64,000 nt of DNA from Asterias amurensis (taxonomy: Eukaryota; Echinodermata; Asteroidea; Forcipulatida; Asteriidae). The translations under genes and the position numbers were made by a program. Positions within the stretch are counted from its first letter, which is position 1; the number at the start of each line of letters is the position of its first letter. The stretch covers positions 8,246,001-8,310,000 of the forward strand of contig NC_092663.1 of the NCBI RefSeq assembly GCF_032118995.1, in the 5' to 3' direction. The notes beneath the pieces are model-generated. The model saw nothing but the letters and a program-made list of their open reading frames with translations, did not search any database and was not told the origin of the DNA. Below, piece after piece: positions 1 through 64,000 of the stretch.

Positions 1-145
1 TAAAGATCTTATGGGCTAGAATCTGTTTTTAAAAACATAGTACAGTGAAATGGACTTAAACTATTTCTGTGACGTCACTCAATTGTTGAAAGTGTAGATT
101 ATTTTTTACAAATCTACACTTTGTTACGAATCTAAAGTTCGTAGG
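1..145. other. Unassigned AT-rich flank
   Basis: No coding potential or recognisable repeat is visible before the tRNA-like head of the SINE. A short palindromic stretch near 92-120 (fragment AGTGTAGATT against AATCTACACT) could form a small hairpin. Confidence 0.4.
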
Positions 146-510
146 GTGTCGTGGTGGATAAGAGCACCGAACTCAAGCTCTAGTGCTTCTGTTCAACAGA
201 GTGTGGGTTCGAGTCCCGGTCATGACACTTGTGCCCCTGAGCAAGATACTTAACTATAATTGCTTCTCTCCACCTAGGGGTAAATTGGTACCTGTGAAGG
301 CAGAGATGGTTCTTGTGATTGATTTAGACGAGTAGCGCATATAAGTGTTGGAAAAGGCTGTATACTCCCCACCAGGGAGCTCAGATGGTTTAAGGAGTGA
401 TTTAAGGCCCAGTGACCAGGGTAATAATGTGAAGCGCTTTGGGACGCCCTCCGGGTGTGAAAAGTGCTATAAAAATGGGTTATCATTATTATTATTATTA
501 TTATTATTAA
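146..510 (+). mobile_element. tRNA-Leu-derived SINE with (TTA)n tail
   Basis: The first 83 bases (146-228) fold like a class II tRNA. The acceptor arms GTGTCGTG and CATGACAC pair with one G-U, there is a Leu-CAA-like anticodon region (ACTCAAGCTCT), a long variable arm, and a B box GGGTTCGAGTCCC. The unrelated body contains GAAGCGCTTTGGGACG and CCGGGTGTGAAAAGTGC, and a TTA microsatellite closes the element at about 481-510. A tRNA head, unrelated body and simple 3' repeat define a tRNA-derived SINE mobilised by a LINE partner. The head carries extra sequence and is fused to repeat DNA, so I do not call it a functional tRNA gene. Confidence 0.8.
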
Positions 511-1524
511 GTGGAAAGTTAGTGAAACAGACATATTGACAAGAATTATAATTGTTGTCCCTGCCTCCTGTTGTTACGGTGTTTTGTTGTGGGTGCTTTT
601 TTTTAATAATCTGGATTAGCTTTTGTTTTAATGTTTGCTGATGTGTGATTTGTAAATGTTTCAGTGCAATCTCCTTATTATAATAGTTATATTTGTATCG
701 TTGGCAGGGGTCTGGTTTTACACATCTCTTGATGATGATACTTTTGTTTAACCTTGACAGCCCCTGTCCAACTTGTAATTCATTGTGTATGTCTGAAGAT
801 TTAAAATAAATAAATAAATAACTAAATAAATAACTAATGCATAACACTAATAGGTTTTACCCTCAATAGCCTACACACATTGGAAAGAACTCGGGGGAAA
901 TAATAAGGAAGATTTCTTTCTCACAATTAAAGAACTTTCGATGGATTAGACTCTGTTTTTAAAGAACAAAGTAGTTCAACCAAGCATAAATAGACCAAGA
1001 AACTTTATATTTTATTTCACTTTCCAATATTATGACTACAACCACCATACAGAAAACAAAAGCTTGTGTGAGAAAGAGATTAGAGAACTCTCCTTTTGAA
1101 GGGTTCCGTTCATTAGATCTTAATCGTTGTGTATCAACAATGAAAGCGTTACTTTGATTTCCTGTTTTACATGTGTAAGACTTCTTTATTTCTTTCTTTT
1201 TGCCCTCCCCTATAAACAAATAATAAAGGATATACAAATATGAAACAAAATAAAGGTGCAATGTAGGATGAACTAACAATAACAGATTCTAACTTTTTGT
1301 TTCTTTTGGGAGAAATCCTATCTCCTTGGGGTCACACTGTAGAAACCAAAAATTAAGGTTACAAAGTTAGACTAGATGAGAAAATGCCACTAGATGAGAC
1401 ACTAGATGACACTAGATGAGAAAATGTTCCAGGGATTTATTTAGTTTTATTGTATTTTACATTTCTCACAATTCCAAAAAACCAACACGATCCCTTTAGT
1501 TGTTCCAAAATGGATATTCATGAC
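511..1524. other. Intergenic, with a LINE/SINE-like 3' tail
   Basis: No gene is seen. At 700-838 the sequence CAGCCCCTGTCCAACTTG followed by (AAAT/AAATAACT)n looks like the 3' end of a non-LTR retroelement. A short ACTAGATGA repeat lies at about 1370-1420. The remainder is unassigned AT-rich DNA. Confidence 0.35.
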
Positions 1525-1640
1525 AACAGGCCTATTCATCACCAGGCAGGCCATGATCTCCATTGCCCCTGGTCTTGGCGCCTCTTCAAAGGTTTCCAAT
1601 CGACTTTAAGATTTTCCAATAAGCCTTTCTAAAATGAAGT
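1525..1640. repeat. Dispersed 'CCTTGGTGCCC' repeat, diverged copy
   Basis: Contains GGCCATGATCTCCATTGCCCC followed by a diverged TCTTGGCGCC, then TTTTCCAATAAGCC. It matches the order of motifs in the better-preserved copies near 9830-9990, 42157-42212, 50478-50632, 56818-56920 and 62262-62400. The family is not one I can name. Confidence 0.5.
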
Positions 1641-2595
1641 TCCAGGCATTTGTGAGTTAACAGTTTCCATGACTTTGTACCAAATTACAAAACTTGTAAC
1701 TTGAAGTCATCTTCACAAAGTTCAAGAATCGTCATAAAAAGTTAATGGATTATTGACCTCACATTAGAAACCAGGAAACGTAAAGTTTTCCTCTCAACTG
1801 GTAGCCAGTTATAAATGACACCACAGCCTGACCACTTCCAACAAAAAATACCGTTCATTGTTTCAACTTTAATTACAGATGACGAACTGTCATTTGCAAT
1901 ATCACATGTCTTGGCCTACTGGTCAGTTGCAAAGGAAGTACATGCATCCTCATGAAGTCTAGACCTTACGTAACGGAACCCAAATGGAAAAATAATAATC
2001 CTAAGTTATTTTTATGGGTAGAAACGTCTCACTGAGCTGATCATTGCAAATCAACGATTACATACTAAAAAAAATTCTAAAAGAAAATTGTAAATATCAA
2101 AAGACTAGCAATTATCAATGCATTATCATTTTCAAATTTTACTCAATCAAAATGTATGTCATAGCATGCAGGAGGGCGCCCTCACGTAGAGGTCAAAGGA
2201 GGTTGCTCATTGGTCCAGTTTCCATATACATGTCCTGTGTGCTGCAGCACTTTCTTTGACAATTCTTTTGACAAATACATCCGATGCATTTATGACTAAG
2301 TTTATCCCTAGATGCATGTTTTCTATGCATCCTGCTCACGCTACATGCAGCAAAATGCAACAGAGTTAAAATGAAAAACCTGATACATTAAAATACAGCA
2401 AAATGCAACAGAAGATTTTCATGAATAGCCAGGTTTATGCCACTCAGCCTTGGCACTGGGTAGTTAACCTGCTAAAAGCACCAGTATGCTCCCAGTTTGC
2501 TAGGGAGTTCCTGGTGCACTTCAATCTCCTTATAATCTTAGCCCTATTAAAGGACTCTTCCTCTGTACACAGACACAGAGTCCTAACTATTAGGC
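1641..2595. other. Intergenic, nothing identified
   Basis: Reading frames are short and without recognisable domains. A short direct repeat of CAGCAAAATGCAACAGA occurs at about 2348 and 2397. No gene, RNA or complete repeat is supported. Confidence 0.4.
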
Positions 2596-2741
2596 TTCAT
2601 TTCTGGGGCGGAAAATTTTCAAAGCTTCATAATTTAAATCTTACCTGCAAGAAGCCACTGATCTCAACAAATTCACATTTTTTTGCGGTGGCTTCTTGCA
2701 GGTATTAAGTTACGAGTTTAGAAAACGATCCGCCCCAGAAA
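2596..2741. repeat. Short hairpin-forming inverted repeat (MITE-like)
   Basis: Left arm TTTCTGGGGCGGAAAA and right arm ATCCGCCCCAGAAA are complementary at the ends. An inner arm CTGCAAGAAGCCAC pairs with GTGGCTTCTTGCAG. The element could fold into one imperfect hairpin of about 145 bp. No target duplication was established. Confidence 0.65.
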
Positions 2742-3883
2742 TGGACCCTGATATCCAGGACGTCACTGTAGTATAATATGAAAGTGTAAGGCCGCCAGGG
2801 CTACTTATAATCCGTGCTGTAAACTTCACATGTTATTTATTTAATTCTGGTTGTGAAACCGCAAGGACTCTCTGAAAAGCAAATCTACTCACTACACTAG
2901 CCTAGATTACAATCCCATGGAGAGATACATGAGAGAAGACAAAGAAGGAAGTTTCAGTTTTTAGATGTGGGAGGAAAACCCCATAGTTAATTATTCAAGG
3001 AAAAACCCACGTAATCAGGTAGGGACTGAAAACCCATAGTCCCAGATATCCCAGAAGTGGACATTGAGGGAAGATAGAAGAACCTGATCATCCAAATGTA
3101 AACAAGAGAATGGGATGTAAAAACCAAGTGCTACATGTAGCTACATGTAGTGTAACAAAGTCCTACAACCTTTACCAATGGTCTTTTTTATGCAGCAGGG
3201 TCACAGTAGTAGTTGTTGTTTTTCCATTTTAATCAGTGATGGTGAGATTTTGATAACGTTTCTCTCTTTGAAAAACTGGAACTACCCCATTTATTGCTCA
3301 TACTAAATTTTTGTAATTAATTCTGTGTTTTTAAAATGTAATGTTTTTTTGTTTTTCTATAAGTATCAAATTTGAATCTTTTTAGTGCACACAGGGAAAA
3401 CAATTTTCACTTTTTACTTGTAATCTGTGATGAAATAAATAAATAAATTGAATTGAATTGAATTGAATTAGGCCCTATAGGCTTGAAATTATCTCAAACT
3501 GTTGCTTATTAAAAACGGGATTTTAGTGCACTCCCAGTCAGGGTTTAAGAATTTGATTGGATCAGCCCAGTGAGCCGAGAGATTTTAATTCTTTGAGCAA
3601 CCCAAGGACACGTGGTCAGATGACAAAGAAGAAAGAATTATTCAATGACAACGTTTCTCGTGACTGAGCACCACTACTTGAACACGAGAACTCCACCAAC
3701 TTTCATTATTGTTATTGTAGTAAGTTTTAACTTGTGATCATTGAGGAAGGAAACATAAAAATGCCTTCCTGATTGAACAGGGCTTCAAGGTTGAGCTATT
3801 TTGTGTCATCCGTTCAGAACCCATTTCCTGATGATATTGTTTTGCACCCCTTTGTCACACCCCACAGCAGGACAAACAGTTCA
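2742..3883. other. Intergenic with a probable LINE 3' tail
   Basis: No gene is seen. At about 3300-3470 an A/T-rich tail with (AAAT)n followed by (TTGAA)n is typical of the 3' end of a non-LTR retroelement. A CTACATGTAG dimer lies at 3133-3152. Confidence 0.35.
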
Positions 3884-4143
3884 GGGGTGGATTTCACAAA
3901 GGTAGTCCTAACTTATGACTAGTCCTAGGCAATGCTAAGAGTCAGACTGGTCCTAAGTTAGGACCAGTAACTCATCCTAACTTAGGACTGGGGTGGATTT
4001 CACAAAGGTAGTCCTAACTTAGGACTAGTCCTAGGCAATGCTAAGAGATAGGACCAGTCCTTAGTTTGGATGAGTTTAATAATATCTCTTAGCATTGCTT
4101 AGGACTAGTCCTAAGTTAGGACTACCTTTGTGAAATCCACCCC
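3884..4143. repeat. Palindromic MITE family 'TAGTCCTAACTTAGGACTA', one half plus one full copy
   Basis: The arm GGGGTGGATTTCACAAAGG starts at 3884 and again at 3990. The complementary arm CCTTTGTGAAATCCACCCC ends at 4143. Thus a left half-copy (3884-3989) abuts a complete palindrome (3990-4143), suggesting arm duplication or nested insertion. A related copy is at 56066-56218. Confidence 0.8.
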
Positions 4144-4871
4144 AGGGCTCAAGTTTTGAAAACAAATCCATAAGACCACAGGACTTGTATCTCAAAAAGA
4201 TCACAGGACCAGAGATAGTTTTACAAAATCAGAAATATATACTTCCTACAAAAGTTTAATTGATGCATGCATTTTGACTGTTTTTATTTTAATAAGCTTG
4301 ATGAAATGTAAGAGAAGATTGATCTCATTTGTCGTCATGATTAAATTATCTTTCATTACTCAATAGAATTGAAACAGTATTAGCTGTTCAAGATATTACA
4401 AAGTGAGGTATTGTGATATTGAATTGAAAATCATTAGACTGCCGGATTTTGCGAAATCACAAATTTACTGTCCCCATGCTAAAATCACTGGCCTCAGGCC
4501 TGTGGTCCAGTGTCAAGTTAGAGCCTCGTTGCGATTATCACCCTCCTCTCAATGGCCGTCATCGGGAGGAGGGGTACATTATATTGCAACTACCTGTAAT
4601 TAGAGCCCTGCAGTTGAATAGTTTCAAATCGTCGGACAACTGAGAAATTAATCTTTTACTAAAAATGTGGACACCTTTTGCGTACAGCCCTTTATAAATG
4701 CTGGCGAGGAGTGGCACTTACCTATGCACTTTATACAGTTGAGAACCTTTAGTAAGTTATGACCTTCTTCAGTTCAGGAAATTTAGTTCACTGTCAAATT
4801 CAAAATTCGAATGTACACCCCAAAAAATGAAAAAATTACTGGATCAAGCCAAAGAGCAAAGACTTCTTTAT
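4144..4871. other. Intergenic, nothing identified
   Basis: AT-rich sequence with only short, domain-free reading frames and no clear repeat structure. Confidence 0.4.
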
Positions 4872-5120
4872 GGGTGCCTTCTCCCCGCATCGACCCTGGT
4901 CTGCCCCGGTCTGTTTGAATAGCTTTGACGTCATTCCAAGGGCTCACCCGGGTCAGCCACCAGTGCCCTGCTTGTGGAGTGGGTCACTTGGGGGTGACCG
5001 GAGGTGCATGACGTCACCACAAGAGGGCAAGTGTGATCGTACGATTAGCTCTTGTCAGGGGTTCGCCCGAGTGAGCACTGCGGGGTCGACCTACATGTAA
5101 GAAAGCTTATCGAACGCACC
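4872..5120. repeat. 'GGGTGC...GCACC' terminal-inverted-repeat element
   Basis: A GC-rich 249-bp unit beginning GGGTGCCTT and ending CGAACGCACC. Its internal segments CTCACCCGGGTCAGCC and GTGGAGTGGGTCACTTGGGG recur in opposite orientation at 37582-37835, with an end fragment at 60824-60951. Structure suggests a non-autonomous DNA transposon. I could not define a target duplication, so the superfamily is open. Confidence 0.65.
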
Positions 5121-5675
5121 TATGATTCACAATGATGATCATACAAAAATAGATCTGGGGAATTTTCCATTCCCTGCAACGCACTGTAGAGTTACAATGT
5201 CGCCCAAATCTAGCTGAGCATGCTGACGTTTGTGAACAAAATGTATCCTGGTGTCATGGGTTTCTGATAGGATAATGGGAACATTGGTCACAATTTTGTA
5301 CAAGACACTTGCACTTCATTGTGTGTTGAATCTTAAAGAAGTTTTGGTCTTACCAATTACCATTGAGGAATAAGAGCCTCCATAGTCTTACAAGTTGCGA
5401 GAGATCTTTCGCCATTTATGTGGTAATGCATGCACGTAACATTGGAGCAGCATCAAATATGTTTCTGATACTTTCATTGGTTGGCATTTTAATAAATATT
5501 CAGAAGCATAAGAACTGTATGGCGTGCAAATAAATTAAAAAAATTATAAACTTTTGGTCCTAAGTAAGACATTGATATCTTCATTACAATCACCCCCCCC
5601 CCCCCCAACCTGAAGCATTTCCAGCATTTATTCTCAAAATGATGAAGCCTTACGAAAGCAAGGACCTACATTGTA
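5121..5675. other. Intergenic, nothing identified
   Basis: No gene. A poly-C tract lies near 5591-5607, and the rest is unassigned. Confidence 0.4.
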
Positions 5676-6102
5676 GCCCCATAAATCGGTCCAATCCACT
5701 GCATATCATTGGTCTGATATTAAAGCAAGTGGACACTATTGGTAATTGTCAAAGACTAGCCTTCACAGTTGGTGTATCTCGACATGCATAAAAATAACAA
5801 ACCTGTGAAAATTTGAGCTCAATCGACCATCTAACTTGAGATAATAAGAGAAAAAACCACCCTTGTCACACCAAGTTGTGTGCATTTAGATGGTTGATTT
5901 TGAGACCTCAAGTTCTAAATGTGAGGTCTCGAAATCAAACTCGCGGAAAATTACTTCTTTCTCGAAAACTATATAGCACTTCAGAGGGAGCCGCTTCTCA
6001 CGATGTTTTATACCATCAACCTCTCCCCATTACTCGTCACCAAGAAAGGTTTTATGCCAATAATTATTTTGAGTAATTACCAATAGTGTCCACTGCCTTT
6101 AA
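5676..6102. mobile_element. TTAA-flanked palindromic element next to a hAT-like end
   Basis: Bases 5676-5719 match the terminal repeat of the 827-bp element at 6717-7543 (AGCCCCATAAATCGGTCCAA). They are immediately followed by TTAA (5720-5723) and the arm GTGGACACTATTGGTAATT. The complementary arm ends at TTAA 6099-6102. So a TTAA-target palindromic MITE (5720-6102) abuts, and may have inserted into, a truncated hAT-like relic. The TTAA target is what piggyBac-type elements use, but no transposase is present. Confidence 0.75.
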
Positions 6103-6180
6103 AGTCTTTCGCAATTGCCTCCGTTGCCCTTGTCATTGCCTTGGTGCCCTTGAAATGCTCCAGTAGAAATTCACTGACAG
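6103..6180. repeat. Dispersed 'CCTTGGTGCCC' repeat fragment
   Basis: Contains GCCTTGGTGCCCTTGAAATG and CTCCAGTAGAAATT, shared almost exactly with 9862-9902. Confidence 0.6.
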
Positions 6181-6220
6181 TGACACTACTAAATCTTTAT
6201 CTGTCACCTGGGGTCCTACA

Positions 6221-6671
6221 ACTTGCCGTCAACTCGCCGTAAACTCACTTACGGTGCGGTTTGTGCCGTCATTTCGCCGTCAACTCCCCCAATATACATT
6301 TAAAATCCACAAAAGAAGCATAGAACTGTAGTGTATCAGCTCATAGTCATAGAGAATACGCGTAAGTTTTACATGTTTTAGGTCATATTTCGGAATAAAA
6401 TTCGAGTTTTTTTCTCGTGAAAAAAATATCTTGAAGCAGCAAAACCGTCACCGCCATCTTGCTTTTTGACATGGATTAGTCTTGGCCCAAGATGTCAATG
6501 TTTGGTACTTTTTTTTTATCAACTCAGAGTCGTTTTGGGGAATGAATTTACCGAAAACTATGAGAAATAATTTATGTAGTTTTAGCCCAGACTTACACTT
6601 CCGTGCCCCATTTATAAATTTTTCATGTAAATTTAATGAGTTGACGGCACAAAAATGAGTTGACGGCAAGT
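6221..6671. mobile_element. Inverted-repeat element with ACTTGCCGTCAACTC ends
   Basis: The left end ACTTGCCGTCAACTC is complementary to the right end GAGTTGACGGCAAGT. Each end also holds an internal second copy of the GCCGTCAACTC motif. The 451-bp interior has no transposase. Likely a non-autonomous DNA transposon; the target duplication is unclear. Confidence 0.65.
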
Positions 6672-6708
6672 AGCAGTCATTTGTCGATGATGTGAACATT
6701 ATTAATTT

Positions 6709-7551
6709 GTTTGGGATAGCCCCATAAATCGGTCCAATCCACTCCGTATCCTTGGCCCCAGCACCACCGATATCAAAACCTTTCGCTTCCTTGAAAAACC
6801 ATCTGCAACGTTCTGCATCATGAAACTTACCGATCTAATACTTCAGAAGTTGCAGATACATGTAGCACTACACTTGGAATCGTTCACATAGGTATCACAG
6901 TTTTTGAGTAAAAATCATGTGAATTTTGCGTGTGAATTTTCTCAACTAACGCTCTTTTACCGCAATGCCGATTGTCCCCAGAGACCGTGCGCAGATTTTT
7001 TCCCAGGACAAACGTGTGGAATCATCTGCACACGTTCGTCCTGGGAAGAAAAGATACCCAATCCGCGCTTTGAACTATTCTTTGTAGTTCCCAGACGCGT
7101 GTCCATATGTTTGTACACAAAGCACTGATTGGGGAACCATTCTTTGTAGTTCCCAGACGCGTGTCCATATGTTTGTACGCGAAGCGCGGATTGGGTATCT
7201 TTTCTTTCCAGGACGAACGTGTGCAGATAATTCGACATGCTTGTCCTGTGAAAAAAATCTGCACACGGTCGGGGGACAATCGGCATCGCGGCATTAGCGG
7301 TAAAAAAGAGCAGTAGTTGAGAAAATTCACACTCAAAATTCACTTGATTTTTACTCAAAATCTGTGATACCTTTTTGAACGATTCCAAGTGTAGTGCTAT
7401 TTGCAACTTCTGAAGCATTAGATCGGTAGAGTTTCATGATGCAGAACGTTGCAGATGGTTTTTTAAGGAAGCGAAAGGTTTTGATATCATCGGTGGTGCT
7501 GGGGCCAAGGATACAGAGTGAATTGGACCGATTTATGGGGCTAGTTTGGGA
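6709..7551. mobile_element. hAT-like non-autonomous palindromic element with 8-bp target duplication
   Basis: An 827-bp near-palindrome (6717-7543) starts TAGCCCCATAAATCGGTCC and ends with its complement. It is flanked by identical 8-bp direct repeats GTTTGGGA (6709-6716 and 7544-7551). Eight-bp duplications are characteristic of hAT transposons. The centre holds a tandem repeat containing GTAGTTCCCAGACGCGTGTC. Reading frames within it are products of the palindrome, not genes. Confidence 0.8.
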
Positions 7552-7602
7552 TAACCCCTAGGCCTAGCCCTCTGTCCTTAACCAGTGATAACAAGTATTT
7601 AG

Positions 7603-8238
7603 TACTACCATGGAGGAAGGAATAGAAGGAGCTCGAACGATCCGCAAAACCGCAGAGTAAGAAAAGAATACCCTGACAATGCCCGTCTGACCAGTGGAAA
7701 AAGATAGGACACCTCCAGCTGGACGGCCGATTAAAGAGCAGGATTAGATCTCTTTGTACAGAACGTGCGGTACCGCCGCTCTGCACCGTTGCCTTCGTGT
7801 AAAGTTGAATCATTGGAGACCAGAATTGTGAATATACACGTTTTCATTTACCATTTGTGGTGTTTCACTGAAACATCATGGCAAATGTTTTCATTTTTTG
7901 TGACTTTCCGGTCACTAGCGGTGGTTCAAAATGTGGGTATTAGCACACGAGGGTGGTTGGTATTCAATTGTGTTTTTCGATTTGGTGAGCACAAGTGTAC
8001 ATACATTTTATCAGGTCTCAAAAAAGTTGTTTTTCTGTATCATATCCATACGACATACGACACCATGGTTGAGTGAAAAACCAAGTGCGCACGCGCAAAC
8101 TCACATAAGCCAGGTCGCTCATTGTCTGTATAAGGTATGTCGGTGATTACGAGGTGTTGTTAAACACCGCGGTACCGCAGGTTCGACTTTTCAAGTCCCT
8201 TCGTTCGAGCTCCTTCTATTCCTTCCTCCATGGTACTA
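7603..8238. mobile_element. Inverted-repeat element with TACTA target duplication
   Basis: The ends CCATGGAGGAAGGAATAGAA (from 7608) and its complement (to 8233) form terminal inverted repeats of more than 30 bp. The 5-bp direct repeats TACTA flank the element on both sides. No transposase is encoded in the roughly 626-bp interior. Confidence 0.75.
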
Positions 8239-9136
8239 CTCTACACTACACAAGTTACAGTAGAGTGGTAATAGTAGCCTATTTATTTTATTTAGGCCCT
8301 ATTATTTATAAAATAATAAAATAACAATATTGTTTATTCTATATAGTATAATATTAATAAACTATAAGTATAATTTCATTTAATAAAATAATATGTTGAG
8401 TACGTTTTCGTGACAGTACGATTATTATGCTTACCGGTGTTAAGTGCTTTTTAGATGCTTATTTTGGTGTTGGTCCTAAAAAAGATACGGGGTTTTTGCA
8501 GACCACTTTCCAAAGCTGAAAAGAAGGGGGTTGAAAAATGCTGGTTGTGTTGTGGACAATGAAAGAACGTCGAACACACACAATTCGATGCAATGAGCTT
8601 GCTGCATGAACAAATGAGCTGCATGAACAACACACAATTTCGCCGGTACGCGCACGTCGAACACACACAGTCTACCATAGAGTAGACAAGGCCACCAGCG
8701 ATATACTGGAGCGCACGTGACTCACTGTCAAAGGCCAAGGTGCCTGGGATCACGTGGTTAATATTTTTTCGTGTCACATGATTTTTTCGCCAGTCGCCTT
8801 TTTTTTTTTTTACTAAACTCAGAGCCGTGACTAAACTGTTAAAACAGCGCCCTCTGTGTGTGAAACAAGTGACAGCTTGCTCATGAAAATATTCCCCGTT
8901 GTTTGTTGTACGAACAAGCTGTTCAATTCAATGTATAACATTGTCATATAAATCCAAGACCAAGATGATTGGGTTACTAATTGAAAATTAATTAATCAGT
9001 CAGTTAATTATACCAAAAACTGTACTTACTCCACCCATCTCCGCCCTGGTCTGAATTAATAAAACAATAACTTGACAAATAGTGACTCAATCAAAATAAA
9101 AACCTTATTTGTACTACCCCTGCAGTCTTTTGACAA
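8239..9136. other. Intergenic, nothing identified
   Basis: A very AT-rich stretch (8270-8400) precedes a region with repeated GTCGAACACACAC motifs at about 8568 and 8656. No gene or complete mobile element is supported. Confidence 0.4.
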
Positions 9137-9426
9137 TTAAAGACATTGGACCCTTTTGGTAAACAGTATTATCCAAGGCCCACACTTCGTGTATCACAAC
9201 TTCTATATCAAAATAACAAACCTGTGAAAATTTAGGCTCAATCGGTCATCGGAGTCGGAAGAAAATAACGGGAAAAACCCTTGTATCCGCGCATTTTGCC
9301 GTGTCGTAAGCATTTCATGGAATAATATTTCAAGAGAAGTCTTTCACACTACCTTCTGTAAACCCTGCAAGTTATTTGTAAATATGTGAATTTTCTTTCT
9401 GTACCGAAAGGGTCCAATGGCTTTAA
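9137..9426. repeat. TTAA-flanked palindromic element
   Basis: TTAAAGACATTGGACCCTTT at the left is complementary to AAAGGGTCCAATGGCTTTAA at the right, and both ends sit on TTAA. The inner CCTGTGAAAATTTAGGCTCA matches the large TTAA family found at 5720, 10909, 22820, 28258, 53550, 61705 and 62734. Confidence 0.75.
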
Positions 9427-9829
9427 GAGCTTTTCAAAATTGAAAGAAAATTAATGGAAGTGAGAATAACAAAAAAATCTAGGGAATTCTAAAGGGGAAA
9501 AAGACTACCAGACTGACAGATAAATGTACACAATGGATATTGTAAAAGCTTCAACAATTTATTACAGCTTCAATTGATATGACAACATTAATGAACACAA
9601 CACTGTCAAGCATTTCAGCATTTATAACCAATGTACATCATGTTTGATGTGGATGTGATTTTTAATTGCCAAAGACAAGTACCTGCACTTTGTGTGATCC
9701 AAAATAACAAGTCATGGTGACTAATCAAAAAGAAACCCTTTGTATATGCCCAACTGTTTGCGATCAGCTGCAAAATGCATCTATAGCAGAACCTAAATTA
9801 GGCCTATATCAGGTTTGATACTTCACAGA
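9427..9829. other. Intergenic, nothing identified
   Basis: AT-rich DNA with no supported gene or repeat boundary. Confidence 0.35.
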
Positions 9830-9990
9830 GGCAACGAAGGCGATTGCCTCCAGGCCCCTGGTCAGTGCCTTGGTGCCCTTGAAATGCTCCAGTAGAAATT
9901 TACAATTTCCTCATAGGGTGCCCTTTACCAAGGAGAAAATGCCTTGGTGCCCTTGCCCTTTCAAAATGAAGCATACAGGCCTGCTATATA
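9830..9990. repeat. Dispersed 'CCTTGGTGCCC' repeat, best-preserved copy
   Basis: Carries GCCTTGGTGCCCTTGAAATG, TACAATTTCCTCATAGGGTG and CCTTTACCAAGGAG in order. The same block appears inverted at 62262-62400. Unnamed repeat family. Confidence 0.65.
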
Positions 9991-10265
9991 CATGTAGGTA
10001 CTGGGGCGACAGCTCTCTCTCTCTCTGACACAGCTCCCGGTTATGGAACTCACTTCCCAATCATGTATAATTAGGCTTCTCCATCACTTGAGACTTTCAA
10101 AAACAGGCTGAAAACACACTCTGCTTATGGTCAGGATCGTGTAAATGCTCATTCTGTTTTGCCAATGTTAAATCATATGATTGCATCTTACTATTTTGAT
10201 CTATGAGCATTTTTTTTTTTTTGCAGATTTGTGCGCATTATAAATGTTCTGTTTTATTATAAATA
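9991..10265 (+). mobile_element. Non-LTR retrotransposon 3' end fragment
   Basis: One forward frame reads LWNSLPNHV and, after frame breaks, a basic segment like FQKQAENTL. This resembles the C-terminal tail of LINE reverse transcriptases of the CR1/L2/Rex type (consensus W-N-S-L-P ... F+..LK+.L). It is followed by a T-rich 3' end and a (TAAA)-like tail. A truncated, inactive copy. Confidence 0.6.
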
Positions 10266-10908
10266 AAAGGTGGTTGCATTCAATAACTGAGTGAGGGTTG
10301 TGAATTCCATGTACAGCCAAAGGCCTGCTTTGATCAAGACAACACAGCCCTTGTAAGAGGGTACAACTTGATTATAAAAGGCAAACGTTAATTGACTAAT
10401 GACAAGGAAATCAAACTGAATTATTCATGAGCTGTATACAAATCATTTCCTCTTCCATTGGTCCATAAGGAAAGAAGTTTTCTTGTTTAAAAAATACACA
10501 ATGAGTCACAATACACAACATAATCATAAATATGCATGACCACCGATCTGCTGCTAAAGAAAACGCTGCAACCACTAATCAGCAAATAGTTTCGAATAAA
10601 TTTAGTGTATTCAACGGATAAAACCACTCAATGAATAAATTTATTCCGAGTGGTTTGACAATTTGGATTTTTATTGCTTTGTGAAATCGACCCCTGGATG
10701 GCTGAAACATGGTCATGAGGGGTCAACTTATCTAGTCTAGTAATCAAGCATGCCTATTTTGCAGGAACTAGTGCCCGAGCGGGCCCGAGCAGGCACTAAT
10801 CTTTTAATGTTTTACTGGTTACAGCGCCCTCTCTTGACCTGAACCGTGAACAGCATCCTCGGAAATTAAATGCGTTCCGTTCTTTTCCAAGAGTCTTGTA
10901 TTTCATGT
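10266..10908. other. Intergenic, nothing identified
   Basis: No gene. A short inverted repeat (AAATTTAGTGTATT/AATAAATTTATTCC-like) lies near 10598-10650. Otherwise unassigned. Confidence 0.35.
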
Positions 10909-11287
10909 TTAAAGACACTGGACACTATTGGTAATTGTCAAAGACTAGTCTTCACAGATGGTGTATCTCAACATATGCATATAACCTGTGAAAATTTGAG
11001 CTCAATCGGTCATCAAAGTTGCGAGATATTAATGAAAGAAAAAACACCCTTGTCGCACCATGGTCACTGCTGTGTGCTTTCAGATGCTTGATTTCTAGAC
11101 CTCAAGTTCTAAATCTAAGGTCTTGAAATCAAATTCGTGGAAAATTACTTCTTTCTCGAAAACTACATCACTTCAGAGGGAGCTATTTCTCACAATGTTT
11201 TATATACTATCAACCTCTCCCCATTACTCGTAATCAATAAAGGTTTTTTGAGTAATTACCATTACATGTAGTGTCCACTGCCTTTAA
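10909..11287. repeat. TTAA-flanked palindromic element
   Basis: Left TTAAAGACACTGGACACTAT and right AGTGTCCACTGCCTTTAA are inverted and both end in TTAA. The interior includes CTTCAGAGGGAGC and TCTAGACCTCAAGTTC, shared with other family members. Confidence 0.8.
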
Positions 11288-11330
11288 GACAGAGGTGTTT
11301 TATAAATACATGTGCGGACTGGCATAATTT

Positions 11331-11475
11331 GGTAAATAGTGTACATCTATTCCCCCTTGGGCCACTGAGTGACCACTGAGGAGGGACCCATTTTCCTCGG
11401 CCTTTGGCGTTGAGAAATAGGTCGCTCTACTGGCCACTCAAAGTGCCTCAGGGGAATAGATGTGCACTATTTACC
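11331..11475. repeat. Short inverted-repeat element
   Basis: The arms GGTAAATAGTGTACATCTAT and ATAGATGTGCACTATTTACC are complementary with few mismatches and enclose a GC-richer loop. Likely a small MITE. Confidence 0.65.
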
Positions 11476-11875
11476 TCATTGCAAGTCAATTAGTGATTTT
11501 GATACCACCATCTTGGCACGTCTGGTTCCTATGGGCAATCACAAGCATTGATACTAAGACTCAGCACACCAAAAAGTCACCAGACTATTTTTCTCTCCCA
11601 TTCTCGGGCTGTGTCTGCAACTTCGGCTACAGCTACGGCTAGATCAGTGTTGAAGAATAAGCCAACCTAAGTTGCCGTTTCAGACACGGCCTTACTCTGG
11701 TTACAATAATTAAGATTAAAGAAAAACAAGATGGCTCCACAAGATGCTTCACCTTGTTGCTTAGTTACACACCCCAAAGTTAATTTTGCATTCAGTTTTT
11801 TGTACACAAACACTCATGTGCAAAAGCACTGTAAATCCAGTATTTTCCTGAGTTCTGTTATTTTATTCCACAGGC
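11476..11875. other. Intergenic, partial hairpin
   Basis: At about 11610-11690 TGTCTGCAACTTCGGCTAC and GTTGCCGTTTCAGACA form an imperfect hairpin. No gene is supported. Confidence 0.35.
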
Positions 11876-11879
11876 AAAT

Positions 11880-11968
11880 CAAGTTCTCAGGAGGGATCAA
11901 ACCCATGACCTTTATTATGTTGCTAGAGTACTTGTCTTAACACTAGACCAACGAGCTAGCCAGGGCCC
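11880..11968 (-). repeat. SINE tRNA-like head, antisense
   Basis: Read on the - strand, it contains GCTAGCTCGTTGGTCTAGTG (A-box-like) and a B-box-like GGGTTTGATCCCTCC. This is a tRNA-derived SINE head, truncated and diverged. Confidence 0.5.
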
Positions 11969-12323
11969 AATTTCATAAATCTGTTAAATAGGTACACTGT
12001 ACTCGAGTGAAAAAAGCCAAGCTGTGATCTTTGCTGAATTTCATTTGAAGTGTTTTCAATCCATAAGGAAATCTATCGTATGACTATTAATAGATTTTAA
12101 TTGTGTTCAAAAAACATTCATTTCGACTATCCTTATCAAGTGCTTTTCAGAAAAATTTGTGAAAAGCTCTGTTGTATCATTACATGTATTTATTTTACAT
12201 CGTAAGTGGGAGCTCCAATTTGTATAGCAGCTAATGTTCACCAATAATGTCAAATCCACCAACGTCTAACGAGGTGACACAGGGTACCAACCACAACTGT
12301 GCCATATTGAGAGCAGCATTCAA

Positions 12324-12685
12324 TAAGCCATTTGCGAGTTAAATTTGAATATCGTCTGGTACAATGACTTGCTTAGTTACAAAGCACCCCTTACATTTGA
12401 ATTCCTCAGACTATCGAGACAGTTGCTACGGCACGTGATTAGGGGCAAGCTTTTGTGTAGCAACCTCCAGGATGAGCAAACCCTGGTACCATTGTGCTAT
12501 AAACATCCATTCAGAATTGTGTATGGGTGTTCACCGTCTCTTACATAACTACGCAAAAGCTTGCCCCTAATCACACGGCGTAGCAACTGTCTTGATAGTC
12601 TGAGGAATTCAAATGTAAACAGTGCATTGTAACCAAGCGAGTCATTGTACCAGACATTATTTAAATCTAACTCGCAAGTGGCTTA
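12324..12685. repeat. Long palindromic MITE
   Basis: TAAGCCATTTGCGAGTTA at the left pairs with TAACTCGCAAGTGGCTTA at the right. Inner blocks such as GACAGTTGCTACG/CGTAGCAACTGTC and GGGGCAAGCTTTTG/CAAAAGCTTGCCCC continue the palindrome almost to its centre. A decayed relative lies at 41900-42258. Confidence 0.8.
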
Positions 12686-12767
12686 TTAGACAACCATAGA
12701 TTTGAAAGGCACTCTGTGGAGATTCATTTTTGTTGACATATTTCTATTGATTTCATAGAGTTATATA

Positions 12768-13034
12768 TAAGAACTAGAGGGCGCACTGGCCTATATACGC
12801 GCCCCGGTATGTGCGCAGGCGGCCATTTTCTAAGTTGACAAAACAGCTATCTCACAGCGTGTGTTTGTGCGGCCATTTTTTAAGTTGAACAAACAGCATC
12901 GCGTGAGCGTTAAAAAAAAAAAAACTCAAACGTGTATTTCATATTCATAGAATGACGCGCTTGTCATCTTGCGGTCCCATGGCGTTTGTGCATGAAGCAT
13001 CACTCGTGCGCCCTCTAGTTCTTATATATAACTC
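12768..13034. mobile_element. Inverted-repeat element with GAGTTATATATAAGAACTAG ends
   Basis: A perfect 28-bp terminal inverted repeat at 12768-12795 and 13007-13034 encloses about 210 bp, which includes a duplicated GCGGCCATTTT motif. No coding capacity. Perfect ends suggest comparatively recent insertion. Confidence 0.8.
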
Positions 13035-13207
13035 GATGATTGATTTCTAGCCACCATTCACTTCAGAGGAAATACTTTCACATGATGCTTAGTACTACAC
13101 ATGTACAGATTACAAACTTGTTATAACCAGCAGGCTTTCTAAAAAAAAAAAAAAAAAAAAAAGACAACTTCTATTTGGGGTCATTTCCAAAGTATGACCC
13201 TACCTTC

Positions 13208-13582
13208 AAACACGTTCCTGCTTAAGTTGCCTTGGATCGGTCGAGTTGTTTATTGGTCTATAACAAGCATTTGGAACCTTTTTTGTGTAAAATGCATATT
13301 ATGGTTGGAGAGATGTTTTAAAGTACAAATTTGCCTCAAAATTGCATGGTGTTCTTTTTACTGTGTGAACTAACACGGTCGGCCATGTATGGGAGTCAAA
13401 AATTTTACCTCGACTGTCGACAAGGTAAAAGGAAAACAAGGCAATTTCAAGTAATACTCGTGTGGATCATTATATTCTACTTTTAAAATATCTTTCTAAT
13501 CAAATGCATTTTACAACAAACGGTTACAAACGCTTTTCAATGTTCAAAGACCAACTCGACCGATCCCAGGCAAGGTGTTCCT
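13208..13582. repeat. Long palindromic MITE, 'GGATCGGTCGAG' family
   Basis: Outer arms TTGCCTTGGATCGGTCGAG and CTCGACCGATCCCAGGCAA pair. Inner arms containing TAACACGGTCGGCCAT and TTTACCTCGACTGTCGAC extend the palindrome. Closely related copies are at 55031-55205 (one arm) and 55232-55596. Confidence 0.75.
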
Positions 13583-13822
13583 TTGACACTCTTCTGCTAA
13601 GCGAAACTAACCGGGAAACTATTTAAAGACTAATCTGGTAACCTTATTCTGGTAAGAATATTGTTGTGTGCTTGGCTTGTTTTTGCACTTAAAAGCAGCT
13701 CTGTGAAACTCAGCCTAGATTTCTAAAGTAAATCAAATGAACTCTGTAGCCTGATTTGTTAGAAAACAACCAAAAGTTGCACAGGCCTTTGTACATGTAG
13801 GCCAATATACAAACAAAGATAC
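13583..13822. other. 3' flank of the chimeric gene
   Basis: Downstream of the - strand stop codon; would hold its 3' UTR. No polyadenylation signal was picked out with confidence. Confidence 0.3.
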
Positions 13823-14720
13823 TCATTTATCTCCCTGTGCAGCAGTTTCAAAGTTTGCCAAAACAGCGCAGATATGGACCAGCATTTCAATGTGCGGCAA
13901 CATGTCGCATGGCAACTTGGATCTCAAGATTCCAAATGATCGTAGCCGCTGCTTCAGCATGTCAACGTGCTTGTTCAAGAGGACGGACTCCTCTTTGTAA
14001 ATAGGGTTCGTCTGTGTGATTATTCGAGGCAAAATTGGAGCTTGGAAGATGGAGACTCCTTGCATGCTGCTTATGAAACTATCGGGCTGTAACGAAAGTA
14101 CCTGATCGCCGACATGAAGGGCATAGTAGACAGAGCTTAGCTTCGACAGTTTACTTTGTAGGATCTCCCCTGAGAAGAACTTGGAGATAAAGCAGATGCA
14201 ACCGTTCGGAGTCAACCCGATGAGAGCCTTCGCCTTGAAGGTGCTGTCCAGTCTTGAGAGCATCGGTAGCTGATCCCGCAGTTGCTCCGGTGCCTCCACT
14301 TCAATCTGAAGACAGTCCAAGACGAGTCTACACTTAGGGTAGCTTCTCTTGATGCACGGTGGCATCTTGCTGAGCACTGTCTCCTTAAGTGGCCACTGAA
14401 TGCAAGCAGAAGACAGCTCCACGAGGTAGACTAAGATGCAGAGGAAGGTTTGCTCAATGGTCGCCTGGGCCACACTGAACTGAGCTGCGAGGTACTTATA
14501 CGGTGGGTCCATCCGTAGTTTCATCAGGAACATGAGAAGCCCATTCTCAGTGGTCAGACCTCCAAGTATGGGTAGGGGATCTGGAAGCTGCTCAAGGAGG
14601 ATATGAAACGTCTTTAAGGAGACACCAGTGATTTCCATGACCAGGCTGTCTGAGTAACGCACATCTTTCCAGCCGTGAAATCCGATGCAACTTCTCAGGG
14701 GGGTCGATTTTTCACCAAAG
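13823..14720 (-). CDS. Exon 2 of chimeric gene: PIF/Harbinger-like DDE domain
   Basis: About 298 residues. The frame is open back to the acceptor and begins FGEKSTPLRSCIGFHGW. It shows the DDE_Tnp_4 order: ITGVSLKTFHILLEQL (helical N-part), LLMFLMKLRMDPPYKYLAAQF, the first Asp in CRLVLDCLQIE, KALIGLTPNGCICFISKFFSG, a second acidic position near ALHVGDQVLSLQPDSF where the family normally has a M-A-D-R-G-F-like motif, and KHVDMLKQRLRSFGIL where the third acidic residue is usually Glu within HVERA-I-R-K. Here it is Asp (about residue 1136). The ending HICAVLANF matches the usual family C-terminus. Two of three catalytic motifs are degraded. Confidence 0.8.
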
Positions 14721-17700
14721 CTGTACAGGTAAATAAAAAAATTGAAACATTTTGTTAAAAATCATGACTCTATAAACTACGTACATGTAGAAGCCTTTGT
14801 TTGTAAAGTATCTGGCCATTAGATCTCAAAAAGCCATTTCTCAAAGTCTAGTTCACCTAAGTAAAATGTCTTCTTAAAAGTTACACTGATAAGAAATTGG
14901 TGATGGCACAATAATCTGAAGAAGAAAAAAATTGGTCGATTCACACTTGCAAAAGAATATTAAGCTTATTATTCAAAGAAAATATTATATATGTAAAAGT
15001 GTTTTATCAGAAGCAAAAAATCCTTATTCCTTGTTTAGCAAGAGAAATGGGATCTTTAGTCTGGTTGTATCCAATTGATGATGATTTTTCTCCCAGGTCA
15101 GCAGTTAAGGTCACGAGCCCAATGATCTACTTCCAGGGTCCAATTTCAAAGAGCTGCTTAAGCACCAAAGTAGCTACATGCAAGCACAATTAAATTATGT
15201 TTACCAAAATAAGGTCGGCAGCCAGTCAAACGCCACATGTACAATATGTGACTGGTATGGTGCATATTTTTGCTTAGCAGAAAATGTTCAAGCAATATTT
15301 TCTGCTATAAAGCAGCTCAATGAAACACAACCCAGGGCTGCTAATACCACCATTATTGTACTAAAAAGTTTCATGGTTGATACCACCAACATACCAGATA
15401 ATACACTCTTCTAAGGGCAAGGTGGATTTTCCTGAGTAAAAGGGCACCTCAATCAGTGATGTATTTGTACTGAAACATTTAAAGGGACACCAAGGCATTA
15501 ACCAGAGCCCAATTTCATCTAGCTGCTTAAAGCACTTAAGCAGTAGCTTACATATAGCACAGCTTACTATGCTAAAAATCGGAACAAGACTACCAACCAG
15601 TCTGTATAACATTCGTCATGTACAATTTGAGACTCGTATCCCGCTCATTTATGCTTAGCAGAAAATTGTTAGGCAATAGCAGCTCAATCAAATTGGGGTC
15701 GTTTTACCCGTGGGCAAGGAGATAATTTTGCCTCCATTACCCTCTGTGAAGTATCAGGGCCAAATTTCATAAAGCCTGTAAGCACTAAAACTTGCTATGC
15801 AAAGAAAGTATTGCTTAGCACTAGCAAAAATAGGTTACCAGCCAAATTTACATTAAGTTTGCTGTATTGTGGCTGGTATCTCACTCAACTTTTGCTTTTA
15901 AGCAAAGAAACTTGCCAAGCAGTATTTCTCCAGGGGCCACCAAGGCAAGTGACAGGGACATGAAGGCAATCCCACCTGATGTAGTATCAGGCCTGTACCA
16001 ACCATTTCAAACTTACAAGTTAACATCAGTTGATCCTTGAGATGCGTGATAGAGTTCCAGAAGCTTTATTGCGAGCTGATTCTTGTCAAGTCCAAGTTTA
16101 TAAGACAGGGGAAGCCAAAGGGCACTGATGCTAGGCGATAGCTTCAGCCGATTGTCAGGCTCGCGGCTGTGCGACATTCTGTACTTCTTTTGAGCAGCTT
16201 TGATGGCTTTTTTCTTCTCTGCTTGTGGGAGTCGCTTTCTGCCCCCGCCTGGGGCACGTTTTCGTTTGACCGGGAAAAGAGTTGGGTTTTTCTCTTGGAG
16301 CGTTTGCCCTGAGTGCTCGGCCTGAAGTGTATCTTGGTTGTTGTCCCTGTTCTTGGACTGGTGTTGGGAGTCTGTTCGTGATGCCTGCATGTCTGTAGAA
16401 ACTGCAGAAATTGGAGGTGTACTCTCGCACTGCCATGAAGTTTGAGGATTGTCATCATTGTGCGTCCAGTCTTCTGAGAGGCTGTTGTCTGAATTTGAAT
16501 AACTTTCGGTGTCGCTTGATCTACTGTGATAGTCTTTCATCATCCCCTTGCTACGTAGAACAGCCACAGGGGTAATTCTGAGACAGTCATTGGTGTAGAC
16601 TTTCCTACATTCAGCATTAGTTGAAATTATTTTCACTTTGTCACTGAGGGAATGAAGTCCTACAGGGGCATCAATGTACCATGGACCAGTCTTTGGTGCT
16701 GTTTCTCTAGGTCGTTGCCAAAACAAATCCGGGCGGTTTGGATTCAACTTTGACAAGTACTTTTGAAATGACCTCACAGGACATTTGTCAGAGTTTGAAA
16801 TCTCGAACATAGCACCCTTGGTAAATTCATGATCGTCTTCACTGAAGCTATGGCCACATTTTGAGACATACTGATTATAATTGTTGTCTCTGGCAACCGT
16901 GAAATCGCTCGGCTTCATCTCTTGCATGCGGTATCGGTTTGATTTGCCCAAATAAACCATAATGTCAAAAAAGACTTTATTCTGGAGTCCCCTAGGAGAT
17001 TTCATATCCAACTCAGGGGAAGATTGAATTTTGTCCATATCGGCTGCTGAGATTGGAGTTTTGTGTTTGATTACCACTTTGCCTCCTTTCCGTATGCTTA
17101 TAAGAATATCTTTAAAGACTTTATTGCTCCCTTTAAATTCAGCACTCTTTTTGCAAATGTCCCAGTTATGCAGTGTTTGAAAGTACCTCTGCAATCCATA
17201 CCTGATCCCTTGCATTGATTTCTTAGTGTACATTTGCCCATCAAACTTACGCAAGTTGGCATAGAATCGACAAAGAAACTCATCTAATTCTCTCATAGAC
17301 ATAGCTTCAACCAAGGGTATCGATGAACCAAGATGCTTGGCAAACACCTCCAACCTTGTCAGTGCATATCTGAGCTGTCTGTTCGTGCTCTTAGAATCTT
17401 GGACTTTCATCAGATCTTTAAGATTTATGGATGACAGAAAAGAGAACGAGGGAAGATCTTCTGAAGTTTCTGCTGTGGCTAGATCTGAAGGCTTGGGTTG
17501 TTTAGGTTGTTCAGTTTGAGAGTGAGGGTGGTCCTCTTGTAATTGTTGAGAAGCAGATGCACTCTTGTTACTGTTCTCATCCTTGAGCAGCGATAAAGAA
17601 ACATCAGAAAGAATCTCTTCCGATGCAGAGTCTTGAGTGTTTTCCCCAGACCTACATAAGATTTCCAATCCATCCTTGTTTGAAATCTCCCTGTCAGCAG

Positions 17701-18664
17701 CCTGTCTCAGCGAGCTTGCAATGCGTAAAATACCAACAGGAGTCGCCTTAAGACAATTGTTTGTGTACAATTTACGACAACCCGCATTTGCTGAGATCGT
17801 TTTCATTTTGGAGCCGAGTGTGTGCAGTGGTGTTGGGCGACTAATGTACCAGGGTCCAACGTCTGGTACATGTGGGATTGGTTTTTGCCAAAATATATCA
17901 GAGCGTTTGGGATTCAATTTTGATAAGTATTTCTCCAAGGACGCTACGGGGCATCTGTCATAGCCTGGGATTTCATACATAACACCCTCACATGAGCTCT
18001 CACTGTTGACGTCACGACTTTGACATGTATTTTGACTGCAGTTTGTTACAATTACATAACGAATGTTATCTCCAGTTCTTGAAAACGTAAAATCATTCGA
18101 CTTCATGTCACGCATTTTTTCACATCCGACAATCCCAAAATATACTGTGATGTCGATGAATACCTTATTCTGTAGCCCAGTCGGGGAACTCAAATCCAAC
18201 TCATTGGATGTTTGAATTTTGTTCATATCCGCCACAGAGATCGGACCCTTGTGTATCACTTTATTATTCTTTCCTTTCCAATTCAAGTTGACCAACATTC
18301 CCTGAAACACCTTATTACTGCCAGCAAATAAGGCATTCTTACAGAGTTTCCAGCTGTGCAAGGATTGGAAGTGTCTCTGCAGGCCAAACCGAATTGCAAG
18401 CATCGATTTCCTTGTGTACGCTTGGCCGTCGCTTTTCCGTAAACTTGTGTAAAATTGACAAAGAAAATCGTCGAGTTCACTGATTGTTAGAGACTCCACA
18501 GACGCCATGGTCGTACCTACAGTTCTTGTGTAAGCTTCCAGTCTGCTTGTCGCATATTTAATTTGCTTGACTGTGTTTTTAGAGTCCTCAACGTTGAGTA
18601 GGTCTTTCGAATCGGGATATTGCGCCGAGGCGAACCCTGGAGTTTCTTCCGAACTAGCCGCCAT
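13823..18664 (-). CDS. Chimeric gene: two Crypton/DUF3504-like domains plus a Harbinger-like DDE domain
   Basis: Predicted two-exon gene (18664-16017 joined to 14720-13823) encoding about 1181 residues. The 5' exon codes for two diverged Crypton-type tyrosine-recombinase-like domains (about residues 20-320 and 413-706), an acidic/Ser-rich linker, a basic stretch (799-828) and a short helical module (838-874). The 3' exon encodes a DDE_Tnp_4 domain related to PIF/Harbinger transposases. The join is supported by a perfect GTAAGT donor overlapping the apparent stop, a pyrimidine-rich acceptor (CCTGTACAG), and exact phase agreement (TT+C). The start ATG has a good context (ATAATGG) and an in-frame TAA lies 11 codons upstream. 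Catalytic residues are changed in all three domains, so DNA binding rather than transposition is likelier. Additional exons inside the intron cannot be excluded. It faces the Rnd gene head to head. Confidence 0.7.
14721..16016 (-). other. Intron 1 of the chimeric gene
   Basis: Begins GTAAGT and ends in a T-rich tract plus CTGTACAG. It contains several copies of the 'aagctgctaagca' repeat family (about 15136-15345, 15510-15700 and 15771-15935), with motifs such as CAATTTCAAAGAGCTGCTTA and CAAATTTCATAAAGCC. There is also a fragment of the CCTTGG repeat near 15410-15500. No additional coding exon is evident. Confidence 0.55.
16017..18664 (-). CDS. Exon 1 of chimeric gene: tandem Crypton/DUF3504-like domains
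   Basis: Uninterrupted 882-codon exon. The two halves are clearly paralogous: VADMNKIQTSNELDLSSPTG against AADMDKIQSSPELDMKSPRG, LQNKVFIDITVYFG against LQNKVFFDIMVYLG, and CRKLYTNNCLKATPVGILR against CRKVYTNDCLRITPVAVLR. This arrangement (LQNKVFF ... YTN+CLRAT) is that of DUF3504 proteins derived from Crypton tyrosine recombinases, as in the ZMYM/QRICH1 group. In the usual YTNHCLR box, the first copy has N303 and K306 in place of His and Arg. The second has D693 but keeps R696. The first copy also reads FGIVGC where family members usually have an Arg. No clear C-terminal catalytic Tyr box follows either copy. Both are probably inactive as recombinases. Confidence 0.8.
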
Positions 18665-19344
18665 TATTGTTGTTGATAGTTTGTCGGATCGTTTTTAACG
18701 CACTTGTACAGCAACAATGAATCGTATCCGAACAGATGCATTAAGCAGTCCATTATTGACAAAACAAATGTTTTGCGTTTTGTTCGTAGTGAACACAACA
18801 ATGCTGGTGATGGGGGATAGACAAGGGATTTTTCTTATTTATTTTTCTTTATGGAGATAATTTGTATGCTTCATTTATGTCGGACCTTTTTTTATGGGCA
18901 AATTGTTTTTCCCCCGACATTTTCGCTCGCTGGACACCAAAAATAATAGTCTAGCGCCCTCAGTCGTCATAATCATAATTACACTCAGGGGTACGTGTGA
19001 CGGAGGTGTGTCTCATTCGAGTCAAATGATTGGTCAATGGAGTAAAGCGGGGACGAGTCAGCCAATGATTAGCCACAGGCTTATACCGGCATTTGATTGG
19101 TCAAGCATCTACGCATAAATGAATACTTAAAATCGACACGTGACGCTGGAGTTGTCAACCTGTCACTCACGTCTCATAACAGCCAGCTAGCCACAGAGAG
19201 AAACAACGCAAATTATCGTCTGCTCCTACCAGTCAGCTACCAAAACATTGCAGTGTATCGGGAAAAATATTGTGTGTTAGCTGGTACAGCGAACTTAATT
19301 CTAGGCTTTATTTTACAATTTGGAAACAGACAAACTTTGCCAAA
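18665..19344. promoter_or_regulatory. Candidate bidirectional promoter between the chimeric gene and Rnd
   Basis: The two start codons are divergent and about 680 bp apart. Three CCAAT boxes cluster at 19029-19033 (ATTGG), 19062-19066 (CCAAT) and 19096-19100 (ATTGG), spaced about 33 bp apart. No TATA box is obvious at a convincing position. The 5' UTRs of both genes must lie here unless there are upstream non-coding exons. Transcription start sites cannot be placed from sequence alone. Confidence 0.5.
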
Positions 19345-19470
19345 ATGCGTCGGCAACGTTCGATGATGGTTTTGAATGAAGTTGTCCGGAATAAACTCGT
19401 TGTTGTCGGGGACACAGGCTGTGGAAAGTCTGCGTTGCTCAACACATTTCTGGGTCACAAGTTCACAGAC
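19345..19470 (+). CDS. Rnd exon 1 (start, P-loop)
   Basis: Codes 42 residues from MRRQRSMMVLN to KFTD and ends at GAC|GTAAGT in phase 0. The ATG at 19345 has A at -3. The short basic N-terminus ahead of KLVVVGDTGCGKS fits Rnd proteins, which have N-terminal extensions. Confidence 0.9.
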
Positions 19471-22400
19471 GTAAGTATTGAATTTCTGTAATAATATTTA
19501 TATGTTGTTGTCTTGTGGCATTTTTTGTATAAGTCTCCATCTATTTCTTGAGGTTAAATTATTGTTTTTATAGCCTCCACCTGAGAGACGAATGTTTTGG
19601 TATCGAAATTGTATCCAATGGCGACGTGCATTATAAATGTATTTCATGTTGCTGTGTAGAAATAGTTCGGTGAACATTTCTGTATTCCACTTTCGGATGT
19701 AAGCCAACAATAATGTCTGTTATTTAAAAGTTTCGCTCTTTCAAATTTGTGATAAAGTTCATAATTTGGTTTTAGCAAATGTAACTTTTCTTCCAAAGTA
19801 AAATGAAAGACTGAAATTTACTTTTTAAATAGACAGCAAAGTTTGATCTATCGCAGTAAACACAATTTTCTGAATATTATATTAAAAAAGTACACGACTG
19901 CAGGATTTGTTTGGTTGGAGGTGCTACTATTGGCAATATTTCGCCAATTGTCAATTTTAAAATTACAGGATTCTCACTCATCAGATCAGTGGATAAAATT
20001 TTCACAGGTTTGTTATTTTGTACTTATGTTGAGATACAGCAAAGTGAGAAGACTGGTCTTTGACAATTACCAATAGTGTCCACTGTCTTTAAAACATTGA
20101 TGTAATGAAAATTTCGTAAAGGCTTATAAAATATATTATAGGTAACAGGCTCTCCAAATTTGCCAGTCAATTTCCAAACTGAGTTTCCAAACCATACACT
20201 TACAATACATTTTACATAAAAGAGTAAAGAAGGAATATGGTATCAAAACCGAAAACAGGGTGTCCAAACGACACCCAGACACACCTCTGGCTAACTGTAT
20301 GATGGAAATGATTAGGAACAACACGACAAATTTTAAACTAAGTTGTTCCATCCCTTTAAGGTTTTGTTGAGAGGAAACGCGCCATGGTGTCAAGAGATAG
20401 TGGTATGGAACAAGGGAAATGAGTCCACCAGTCTGATGGGGCATCATAACCCAATGTCAGCCCGGATGAACCCAAGGGCAATGCAATCATAAACTCTGTC
20501 TCATTGCAGAATAATGATCATGAAACCCCAAAACCAAAAACAGTCAACAGTACACGTGACCTGGTATTTTAGCCGGTAGATTTTACTAGTATGCGAATTA
20601 CCACTAACAGTCAGCAGAATTTGATGGTTTGTGTTAATTTGGCATCAGGGATGAAGATCAATATTTGGTTTTTCACCTTACATTGATGTATATTACACAA
20701 TATACACAATGTGTTAAAACACATCATCAGTGTTACTGTTAGTGCAAAAACAACCAAAGAAAAACAATATGAGTAGTTGAAGTTTTTTTTTTGCTAAGCT
20801 TGTTTCTTTCAAAGGATTTGAGGAATTGCATGGTAATGTATATTTGGTTTGCGGTAACACCATGTGTATTTTTCTTTTGTTTAAGCAACTCAAATACATT
20901 TGACCTAAAAATTTGAATCAGATTATAAAAAGGGTGTACAACCTGCAATTTTTTATTTCAGTGCTAGTGTTTTCCCCAGACCTACATAAGATTTCCAATC
21001 CATCCTTGTTTGAAATCTCCCTGTCAGCAGCCTGTCTCAGCGAGCTTGCAATGCGTAAAATACCAACAGGAGTCGCCTTAAGACAATTGTTTGTGTACAA
21101 TTTACGACAACCCGCATTTGCTGAGATCGTTTTCATTTTGAAGAAAAACAATATGAGTAGTTGAAGTTTTTTTTTGCTTAGCTTGTTTCTTTCAAAGGAT
21201 TTGAGAAATTGCATGGTAATGTATATTTGGTTTGCGGTAACACCATGTGTATTTTTCTTTTGTTTAAGCAACTCAAATACATTTGACCTAATAATTTGAA
21301 TCAGATTATAAAAAGGGTGTACAACCTGCAATTTTTTATTTCAGTGCTAGTGACAAAAAGGTGTATAAACATCAAAACCCATCCTCTGTGGATAAAATAG
21401 CTGTAACCACAGCTCCAGACCTGTGTCATGTGGGGTGTGGAAGCCCTAAGGCATTATACAGTCTAAATGCAACATAAATTGTATGATGCTTAATTTTTAC
21501 AAAGGTGCTTAGCGATAATAAAGTCTGAAGTGAACAACTGTTTCCGCTTGAAACTGTTGGAACTGTATTTGTAGTTATTTTCTGAACTACACAACTTGTA
21601 CACTTTTTAAAATGTTTGTTTTCCAATTTTGTGCTTTTCCTCACAGATCTACTCTCCAACCACCTTTGAGAGTTACTCGTCAACAATGGAAATAAACAAA
21701 TATAGAATAGATCTGACTATCTGGGACACATCAGGTAAGTCACATATCCAAAACAAGGGGGTGATAATGAGTTCAATCCCCTGAGGTAAACCCAAACTCT
21801 GTAAATTATATTAAGTAATGTGTGCCCAGCCACAGTCATGGGTACACTTTCTGTTAAAAAGAAACCAACAATAATAAACATGATACAAACATTGAGTAAC
21901 TCTTTGCAGGATTTATCTTGTATTTGACAAACTCAGCACTTTTTTACCTTGAAATAGCAATTATTAATTGATATATAAATAACAATGAAACTACTGCTAT
22001 GTCAGTGGTTTTCAAATTTTCTTAAAATGGACTCCAAAAAAGTGTAGCCATGATCCTTGCTGACTTGCTGTGCACACCATAAGAAAAGCGACCCGTCATT
22101 TCATATTTTGTCAGAGGGCAGCCTACATTGGCCAGGTGTTCTAATATTGCTCCAGCTGAACCCAGGTCCCCATAATCTAAAAGAATTTTAATTGGTATTT
22201 GAGTATTCTGTCAGAACTCGTATTCATTTCATTCAGTTTCGTGGATAACTTTGCCCAGAGCTCTGTTTAGGAAAAAATAATTATGTTGTTCATTAAGGAG
22301 GAATGCAATCACTGATCCCTTTCCATGGAATGTTTTTATTGTCATTTGGTCACCCTTACACAAATACAGCTCTAACGCCCCATGTGTTTGTGGACTCCCC

Positions 22401-25400
22401 CAACCACCTCAGACCCCATGGCCATATGTGTACATTTTTGGCATTGTTTACCCTGTGGTCAAGTCTGCTGGAGATCTATATATAGTAATTTTTTGATTAG
22501 TACAATTGAAACAAAGGATGTTTTCCCCTAAATGAATTCAGAGGTAAAACAAAATTAAAGGGAGGCATTTTTTGATTGACTTACAAAAGTGATTTGAATG
22601 ATTGAACCTCAAAATTTAAATCAAGGTAAACCAAACAAAAAATAAAGCAAAATATTATTATTATCATTATTAAAGGCAAAATACATATAAGAAAATAAAT
22701 TTCTAGATTAAGTTCTGAGTTTACTCTACAGTGGCTCTCATTTCAAAGAGCTACCGAAAAAATGTCACCCTAAGCAAATTTAAGTAGGATACCAGTGTTA
22801 TCATTGCAGTCTGGCTACCTTAAAAGCAGTGGACACTATTGGTAATTACTCAAAATTATTATTAGCACAAAACCTTACTTGGTAGCGAGTAATGGGGAGA
22901 GGTTGATAGGTTGTTTTTTATTTCATTTTTATCTCCCAACTTTGATGACCGATTGAGCTTAAATTTTCACAGTTTTGTTATTTTATGCATATATGTTGAG
23001 ATACACCAAGTGAGAAGACTGGTCTTTGACAATTACTGATAGTGTCCACTGTCTTTAACACCAATCGAAATGTCTATGAGAAACCTACCAGTGTGTGTAG
23101 GTTACAGACTTTCAGTTTCACAACTTCTCTTATTACTCCAACAATGAGGGGGAATAAATCAAAACCTTGGTGGGTGTTGTTGACTGTACAGGTAGGTACA
23201 GATCATGTCTCCCTATATATATCAGCATGTTGTCAAATGTTGGCAGCTGAGCCAAGAATTTACTAAGACTACTGATACTGGATGCTCTTGACCCAAAAAT
23301 TGTTTTGTCTGTGGGATTGAATTGACTTATTGTACAATCTTTGGTGTTTACATATTTTCAATGGTCCACAAAATATTTATTGGTCGGACCACCTCCATGG
23401 TCTAACGTTTCGACCCTAACAGAGTCTTTCTCGAAGGCTACACACATGTAAAAGTGGGATTATTTTTTCAGAAGAGGAATATATATACAATTAGTTCCAT
23501 CCACATTTTTTTCTCCACACAACCATTCACTCCCACAAAATCCTGTTGAAACAATGACTGTATTAATGTTTTACAAGCATACCAAGCAGAGTCCAACAGT
23601 TTGATTGATGAGTAAGAAATGATCCTTGTGAGCATCAATAGAATTACAAAAGTCACCCAAGACCCAAATCACCAGGAGAGGAGGAGTTTACACAAATATT
23701 GCTTAATTATTCAGAAGATGAAAAATTCCAGTAGTATTTCCCCATCACGTTTTCCATTACCAGACAGAATGGCCACAAGCTATTGGATTGTTTTGAGAGT
23801 GCTGAAGGATCCCAGTATAATCACAGATGGGAGTTAGGGGGTTAATTAAAAGAATCACTCTACATTTTAATTATGAAGCGTTTTTTTGTGGAGTGGTTGG
23901 ACTGAAAGTAAACATGAATTGCATCAGGAAAAAAAAACTGTTTTCCTTTTTAATACTTGAGCAGAGACTAGGTGTAGCTGCACCTGAAGTATGTGGATTT
24001 TGAACAAGATTATTAATGACTTGATGATGTCTGCAGGGTGAAAGATTAACAGGTTGTTACACAGTATTTCATTGACATTGCCATCAGAGAAAGTGCTCTG
24101 TCAAGAGATAGTTGTTTTCCCTGGGCAGCAGAGGGGGGTAAAGGTCACCTTCAAGCCCATATTTTGAGTGATTTGTAAATAGTGGTTTCAAGAGATTACC
24201 TCCACCCAACTTGTCCACAAGAAAGCAAAACAAACAGTATCTCTGAAAACACACCCACATAAAAATAAGCCACATAAATTGAATGTCATAAAACTACAAA
24301 GCAGTTCGTAGAATTTCGATGGTGCAGACATGCACTTATTGTGGTACCTGTGTATAATTGAAATCTCTCTTTAGGTTGTGTTGGTTCTAAATAGAGCATG
24401 CATTGGTGTAGACTAACAACACAATTTTTTTTATCATCAGATGATCCGAACGTCTTTGATATGAGGTTAAATTTCTTCTTTAAAATGTTCAGCATGTAAA
24501 ATCTCAGACATACTTTATCACAGGGCAGCATGTTTCTTTAAATTAATTTTTTTTGTCAAATAAACAAATGCTGTACCAATGCAACTCAATATCCATGAAT
24601 GCCACTTTTTTGGCCAACCTAGACTTGTTCTTTTGAAAGCTGCCTGATCCATATCCGATGCTAGTTCAATACAAAAGAACATCTGGAGCTTATAAGAAAA
24701 GCAGAAAAAAAAATCATCCCTAAAACTTAAGCCCCTGGAAAATGGACTGTTCAAACAATATTGTGTGGAGGTCTTTCAGAAAGAAGTTCTGAACAAAAAC
24801 AAAATTGTGTTTGGATTGTAATGGAATGCCAAAGTGTCACATTCTTTGCATGGTTGAAAACTAATCCAGAGAATTATAAGGGTGGAATATTTACTGTTGG
24901 ATTCTGGTTCATGTTACATTTCACACATGGGAAAGTCTGTAAGTCTGTGGTAAATCGTGCTCAGTGTTATTCTGTTTCTTCAATTTATAACTTGGGAAAA
25001 CTCAATTTGTAACCACTGGCAGATTTGACAACACTGCTGTAAAACAAAAATACATGTATGTTTGTTTTCCAGAGCATTTGAAGTAATTTACAAACTTGGG
25101 AGAACAACAAACTTAAAGAAAACAAACTTTAAATATAAAAGTGTTGGGTAACTGTTCTGCAAATTTTAAATGAAAATATCTTCATTGATATATGAGGAGG
25201 TAATGATTTTTAGAGACTCGTAAATACTTATATAGGGCCGAAATACCTGCTTTTCCTGGTATTATGGTAAAATTGTATTTCGCCATCTACATAAAACTAC
25301 CTGGTTTTAGCAATTTTAACAATTGGTGCAAGTTTTGTAAATGAAGCTGATTTATCATGGTTGTTTCCTTGTAAAAAAACACCACATTTGCTCTTTTAAA

Positions 25401-28400
25401 ATGTGCGATTGAAAATAATTACATACAAGATAAAATTCTTAACTTCACAGAATTCTGTCTCCCTATAAGCTGACATTATGACCTGCACAGATTGGATAGC
25501 TTTATTATTCACAACTGTTGTGGTGATTGATATGAGAGAGTTTCAACTTGACATCATCTTAAAACATATCATGTGCCCTTTGAACCCTAAGGTCCTTTAT
25601 GGGTTTTACTTTCCATAAATTATTTGTAGAGTGTACCCTTTTCAAGCTTGAGGCAAAATCTATATTTTTAGAAGACATGGCAGGTTTTTATTGGCATTCT
25701 GAGTAATATGTGCCTCCAGGGTGAATCCCACATTTGGAAATGAGGCCAATATGAAAAAGCTCCCACAGAGTTCGTAATTTGTAAGTTTTGATTTGGTTTG
25801 GGGTTTAAAAACCTCAGGACCCAAGGGGGCTGAATAGTTATTGACTATTTTGGAGGGGTAAAACCAGATTTGTCAATAGCATTGTAACCGGGAAAAAACA
25901 AAAAATTTCCCCTTACAAGTAAAGTAAGTCTTTAGGTGCAAAACTGTGGTAACCTTTTTTATTCTAAAATGTTGAATGTTTGTTATAAGTTCCAAGTTGA
26001 AATTCAGCTTAAACAAATCCTCTTTTAGAAGTAATAAAAAAAAGAAAATTCTCAAAAAAAAAATAATAAAAAAATACTTGTGCCATTCCCACTCCCTCAC
26101 TAACTTCATCCTTGAGTCATTTGAAAAATGCCTTGATGTTCTATAAAACGGCTATTATATTCCTTTATAAAAACAACCCTGCACTGTTACAAGTGTCAAC
26201 CATCAAAAAAACAATACTTTTGAGTGAAAATGACATCCCACAGTGAGCTAATGATAACATTGAAACTCAAATATCCGTGGTAATTGCTCAGTTTCTGTCC
26301 GAGGGACAAGTGCTGCGTGAGACCACGACCCAGCGGTCAGGACAAGCTGTGACATGTGTTTCGCACGGTAGCGGTCTCGGGCCAGTTCTCTGTTGTTTCA
26401 TTACAGTCGATGATGAATCATGAATCATGGTATAAACATGGGACTCCCCTGTATGCAATCATAATAACACAGGCTGAATCCAATAACATCAGACGGAGGT
26501 TATTCATTTATAAATGCTGTCTACATGTAAATAGTTGAAACCTTTTTCAGACAATCTCATAAACTATAAAAAAAAATATAATGGCTGAGTCAACAAGGTG
26601 GGTGGGGTGTTTTTAAAATCAACTATTTTAAAACAGTTGTAGCTTACAATCATTATAATTTTTATACTCCAAATCAATGCACTTTTTTCCTGAGACAAAA
26701 TATTAATTGTATTTGTTGACAGACAAATTATGATCAACACAAATCAAATAAAACAATTTTTTTTATGAAATTGCATCAAATGTAAAATTGAATACTCGAA
26801 GCTTAGATATATGAAAAAAACAAATATTTAAGTAAAGGGGCAAACCCAAGCAGGATCTTGAAGAAAACAGAAATTCTCAGTAGATGGTGCCAATTTCTCA
26901 TGCGCAAAACAAAAGGGAAATTCCCTCATGGCATGTTTGAACATTGCATCACATGTCATGAGACATCAGTCCTATTTTTAGGAAAGTCAAATTTCACCTA
27001 AATTGCCATCATTCATGGCTGCCTGTGGTTATTCCATTCCCCTTTGGTAAAGAAAACTGTCCTCACAAGTTTTGCTTTATTTATAGATCCGATTTCTCTG
27101 AAAATCAGAAGTTTCTAATTTGCAATTCCCTTTCCCCTCATTGAACAGGATATTGGGAGTGTACATTTTGCAACACTTTTCTGCACTTAGCATATTGCTT
27201 AACACCAAAAATGCTGCGTAGCAGAAACAAAGATTACCTTGTTGAGTTTTAAAAATACAGGTGCTATAGGAACGCATTGCTCTAAAAGGACCATATGGTT
27301 GAATCTCAAATAGAAGCTCAAGTTGTCTTCACACATAAAATTTCTCACCCTTTAAAGCATAAAAGCTGATGAAAAGATCACTTGATCACATCTGTTTCAA
27401 CTTTTAAATCCAGCCAAATTACGTTGTACAAATTGATGACAGAGTTTCCAACCAGAAGGTTGGACACAACTACCAGTGTCAAATTCTTGCCATCATCAAA
27501 TTCTCGCTAGCGCCAAATTCTCGCTAGCGCCGTCGCCAAGTCTTAAACCTCTCAAAATGCCTCAAATGTCTGCTTTAATGGGAAGCATGCTGGTATAGAC
27601 ATTGACGCCAATCCTGGCAAGGACTAATATTACTGGGTTCACATAAGAGGTGATCGCCAAAATTAATATTTTAGGAAAGTGCCATCTGGGTCCAATTTGA
27701 TATAATTTTGTATCATAAAACTTTAATAGACCTAAGTGTACACAAAATCATGCCTAAGTAGACACACAGGTTAGCTGCAAATTTTGTAATTTGACAAGTA
27801 TAGCACTTTAAAAGGCCCAAGCTCAACTTTGGAAAATACTTCCATGCCAAGAAAACCCCACAAAACAAAATTTTGCAACTCATTTCTCTGACCATAAATC
27901 TTGTAGTCATTCATCCCTCGTTCTTGTTTTCGCTAATGTCACCACCGACCATACAGGATATAAGATACCACCATCTTTATTAATCAGCCTCCTAAAGCTT
28001 CCTGCTAAAATTAATTACTCAACAATAAATAGGTTGAGTCATTAAATGTGACAGACAATGAAATCTAACGATTTGCATTTATGCAAGCAAAGCCTGTTCT
28101 ACCAGCAACCAGTGATAGCTTTATTATAGGTGTGACTCATAGTGTCATTTCATTGTTTCTTTCAATCAATATTCATAGGGTTCGTTTTATTACATCCTTG
28201 TTTTTGTTTTATATTTTCAAACCAATCGATATTATTTCAGAATATCAGAGATGATATTTAAAGGCACTGTACACGTTTGGTAATTGTCAAAGACCAGTGT
28301 CTTCACTTGGTGTTTCCCCTCATAAGCATAAAATAACAAGCCTGTGAAAACTTGGGCTCAATTGGTCATCGAAGTTGCGAGAACATGATGAAAGAAAAAA

Positions 28401-31400
28401 CACCCTTGTTGGACGAATTTGTGTGCTTTAGTGAGAAATTACTTCAGAAGGAGTCGTTTCCCACAATGTTTTATACTATCGACAGCTCTCCATTTCTTGT
28501 TACCAAGTCAGTTTTTAAGTTAATATTTGTTTGGAGTAATTACCAAACATGTACCTTCCCTTTAACTGGAGTTGTTTTTCATGCAGATAGATGTATAAAA
28601 TAGTCTATGGATGTATAAAAACAATTTAATTGAATATCCACCCGAAACATCTGAGCTTACCAGATTAAAGTTACCAGCCAAAATGGCATGCCATGTGTGA
28701 CTGGTGTCTGACTTGTTGCTAAGCAGATAATCTTTAGGCACTTGCTATGAAATTAAACCTGCTCTTTTCAGAGCCAAAACAAATTCTCATGGACTTTCTA
28801 GAAGAAATTAACACATACCCGAAAGACTTCCAACGATATGCCTACAAATGTATTTATTTCAATCATAAAATTAATTTGATTAACTAGGCAGTCACTGTAA
28901 CTAGGGGCCTATTACTCGACTAATTATTTGAGTCTCTGCTAGGGTCAAAACGTCAGGCCATTAACTTTTTTCTTTTGCATTTATATCATTGGTCCTTTTG
29001 ATTGGTAAACAGTTTGCAACAGCTAATTCTACTTTCTCGCGATTAGTTACTGATAAAAAACTAAGCTACAATCCGTAAAACACCTACCTTTTCAAGCCAC
29101 CTGCTCAACTAAAAGGAAATGTTAACCTCAGTTTGTCTGCCCTCTCCCTGCACACAATGAAAACCCATTTTAAGTCCCATTGCTTTGGCATTATTATAAA
29201 CCATACATTGACCTTAATCCTATATGCTATTTCAATTGAATCTCTTGTCCTCCAATGTATGCTCAATTCTTTTGTACCAGGGCCACATGTTGTGTTCGCT
29301 GCAGTTGTTTGCGGAATTTAGGTTCACTGCAGAATTATTTTGCATTATTTGACCAAGTGGGATTGACGAAACCTTACAAGTTAAGGCTGGTAGGCCGACT
29401 GCCAAAAGCACAACTGGTTTTGTATTTACTTAAGGGGGGGGGGGTGTGGGTGTTGTATTAGGGTCATAGAGGTTACTTGATCCTAGATGGGAAGTCACCA
29501 TGGACCGAAAATATGAGGTATTTAATAATCAGGGTTGATGTAAACTTGCCAGTCAAGAGGCTTTTGAAGGTCCTTTGAGTCATCAATCAAATTAAATTAA
29601 TTTGTTGAATTGAGAGACAATTTAGCATGACGTCAATGAACTAACCTGACAATCTGAGCTAAGGCGTCTGTAAAGACATCCATATTTTAATTTAATTGAA
29701 AATCAAGAGACGCGTTCACACTAACTCAAAACTTAGGTTTTATACAATCATATTTCAACCTATTGAGTCAAATATTCGTTTTTTTTTATTGCTTTCTTAG
29801 TGATTTATTTTCAAAGGATTCTACGGAATTTGAAATCAAATACATGTAAGGTCAATGAATGCAAAATTAATATCATTATTTAATGAACACCACACCCCTT
29901 CATTTATCAATGGATTCCTATGGTTGGTTGAATTGTCATGCAAAAAGTTTCTGGGGGAATGAAATACTCCAGATAAACAATGTCCTCGTTAAAAATACAA
30001 CAACACTCATAAAAATAATTACTTGGCACTGAATAGAAATCTATGCTTGACAAATTATACTGGTGGTGAGACATAATACTCAACATTTCCACATGCCTCA
30101 AAATCTCTCATCTGGAAAGCCATAAAAATCTCGTACTTTATGAAAACTAAGCCATCACACCACCAGCATCTCACATTGGGGATCTTTACAACATATTAAA
30201 TGCCAACCCAAGGACACTGTTACTTCACTGCACTCTTTTGGCCATGACCCTTTGGGTGGACAATATAAGTACAAATCCAATTTTATTCCAGACCTGCACG
30301 CTCCATATTCAAGTGCATTTAATATATACTTGTGAAAAAATTTCTAACATCTGTTAGCAGAGCTGCCAACATTTGCATCTTGCAGATTTTGTACAATATA
30401 AGGAGATATTTGGAATTACATTCAACATAAGAAGATTTTTTTTGTCCATATCAGGAAGCTTTTAAAAATTTGCTCACCAGAACATTGAAAGATTGGTTTC
30501 AATTTCAGGGAACTTTCTGCAGAATCAGAGAAAATGGGCAGCTCTGGTTTGACGCTTGCAGCTTGCACTGTGACTATTTCCAATGGTTAATTTGGGGAAA
30601 GAAAGTAAATGGCCTGAAAACGGCAGGCCTTGTATAGAAACCATTGCTTATTAAAGCTTCGTCTATCGACCATCTGCTCCGAAAGTGTACATTTTCAAAT
30701 TACTTAAGGAGCCTACATGTACAGTAAGGCTCCAAGCTGAGACATTCTTAGAAACAGATACCTCTTAATAAACTAATATGAATCAGCGTTTATTATTGCA
30801 ATCGAGTACATCGTACATGACAAAGTAGAGGCAGCTTATTAACAGAAGTTGTGCACATTGACATGGCTATGATGAATGCGTGGTCATTGCATTTCTGATC
30901 AAACTTAGGAAAACACCCAGAGCAAACATTGGCAATACCAAGTCCAAGAACAATTTGATAATATCTCATTACAATACTAACGTCAGTAGAGATTACAATA
31001 TTTCTCTGCCAACATAAACAATGTTCAGAGAGCCAGTGTGATTTCTGCATACAGGGGGGAAATGTCAATGGCATTTAATTACAATTAATTAACTGTCGGA
31101 GTACACCGCATGTTACAAATGTCATTGACATTTGTACATGTGATATACAATAAGCCTCACCATTCAGACTTGGCGTCAAGTAGAATAATTCTATTATACG
31201 AGGCAATAACAAAGTGTGCATCTTTGATTTATGATTGGGATAGAGAACTGAACTTTTGAAAGGTCTGACTTCCCTGAAGAATAGCTAGGCCCAACTTCAT
31301 AAAGCTGCTAAGCACATAAATTTGCTTATTGAACTGCTAACTGGTTTCCTTTCCAATCGCTCATTTCTGCTAACCAGCTTGATTAGTTAGACCCTGGTGG

Positions 31401-34400
31401 AAGATTGATTTATAACTTGTGTACCTCAAAGCCTATTTAATTTGTTTTTACAAATTTAGTTGGACAAGAGCAGGATTTGCACCGGGAAATGTCTGAATTC
31501 ACATGCCGGTACTCTACCAACTGAGCTATACCAACCTATTGCATCTGATCATGGAGGTTCTGATGTCCCCTTTAAAAAAAAATATTTGTGGGGGGGGGCA
31601 CTATTTAGTAGAAGACATTAACCTCTAATACTGTTGACATTAAACTGTCGTTAACCAGAGGACCACGATGGGCTACAAAAATAGGAAATCACCTCTTCTT
31701 AAATTACCAAGTAATATTCCACAAGAAAAATGGACTTTAATAGTTCAACTCAAAACTTATAAATTTATCAATATCATCAATAAAAAAGGGGTGTTCTGTT
31801 TACGAGTTCCAACAACAAACACACAACACCAAGCTACACAATTACATACTTAACAATGGGTAAGGGAACATATTAACCAGTTGAATTTGTTTGAATTCAA
31901 GCCACTTCCGGCATCAGACTTCCCCTTATAAAAAGCGTTCATCCTGTCAGGGTGTTAGGAAAAAGAAACAGTAGCAGCAAGAACCTGGCAGTAATCCACT
32001 AATAATAAACCAAGCCCCAGGCATCAAGTTATGTACCTGCCAGAATTCTCACAGTCAATACCTAATCCTTTAATTAGCTCCCAGTTCAATGACAGATGAA
32101 CAATGAGGTGGTCCTAATGGAGCTCTCAACTCCTCTAATTTGTTTAGGCTGCTAAAAACCACAAAGCTATTGTTATGTTAATGTGATAACCTGTGGACTG
32201 AGGGCCAACATTGCCACTGCTAGTATTTGCTTAGAATAGAACCTGGAAAGGTTTTGAGCATAATTGAGTCCATATTAGAATCCTGAAAGGTTCTGAGCAT
32301 AATTCCATATTAGGTCAGGCAATTAACTTCTTCTTTTTTGCATAATTCCACAAAGCAGACAAGCATTATGTTAAAAATGTGATAAACAGAAATTATATGT
32401 GGGTGGAATGATTATTTTAATTAGCCAGGATCAAAGCCAAATATAACTATGGAGCAGAAAATAGTTCTTGAAAAGTTTTGCTGATTAGCACAATTTTGCA
32501 GGTAGTCACCAAAAATAGTTAAACATATATCATGTAACGTGGTATTTTGGCTGGTAGTGGTGTTTTTCTGTGCTTAGCATTTTGAATCAGGTCATCATTT
32601 GCGAACATTTAAGAAAAAGATCATCCACCTTCAATATAATGTTAATAAGTAGCATCTGAGTTTGAAACAGAGCAACAAACATTACCAGAATTAAACCCTC
32701 TATAGTGAATACAGGCATGATATTAGTCTTTTGAATCAAGTATGGCAATATTGTATTGAGTACAAGAGCTGACCACCATGTATTTGTGCCAACATTTTTA
32801 GGTGTTCTAAAGTTTCCAAGGGCCCAATAATCGGAAATCAGACTTAAGTAGGAAGAATTTCATGGATAGTAAACTGGATGCCATGTATTGCTTACTGCTT
32901 GGCATGGCAGATTAAGTTGATTGTCAGCTTTTGCATGATGCTAACCACTGGAATGTCACATTAAAAACTGTGATGATCCCTATACACCATGAAAGCCAAA
33001 CACTCTCTTTGAATGAGATTGGATTTCACAGAATCTCTTTATCTCTACACAAAGCTACTCAGACCATACAGGCCTGAGACCACAGATAAAGGGGATTGTG
33101 GCATCCATAATGGTTTTCTTAAGATAAAAACTTAAGTTGTCATCACCAAATCATCTGAGTCTTAATTCAGCTGAGTGAAAGCCAAGACTGTCTATCAATC
33201 AAGGTATATAAGTAAAAGGCACAAAGGATTGGTGGAGAGAGCAATTCCTAGAAGACTCGTAGCTGTTTCATAAATCCATGAATCCTTTGATTAAACTGTA
33301 TTTGTGAAAACTGTATCATTGATAGAAGATGTGTAAGTAGACATGTAGTCTGGACTTCCCTTGTTTGACATGCTTTTGAGATCACAATATGCAGTCAAAC
33401 AATTAGCCTACCTTTTGATTGAGTGCCTCAATTTCAAAGAGCTGGTTAAGCAGAATATATTGCTTAGCATGTCAGAACAGCTAGCAACATTGAAATTGGG
33501 CCCTGATGAAAATGTTGAGGCTGTTGTGTAGACCTGTTATATAAACATAATTGGTTTACTTTCCAGTCTATCAACAGGTACAAATTAGAGAGGTGGTTTT
33601 ATCCTGGGTAGAACTAGTTTTACAATTGACATTTCTTCTGATGTTCTGAGCGCTGTTTTGCTAAATCTTCAGATGTAGGAAAATAAAGTGTGTACTTTCA
33701 GCGTTAGATAAACCGTATGCTATGTGAAGCTATTTTAATTGATGTACAGACTTGTTAATGAGTCAGACTGATAATCATCACCAACTTCCTGTCCCGTGGA
33801 TTATTTCAGGGTTTTCGGCTTAAAAAGTAGAGGTGCCACAACGCGCATATCCTTGACATTTCAACTGCTGATTTTCCTTTTGACCTAGATTTCCTCTCAA
33901 TTAGATCTGTCCTTAGTTTTTTTCATAACATGGGGGAGCAAAATATCTGCAATTCTTTCATGTTGGAGTTAAATAGCCTACAGGAAATGGTAGCATTGTC
34001 TGAATGTCTTTTCCAAAATGTTTCATTTATGTATTGTGTGTTTGAGCAGTAGAATAACCAATGGATATTTTCACATTGTAAAGAGAATTGCGGCCACCTG
34101 GAAAAAAAACAACAAAAAACTCTTCCTTCCTTTTTTTGAGAAACCCGGACGCTAATCATGTTTATTTTTTTACTAATCCTCTTTGATTTTCTAATCCTCT
34201 TTGACTGTGCTTCTTTTTAAGGGTGGTTAGAGACTGTCGTTTGATATTTCTTTCAATGTTTTAACAGAGTCGATTAGGTTGATACCCGATCAAGTCGACA
34301 CCCTGTCGACAGCATCTCATAACACGTGTGGTTTGGCAAACAATAATATAAAATATTATGTCACATTTATTTTCGTTTGAGAAATTAATCAATTCAAAAT

Positions 34401-37400
34401 AAGCAAAAGTATGCACAAAATTCCTGACAACACATAACTTTTTTTTAAATTGTTTTCCTAAAACACTACCACTAAGTTTGATTGATTGATGTTCACAGTT
34501 TATGGTCAGGTTTAATGGAAATTCCATTGTAAGCCAGAGGATGGAGTAGAATTTACCCTGCTGACAAAAATGTTTTAATAACATACCTCTAACCTTTGAA
34601 CTTTAACAACATATGTTCAGTATTTATCATTATCTTTCTGCTATTTCTTCACCAGGTAAACCTGAATACGACAGTGTCCGACCACTCTCATACCAAGAGA
34701 TTACAACAACTCTGATATGTTATGATATCAGCCAGCCTCACACACTACAGAGTGTCCTTAACAAGGTATGAATTATAACACGTCATTCTACTCCAAAATG
34801 TGTATTATAGTCCTTGTTTGAGATAAAGGAACTTGGACCCAATTCGCCAAATCTCCAATACTCCGAATAGATCATCAAATCCGGTATAGAGTATTGTGTT
34901 GTGACAAATAAAAGTCATAAGCCAAACATGCCTTGTGATGATCATTGTTTGTAACCTGCTCTTTCGTATATGTTTTAAAAGTGACCAAAACCTTAGTGTG
35001 CTGTGTTGTCATTTTGCCTATGAGTAAATCAATTCAAAACATTATGCCATTAACCAATTGTTTGCATTTATATATTATAAGTATGTCCTTTTGGGTGGTA
35101 AGCAGTTTGCTACTTTATCAATGCTATTTCGTCAGTGCGAAAAAATTGCCCTGGAGAAATTGTTTGTTATTCTCATACCACATAATTCTGTCTTACACAC
35201 GGATAGGAATGCAATAGGTGGATTGTGAAGTCAAGCAATTGCAGGAAAAAAATGATGCCCACCCATTTCATTCAAGTATTGCCATATGCAAAGCTTTTTG
35301 TTTCCTTAGAATTGTTGCAGACCCTCTGTTCTTTTCTTGATTGTCTTCATACGAGTGGCACATTTCTACTAATTTTAAAAGAAGATTAAACAATTTGCAC
35401 TGATTGGTTTCCTTCCCTTTAAACCAACGATCTAATTCATCAGGACAATCCTCTGTCCTGACATTTCAACTCGTCATGTGTCGAGTGAATGGTACTGGAG
35501 TCTGGGAGACATTCAGGCATAGATATAGATATGCTATGTGAACTATTTCAGGGTGCTACATGTAGGGACCCTTATAGGGCAGGTCATGTTCAGAGGCCAA
35601 TGGCAGACGCCCTCTTCCAAATCCAAAAGAAAAAGGGTTATGTTGATGATTTCCAACAAAACAAGCTACAAAATTACAGACTCTAACCCAAGTCATAGGA
35701 TGACTTATAATTAATTCTGATTTCACATTAGATACATGTATTCTGAGCTGTCCACAAATAAAAAATCATTACATAAATCCAGGCTGGCATCTCACCACGA
35801 AATTCAAGAATTAACCCATGTACCTAGTTCAGTCTGATATTACATTAGATTAACAACAAACTTGGAACCGTATATCCTTATTTGCACCACGATTGATGAA
35901 ATAGTAGCCATTTGTCAAGTCCTTTGTGGCATCATGGACAGCTTCGCAGAGCCGCGATCCCAGTGCGACTGAAAGGGAAGACCACACACATGAGTGGCAA
36001 ATTCAGCACTCGACTCCCGTGCGTGGTCTCCTGTTTCAGTCGCTCCGCTGTTTACGAAGCTGTCCAGTCCACAAAAACCTTGACGATAGGCTAATGAAAT
36101 AGCTGGTATGAGACAAACCTGAACCCTGAGCGAACCGGTTACCGCTGATATCTCATTCATCCTTATCGTGAACAACCCTGATATTTTCAATATCAAGGAC
36201 TCTATGACTCATCCATCACGATAAGTAACGTCACGATAGTTTATAGTTATTAAGCAATCTAAAGTAATACAGGATTGCTAAGTAAGATTGGTTACAAAGT
36301 TTATTAGCTTTAATCTCAGGAAAATCATTGATAATTACAAAGTTTGTGTATCCAGAGAGAATCTGAAAAACTGTCAAAGTTCAGACTATAGCATTTAAAT
36401 GAACATGGATACCATCTGTAGCAGGCTGCATCCATTATCTATGTGGAATTAAGGATGAGATTAATAAGTGGTACAAATTTGTCTGACCATTCAAGCAGTT
36501 AATGATGACAGGGTCTCATCTGGAGACGACGGTAGAGGGAAATAAATTAACAATTTCTCTTTGAAAAAAATTTGTCCTAGCTAATGAACTGTTGCATGTG
36601 ATTTATTTTCACATCTGTCGCGTTTAATAACACTGGACACTATTGGTAATTACTCAAAATAATTGTAAGCAAAAGTTTGCTTGCTAATGAGCAATGGAGA
36701 GCTGTTGGCACAAAACATTGTGAGGAAACGGCTTCCTCTAAAGTAACATTAAGAGATAATTTCTCACTCAAATATTTCGATCTGATAATTTTTTCAGACT
36801 GAAGCCTTTCGTAAACATCTGAAAGCACACACATTTGTGCAACAAGGGTGTTTTTTCTTTCCCTATTTTTTTTCTCTTGCAACTTTGATGACCAATTGAG
36901 ACAAAATGTTCAAAGATTTTATATTTTATGCACATTTTGGAATACACAAAGTGAGAACACTGAATCTGCAAAGGTGACCAGTGAAGTATTGCACATGAAA
37001 ATAGTGACTGAAATCTTGTTCATGTATCCTAGATGCGTTAGCAACAGTGAAAATTACATGTTAACTCTCAGTTTACAAAGAATAGACCGACTGTTTTCCC
37101 TTCTAGCCTCACTTTGGTCACACTGAGTTAAGTGTGAAATAATTGCTTCTTAAGGAACCCAAGCTTCAGAAAGAAATGAATCAAAACCTCAAATTTAGAT
37201 TACAACATGGCGTCTGTGAGCTTGTGCGTGGGGGGGGGGGATTGCGTACGTGTGCCATAGAAATCGATCTGGGAATGCTGCGTGCTTCATTGATGTGGGC
37301 GTTTAGGTGCGCATATGTTTTGCCTCACAAGATGGCGACTTTCATAGCAACAAAGGGGTTATTCAATAGACCTTTATCACGCTGTCACCATCTTGGTCAT

Positions 37401-40400
37401 GTTCCCTGTTTCCATAACAGAAATGATTGCTAACATTCATTGCGCAAACATGGCACCAGACTTTTATTTTGTCCTGCCTCAGTTTACTACAATGAGTTGG
37501 AATGGAGTAAGATCAAGATGGCCACACCGTCATAAATGTCTACATGGTCTATTGAGCGATCTAGCCATACGATCTCCCAGTGGGTGCATTCGATAAGCTT
37601 CCCTGGGGTCGACCCCACGGTGCTCACTCGGGTGAGCCCCTGACAGGAGCTAATCAAACATTCATTCTCACCCTCTCGTGGTGACGCCATGCATATCGAG
37701 TCACCCCCAAGTGACCCACTCCACAAGCAGGGCACTGGGGGCTGACCCGGGTGAGCCCCCGCAATGACGTCAAAGCTATTCAAACGCACCGGGGGCAGAC
37801 CGGGGCTGACCCAGGGTAGCTAAACGAACGCACCCTACATGTATATTAGACCACCCACATCTATCAGGGTAGAGCACCAGCAGAGATCGTTGATCCCACT
37901 ATCATCAATTTTTCAGTGCCAAATTGTGTAAACCTTAACTGGAGTCAATTACCCTTGTACATGTTGTAGTTTATTATTTGATAACTTTGACAAGGTGTAC
38001 ACCAGGGGCTTCATTTGCCCAATTTCATAGGGCTGCTAAGCACAACAATTTGCTTAACATGAAATTTTTACCATGATAAAAACAGGATTACCAACCAAAT
38101 TTCCAGGTGATTTTCAGGATAAGTAAATTACAGCTGAATACCAGTAACAAGAATGATGCAACAAATTGAAGTTTGGTTGGTAATCCTGTTTTTATCAAGA
38201 AAGAAACTTCATGCTAAGCAAATGTTTGTGCTAAGCAGCTCTATGAAATTGGGCCCAGAACTAACCAAAACAATTGGAGACTTGTCTAGCTCTAGAAATG
38301 TACCCAGTGTGTCAGATTTTTCATAATGGGAAGTCTAGGTTAGAAAACTATCATGATCTGCATAAATATGCTAGTTTTTGACTTAGATGTTGTCGTTGTT
38401 GTTGTTGTTTACACAGTGGTACACAGAGGTGCGTAAACATTGTCCAAACTGTCCTATCATCCTCGTTGGTTGCAAGATGGATCTAAGGAGTAACATTCAG
38501 GTCATGGCTGAACTATCTAAAGACAGAAGAATTCCAGTTTCTCATGACAAGGTAAGGAATTTCAGACCTAATTTAATAGATGTTAAATTTGCATCAGGGA
38601 TAAAGAATATTAATTTTGGTTTTTACCCATACACACTGATGTGTGTTAGCACTGTTTACTTAGTACTTACCCGAGTTCTGTGAACAAATCATAGGCATAC
38701 TACTCGGGTGGGATTCGAATCCACGACCCTTGCAATTCTAGAGCAGTGTCATATATATTTCTACATCCATGCTCATACCAACTAGAATTTCAGACCACAA
38801 TTAAGTTTTGATGACTTATGCAGGCGTCTAAAAAAAAGGTAGTAAGCCACAATTTTTGTGTGTGATTAAACACTCCATACTACAGGATCTTGGTTAGTTA
38901 TAGATTTCATAGACTTGTGGACAAGTCGTTAAATGGTTGTTGTTATAAAAGCGTTCCGATTCTCTCTGCGATTCTCATGACACTGGCAATGTTCTTGCGA
39001 GAATGCTGCCCTCTCCTTCTCAGGTGTTACAGACAAAACTGATATATTGACTTGGGGATTGACGGAAATAAGGGTACATGTATCATACTTGCAATTTTTC
39101 AGTTTATTTTCTGTGCTATACCATACGCTGTACTATTATGCATTCGAATACCATCAAAATCAACAGACATTGAAGTGGTGCAGAAAGAGCTTAAAATAGT
39201 TGGCATATTTTCTGGAGGAGCGCAATGTCTTGTTAGTTTGATAGGAGCATGAAGAAGATTAATGTGGAGTGCATTCCTTTTATGATGATAATGAGAAGAA
39301 CCAGAATGTCGGCTGTCATCAATTATTACAGGAATTTATTCACATTTATTCTATTATTAGGGCTTTGATTACATTGCAGATGCAGTGAGGACCACTTTTT
39401 AAATTGTATATAAATCCTAACCTTATCAAAATGTGTGTGGATACTTTTTGAGTCCTAGAAACGTACCCAAGGTGTCAAATTTGTTATCTTTCATTACTTT
39501 ATTCAAAATATAGGTTTGGCGGCACAACATGGCATGAAATTTTATCTGCTGTAATAATGCGAGACTATTTTCATTTTACAAAGGGCACTTAACCTTAATT
39601 AAATGTAACTAAGCACCCTGAGTAGTAAATACACACGCTACATAAGACTTCAATATTATTATTATTCAAGGTTAGCTTAGGAAAACTTTATAAGGGGCAC
39701 CAAGGCAAAGAACAGGGCAACAGAGGCCATGTGACCTATGTGTTATTCCATGCCTATGTAACATGTCAGCATCTTCTTCCCCTCAATGGAAAGTTCTTAA
39801 AGAAGACTGTTGAGGCAAAGATGGATTAGTTTTTTAACCCTGAAGTGTGGCAATAAAATATTAACAAACCATGGAGTCTAGCACATACATTTACTGGCTC
39901 TTCGCCATGGCTCTTCGCCAGTACAATCATATTCGCACGCACTTCAAGTCAGTATAATTGTGTATACAGATGGCTAGCATCCAGAGAACCAAAGTTGGTT
40001 TCCTGTGCACTTGTAAATATTAGCAAAGGTCAGTTGGTATAACTGATAAACAATGAGAAGAATAAATCACAAGTATAAAGCCATCATTTCCTCTAGAGCA
40101 AGAAAGACAAAATCCTTGATTTGTTCCCAAGCTAGTACATAAGCCTTTCTCAAAGCCAATTGGTCATCTGTATTCACTAGATTAGAATCACGCTGGATAT
40201 GAAATAAAAGATGCCGGCAATCCTCACATCCACTTTTAATTTCCTGCCACGCAAATCCGACTGATCCGAAGCACTTTAAAGGGATCTAACATAAAATGGT
40301 TTTATTATTTGATTAGAAGGTTCATTCAAATTGTCTAGATCAACAGTCTTAGGTATTCTTACACTTAAGTGTATCAGTACGTCATCACTCATTGATCAGT

Positions 40401-43400
40401 ATGACTAGAGCTCCAAAACCAACACAAGAAGCTTTTGAATATGGGTTTCATTTCAACTACAATCTGGGAACTGGGTTTGAACATGGAGGTAGGAATAGTG
40501 CACTTTAAATTATTTACAAAAATAAAAAAATAAAAAAAAGTGTCTGTGAATAATTCAGTTTATCATGTAATGAAGAAAAAGTATAGGAACATTAGGGGGT
40601 ACCCTCTGCCCACATTTTGTGAATGGTATAAAAATTTAAAAACAAAGTCTGTAAAGACACCCAGTCTCTCCTCTGGTTTCTCTTCACAATGCCCCTTTAA
40701 GCAGCAGGTGCTAGAATATTTACCCTTGTTGATAATGGTTCATCGTTTCACAATAGTCGGGGGAGTGAGACGAACTTCACTTATTGAAGAGAGGAAAATG
40801 AAATGTCCACACAGTCATGCATTGATAGTGCAGACCTGACTAATAGACTGTGGATCATGGTTGAGACTGCGGGACTTGCAAATACAAGGTTGTGGGTTCG
40901 AATCCCCCAAGCTAACCACTGATTTCACAATCTCTGTTTGTCAATGTCATCTAGTTACTGAATCAACAATCTCTTGATTTGTGCACTTCATAATCACCGT
41001 GTGGGAGAGATTGGCTATGCCAGCATGGTGTTAATATCCCCTCGTGGGAGTTTGCTGAGTTCCCTTGCCAGGAAGATCATCTAAACAAACTAACAAACAA
41101 ACCCTTTGGAAAAAACAAATCCTGTCTGTGCATTTTATTTTGTTGCAAAACAGCAAGGAATTGCTCTTTGAATTTTTTTTCTTCAGAATTCCTGTTTCTT
41201 CCAAGATAAAATACTAGACAAAAGATCACTTCATTCAATTTTTCATAGAATAATATTATACGGCATGATAGAGCTAATAAAGGCCTTGTGTGGGAAGTTT
41301 TTAAGGCGGGGCACCAAGACAAAGACAGGGGGGGGCAAGGGGAGCCCCAGGCCTGCTTGACCCCTGACCCCTTGAATTCCACACTGGCTTCTTGTTATTT
41401 TACACTTGAAGCTGACAAAAAAGTTATTAAGACGCTTGAGAAAGGAAAACAAATCATCACAGCAAGTTTGATACATGACACTTGGCCAGCTTCGACACAG
41501 ATATATTTAGAATTGACTTAAAGCCATAATAATCAAACATGAATGTCTGCACGTAGGCAGAACTCGCTGCCATTTTGTACGTAGGAAGAGTGTGTGGCGT
41601 GACCCTGGATCTACTCTTTGTCCTTTCTCTATGATCTACCTCACCATCCATAAGAAAGTTCATGCTTCAAACCTTCTGTACATGATTTCGGAGTGTGAAC
41701 CATTACCAAATGTGTGAATCAATTCAAACAAAGTACAAAAAATTGTCTAGGACTTGCCAGTGGAACCACATGAAAAGTTTACTAGTTAGAGTTACTTCTC
41801 ATTTTCCACACCATGCAAATCTTCAAACATCAAAACAAAACTTTGCTTAGCGTTAACAAGTATTGCTAAGCTGAAACAGATTACTAGCAATTCTGTACCT
41901 TCAACATAGAATATCCAAGCAGTTGCTATGCCACATGATTCGAGGTAAGCTTTTTGCAAAGTTATTTGAGTGATGGCCAACATTCATTACATAATGGTAC
42001 CAGGGTTTGTTTATCTGGAGTTTGCCTAAGCTTATTCTAACACAATTTGACACAGCAACTGTCTCTAACATCTGATGAGGAATTCATACATATTTAAGCG
42101 GTAACTTGTGACTAAGCAGGTCACTTGTACCACAAGTTTTGCAGGTTTGAATTACACACCAAGGCCACATGGCCTGTTGCCCTGGTCTTTGCCTTGGTGC
42201 CCCATATTGTGAAATCATATACACATTACCACTATTCAAATCTAACTTGTAAATGGCTCATGGGTGGATCCAGAGAGGGTCATAAGCCTCAGGGCTGGGC
42301 GGCCAACGAACCAGCAGACAGGTGTTATATTAATTCTACTAGGGAAGTGGTGATATGGGGACTCAGATAACCCCCCCCCCCCCTTCCCCCAGCCTCCATG
42401 GATGCATTGCCATAGTGAGTGGGTGGTTACAGGTGATACACCTCATTACTAATCAGTTAGTTATCACCTACTCCCCTTATCAATCAACATGTCCTAGCAG
42501 TGATCAGTGGTAATATTGGGTAATACGGAAAGTACAGTGATCTTTTTTCAACCCAGCCAGCTTGACTGATGCAACAGGATACGTTCATACCTTGGTTTGC
42601 TAATATTATCAAAGCTCATGTAAAACATGCAAACTGTGGCAATGAAGGTGTTTGTTTAGGTACTTTTTGTTGTTTTTCATTCTGTTTTGTGCATGTGTTT
42701 TTTTTTAATGGCGTGAGCTCGATAACTTCCACAAGGGTACATAAACATCAAGCTTGCAACAGCCAATGTCTTTCATACAAACACTGGTTTAAAGTCTGGA
42801 ATTATGAACTGCACAAATCAAGAAATTTGTGTTTCAGTGACTAGATGACAATGCTTATTTTAGTTGTTATGAAATCAGCAGTTAGCTTGGTAGGATTCGA
42901 ACCCACAACCTTTTATTTTAATTGCAAGTTATACATACAGTCTAACTACTGGTCCACAGTTCTCCCAGCATCGCTCAGAGTAAGCGAACTAAAACAAGAA
43001 GAGTAAAATACTTCTCCAGTTTTCTAAACAACTTTAACTTGAGCATGGAGTAGGTGCATGTATACCTCCCCTTTTACGTAGAACAAAAACATTCAAAGTG
43101 AAATTGACAGCCGAATAGCGAAAAAAATAAAAAAAAGCGTGCACAAGAAGTCCTTGGGAACACACTAACACATCACCTCTACACTTGTCATGGCTTCCCC
43201 TGCTGTTAGATAAATTAATGACATCAATTTCTAGCCTTGATGGTGTCAAAGTGTGTAAAAATCAATTACTTTTAGAGCAGATGACTAAGCCATTGGGAAA
43301 AATCAAATCCTAGGTCTGCTGAAATGAAAGGATTTGCTTTCAGTCGGCTGAAGTCGTGCATAACATTATTTGGTGTTAATATATTTTTTAAATCTATTAA

Positions 43401-46400
43401 TAATAATCACAATAGTGCAACAGATTCTTAAATAGTGCACTAAATACCAAACAGGTGCTCATGCGGTTGAAAAAGGAGAAACATTGCAGACAGGTTTCTG
43501 AGATTTTTGAATTTTGAGACCAGTTACTTAGCACCTTATTGACCCCTTGCACGCGCGTCACACGTGGCGACTGATCTGCACTCACCATGTTGGTGGGCAA
43601 ATTAGGTTTACGTGTATTGATGCCGCGTCGCCCTAAAACGCGCACTTTCACTGCATAACGCACATCATAGAATTATATATAAAAACGTACAGTGAAATTG
43701 CCCACCAGTATGGCGCATTCAAGATTTTGTTGATGACGACGTCAGGTGAAATGGGTCAATAAAGTTTTTTTACAAGGTGCAGCAGTGCATTCAGCAGCCG
43801 CTGCCAGAAACACTTGGGAAACCCCTTCTCTTACCAATAAACGTAACCTAGTTCTGATAAGTGCATTACACAACACATGGGATCAATGGCTTTTCACCTC
43901 ACCCAAAGGATGCAGCAAGTTGTCTTGCTTGAGGACACAAGTGTCAAGTCTAGGACCTGAGCTCGAGATGGGTGCACATGAATGCTCGGCCACGAAACGC
44001 AATTTTTGGGGGCCAAAAACCCATCTACCGTATTTTCCTGCGGATAAGACGCGTCTTATCTGACTTTTTAGACCCCAAAAACATCGATGCGTCTTATCTT
44101 TCGGTGCGCCTTGTCTGCTGACGATTGATTTTTTTTTATGATCACTGCGTGAAATAAAAAATACCTTCATGTCCAGTTCAAATCAACGATCTTTGTGTGA
44201 AGAATCCTTACTCCATAATGCGGTCGAACAAGGCTATTCAGACACTGAGACCGTATTTTCGTTCGAACAATGCCGCAATCCCCCAGACGGTCCAACTATT
44301 CCAACAATGCTGCAACGTGTTTATACCCCATGACCGTGCTTTCATTCCATTAATGCCGCAATTTCGGTCCAACAGACGTCGGCAGTGTACAAACGTTTTT
44401 CTGTGTGGCCGGGTATTCGTTCCGAAAACGATTGACAGTCAATAACTTCATACAAACGTCATTCACCCAACCGCTATTGTGTGGTAAACTTTGAGGGTTT
44501 ATTTTATTCTATTGCTTCAAAACTTCGGGTAGGAACGGTTGTTAAAATCATGGTTGCCCTTGCATGAAACTTGCCTGTAAAATCAACGATGTCCAAGTTC
44601 AGACTCGAAAATCTCTCAAAACGACACAGAAAATTAGCCCCAAAACGCAACCGTTCCGAGGTCTGTAAATTTAATCACGCAACACAAAAGCAGATATCAC
44701 GCCTATAGTCGTTGTTACTGTGAGTGTGACAATAAATACAAGAAACATTGAACGCTAGAGGGCGTTTTGGAACATTGTATAATAGCGTGAGGTTAAACGC
44801 TCTCTATTGGTAAAAAATACGTGAACCAGCAATAAACGCATTGAGACAAGACTCGACGTGTGGGCTAGACTGCGCCCCTGTCTTTATCCGGAAGGTCCCT
44901 GCCGCTAGATCCAGTGATTCCCTTTGGATACAATGAACGTGCAGTGATATAGATGCCCAATAGTCACTGCTCTCAAGTCCGCAATGGAATTTGACTGCAT
45001 ACGTTCAGGCTATGTCTGGGCATGCTTGGGATCCGCACAGTCACGTGGGAATTTTGGCGCATTTCCAGGCAGCGCAAATGCGACGGCTTAGCGCAACCCG
45101 TCGGCGAACATCGTTCAATACGGTGCCCACATGGTCTCCAACATCTGTTGTGCAATCTCGAGATTGAGCAGCGCAATCCACTGTGTACATGTGCATAGTA
45201 ATGTGCATGCAGCGACATCCCGGCCGGAGGATACATTACTACACCCACACGCTACGTCCGTCTGTCGTTGCAATGTATCTGTATCAGCAAGGATCATCGT
45301 AGTTTGTGGGGACGTCGGATGGATGTGTCCAGGGAGGCATTGTGTTCATGTTGCAAATAAAATTAACTTCAGACAGTGCGTGGACCATGGTTTCTGCCCG
45401 CTGATTGGGCCGAACTTTATGTTATTTACAATATACAGCGTTGGCTGATTGGATAAAGGTCGGTATACGTAGGTTCTCAAAGGCAACAAATTACGTCTTT
45501 GTGTCAATGTACCGACAACGGGTGGCGCCAGGTGTTCTTTTGTTTGCGGTTAAACGTGCGCCTTGTGCGGCGGTGCGCCTTGTCTGCTGACGTTTGAATT
45601 TTTTTTGGTCATTTTAGCGTCCTGCGCCTTGTCCGCCGAGCGTCTTATCCGCAGGAAAATACGGTATCCTCAAAAGCGAATGGCACTGTATTGTAACCCG
45701 TATAGTAGGCCTGAAGATACAAGCTGAGTTTTAAAAACTATTTAGCTAATACTGTTTAGACAGAACTTTTTATTTCATCCGATATTTGTTCTACATCTGC
45801 CATGACCCTTTAGGTACTGGAGTGATGCTTCTAAATTGGGCGTCATCTGTTAGTCATCAACAAACATTTTTACTTCAGGGTGTGTCTAACTATGATGGAA
45901 TTTCTCTAAAGAGAGCAGCAGAGGGATGATGCAACATGCCTCTGGAGCTCTAGAATCGACAGAAAAGACTCATACTTTTTATAAAGCAAACGAAAAATTG
46001 ATTAAAATTACTGCATAAACAATTAGACACATGGAGAAGGTTAGACTGATGAATAATTTGTTTCCTCCTGAAACCAAAAGGCTCAGTGTGCCTATTAAAA
46101 TTATCAAACTTTAACCATTCAATTTTACTGATATTTCTCCGAGCAGTCTTTGATGTTCAAAACTCCTCCGAATTGACATGTTTGCTGTAGACGTTGGATG
46201 CAATTTCTCTGCACCTGAGTAACAATCTATAAGGAGATAATCTATATGGGTCTATAAATAGGATGATTCATGAAATTAGACTCCGGATAAACAGAGGAGA
46301 AATGTAACCTGAGCTTTTATCCTTAAACCCCTTTATCCGCACATGCTATTTTGCCTTGTAAGTTTAGTCCGAATTTGTGTTTGTTGGTGTGACTGTCGGT

Positions 46401-48006
46401 TCTATGCAAATAGGGCAGATTGAGTTCGTTGGGGGTCAACAATGCTTTATGCTCCAACACAGATTCTGGAACAGTAAGTCAGGGCCCCCTTGGTATTTAT
46501 CTTCCCGCTCCAAACAGCTGCCGAATCCATCCTGTTGGCAACTTGGAGTCTTTATTTTGGCATACTATGTACATCCTTGTCGGGTGACATGATAATTTTA
46601 AGTTTGCTTAAAGGGAGGGATACCTTTGGTAATTATTGCAAAAATGAATGTCCATCAACACGTTCTCGATGAGCTTAAGAAGCACTGCAGCTGTTGATAA
46701 TTTAACCAATTTCGAGAATCGATTCCCTTGAAAGGGATGTGGTTTTGGGTTCAAAAGCATTTCAAACATCCTATGATTGGTTGCTTTGTTCAGCGAATAT
46801 TCAACGAACATTTGTGTTACAAACTGTGGCTGTGTTACAAACTGTTTTGCATTGATGGCCTCCCATTTATGGCTTCCCATGGACTGTTTTCCAACCTTGG
46901 TTGGCCAACACTTGAGCTCTGGTGTTGCAATGAAGTTTTAATTGTACTACGACCTCCAGCCATTGCTATGCAAAAATGTCATGTACTCCTTAATTCTGTT
47001 TGTATAATGTTCCACCTCCATGCATTCCCAAGAGACGTCTCAAGATTTCCTTCCTAGTTCCACTTTATTTTACATGTCTTAAAGAGATTTCCTTAGTGTT
47101 TCCACACTCTCAGGTTGCACCCTCAGAGCATCAAACACCTGGGTTAGTTTCATCTATTTTTAACTCCTTGGTTTATGAGGAGTGAGATGATTTCCATCCA
47201 CTAGTTTTTAATAAACACACCATCCAAGTCCAAACCGAACGACCGGTGGAAAATGTCATCAAATTTCATTGCAACGATTCAATGTAAACATTGAAAATTG
47301 GGTTTTGTTGTGTCGGGATCTTGTGTCTGCTCAAATCATAATGTTGGCTTATTTAAATTGTGGCAATCAAAACAAGCATTGGTTATTACAAGGCAGTTGA
47401 TCAATTGCTATTTTGTTGACTTTGGCAGTATTTCAGAGTAAAATATTTGATTATTACCTTGGTACTTTACTTTCAGAGGGCTGTTCTCAGCTTTTGTTTG
47501 TTAAATTACTTTTTTATGTAAGTAAGGTTTCAGAGATACTATGTAAGAATCTCTTTTGTGATTTGTTGTGGCTCTGAAAGGAGCCGGTTTGTACTGCTCC
47601 TCGATGTTTCGGTAGGTGTGCTCTGACCATATTCTGGAGAATGCTAGATATTTTTAACTTTTACTCTGTCTTTAACTGTTTCTCTTATATCTGTTTTGCC
47701 TTCCAGGGAGCCAAAGCAGCAACACAGATTGGCGCAGCGGCCTACGTAGAATGCTCCGCCCGCACAAGTCCAACAACAGTCCAGGAAGTCTTTGAGATGG
47801 CCTCCCTAGCCACCATGGGGAAATTGAAACTACAAAAGTCCTACATTGACCTCCCGTCAGCATGCAAAGGAGGCACCTTCCCCATCAACACATCCTCCCT
47901 AAGACGTCTCAGCATCCGTAAGAAGAGTGAGCCAAAGATCCCTCCTCCAGTACGGGTGAAGGCTGTGGTAGTCGAGAGAGAGTCAAGAGGATGCATTGTC
48001 ATGTAA
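19345..48006 (+). CDS. Rnd-family atypical Rho GTPase (five exons)
   Basis: Five exons (19345-19470, 21647-21734, 34656-34765, 38417-38551, 47707-48006) with consensus splice sites and matching phases give 252 residues, close to vertebrate RND1-3 (about 227-244). Visible motifs: P-loop GDTGCGKS (22-29), effector-region YSPTTFESY, switch II DTSGKPEYDSVRPLSY, VGCKMDLR (CKxD in place of the usual NKxD, as in Rnd proteins), ECSA, and a terminal CIVM CAAX box suited to farnesylation. Thr replaces the Ras Gly12 position, Ser the Ala59 position and Lys the Gln61 position. Rnd proteins bind GTP constitutively, lack GTPase activity and antagonise RhoA/ROCK signalling at membranes, affecting actin and cell shape. 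The choice among Rnd1/2/3 is not meaningful in an invertebrate. Total gene span is about 29 kb. Confidence 0.92.
19997..20092. repeat. TTAA-family palindrome, right end only
   Basis: Carries TTTTCACAGGTTTGTTATTT, GAGAAGACTGGTCTTTGAC and CCAATAGTGTCCACTGTC, ending at TTAA 20089-20092. The left half is missing. Confidence 0.7.
20757..21352. repeat. Templated insertion: 171-bp copy of chimeric-gene exon between 212-bp direct repeats
   Basis: Bases 20970-21140 are identical to 17640-17810 in the coding exon of the neighbouring gene, same orientation on the + strand. The insert is bracketed by direct copies of intron sequence, 20757-20969 and 21141-21352. These differ by about three substitutions and one T-run length change. 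A 4-bp microhomology (AGTG) exists at the left junction. The insert covers residues of about 287-341 of the source, including YTNNCLKAT. It is not a gene; the reading frames here are chance joins of intron and copied exon. Confidence 0.9.
21647..21734 (+). CDS. Rnd exon 2 (effector region, start of switch II)
   Basis: Codes IYSPTTFESYSSTMEINKY through to DTS plus the first base of a Gly codon, ending TCAG|GTAAGT in phase 1. The Thr of the YSPTTFESY segment corresponds to the conserved switch I Thr that contacts Mg2+. Confidence 0.9.
22820..23058. repeat. TTAA-flanked palindromic element
   Basis: TTAAAAGCAGTGGACACTAT at the left and ATAGTGTCCACTGTCTTTAA at the right, on TTAA sites. A shorter family member (239 bp) with an internal deletion. 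Confidence 0.8.
23330..23450. repeat. Dispersed retroelement-like fragment
   Basis: Contains GGTCTAACGTTTCGACCCTA and AGAGTCTTTCTCGAAGGC. The complementary-looking GGGTCAAAACGTCAGGCC occurs at about 28933 and a degraded form at about 34978. The family is not identified. Confidence 0.35.
28258..28565. repeat. TTAA-flanked palindromic element, diverged subfamily
   Basis: TTAAAGGCACTGTACACGTT and its inverted partner (TACCAAACATGTACCTTCCC then TTTAA) lie on TTAA sites. The termini show the variant 'TGTACACGTTTGG' in place of 'TGGACACTATTGG'. Confidence 0.75.
28925..29060. repeat. Dispersed repeat fragment
   Basis: Contains GGTCAAAACGTCAGGCCATT and TTTGCATTTATATCATTGG, then GGTAAACAGTTTGC. A related block occurs at 34978-35165 with TTTGCATTTATATATTATAA and GGTAAGCAGTTTGCTAC. 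Confidence 0.4.
31290..31390. repeat. 'aagctgctaagca' repeat fragment
   Basis: CCCAACTTCATAAAGCTGCT followed by AAGCACATAAATTTGCTTAT matches the left end of the palindrome at 38017-38255. Confidence 0.55.
31485..31535 (-). repeat. SINE tRNA-like A-box fragment, antisense
   Basis: The reverse complement reads TAGCTCAGTTGGTAGAGTAC, the D-arm/A-box signature of a tRNA. The rest of the tRNA shape is not convincing, so it is called a SINE relic rather than a tRNA gene. Confidence 0.45.
33430..33505. repeat. 'aagctgctaagca' repeat fragment
   Basis: CAATTTCAAAGAGCTGGTTA through to TTGAAATTGGGCCC, a shortened copy of the palindromic family. Confidence 0.5.
34656..34765 (+). CDS. Rnd exon 3 (switch II to helix 3)
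   Basis: Starts after TTCTTCACCAG and completes the Gly codon (G|GT). Codes KPEYDSVRPLSYQEITTTLI and CYDISQPHTLQSVLNK, then AAG|GTATG. Lys at the position of Ras Gln61 and Pro following it are Rnd-like departures. Confidence 0.9.
35937..36065. repeat. Imperfect hairpin element
   Basis: GGACAGCTTCGCAGAGCC at the left pairs with a right arm ending TTTACGAAGCTGTCC. Inner arms containing AGTGCGACTGAAA and TTTCAGTCGCT continue it. Confidence 0.6.
36624..36975. repeat. TTAA-family palindrome with decayed right end
   Basis: TTAATAACACTGGACACTAT marks the left end. The interior keeps GAGCAATGGAGAGCTG and CAACTTTGATGACCAATTGA, but the right terminus after CACAAAGTGAGAACACTG has decayed. Confidence 0.65.
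37582..37835. repeat. 'GGGTGC' element, inverted relative to 4872-5120
   Basis: Starts GGGTGCATTCGATAAGCTTC and ends CTAAACGAACGCACCC, making good terminal inverted repeats. The interior matches the complement of the first copy, including CCAAGTGACCCACTCCAC. Confidence 0.75.
38017..38255. repeat. Palindromic element, 'aagctgctaagca' family, complete
   Basis: GCCCAATTTCATAGGGCTGC and GCAGCTCTATGAAATTGGGC are inverted. AAAACAGGATTACCAACC and GGTTGGTAATCCTGTTTT continue the palindrome. This full copy defines the family fragmented elsewhere in the window. Confidence 0.8.
38417..38551 (+). CDS. Rnd exon 4 (G4 motif)
   Basis: Codes WYTEVRKHCPNCPIILVGCK then MDLRSNIQVMAEL and ends VSHDK|GTAAGG in phase 0. 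The GCKMDL motif matches the Rnd CKxD variant. Confidence 0.9.
38700..38750 (-). repeat. SINE tRNA-like B-box fragment, antisense
   Basis: The reverse complement of GGTGGGATTCGAATCCACGA is a B-box with flanks. Short and truncated. Confidence 0.4.
39052..39252 (+). pseudogene. Possible GPCR TM6-TM7 fragment
   Basis: A 66-codon frame reads IILAIFQFIFCAIPYAVLLC, a linker, then IVGIFSGGAQCLVSLIGA and stop. The first stretch resembles transmembrane helix 6 of rhodopsin-like receptors (F..C..PY). No TM1-5, no start and no NPxxY are seen, and it lies in an Rnd intron. It may be a chance hydrophobic frame; low confidence. Confidence 0.2.
39687..39735 (-). repeat. Dispersed 'CCTTGGTGCCC' repeat fragment, antisense
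   Basis: GGGGCACCAAGGCAAAGAAC then AGGGCAACAGAGGCCATGTG, the reverse of 42157-42212. Confidence 0.55.
40835..41107 (+). mobile_element. tRNA-derived SINE with (CAAA)n tail
   Basis: A tRNA-like head with GGACTTGCAAATACAAGG and the B box GGTTCGAATCCCCC is followed by a body with GTGGGAGTTTGCTGAGTTCC and CCAGGAAGATCATCTAAACA, ending in AAC/AAAC repeats. A second copy lacking the head is at 49780-49970. This is a distinct SINE family from the one at 146-510. Confidence 0.7.
41305..41400 (-). repeat. Dispersed 'CCTTGG' repeat fragment, diverged
   Basis: GGCGGGGCACCAAGACAAAG followed by a G-rich tract, related in antisense to the repeat at 39687. Confidence 0.35.
41900..42258. repeat. Decayed copy of the palindromic element at 12324-12685
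   Basis: Shares ATCCAAGCAGTTGCTATGCC, GGTACCAGGGTTTGTTTATC and ACAGCAACTGTCTC in the same order. It is interrupted by a 'CCTTGGTGCCC' repeat at 42157-42212, showing nested insertion. Confidence 0.6.
42157..42212 (+). repeat. Dispersed 'CCTTGGTGCCC' repeat
   Basis: CAAGGCCACATGGCCTGTTG then CCCTGGTCTTTGCCTTGGTG, inserted within the decayed palindrome. Confidence 0.6.
42880..42965 (-). repeat. SINE tRNA-like head, antisense
   Basis: GTAGGATTCGAACCCACAAC is an antisense B box, and TCTAACTACTGGTCCACAGT an antisense A-box region. It belongs to the SINE family at 40835. Confidence 0.5.
44026..45666. mobile_element. 1.6-kb non-autonomous TA-flanked DNA element
   Basis: The termini CCGTATTTTCCTGCGGATAA (from 44028) and its complement (to 45664) are flanked by TA on both sides, the target duplication of Tc1/mariner-type elements. 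Subterminal repeats CGGTGCGCCTTGTCTGCTGA at 44102 and 45571 are direct, not inverted. No transposase frame is present. It lies in intron 4 of Rnd. Confidence 0.75.
46606..46740. repeat. Possible TTAA-family terminus
   Basis: TTAAAGGGAGGGATACCTTT and GGTAATTATTGCAAAAATGA resemble a diverged left end. The matching right end is a short CCTTGAAAGGG only. Confidence 0.35.
47707..48006 (+). CDS. Rnd exon 5 (G5 motif and C-terminal tail)
   Basis: Codes 99 residues from GAKAATQIGAAAYVECSART to RGCIVM and the TAA stop. The long basic/Ser-rich tail (SSLRRLSIRKKSEPKIPPP) is typical of Rnd C-termini that bind membranes and are phosphorylated. CIVM predicts farnesyl addition. The GC content is higher than in the introns. 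Confidence 0.92.
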   Translation, partial: GAKAATQIGAAAYVECSARTSPTTVQEVFEMASLATMGKLKLQKSYIDLPSACKGGTFPINTSSLRRLSIRKKSEPKIPPPVRVKAVVVERESRGCIVM

Positions 48007-48553
48007 ACAAACTGTTCGAGCCACCTTCTAAATATCAACTCAGTCATCAGCCATCTAGACGATGACATCATGCTCAGATGAGTCACAGACTTTTAAGTGA
48101 GTCCATCACAGATCTCTGCCATGGAACAGCCACAAACGAGTTGGGTTTCTAATCCACTATTTATTGTGATTCATAGGACATACAAGAGAGGCTTTTGGAT
48201 GTCTATGTTTTTTTTTAATGGAATAAAAACACCTCAACAGAGGTTGGTGTCAACAATCACAGCACTACATGCATCTGAGGAATGTGATTGACTGAACTTT
48301 TATTTATACATTTGTGGAAACTTCTTTGACCTATGACCTGCATAAGTTATCCAGAATAAGTGTAGAACAATAATGATGGAATGAGTGCATTGAGCCAGTT
48401 GCCATGTTACCATAGGAACCAGACGTTGCTTTGTACATACTCTACAGCAGACAGTTGCTATGGGAACCTGCTCAACAAAGCCATTTTTACCAGGGCAATG
48501 TGATATCATCCATGGGCACTCAACCTCAGTTATAAATGAGTTGAATATATAAA

Positions 48554-49390
48554 GCTGCTTATCAAGGCCTATGTAAGACAAAATGTATCTGGTCTCCTGT
48601 TTAATATGCGATAAAGACTTTTAAAATACAGGAAAAAAAAAAAACAGGATGTGTTTCCTGTGGTAAACAATAAGTGACGCACTTACATGATGTACATCTC
48701 AGCATTAAGTGGTATATACTACAAACAAAATCCACACATTATTGCAGCCTGCGATTAATTTATATTCAGTAGATGTGTAACGGTGCTAATACATGTACAT
48801 TTAAACTAAGAAAGTTGAGGGACATAGTCAAAAATACATGGTACACGTACATTGGTTGGGCCATCCTGCTACATGTACACTGTACTTGTATAGCAATCCT
48901 TTTATACACAGGGATAAGTTGTACATGTTTAAATATAGTGATGTTGGTTTTGTTAGCGAAGTCACATAAGTCGCTGCTTATCAAGGCCTATGTAAGACAA
49001 AATGTATCTGGTCTCCTGTTTAATATGCGATAAAGACTTTTAAAATACAGGAAGAAAAAAAAAAACAGGATGTGTTTCCTGTGGTAAACAATAAGTGACG
49101 CACTTACATGATGTACATCTCAGCATTAAGTGGTATATACTACAAACAAAATCCACACATTATTGCAGCCTGCGATTAATTTATATTCAGTAGATGTGTA
49201 ACGGTGCTAATACATGTACATTTAAACTCAGAAAGTTGAGGGACATAGTCAAAAATACATGGTACACGTACATTGGTTGGGCCATCCTGCTACATGTACA
49301 CTGTACTTGTATAGCAATCCTTTTATACACAGGGATAAGTTGTACATGTTTAAATATAGTGATGTTGGTTTTGTTAGCGAAGTCACATAA
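48554..49390. repeat. Near-perfect 419-bp tandem duplication
   Basis: Both units start GCTGCTTATCAAGGCC (48554 and 48973) and run through ATCTGGTCTCCTGTTTAATA, an A-run, and GTTTTGTTAGCGAAGTCACA. They differ by one A/C substitution and A-run length. Direct head-to-tail order indicates recent unequal crossing-over or replication slippage, or possibly an assembly artefact. Confidence 0.9.
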
Positions 49391-49779
49391 TCAACCCACA
49401 AATAATTGGAAAAGAAATCTTTATCAAACAAACATCTCTGGATCAAAACAAAATTGGTCCCAATCAATGTAGCGCCCTCTACTGGCAGGAGTGATAAAAA
49501 AAAAAAAAACAGCATCGCCAAATAAAGACTAGCAGTTAGCTCGGTGAACAATTATTTTAGTGACAATCAAATTTTTTTAAGTTCTGTTGTTTTATGAGAA
49601 GCTAGGGGGATAGGTTCTCATTCCAAATCTTGAAAGTTCATTTTTAACGCTCTACACTGTTTAAATCTCTGTAAAATGTTTAGTCTGTACAGTACAAATC
49701 TTGCCATGCTCCTTACAGTAGAAATCATGATTTTTACCTTACTAAACCTTGAGGTAGAACCATTCAAATACTACCAATC

Positions 49780-49970
49780 TAACCACTGATTTCACAATGA
49801 CTAGAATAGATATTGTCGTCTAATTTCTGAATCATAATTTGTTGATTTGTGCAATTCATAATCACAGGCGTTAAACCAATGTTGCCAGCATTGCATTTAT
49901 ATCCACTTTGTGGGAGTTTGCCCAGTTCCCTTGACTAGAAGATCTTCTAAACAAACAAACAAACAAACAA
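49780..49970 (+). mobile_element. SINE fragment with (AAAC)n tail
   Basis: TAACCACTGATTTCACAATG through GTGGGAGTTTGCCCAGTTCC to AAACAAACAAACAAACAA. It shares the body with 40835-41107, with the tRNA head missing. Confidence 0.65.
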
Positions 49971-50477
49971 TAGGATGGTATGATACCTCACTAGGCAACT
50001 TGCCTTTTGGGTTACTAAAACTGCGAAACCGTACTTGTTTAAAAAACACTCATTAAATGAGATCAATACACTTTCAAAATGGGCTAATGTAGTTTTTGAT
50101 CATGTGAATGTAACTTAATTTAAAATCTGGGCTATTTCAAAAAAGAAAGTGTTTTAACACTAAAAGCTGACTTATTGATATTTTTAAAACTTCCCTAAAT
50201 TCCCTATCTTTTAAAAGTCTGCAGAGATAATCTCAATAACATAGTAACAAATTTCAATAAAGACAAACACTGAAATGTTTAAAATATTGTGCAATATAGC
50301 AGATGGTTGTGTTTTTCAGAGTCCCTGGATGAAAAGTTCAGGGCTGATTTCAACTATTTCACAATTCAAGGACTTGGCCAATACTCACCAGTACAGAATC
50401 TGATTATAATCTATAATCCAAACTTCCTGTTGATTGTCTTTATCCGAATGAATAATTTATAGCAGAGAACACAAGTG

Positions 50478-50632
50478 TTCACAAGGCCTGGAATTACACG
50501 AAGGCTGAGGCCTCTGTTTCCCCATGCATTGGCCTTGGTGCCCCTTCGAATGTTTTCCATTGACTTTAATGTTTTACAATTGAAGTGCCCTTTGCAAAAT
50601 GAAAGTGGCCTTGCCCTTTGAAAGTTTGGGTA
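50478..50632 (+). repeat. Dispersed 'CCTTGGTGCCC' repeat
   Basis: CTGGAATTACACGAAGGCTG, GGCCTTGGTGCCCCTTCGAA and GGCCTTGCCCTTTGAAAG are present in family order. Confidence 0.6.
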
Positions 50633-52130
50633 CTGATCTTAAAAAAACTTGATTGGTATCTCAAAATTCACAATCATTGCCATCAAATCAATAAATCATT
50701 AAATCTTTTACCAAGGTTTCTGTTTTGAAACAGGGTTTTTTTCCCAGAAATAAATGAAGAGCGAAAACTCATTTTAAAATGATGGTTTAAACAATTTTTA
50801 CAATTTAGAAAAAGGTTTTGTCAAATTCAGCTCAGTTTGCTGCAATGTAGAAAATGCATGAGATTGAGATTGTTAAAAATGAATGGGATCTGGGCCCCTG
50901 TGCATGTAAAATACTGAGTGAGTTTTGCATAATTGACAAATTTGGGTATAAAAACGATACCTTGACATTGATTGTGATTCACTGTAAATGTTTTTTGTGA
51001 CTTAAAAGTTTATTTAGTATATTATTTTAGTGTAAACAAAAAGAAAAAACAAATGCTCACATGATGTTGTTCTCAGTGCAACAAAGTTGGATAGACTGTG
51101 TAACCTGTGACATTACATGACTACAAAAGAGACTGGATTTCCTGTAGGCACAAACTGTACACAGTGAAATCATAGAAAATATTTATTAAGATTGCATTGT
51201 CTGAGTTTTATCAATTTTTGGTGAGAAAAAAGGGGACCCTCTCAAAACTCATTAAGCTGATATTAGTTTGACCATGGTTTGATGTGTGGAACTTATAACA
51301 CAGTCAAAAAAGTTTATAACCCTAAACCAGTTCAAAGTAGTATCCTTTTGACTGCCATAAATGCCCTGATATTGTACAAGGTTGCTCTGGAAACAACTAT
51401 GTTACATTATAGAGAATGTCTCTATAGTTACATGGCCTAGTTTGTACTTTGCTTGCTGTATAAATCATTTATATGTTAATTATTTTCTTGTACTGTAATT
51501 CATGATGGACAGTGCACTTTACAGATAATATGCATAGTATCAGCAACTGTGTTAAAGGGCAGAGTTTGCATTGTACATTGGGCATTGTCTTTTTTTTTAA
51601 ACTCAATGAACCATTCTTGATTCTCTGCATCTAGATGTATAAACGGACATTTTTGAAGTTAATTTATATTGGGCTGAAACACCACTATAGGGAAAGTAAT
51701 AATGCAATTTCAGAAGACCTATAAAACCAGATGGTGAAAACCTATAATTGCTTACTCTACATTTGAGTACGTATGCAAGGTTTATGTAAGCTGAGGGCCA
51801 GTGATTGGCTTGGGCTAACAAAGTGAAAGTTATAATGCAGAGGTCAGAAAACTAGGCCAGGTACACCAATCTTGGCTCTAGGCATTGAGGTAGAGAAATA
51901 AATTAATGCCTTAAATGTATAATTAATTAACCGTTTTATTCCCATGACTGTGGGTATTGTGTATCTCTATTATGTTGCTTATTATTTTGTGTTTGCCGAT
52001 GTTTGGACAACGGCCTCCAATGGTCATTTATTTAATTGTTTAAAGTTCTTGTAAAAAAATGTATGTATATAATGTATATAATTACTTATTTTGAGAGTTC
52101 AATTTTTAATAAAACATTTTTCAGAAAAGA

Positions 52131-52183
52131 AGAAGTGTTTTTTTGTGAATTTGTAAGTTATAATATAAAAATGTTGTTATGAA
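52131..52183. other. Spacer
   Basis: Short AT-rich spacer after the possible Rnd polyadenylation signal. Confidence 0.3.
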
Positions 52184-52560
52184 GGATTTGGGTAATTTTT
52201 GTAACACAAAACACAATGTCCACAGATTTACATTAAACCTACACCGTTTGAAGATAATGATAGTAGAAAGCTTCCTTTGAAATATAAGTTGCTGATGTGC
52301 TGTAGTTTTTGAGAAATTTGTAAAACATTAAACAATGTCATGAGAATTCGTTTGTACATGCTAAATAATTTCCGTCTCATGATCACCAAGACGAAAATTA
52401 TTTTCATGACATTGTTTTAATAATTTCTCAAAAACTACAGCACCTCAGCAAGTAATGTTTTCAGTAAAGCTTTCTACCATCTTTATTTTCAAATTGTGTA
52501 AGTTTAATGTAAATCAGTGGACATTGTGTTTTTTGTCCTACAAAAAGTACCCATACCCTT
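52184..52560. repeat. Long palindromic element
   Basis: Arms GGATTTGGGTAATTTTTGT and a right end with ACAAAAAGTACCCATACC pair imperfectly. The central arms CTGTAGTTTTTGAGAAATTT and ATTTCTCAAAAACTACAG pair well. Confidence 0.7.
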
Positions 52561-53549
52561 TTATAAATTGGAGAAAATAATTCATGTCTAAAACAAAACT
52601 AATTTCTCATGAGGATTAGATCAATACAAATCATTTGATTATATTCCTATTATTGATTTTGAATTATTTTGTTTTCAAGATGTTTGGCACAAGTTCCATT
52701 TAACCAATTCTAAACCTTTACAATTGAATTAATAAAAAGGGAATAAATATCAAATAAATCATAATGATATGAAAAGAATCTTCCCTTTACTTTAAGTGGT
52801 ACAATTCTCCCACCTTAACTTCAAATTCACAGCCCCGAAAGCGTTTGTCAAAATGCTCTTTCCTCCTTGCTTTCCGTTTATTACGAGGTGGATTATGTTT
52901 TTGGTGGAACCAGAACTGGCCCTTTCCAACCATATGGTGGCGCTGTTGCAAAAAAAGGTCATTATAAAAATGCCCGCAAAAATAATTGACGCTGCAACGG
53001 TCAGCTAAACTTGTTCCGTTTTCACTAAATAATTTCAACAATGCATTTTAAATACAACAGTATTACAAACACGAGGTCATAGTGGGTGTAGAGGCTGAGG
53101 AGGCCGCTGTTAACAATTCTCAATTCTGTGAACTCATAAAAAAAATTATTACGGGACGCGCGTGAACGAGTCCGTGAAACCATGATTGATTGTAAAGTCA
53201 TAAAATCATAACAAGCCACGAACAACCCATACAAATTGGCTATTTAATAGTATTGGTTACTGCTGTTTTAACATCAAATATTTAGGATAGTTGATGCGCT
53301 TACAGCTATCTAATTGACTGAGAGATCTACTTGATCTGACATCAACACGAGAGCCCGGAAGTTCCGAGGCTCCTTTGCCTCCGTCACGTCTGTGATGCCA
53401 AGGCTTTTGACGGCGCGAGGCGCCGCAGTCGTTGGCACAAGGCCAACTCCAAGATGATACTTCCAATTATCGGAAGTCTCGCTGATGTTCATCAATTAGT
53501 ACAGTGGTTACAACTTTTAAGGAGCCTTTCTATGTTGCTGGCATTGATT
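52561..53549. other. Intergenic, nothing identified
   Basis: Becomes CpG-richer from about 53150 to 53460. Both strands have only short frames without recognisable domains. No gene supported. Confidence 0.35.
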
Positions 53550-53942
53550 TTAAAGCCATTATACACTTTCGGTACAAGAGAAGAAAAAAAAAAAAAGAAA
53601 AAAAAAAAGTTCACAGATTTACAAATAATTTACAGGGTGTACAGAAGGTAATGGTGAAAGACTTCTCTTGAAATATTGTTCCATGAAATGCTTTACTTTT
53701 TGAGAAAACATTAAAACAATATCAATTCTCGATAGCGAGAATTATGAATTTTTTTTAAACACATGTCATGACACGGCGAAACGCGCGGAAGCAAGAGTGG
53801 GTTTTCCCGTTATTTTCTCTCGACTCCCCGATGACCGATTGAGCCTAAATTTTCATAGGTTTGTTATTTTATATATAAGTTGTGATACACGAAGTGTGGG
53901 ACTTGGACAATACTGTTTACCGAAAGTGTATAATGGCTTTAA
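53550..53942. repeat. TTAA-flanked palindromic element, variant ends
   Basis: TTAAAGCCATTATACACTTT at the left and AAAGTGTATAATGGCTTTAA at the right are perfect inverted repeats on TTAA sites. The interior has ATGACCGATTGAGCC, shared with the wider family. Confidence 0.85.
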
Positions 53943-55004
53943 AGGCAAGCAATCCGACAATTCATAACAAACACAAAAATTTGTTTTTCGCATTTCCTTA
54001 CGACAAGAATCAAGTATACTACTAAAATATTTCCTTCCTCTCCGCTCCACAGACCACTACTACACATCAGCAAATTAATACTTCGCGTTGGTAGGCTGCT
54101 GTTTGTTTTTCGTGTTTGGTTGAATTAGTCTTCCGTTATTGTATTGTCTTGTTTTTTTAAAGCCTGAATGAATAAATCAATAAATAAACAAATGCAAAAA
54201 AATATTTTAGTACGGAAATATGGGCCATGCACATCAGTGGTTTTAGACGCGAAAGGTCCCGCCTTTTTGTACGCGCCAATGTGTGGATATGTTTGAAATT
54301 GTATTCCGGTGGAGCCGTGGATCTTTGACGAACTGGCGGTCTGACTGCCAGGCGGGAACATTAACAAGACCGTGGGCCTCGGTCTGGGTTTGTGCGGCGA
54401 GACGGCCGGCACGAGTACCCCACAATCACTTTTTGGTTACGGAAACGATCGGAAACGGGATGCGTCTGGAGTGTTTTTACGAATACAAAAAAATAAAATC
54501 CCAGAAAATAAATTCCTACTATCAATATTGCCGCGACTTGTGAGAAATTTTACAACCGACACATCCTCATGATTCAGTGAAAGGAAGACTGTCAGACCAT
54601 TTCTTCTCTATGATTGATGGTCAGACGATATCGATGGAAAGCCATTTTCTGTATGCAGGTCGCCGTATCCCGACACCGGGACACCGGCGACCGGCATCCT
54701 GATTCGTGGTTGGATCACGCAACGCAAACAGAGACGGAATTCCGGTGACGAACATATTGACACTTTTTTAATCACTTTTATGTTTCGTTCTAATGGGCAT
54801 GTTCCGTATAAGAAAGAGTTATTAGTCTTGTTTCGAGGCGTATTTGTTTATATATATCTTTTTTTTTAAATAATAATTGTTCAATAGGCCTAGCCGAAAA
54901 TAAGAAGGTTCATTCTATAGCGACTGTTTGTTAGGAGACTAAATGTACGCTGCATGGCTGTGATGCATATAGCTACGTAACTGCACCACCATTGAAGGCG
55001 CACC
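53943..55004. other. CpG-rich intergenic stretch, no supported gene
   Basis: Bases about 54240-54740 are CpG- and GC-richer than the surroundings (for example GTTTGTGCGGCGAGACGGCC). Short frames exist on both strands but none shows a domain, consistent splice pattern or compelling start. A promoter or unannotated first exon is possible. Confidence 0.3.
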
Positions 55005-55596
55005 ATCACTAACTTCAAATAATTATATTAAGGGAACGCGTTGCCTTGGATTGGTCGAGTTGGTCTTTGAAAAGCGTTTGTATTCATTTGTTATAAAATG
55101 CATGACTAGAAAGATATTTTATAAGTAGAATATAATTATCCACACAAGTATCACTCGAAATTGCGTTTTTCCTTTTACCTCGTCGACAAACACGGTCGGT
55201 CATTCACCACTAACTTCAAGTAATTATATTAAGGGAACGCGTTGCCTTGGATTGGTTGAGTTGGTCTTTGAAAAGCGTTTGTATTCATTTGTTATAAAAT
55301 GCATGACTAGAAAGACATTTTAAAAGTAGAATATAATTATCCACACAAGTATCACTCGAAATTGCGTGGTTTTCCTTTTACCTCGTCGACAAACACGGTC
55401 GGTCTTTCATTTACTCCCATAAATGGCAGACCGTGTTAGTTCGCAAAGTAAAAGGAAAACCATGCAATTTCGAGGCAAATGTGTGTGGATTATTGTATTC
55501 TACTTTTCAAACATCTTTCTAACCATGCATTTTATAACAAACGGTTACAAACGCTTTTCTAAGACCAACTCGACCGATCCAAGGCAACGTGTTCCT
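55005..55596. repeat. Palindromic 'GGATTGGTCGAG' element with duplicated left arm
   Basis: CACTAACTTCAAATAATTAT plus the arm starting AGGGAACGCGTTGCC (55031) recurs as CACTAACTTCAAGTAATTAT plus the same arm (55232). The second continues into a full palindrome ending CAAGGCAACGTGTTCCT at 55596. The flank has been duplicated along with the arm. Confidence 0.75.
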
Positions 55597-56065
55597 ATAA
55601 AGAGATTTGAACAATGACCTCTTTTTCAAAGCCATAACTCCCAAAAGAGATATGCCTATGTCTAATGTAATCAAAAGGTTTGCTTACAATGTCGAGAGTC
55701 GAAGTCATCTGTGAGAATACTAGCAATTAAAATATATTCTCGTATAGTTTATGTTGATGTTTTAAATTAACAATGAAAGAGGCACAATACTGAGAGACCA
55801 TAAAAGGAGGTACTCCATCCAAAGTGATGGTTAATATTAGGAATAAAACTATTTACATCTATACATCCAAGGATATACCAAGAAGAAAGCCAAGAACTGA
55901 CAGATAGAGGCTTCTCTGGGTAATCTTGTGACAGTGGCTCGAAAACATGCACACTTCAAATCAGTTACAAAATTATATTTATTTCCCACTTGATGCAATT
56001 TTCCTTTGGGAAAAAGAGGCCATGGTTTGTAGGTGGAATATCCCTACTCCCAACAGGGGTGGCCT
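55597..56065. other. Intergenic, nothing identified
   Basis: AT-rich, with no gene or repeat boundary. Confidence 0.35.
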
Positions 56066-56218
56066 GGGGTCGATTTCACAAAGAGTTAGGACCAGTCCTA
56101 ACTTTAAGGACTAGTCCTAGGAGATATACACATTACATGGATAGTCCTAAGTTAGGACAAGTAACTGGTCCTAACTCGAGATAAGACTAGTCCCATTACT
56201 CTTTGTGAAATCCACCCC
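56066..56218. repeat. Palindromic MITE, relative of 3990-4143
   Basis: GGGGTCGATTTCACAAAGAG and CTCTTTGTGAAATCCACCCC are inverted, with AGGACTAGTCCTA inside. Confidence 0.75.
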
Positions 56219-56530
56219 AGGCCATTCCTGGGGAATTTATATTTCCAAGTGAGTTTGCCAGAGTTAGCAGCCCAAGGGTGGAAAGTTCAACCATAAATCC
56301 AGAGCAATAACTCTGGTGTGAACTGAAATGGGTTGATTAGGTTGTTCGTAACAGTAATAAGCTAGAGGCTTGATGAGTAAAATACCCCCCAAAAACTTTT
56401 TAAAACCGCTTGTTAGTGTGTATTCTTCTATGGTCACCTTTCCAGTTAGTTTAGAATTTTAGCATAGATAGGGTTAGAGGCGTCTGTCTCCTGAAAAGGT
56501 CAAAACATTACCGATGCCAGGAAGGATAGG
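56219..56530. other. Intergenic, nothing identified
   Basis: No coding or repeat signal beyond a weak CCTGAAAAGGTCAAAACATT, which may belong to the retroelement fragment seen at 28925. Confidence 0.3.
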
Positions 56531-56717
56531 CCTATGTAATAAGTAACTATTAGTTCTCTGTTGGCGGGACAGAGACGTATCCCCATACTTTTTTGTTTGG
56601 GCACTGGCCTGGTGACCAGTCTTTTTTCTTTGTCTTTTTCTTCCACTCTGTACTTTTTAACATGTGTTCTGCGCCTTTGATCATCTTGTATGTAAGGGGC
56701 GCAATATAAACTTTAAA

Positions 56718-56775
<58 letters not shown>
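56531..56775 (+). mobile_element. Retroelement 3' end with (ATT)n tail
   Basis: A pyrimidine-rich 3' segment ends GTAAGGGGCGCAATATAAAC followed by more than 15 ATT repeats. The form (non-coding tail, GCGC..ATATAAA, then simple repeat) fits LINE/SINE 3' ends. Confidence 0.5.
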
Positions 56776-56817
56776 ACAAAATGTTCCTTGAAACAGCAGA
56801 CCTAGATGTACAAGGAG

Positions 56818-56920
56818 AGGAGGCAAAAGGGCAAGAGACCAATGGCCTCTGTTGATTGCCCCTTGTCTAGGCCTTGATGCCCCTTTTGTTTTGGTAGAAG
56901 TTCCTGCAGCCTCCAAATTG
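56818..56920 (-). repeat. Dispersed 'CCTTGG' repeat, antisense
   Basis: GAGGCAAAAGGGCAAGAGAC, GGCCTTGATGCCCCTTTTG and CTGCAGCCTCC are in family order, diverged. Confidence 0.45.
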
Positions 56921-57781
56921 CTACAGATGGGTGACGGTTCATTAAATAATAATGCTCAGAAAATGAGACGCACAACATACATGTTGACTTCAATGACTTA
57001 AAGATGTTTATTGTTGTACCTAACTATGCTGACAATGGTGTGGCAAATACATGATGACAAGGATCATATACATGATGTGGTATTAAATCAGAAGATGGCA
57101 ATTCGTAGCAAAGAGATGTGATGACGAAACGTGGTTAATATGGTGCGTGTAAAAGTGTGTGTGGTTCAATTTTAGTCACCAGGGGTGACTAAAATGGGAC
57201 AAAAATTAAGCTGATTATGAAACAAAGGGTTTATCAAAATGGATAACTCTCAAAGCATCGTTAAAACAAAGAGATGGTTAACAAAGATCAATAATGATGT
57301 TCTGACTGTTTACAGTTCCTATAGATTATACAAATGTAATAGTAATTTGTTGAATTTATATTGAGCTCTCTCCGGGACCAGCCTATTCGAGGGCGCATTA
57401 CATAAAAATCACAGTAAAAATTACACAAAAATAATAAGTACATAGAAAAGAAAATTTACATATTATATGCATATAATATGTAATAGATGTAAGTGACCTT
57501 TGCAAAATAAAACAGCCTCTGCTCTCAGAGTGGTCAAATTCCAGGCCTACAACATTTGTAAACTGCGGTTTGGCCTAAATAGGTAGTAATGCCATAAAAT
57601 GGGGGTCCATTGCATGAACGTACATGTACATGGACAGAGAGAAAAAATGTTGTCATTGGTTGATGCTATAAAATATACCATACTATATAATAGTCAGCTG
57701 TAATTAATTGGCCGCGTAGGTACTAGGTTTGCCTGGTTTAGTCTTGGGTGGTGTAAAGTTCCTGATCGCTTAGAAAGTACT
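56921..57781. other. Intergenic, nothing identified
   Basis: AT-rich with a short palindrome ATTATATGCATATAATATG near 57461. No gene. Confidence 0.35.
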
Positions 57782-58494
57782 TTAACACTTTGTGCGCTAT
57801 CGGTGACTACAGTCGCCGAGCTTGTTTCATTCCCTGCGCGCTGTCGGCGACTCCAGTCGCCCAGCAGTACTGTGAGTAAACAGATGTATGCAAACATGTA
57901 TGCAACGATATTTCATCAGGAAAAAACGATCTTTTGTCCCAAATTTTCTCACAATTTCCGATCAAAAAGCTATACACTAAGACAAAAGGCGGACACAATG
58001 GACGTCCATGCAGCATTTCTGGAAATTTTATCAGGACTCAGACTCCGGAGAATCAGACTTCGAAGAGCTTTTTTCGAGAGATTCTGATGTGTTGAAAATG
58101 CTGTATGTGTACTGTGTACATGTACTGTGTACTTGTCAACGATAACGATGTACATGAACACGGCACTGGGTCTGCCGGCAGCAGCGATGGGTCTGGATCG
58201 AATGATGGCCCCGATGGAAATCGACAGCAACTGGGCTTGGCGGCCGGTGATAGAATAGTGGTAATGAAATAAGCGTATCTCGGTTATTCTTTATCCAAAA
58301 CTCATAATGTTTACTGCATTAGATGAGAAATAAAATACTGAGTAAAAAGCTTATTTGGCAATTTAGCCAAAAACACTTTCTTCACAGAGTAAAAGTCTTC
58401 AGGAAAAATGTATGTGCATTTTAGTAGCGCCACGCAGGAAATTCAGTGCCAGGGGAATACTGTGTGTACAACCTGGTAGCGTGCTAAGGGTTAA
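57782..58494. mobile_element. piggyBac-like non-autonomous element
   Basis: TTAA at 57782-57785 and at 58491-58494. The adjacent ends, TTAACACTTTGTGCGCTATC and the complement of GTAGCGTGCTAAGGGTTAA, are imperfect inverted repeats. Subterminal CGGTGACTACAGTCGCC and CGGCGACTCCAGTCGCC are direct repeats. Inside, one forward frame from 58008 reads YQDSDSGESDFEELF, an acidic segment like N-termini of piggyBac transposases, then stops. Probably a deletion derivative. Confidence 0.65.
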
Positions 58495-58617
58495 TCATGG
58501 AGGAAGACCCCCTCCGAGTCCATGCTTTACACACAGTGTCCAGTGATTGTTCACAAGCCCATGTTTCCTTTACTAATAAATTCATTGGGGGAGGGGGTAA
58601 GCTGTTTCATTTAGAGG
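58495..58617. other. Intronic or intergenic spacer
   Basis: Lies downstream of the splice donor of the - strand exon at 58624-58997, so would be its intron. Confidence 0.3.
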
Positions 58618-58623
58618 TCTTAC

Positions 58624-58997
58624 CTATCGAGCAACATTCCTGAGAACATGGGGTCCATCTGTGGCACGGGAACATCCTGGAAGACCATCAATTTATCCCT
58701 CATTGTGGCCCATCTTTCGGCATGTTCCCCTGCAGTGTGTTTTAGATACTTCTTTGCAGTGGCACGTTGTGCCTGTGCTAGTCTATTTGCCTTTTTGCGA
58801 TCTACTGCTTGCTTCCTCTGTGTCGATGTGTTACGGGGCCGGCCCGACCCAAAGGGGAGCTTGGGCTTATTGAGGTCCAATTCCGTTGCTGCATTTTCCT
58901 GACTTGCAACCTCCTCTTCTCCGTTCTTCTCGGGCAGGTCGGGGGCTTCGGCACCCTCAAGATTCCCGCGCTGCGTTGACACTTGGACGTCCTCCAT
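58624..58997 (-). CDS. Putative first exon of a Harbinger-type transposase gene
   Basis: Starts at an ATG in good context (AACATGG), codes about 124 residues and ends GATAG|GTAAGA, phase 2. The first 50 residues are acidic (GEEEVASQEN). A basic middle follows (GSGRPRNTSTQRKQAVDRKK), then HAERWATMRDKLMVFQDVP, resembling weakly the basic-plus-W module at the C-end of the chimeric gene's exon 1. No matching second exon lies to the left in the window, so the gene is incomplete, spliced over a long intron, or dead. Function uncertain. Confidence 0.5.
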
Positions 58998-59602
58998 GTT
59001 GTAAATACGGCATTATCGCCAGATACCATTATGAGCACCGTATGCAAAGAACACGTAGAGGAGTATAGGTACAAGACAATTCGGCCCTCATTGTTCGAGT
59101 GGCTATTATTATTCGGGACTCAATGAATTTTTTTTTTCACACACAGTTTTCCTGCAGTTTCCTTCTTAATGCAGGTTCAACAAGAGCATTTAAACTCATA
59201 AACTTGAAATTAAATTAACTAGAGAGACAGGTGTCATTTTTTTTTAATAAACAATATGGTAAGTCTATTTTTTATAGATTATAACTCAAATATTAAATAC
59301 AACATTATTTGAAAATGGAGCCCAAATCACCGAGGTTGACGACTCCATACCTCGATAGCTACCCCTACCTGGTTGATTGATATTGATTGATTTATGATCT
59401 AATTTTGTATTTTATTTTTTATTTTGCTTCAATGAAAATACAACCATTCATTCTTTAAAGGAATTCTATGACACGTACAGTTAAACTAAAGGTAAGGCAT
59501 GTTTGAAAATATTTTGAGTAGCCTAATAATATCATCATTATTCATTAGTTCACTATTATAACCTCCATGACCATAGTTTACTTGATTTTAAATCTTGCCT
59601 AC
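58998..59602. other. Spacer between the two isolated exons
   Basis: AT-rich apart from the 5' region of the left exon. No gene is supported. Confidence 0.3.
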
Positions 59603-59961
59603 CTTCTTGGTGAATAAACTGGTCGTACACTCTGGTTTTGACCACAAGTAGACGTAGAAGGTATAGGCATACTACTGCTACTAGTAGGCCCACTAGTAGT
59701 TGTAGGTAAACAAGACCGCGGACAGTCATGGCAGTATCTCTTGTGTACAGTCATCAGATGTTTGACAAACTCGGCCGGTTTTGATTGCTTAAATTTACAC
59801 TTCTCTCGCATTGATTGGAACTCATCATTCGCATCAGCTAGATTAACCCTGTGTCCTTTCTTCTGATAATCTCTATTTTGCTCAGATCTCCTTCTTTTGC
59901 TTTCAGATTCCGATATGCCCAGGTAACTTCCTGGTCCTCCCCTCTTCCTCTTCGTGGCCAT
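59603..59961 (-). CDS. Putative first exon of a second Harbinger-type gene
   Basis: ATG at 59961 with A at -3 and G at +4 (MATKRKRGGPGSYLG). An upstream in-frame ATG at 60078 gives a longer product but in a poorer, GC-rich leader. A basic stretch SKRRRSEQNRD precedes RVNLADANDEFQSMREKCKF and PAEFVKHLMTVH, a helical module like RLKLSPSISALWLPL...AIKLLELYH in the chimeric gene. A Cys/His cluster (HKRYCHDCPRSC) follows, then a Ser/Thr/Pro tail ending AGAAG|GTAGGC, phase 2. Downstream exons are not found here. Confidence 0.5.
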
Positions 59962-60190
59962 TTTTATTGCGCCGTCAAAAACGCACAGCACACCCCGTAC
60001 CCGCGGCCTGCGCCGCCCCCGATCCCCTGTACGACGAGGTTTGCTCGAACAGAAAAGCGGTAGACCGACCACAGACACAAGCTATCGACCCGTGCCATTG
60101 CTTCAGCACGTACCTAGACAGCGCCCTCAGCTCGCCGCACTTGGTGTGAAAGGTGACTGTGCGTGGCAAGAATTATTATCGTTGGTGCTT
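59962..60190. promoter_or_regulatory. CpG-rich 5' region of the 59603-59961 exon
   Basis: Bases 59960-60150 are CpG-rich (CCCGCGGCCTGCGCCGCCC is typical of the composition), consistent with a promoter or 5' UTR for the - strand exon. No TATA box identified. Confidence 0.35.
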
Positions 60191-60206
60191 TGACGACCGT
60201 GTGTCT

Positions 60207-60213
60207 TTAACCG

Positions 60214-60244
<31 letters not shown>

Positions 60245-60326
60245 CACCCCTTTTGTTTTCGTTCTTTATTTTATTTTTGTATTTTTTTATATATAATTTG
60301 TTTAGTGGGTGGGGGGGGGGGGGGTT
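60207..60326. repeat. Simple repeats: (GTT)n and poly-G
   Basis: A GTT microsatellite of about a dozen units at 60207-60245, a T-rich section and a poly-G run at about 60309-60324. Confidence 0.85.
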
Positions 60327-60823
60327 TGAAGTTATTTTGACGAGCCTCGGCTTTTAGGATGATGCAAATAAATGTTAAATTGATTTAGTGATTGATTGAT
60401 GTTGTGTCACTGTATATACATAGGCAAGTTGGCTGAAGGGCTCTTGATTTTGGGAAGATCTTTGTGAATTATGAGAAGAGATTGCATTTTAATTGCTATG
60501 GTAATCAAACAATGAGACTGAGTGGCCCCCATCACCCATTGAACTTTTCAGTATAGGTTCATTCGTCATACCAAAGTCACGTTCATGAAAAAGTACTTAA
60601 ATAAAGGCGTGCGAGTTTCGGATTGAAATCGAAAAAATTGTCATCATTCTAGGACCGCAAACACCACAAGGCCGGATATCATGCAGTTGATGATGCCAGT
60701 TCCGCTGGCCTTCCTTTTATAGTTAATAGGTCCCTCCCCGGTTGGAAGATCTCCCGCAAAAAGTGCACGAGTTGAAGAACTAGCGGCCCATTTTCATAAA
60801 GCTGTTAAACAGGAAATTCTGCT
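60327..60823. other. Intergenic, nothing identified
   Basis: No gene. A short TTGATTTAGTGATTGATTGA simple repeat near 60380. Confidence 0.35.
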
Positions 60824-60951
60824 GTCGACCCCAGTGTGTGATGTTTTTTTTTTCAGGACAAGCGTGGGTAACTATTTGCACACGTTCGTCCTGGAAGAAT
60901 AAAAAACCGCCACACATCGGGGTCGACCCAGGGAAGCTAAACGAACGCACC
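60824..60951. repeat. 'GGGTGC' element end fragment
   Basis: CGGGGTCGACCCAGGGAAGC then TAAACGAACGCACCC at the right end matches 37582-37835. The inner hairpin AGGACAAGCGTGG/CACACGTTCGTCCT resembles the centre of the hAT-like element at 6717. Confidence 0.55.
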
Positions 60952-61704
60952 CAGTATGATCGCGGAGTATGTTTTCGGAAGTTTTGAGACTTCTCATCAG
61001 TTCTGAAAAGAACTGCGCAGTGCTAGCCCTCCTGATTGTTGACTACTTTAATTAGGCCTACTCTTAACTACAAGCTAGGCCAAAATTCATACACAACCAT
61101 TATTGACACCTATTTTGATAACATTAAAACAACTTAATTTTTCAAAAGGCAAACATTAATTTTGATGAACTGAATTTGCCGTACATGCGCTTGAATTAAG
61201 GTTCATCAATGATCAAAACAAAAGTTTCGCAAATGCGACAAAAGAAATAATCATAAGCGTGACTTTGGACGCGTCATGTGGCTTTAGAAAAAAAACACAA
61301 CTTCCGATTGAAGTTATAAAAATGATTACTTTTCCATGTTTGGGATTTCCTTTGTTCCGTGATAAAGCTAATTCTGTCTCACAACTACATCAATAGCTAG
61401 TTTGAATGTAATAAACACCTGTGCTGGATTCACAGCATTGTTTGTAAAATTCGAGAGAAAAAAAAATAAGGTGATGTGCCTAAGGGGTTACGACGAGTGA
61501 TCACTGGCATTTTTTTCTGCTTTTCAGTTACCATGCCGTGTGAAAATTTAATATTTAATTCTAACTTTCTGGAAAAGTAGTTTTGATTTTTTTCTCTAGT
61601 TGGACCGGGCTTTAAAATAGATTTATAGAAATGGTGTAGGGATCTTGGATTATTCTAAGTTACCAGGTGCAAATGGAGGCTAAAAGGAAATGTCGTGAGA
61701 GGTA
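60952..61704. other. Intergenic, nothing identified
   Basis: AT-rich with only short reading frames. Confidence 0.35.
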
Positions 61705-62036
61705 TTAAAATACACTTAGCTGGGCACTAAAATAGCAAACATGTGAACATTTGAACTCAATAGTCTTCGAAACTGCGAGAAATTAATGGAATAAAGAAAT
61801 CCCTTGTCGCACGAAGTTGTGTGCTTGATTTGAGACATCAGCTGAGGGCCTCATCAGTGAGGTCTCGAAATGAATGTTAGTGTGTACTGTAATGACTTTT
61901 TTTCCCTCTCAAAAACTACGTTACCAGTTACCTCACAGTGTTTTATAGTATCAACAGCTCTCCATTGCTCGTTACCAAGTAAATGTTGATGCTAACAGTT
62001 ATGTTGAGTAATTACCAATGGTGTCCACTGCTTTAA
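61705..62036. repeat. TTAA-flanked palindromic element, decayed left end
   Basis: Left TTAAAATACACTTAGC is diverged. The right end TACCAATGGTGTCCACTGCT then TTAA is well preserved. The interior has TTGTGTGCTTGATTTGAGAC, a family motif. Confidence 0.65.
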
Positions 62037-62261
62037 GCAGGATTGGAAGAGCTGACATAAAATGGTACCAGATAGTGGTAATGTTGTGTATGCTCAACAA
62101 TAACACAATGAACCACAGACAATTTGGACTAATAATAGTTGTGTGAATCTTGAGAGAAAAAATAGTAACAAACCATGCTAAATTTTCAGTATGTCAAGAC
62201 ATTGTGCCCGTATTTTGGTTGTAACATCCAGTCAGCTATTGCATTTTTTTTAAAGGTATTC

Positions 62262-62400
62262 AGATACAGTTTTAGGCCTGTATGCTTCGTTTTTGAAAGG
62301 CAAGGGCACCAAGGCATTTCCTCCTTGGTAAAGGGCACCCTATGAGGAAATTGTAAATGTATACTGGAGCATTTTCTTGCCTTCATACAAATCTTGTTAT
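62262..62400 (-). repeat. Dispersed 'CCTTGGTGCCC' repeat, antisense
   Basis: GGCAAGGGCACCAAGGCATT and AGGGCACCCTATGAGGAAAT reproduce the complement of 9880-9970. Confidence 0.65.
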
Positions 62401-62733
62401 AGGGCCTATCTACCGATAAACACCCAAAATTATACTTCATGTTGAAAGAGTAAAAATAAATTGACAAAATCAGGACATTTTTCTTGATTTTCTGGACAAG
62501 GTTTGATTGTTGTAAAGAATGACATTTAAACCCTATGTCTTTCTCAGAATTATTTCATCTGATGTTTTTGTGTTGACAAATTTTGCCCTGGAAGATTGTT
62601 GAAAACAATGGCTATTTGCACCAATTTATTATGATGTTTAGAGACTTGCAATCCACCCCCCACTCACAAAAATTCAATATCTGTTGGAAAATAAATACAT
62701 CATAAAACTTATTTTACCATTCCCCTTCCTCTA
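62401..62733. other. Intergenic, nothing identified
   Basis: No gene or repeat. Confidence 0.35.
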
Positions 62734-63114
62734 TTAAAGGCAGTGGACACTATTGGTAATTACTAAAAATAATTTTTAGCATAAAACCTTTCTTGGTGAC
62801 GAGTAATGGGGAAAGGTTGATGGTATAAAACATTGTGAGAAACGGCTCCCTCTGAAGTGTTGTAGTTTTCGAGAAAGAAGTAATTTTCCCTGAATTTGAT
62901 TTCGAGACCTCAGATTTAGAACTTGAGATCTCGAAATCAACCATCTAAACGCACACAACTTCGTGTGACATGGGTGCTTTTTTCTTTCATTATTATCTCG
63001 CAAGTTCGAAGACCGATTGAGCTCGAATTTTCACAGGTTTGTTATTTTATGCATATGTTGAGATACCCCAACTGTGAAGGCTAGTCTTTGACCAATAGTG
63101 TCCACTGCCTTTAA
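62734..63114. repeat. TTAA-flanked palindromic element, well-preserved full copy
   Basis: TTAAAGGCAGTGGACACTAT and ATAGTGTCCACTGCCTTTAA are perfect inverted ends with TTAA at both. Inner arms include GATTTCGAGACCTCAGATTT and AACTTGAGATCTCGAAATCA. This is the best reference copy in the window. Confidence 0.85.
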
Positions 63115-64000
63115 GTACATGTATCTGTGGCGAGACTATAATATATGACAATGAAAGACTTTGTCTAGTTAATTAAATTTGTTTTAATTGGTCCTTTACG
63201 TACTTTTCACAGTATTACTGGAATACATTTCTTAAACTTATCTACATCACCATTTTCCCGCAATTCTTTACTTTACACTTTTCCATTTCATAAAGCAAGT
63301 TTTTCTCCACATATTATACGAATTATACAAAGGTATAAAACAAAAACAAATAATATAAAAATGAGTTAAGTTGATTTTCAAGTCAGCTATACATCGCGTT
63401 GTAAAACACTAACAAATTTTAAAGGTAAAAATTACATGTAAATTGAGTGATGAGGGAAAATGCAAAAATTTAATAAAACATTGTTTTGTATTTATTTTAT
63501 ACAAAATTTTATTTGGAAAGTAGACATTTATTCCTAATGTGATGAGCAAAGGTTTTCCTGACAAGAATCACGCTGTTTTAAACGCCATGACTTTATCGAA
63601 CGTCAGGTTCTTCTTAAAGACACATAACTTTCCATTAGATGTCGTCTCTGTAACATAGTTTAATTCTCATAAATAACACCGCCTAGTCTTCAAATCTTAC
63701 GCACCAAAGTAAATTCTTTTTTGGAATATTTTCAAATTTTGCTTTTTCAGTACATTTTTGTAATGATGCTTCTTTCATGAAGAAGACTTGTAGCAAACAA
63801 AATGTTCCACTTCAGTTATTCATACTTTCAAAAGACTTCAATTGGCTGAGAGTACAAAAAATGCTGCTCTGCAATTGGCTGGATTTGAATGACTCTTCAG
63901 GCAAGTTTAATGTGAGCCTCTCTTTGTTAATTCTTACGTTTCTGATTGGCTTAAAGTAGCTTCTGCAAGTCTGCCATTGGTGGGAAGTAATTTATTCAAT
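63115..64000. other. Intergenic, nothing identified
   Basis: AT-rich, only short reading frames. Several CCAAT/ATTGG motifs occur near 63842-63980, without a gene start to relate them to. Confidence 0.35.

Follow-up and report, generated by a model that had tools for sequence, protein, structure and literature searches.

A probable locally templated insertion between duplicated flanks in an intron of a Rnd-like gene of the sea star Asterias amurensis

Patch-mediated tandem duplications are said to have been described in rice by Vaughn and Bennetzen in 2014. Among the closest counterparts to the structure treated here are the 'cycles of templated insertions' of the PCAWG cancer genomes, which are presented in PMC7025897 as strings of copied segments that return to re-replicate the host segment. 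In Caenorhabditis elegans, animals lacking HELQ-1 accumulate tandem duplications of ~100 bp to 10 kb whose junctions occasionally carry templated insertions, according to the account in PMC8654963. Rice tandem duplications are ascribed in PMC7971508 to repair at adjacent nick sites, and the proportion of events that are tandem duplications drops there from 70% to 5% by a length of 200 bp, to level off at that value. Small tandem duplications have also been traced to complementary 3' overhangs, with involvement of CST/Pol alpha-primase (PMC8355091, as summarized there).

Here, we describe a structure of this general kind in the forcipulatid sea star Asterias amurensis. The window analysed is a stretch of 64,000 bp (C16:8246001-8310000), and the structure occupies positions 20757-21352 of it; coordinates given without a contig are positions in the window. 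Its features, together with those of the two genes concerned, are as follows.

13826-18508, minus strand: source gene; the annotated 1129-aa protein maps to blocks 18508-16016 and 14719-13826 (tblastn).
17636-17810, minus strand: template, coding DNA within the first mapped block of the DUF3504/QRICH1 gene; 171 bp of it were copied, and a further 4 bp (AGTG) are common with the recipient.
19471-21646, plus strand: intron 1 of the Rnd-like gene, with GTAAGT at its start and CACAG at its end.
20757-20969, no strand assigned: flank copy 1, 213 bp, within Rnd intron 1, aligned to copy 2.
20782-20876 (widest extent), no strand assigned: dispersed-repeat fragment within flank copy 1, with a counterpart in copy 2; seen in 52 of 54 genome-search rows, with inverted ends in loci L003 and L004.
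20966-20969, no strand assigned: AGTG microhomology at the left junction, common to the flank end and 17636-17639.
20970-21140, no strand assigned: templated insert, 171 bp, in the orientation of the source, with exact identity to 17640-17810.
21141-21352, no strand assigned: flank copy 2, 212 bp, aligned to copy 1.

The anatomy agrees with what a reading of the sequence alone (hereafter the sequence-only reading) had proposed. The insert matches its source without a single difference, and the identity extends to 175 bp (20966-21140 and 17636-17810) when AGTG is included. Source and insert lie in the same orientation, with a start-to-start shift of 3330 bp and 3159 bp in between, which is the ~3.2 kb of the earlier description; the source copy is still in place, so that the insert is an extra copy. 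The host segment is re-replicated around it: the two flanks align with 209 identities of 212, the differences being 3 substitutions and one T absent from a poly-T run, and their ~98% identity likewise stands. The insert sits at the exact boundary of the two flank copies, with no flank lost. The proposal of a tandem duplication carrying a patch with a local template is supported by this arrangement, an exact copy of a sequence ~3.2 kb away lying between two copies of the flank. The name given to the host gene is consistent with its exon 1 (42 aa from 19345, plus strand), which finds its best match in RhoE/Rnd3 chains (E = 9.9e-5).

With this anatomy, the locus appears to answer to the description of a cycle of templated insertions having one insert. 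Like the PCAWG cycles, as characterized in PMC7025897, it has a copied segment set into a host locus, part of which is itself re-replicated, so that the order becomes host-insert-host, an outcome grouped there with tandem duplications; those cycles, however, are somatic and typically run between chromosomes, local forms being classed as n-jumps, whereas the sea star structure belongs to a reference genome, is presumably inherited, and drew 171 bp from 3.2 kb away. With the helq-1 duplications, explained in PMC8654963 by theta-mediated joining of failed SDSA intermediates, it shares the size range, junction microhomology and the occasional templated insertion; where theta-mediated end joining would show short microhomology at its junctions, the sea star locus has 4 bp at one and 0 at the other. 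The rice events of PMC7971508 (2021) offer a long duplicated stretch read as adjacent-nick repair, but tandem duplications are what that study scored, whereas the sea star locus also carries an ectopic patch. The geometry of overlapping 3' ends and fill-in is that of the complementary 3' overhang duplications (PMC8355091), one configuration of which had overhangs of 43 bp, while 213 nt would be needed in the sea star. Finally, templated insertions attributed to TMEJ in the human pangenome share with it a local template and microhomology at the switch, but were scored, as set out in PMC11724358, among complex substitutions with tandem duplications removed. The architecture is already known from other organisms; new are the species and the legibility, the scar being clear and little decayed, with its source, both junctions, polarity and microhomology all readable.

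Copy number was established in a genome of 491,506,623 bases in 23 contigs, with a DNA search that skips very common words, so that absence elsewhere is a statement bounded by the search tool. The whole structure (20757-21352) returned one full-length place plus the source (40 of 867 first-look candidates scored), and the 2652-bp source ORF returned two places, source and insert (both candidates scored); within these searches, no further genomic place came up for the copied piece or for the flank pair. That the copied piece should occur at two places is far beyond chance. The other 52 of 54 rows obtained with the whole structure are matches of 26-98 bp confined to the inner part of the flank. 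They mark a repeat fragment that is older than the duplication event and whose limits do not coincide with the event's breakpoints. A dispersed element with inverted ends is present at L003:1218-1574 and L004:1172-1576, with apparent short target duplications (~9-11 bp) as judged by eye, and one end fragment of it lies in the Rnd intron flank; the upstream part of the Rnd intron holds another dispersed repeat.

The source gene contains a minus-strand ORF of 883 aa with the Pfam domains DUF3504 and QRICH1. Its protein, which the Asterias amurensis record calls uncharacterized, has the further domain entries PF13613 and PF13359, both transposase-type families; two DUF3504/QRICH1-type repeats and a transposase-like part can be distinguished in it. 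A host gene model thus unites two kinds of domains, both probably derived from transposons. The copied part corresponds to residues 234-291, belongs to a DUF3504 domain, lies wholly within one exon of the two-block model, and aligns with the second DUF3504 repeat of the same protein. It also aligns in part with all 14 other homologues retrieved by a whole-protein search, and it is in that search only that its conservation is visible: a query of 91 residues around the copied codons found the source protein itself and no other (1 protein from 92 candidates). On the whole evidence, copying ran from the gene to Rnd intron 1, because the copied piece is conserved coding DNA; the reverse direction, from intron to gene, is rejected on the same ground.

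At the left junction, source and recipient share AGTG (20966-20969 and 17636-17639), the microhomology already remarked upon in the sequence-only reading, and it is there that a top strand whose 3' end lies at 20969 would pair with the source. At the right junction, no base is shared at the breakpoint, and past one mismatch two bases of source and recipient match again. Among ~200,000 random junctions from this region, at least 4 bases are shared in ~2.1% (P = 0.021 per junction) and none in 54%. The probability that an unrelated template would fall within 3.5 kb by chance is ~1.4e-5, and the nearness of the template is therefore far from chance.

We consider it probable, at roughly 0.7, that one germline event with local DNA copying, by whichever route, made a second copy of 212-213 bp of Rnd intron 1 and set the 171-bp patch between the two. 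The insert lies exactly at the flank-copy boundary, and one event therefore explains its placement directly; the 4-bp microhomology, found at the junction where the left 3' end would prime, also speaks for a single event. The larger share of that probability goes to a route through a broken end, with overlapping ends and AGTG priming, which taken by itself stands at somewhat under even odds. Along this route, the germline lineage of the sequenced Asterias amurensis chromosome would have suffered a break, or two nicks, from which a pair of ends emerged with an overlap of 213 nt. The left one, a 3' end terminating in AGTG, would have annealed to AGTG at 17636-17639, been extended by 171 nt and released, and the extended end would then have been joined, with no microhomology, to the filled-in right end. 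Read from left to right, the path of synthesis or joining runs from 20969 to 17640, then from 17810 to 20757. The anatomy, the number of copies, the polarity, the microhomology and the direction of copying can be read directly; that a single event made the structure, how the break lay and which enzymes acted are what we infer. Counting against the broken-end route are the right junction with no shared base at its breakpoint, the length of the overlap beside the 43-bp overhangs cited above, and the drop in the proportion of tandem duplications with size in rice (PMC7971508).

The same single event could also have been replicative, by template switching of the FoSTeS/MMBIR type: a nascent strand would have left at AGTG, copied 171 bp from 3.3 kb back, and re-entered 212 bp upstream of its exit. 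The expected product is the same, the pieces all lie in one orientation within 3.8 kb, and the first switch carries the 4-bp microhomology, although the second junction carries none. PCAWG cycles, too, re-replicate their host segment and are discussed in PMC7025897 as replication-based copying. We regard this route as possible but doubtful, and it shares the probability given to the single event; the final sequence alone cannot separate it from the broken-end route.

A quite unlikely alternative divides the history in two, an ordinary tandem duplication coming first and a templated patch entering at its junction later. Its appeal lies in the flanks, which differ by 3 substitutions and an indel when the insert shows none, and in the plain tandem duplication present in the same window at 48554-49390. 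The substitution difference (0 of 171 in the insert, 3 of 212 in the flanks) is not significant (Fisher P = 0.26), nor does counting the indel and the 175-bp span bring it below P = 0.13. Insert and flanks are compatible with one age, and the 3 differences against 0 weakly hint at different ages or at a flank from the other homologue. A later patch would, moreover, have had to hit the junction to the base and leave both flanks complete; this placement favours joint origin, whereas the substitution counts do not tell one event from two. As for absolute age, the individual of PMC11090083 is reported to have a heterozygosity of 0.96% (k-mers) and 0.632% heterozygous SNPs. These figures belong to the individual of a published assembly of 482,994,179 bp, a length that identifies it as another assembly than the one searched here; the same paper names PRJNA1017625 for its PacBio reads and estimates the split from Asterias rubens at ~28 million years. 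By the heterozygosity figures, the event falls in the age range of ordinary polymorphism or slightly beyond it, or else flank copy 2 derives from the other homologue; it is probably recent.

An artefact of assembly or library, either a chimeric molecule or two alleles placed in tandem, is unlikely. The flanks differ at 1.4% of sites plus the poly-T indel, which is near the 0.96% reported for the PMC11090083 individual. An assembler would presumably not join sequences on a 4-bp overlap, however, and it would also have had to make up the 171-bp insert; the whole structure is also short enough for one long read.

A highly improbable alternative has a piece of source mRNA reverse-transcribed into the break. 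The sequence-only reading had set aside a retrocopy partly on the ground that the source was intronless, and that premise does not survive: the 1129-aa protein of the annotation is divided between blocks 18508-16016 and 14719-13826. The copied piece nevertheless lies inside one exon, and introns therefore cannot exclude an RNA template. The other half of that argument stands, as the insert is without a poly-A of its own. A retrocopy proper is rejected on this point and because a 212-bp flank repeat is far too long for a target-site duplication. Against an RNA patch more generally, the junctions show no poly-A or poly-T tract beyond those found in both flank copies, and the source is only 3.2 kb off on the same chromosome, a coincidence of ~1.4e-5 for a random place, though templating by a neighbouring transcript would soften that figure.

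A mobile element, inserted with a very long target duplication or bearing long terminal direct repeats, can practically be dismissed: although the repeat-insert-repeat outline would suit it and the partly similar C1:5034065-5034345 has a repeat-family insert between 76-bp repeats, an element of transposon or LTR type is rejected because the genome searches brought up dispersed copies neither of the flank pair (40 of 867 candidates scored) nor of the insert (2 of 2), the inserted sequence comes from the coding part of the neighbouring gene, and no inverted repeat of at least 30 bp occurs in 16000-24000. The absence of a known transposon signature is upheld.

The sequence-only reading had further suggested a recurring process on the strength of duplications at 48554 and 55005. 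Both are indeed duplications, but the first is plain, with no patch, and the second lies in a repeat family, which leaves recurrence weakly supported. The 48554-49390 feature is a 418-bp tandem duplication found at one genomic place. Its copies differ by one substitution and, at a poly-A run, by an indel of two bases, and a 3-nt filler (GTC) marks the junction; it is young. The tandem pair at 55004-55409 belongs to a repeat family, inverted copies of which lie close by. Elsewhere in the window, 6759-7498 shows nested inverted repeats and a 62-bp tandem pair, with the look of a fold-back element.

A base-rate scan for direct repeats (at least 40 bp, at least 90% identity, period up to 2500) covered 314 kb, comprising the 64-kb window, 5.0-5.1 Mb of C1 and of C3, and 5.00-5.05 Mb of C5. 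Its first 264 kb held 34 direct-repeat pairs, 20 of them in two satellite arrays on C3; two long arrays with a period of ~245 bp extend over C3:5068387-5073640 and 5085653-5090026 (L027-L030). The full 314 kb yielded 6 low-copy pairs (up to 6 copies in the sample), a limit that dropped higher-copy pairs, including the one at 55004. Three of the 6 have at least 20 bp between their copies: the Rnd intron, C1:5034065-5034345 (129 bp) and C1:5055292-5055400 (23 bp). Among these three, the Rnd-intron insert is the one with a traced local source. The pair at C1:5055292-5055400 (L016) consists of 43-bp direct repeats (95%) and has 4 copies in the sample. No rate is to be drawn from so small a sample, the more so as the window was picked for this feature.

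C1:5034065-5034345 (L014:4065-4345), where direct repeats of 76 bp (96%) enclose a GC-rich insert of 129 bp, is a closer second case than either 48554 or 55005, but its insert is a genome repeat. No template for that insert was found in the scanned 314 kb; it belongs to a dispersed GC-rich family, whose 53 other matches all fall within the limits of the insert (34 of 34 candidates scored). Family members at L037-L039 showed no direct repeat flanking the element itself, and an Rfam search of the C1:5034065-5034345 locus gave 3 matches, elsewhere in the locus and all below the gathering score. At C10:6324911-6325595, pieces of the family recur every 197-199 bp, which suggests that repeat and flank were amplified together.

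Within the Rnd transcript, the insert runs antisense to the mRNA of the DUF3504 source over 175 nt. It is most likely a neutral scar. An unlikely but larger proposal is that the sea star germline often makes flank-insert-flank events, which would be a steady route of DNA pieces into introns, and which here would also have supplied the Rnd pre-mRNA with an antisense copy, perfect over 175 nt, of coding sequence from the gene next door, out of which antisense control might arise. A narrow literature search, which says little on what is in print overall, found no report of such events in sea stars or other echinoderms. One case changes no rule. What the locus offers is a clean example, found in the reference genome of an echinoderm, of an architecture whose best descriptions come from cancer, and a genome-wide count of such events would show whether templated cycles feed intron growth and the shuffling of gene pieces in animals.
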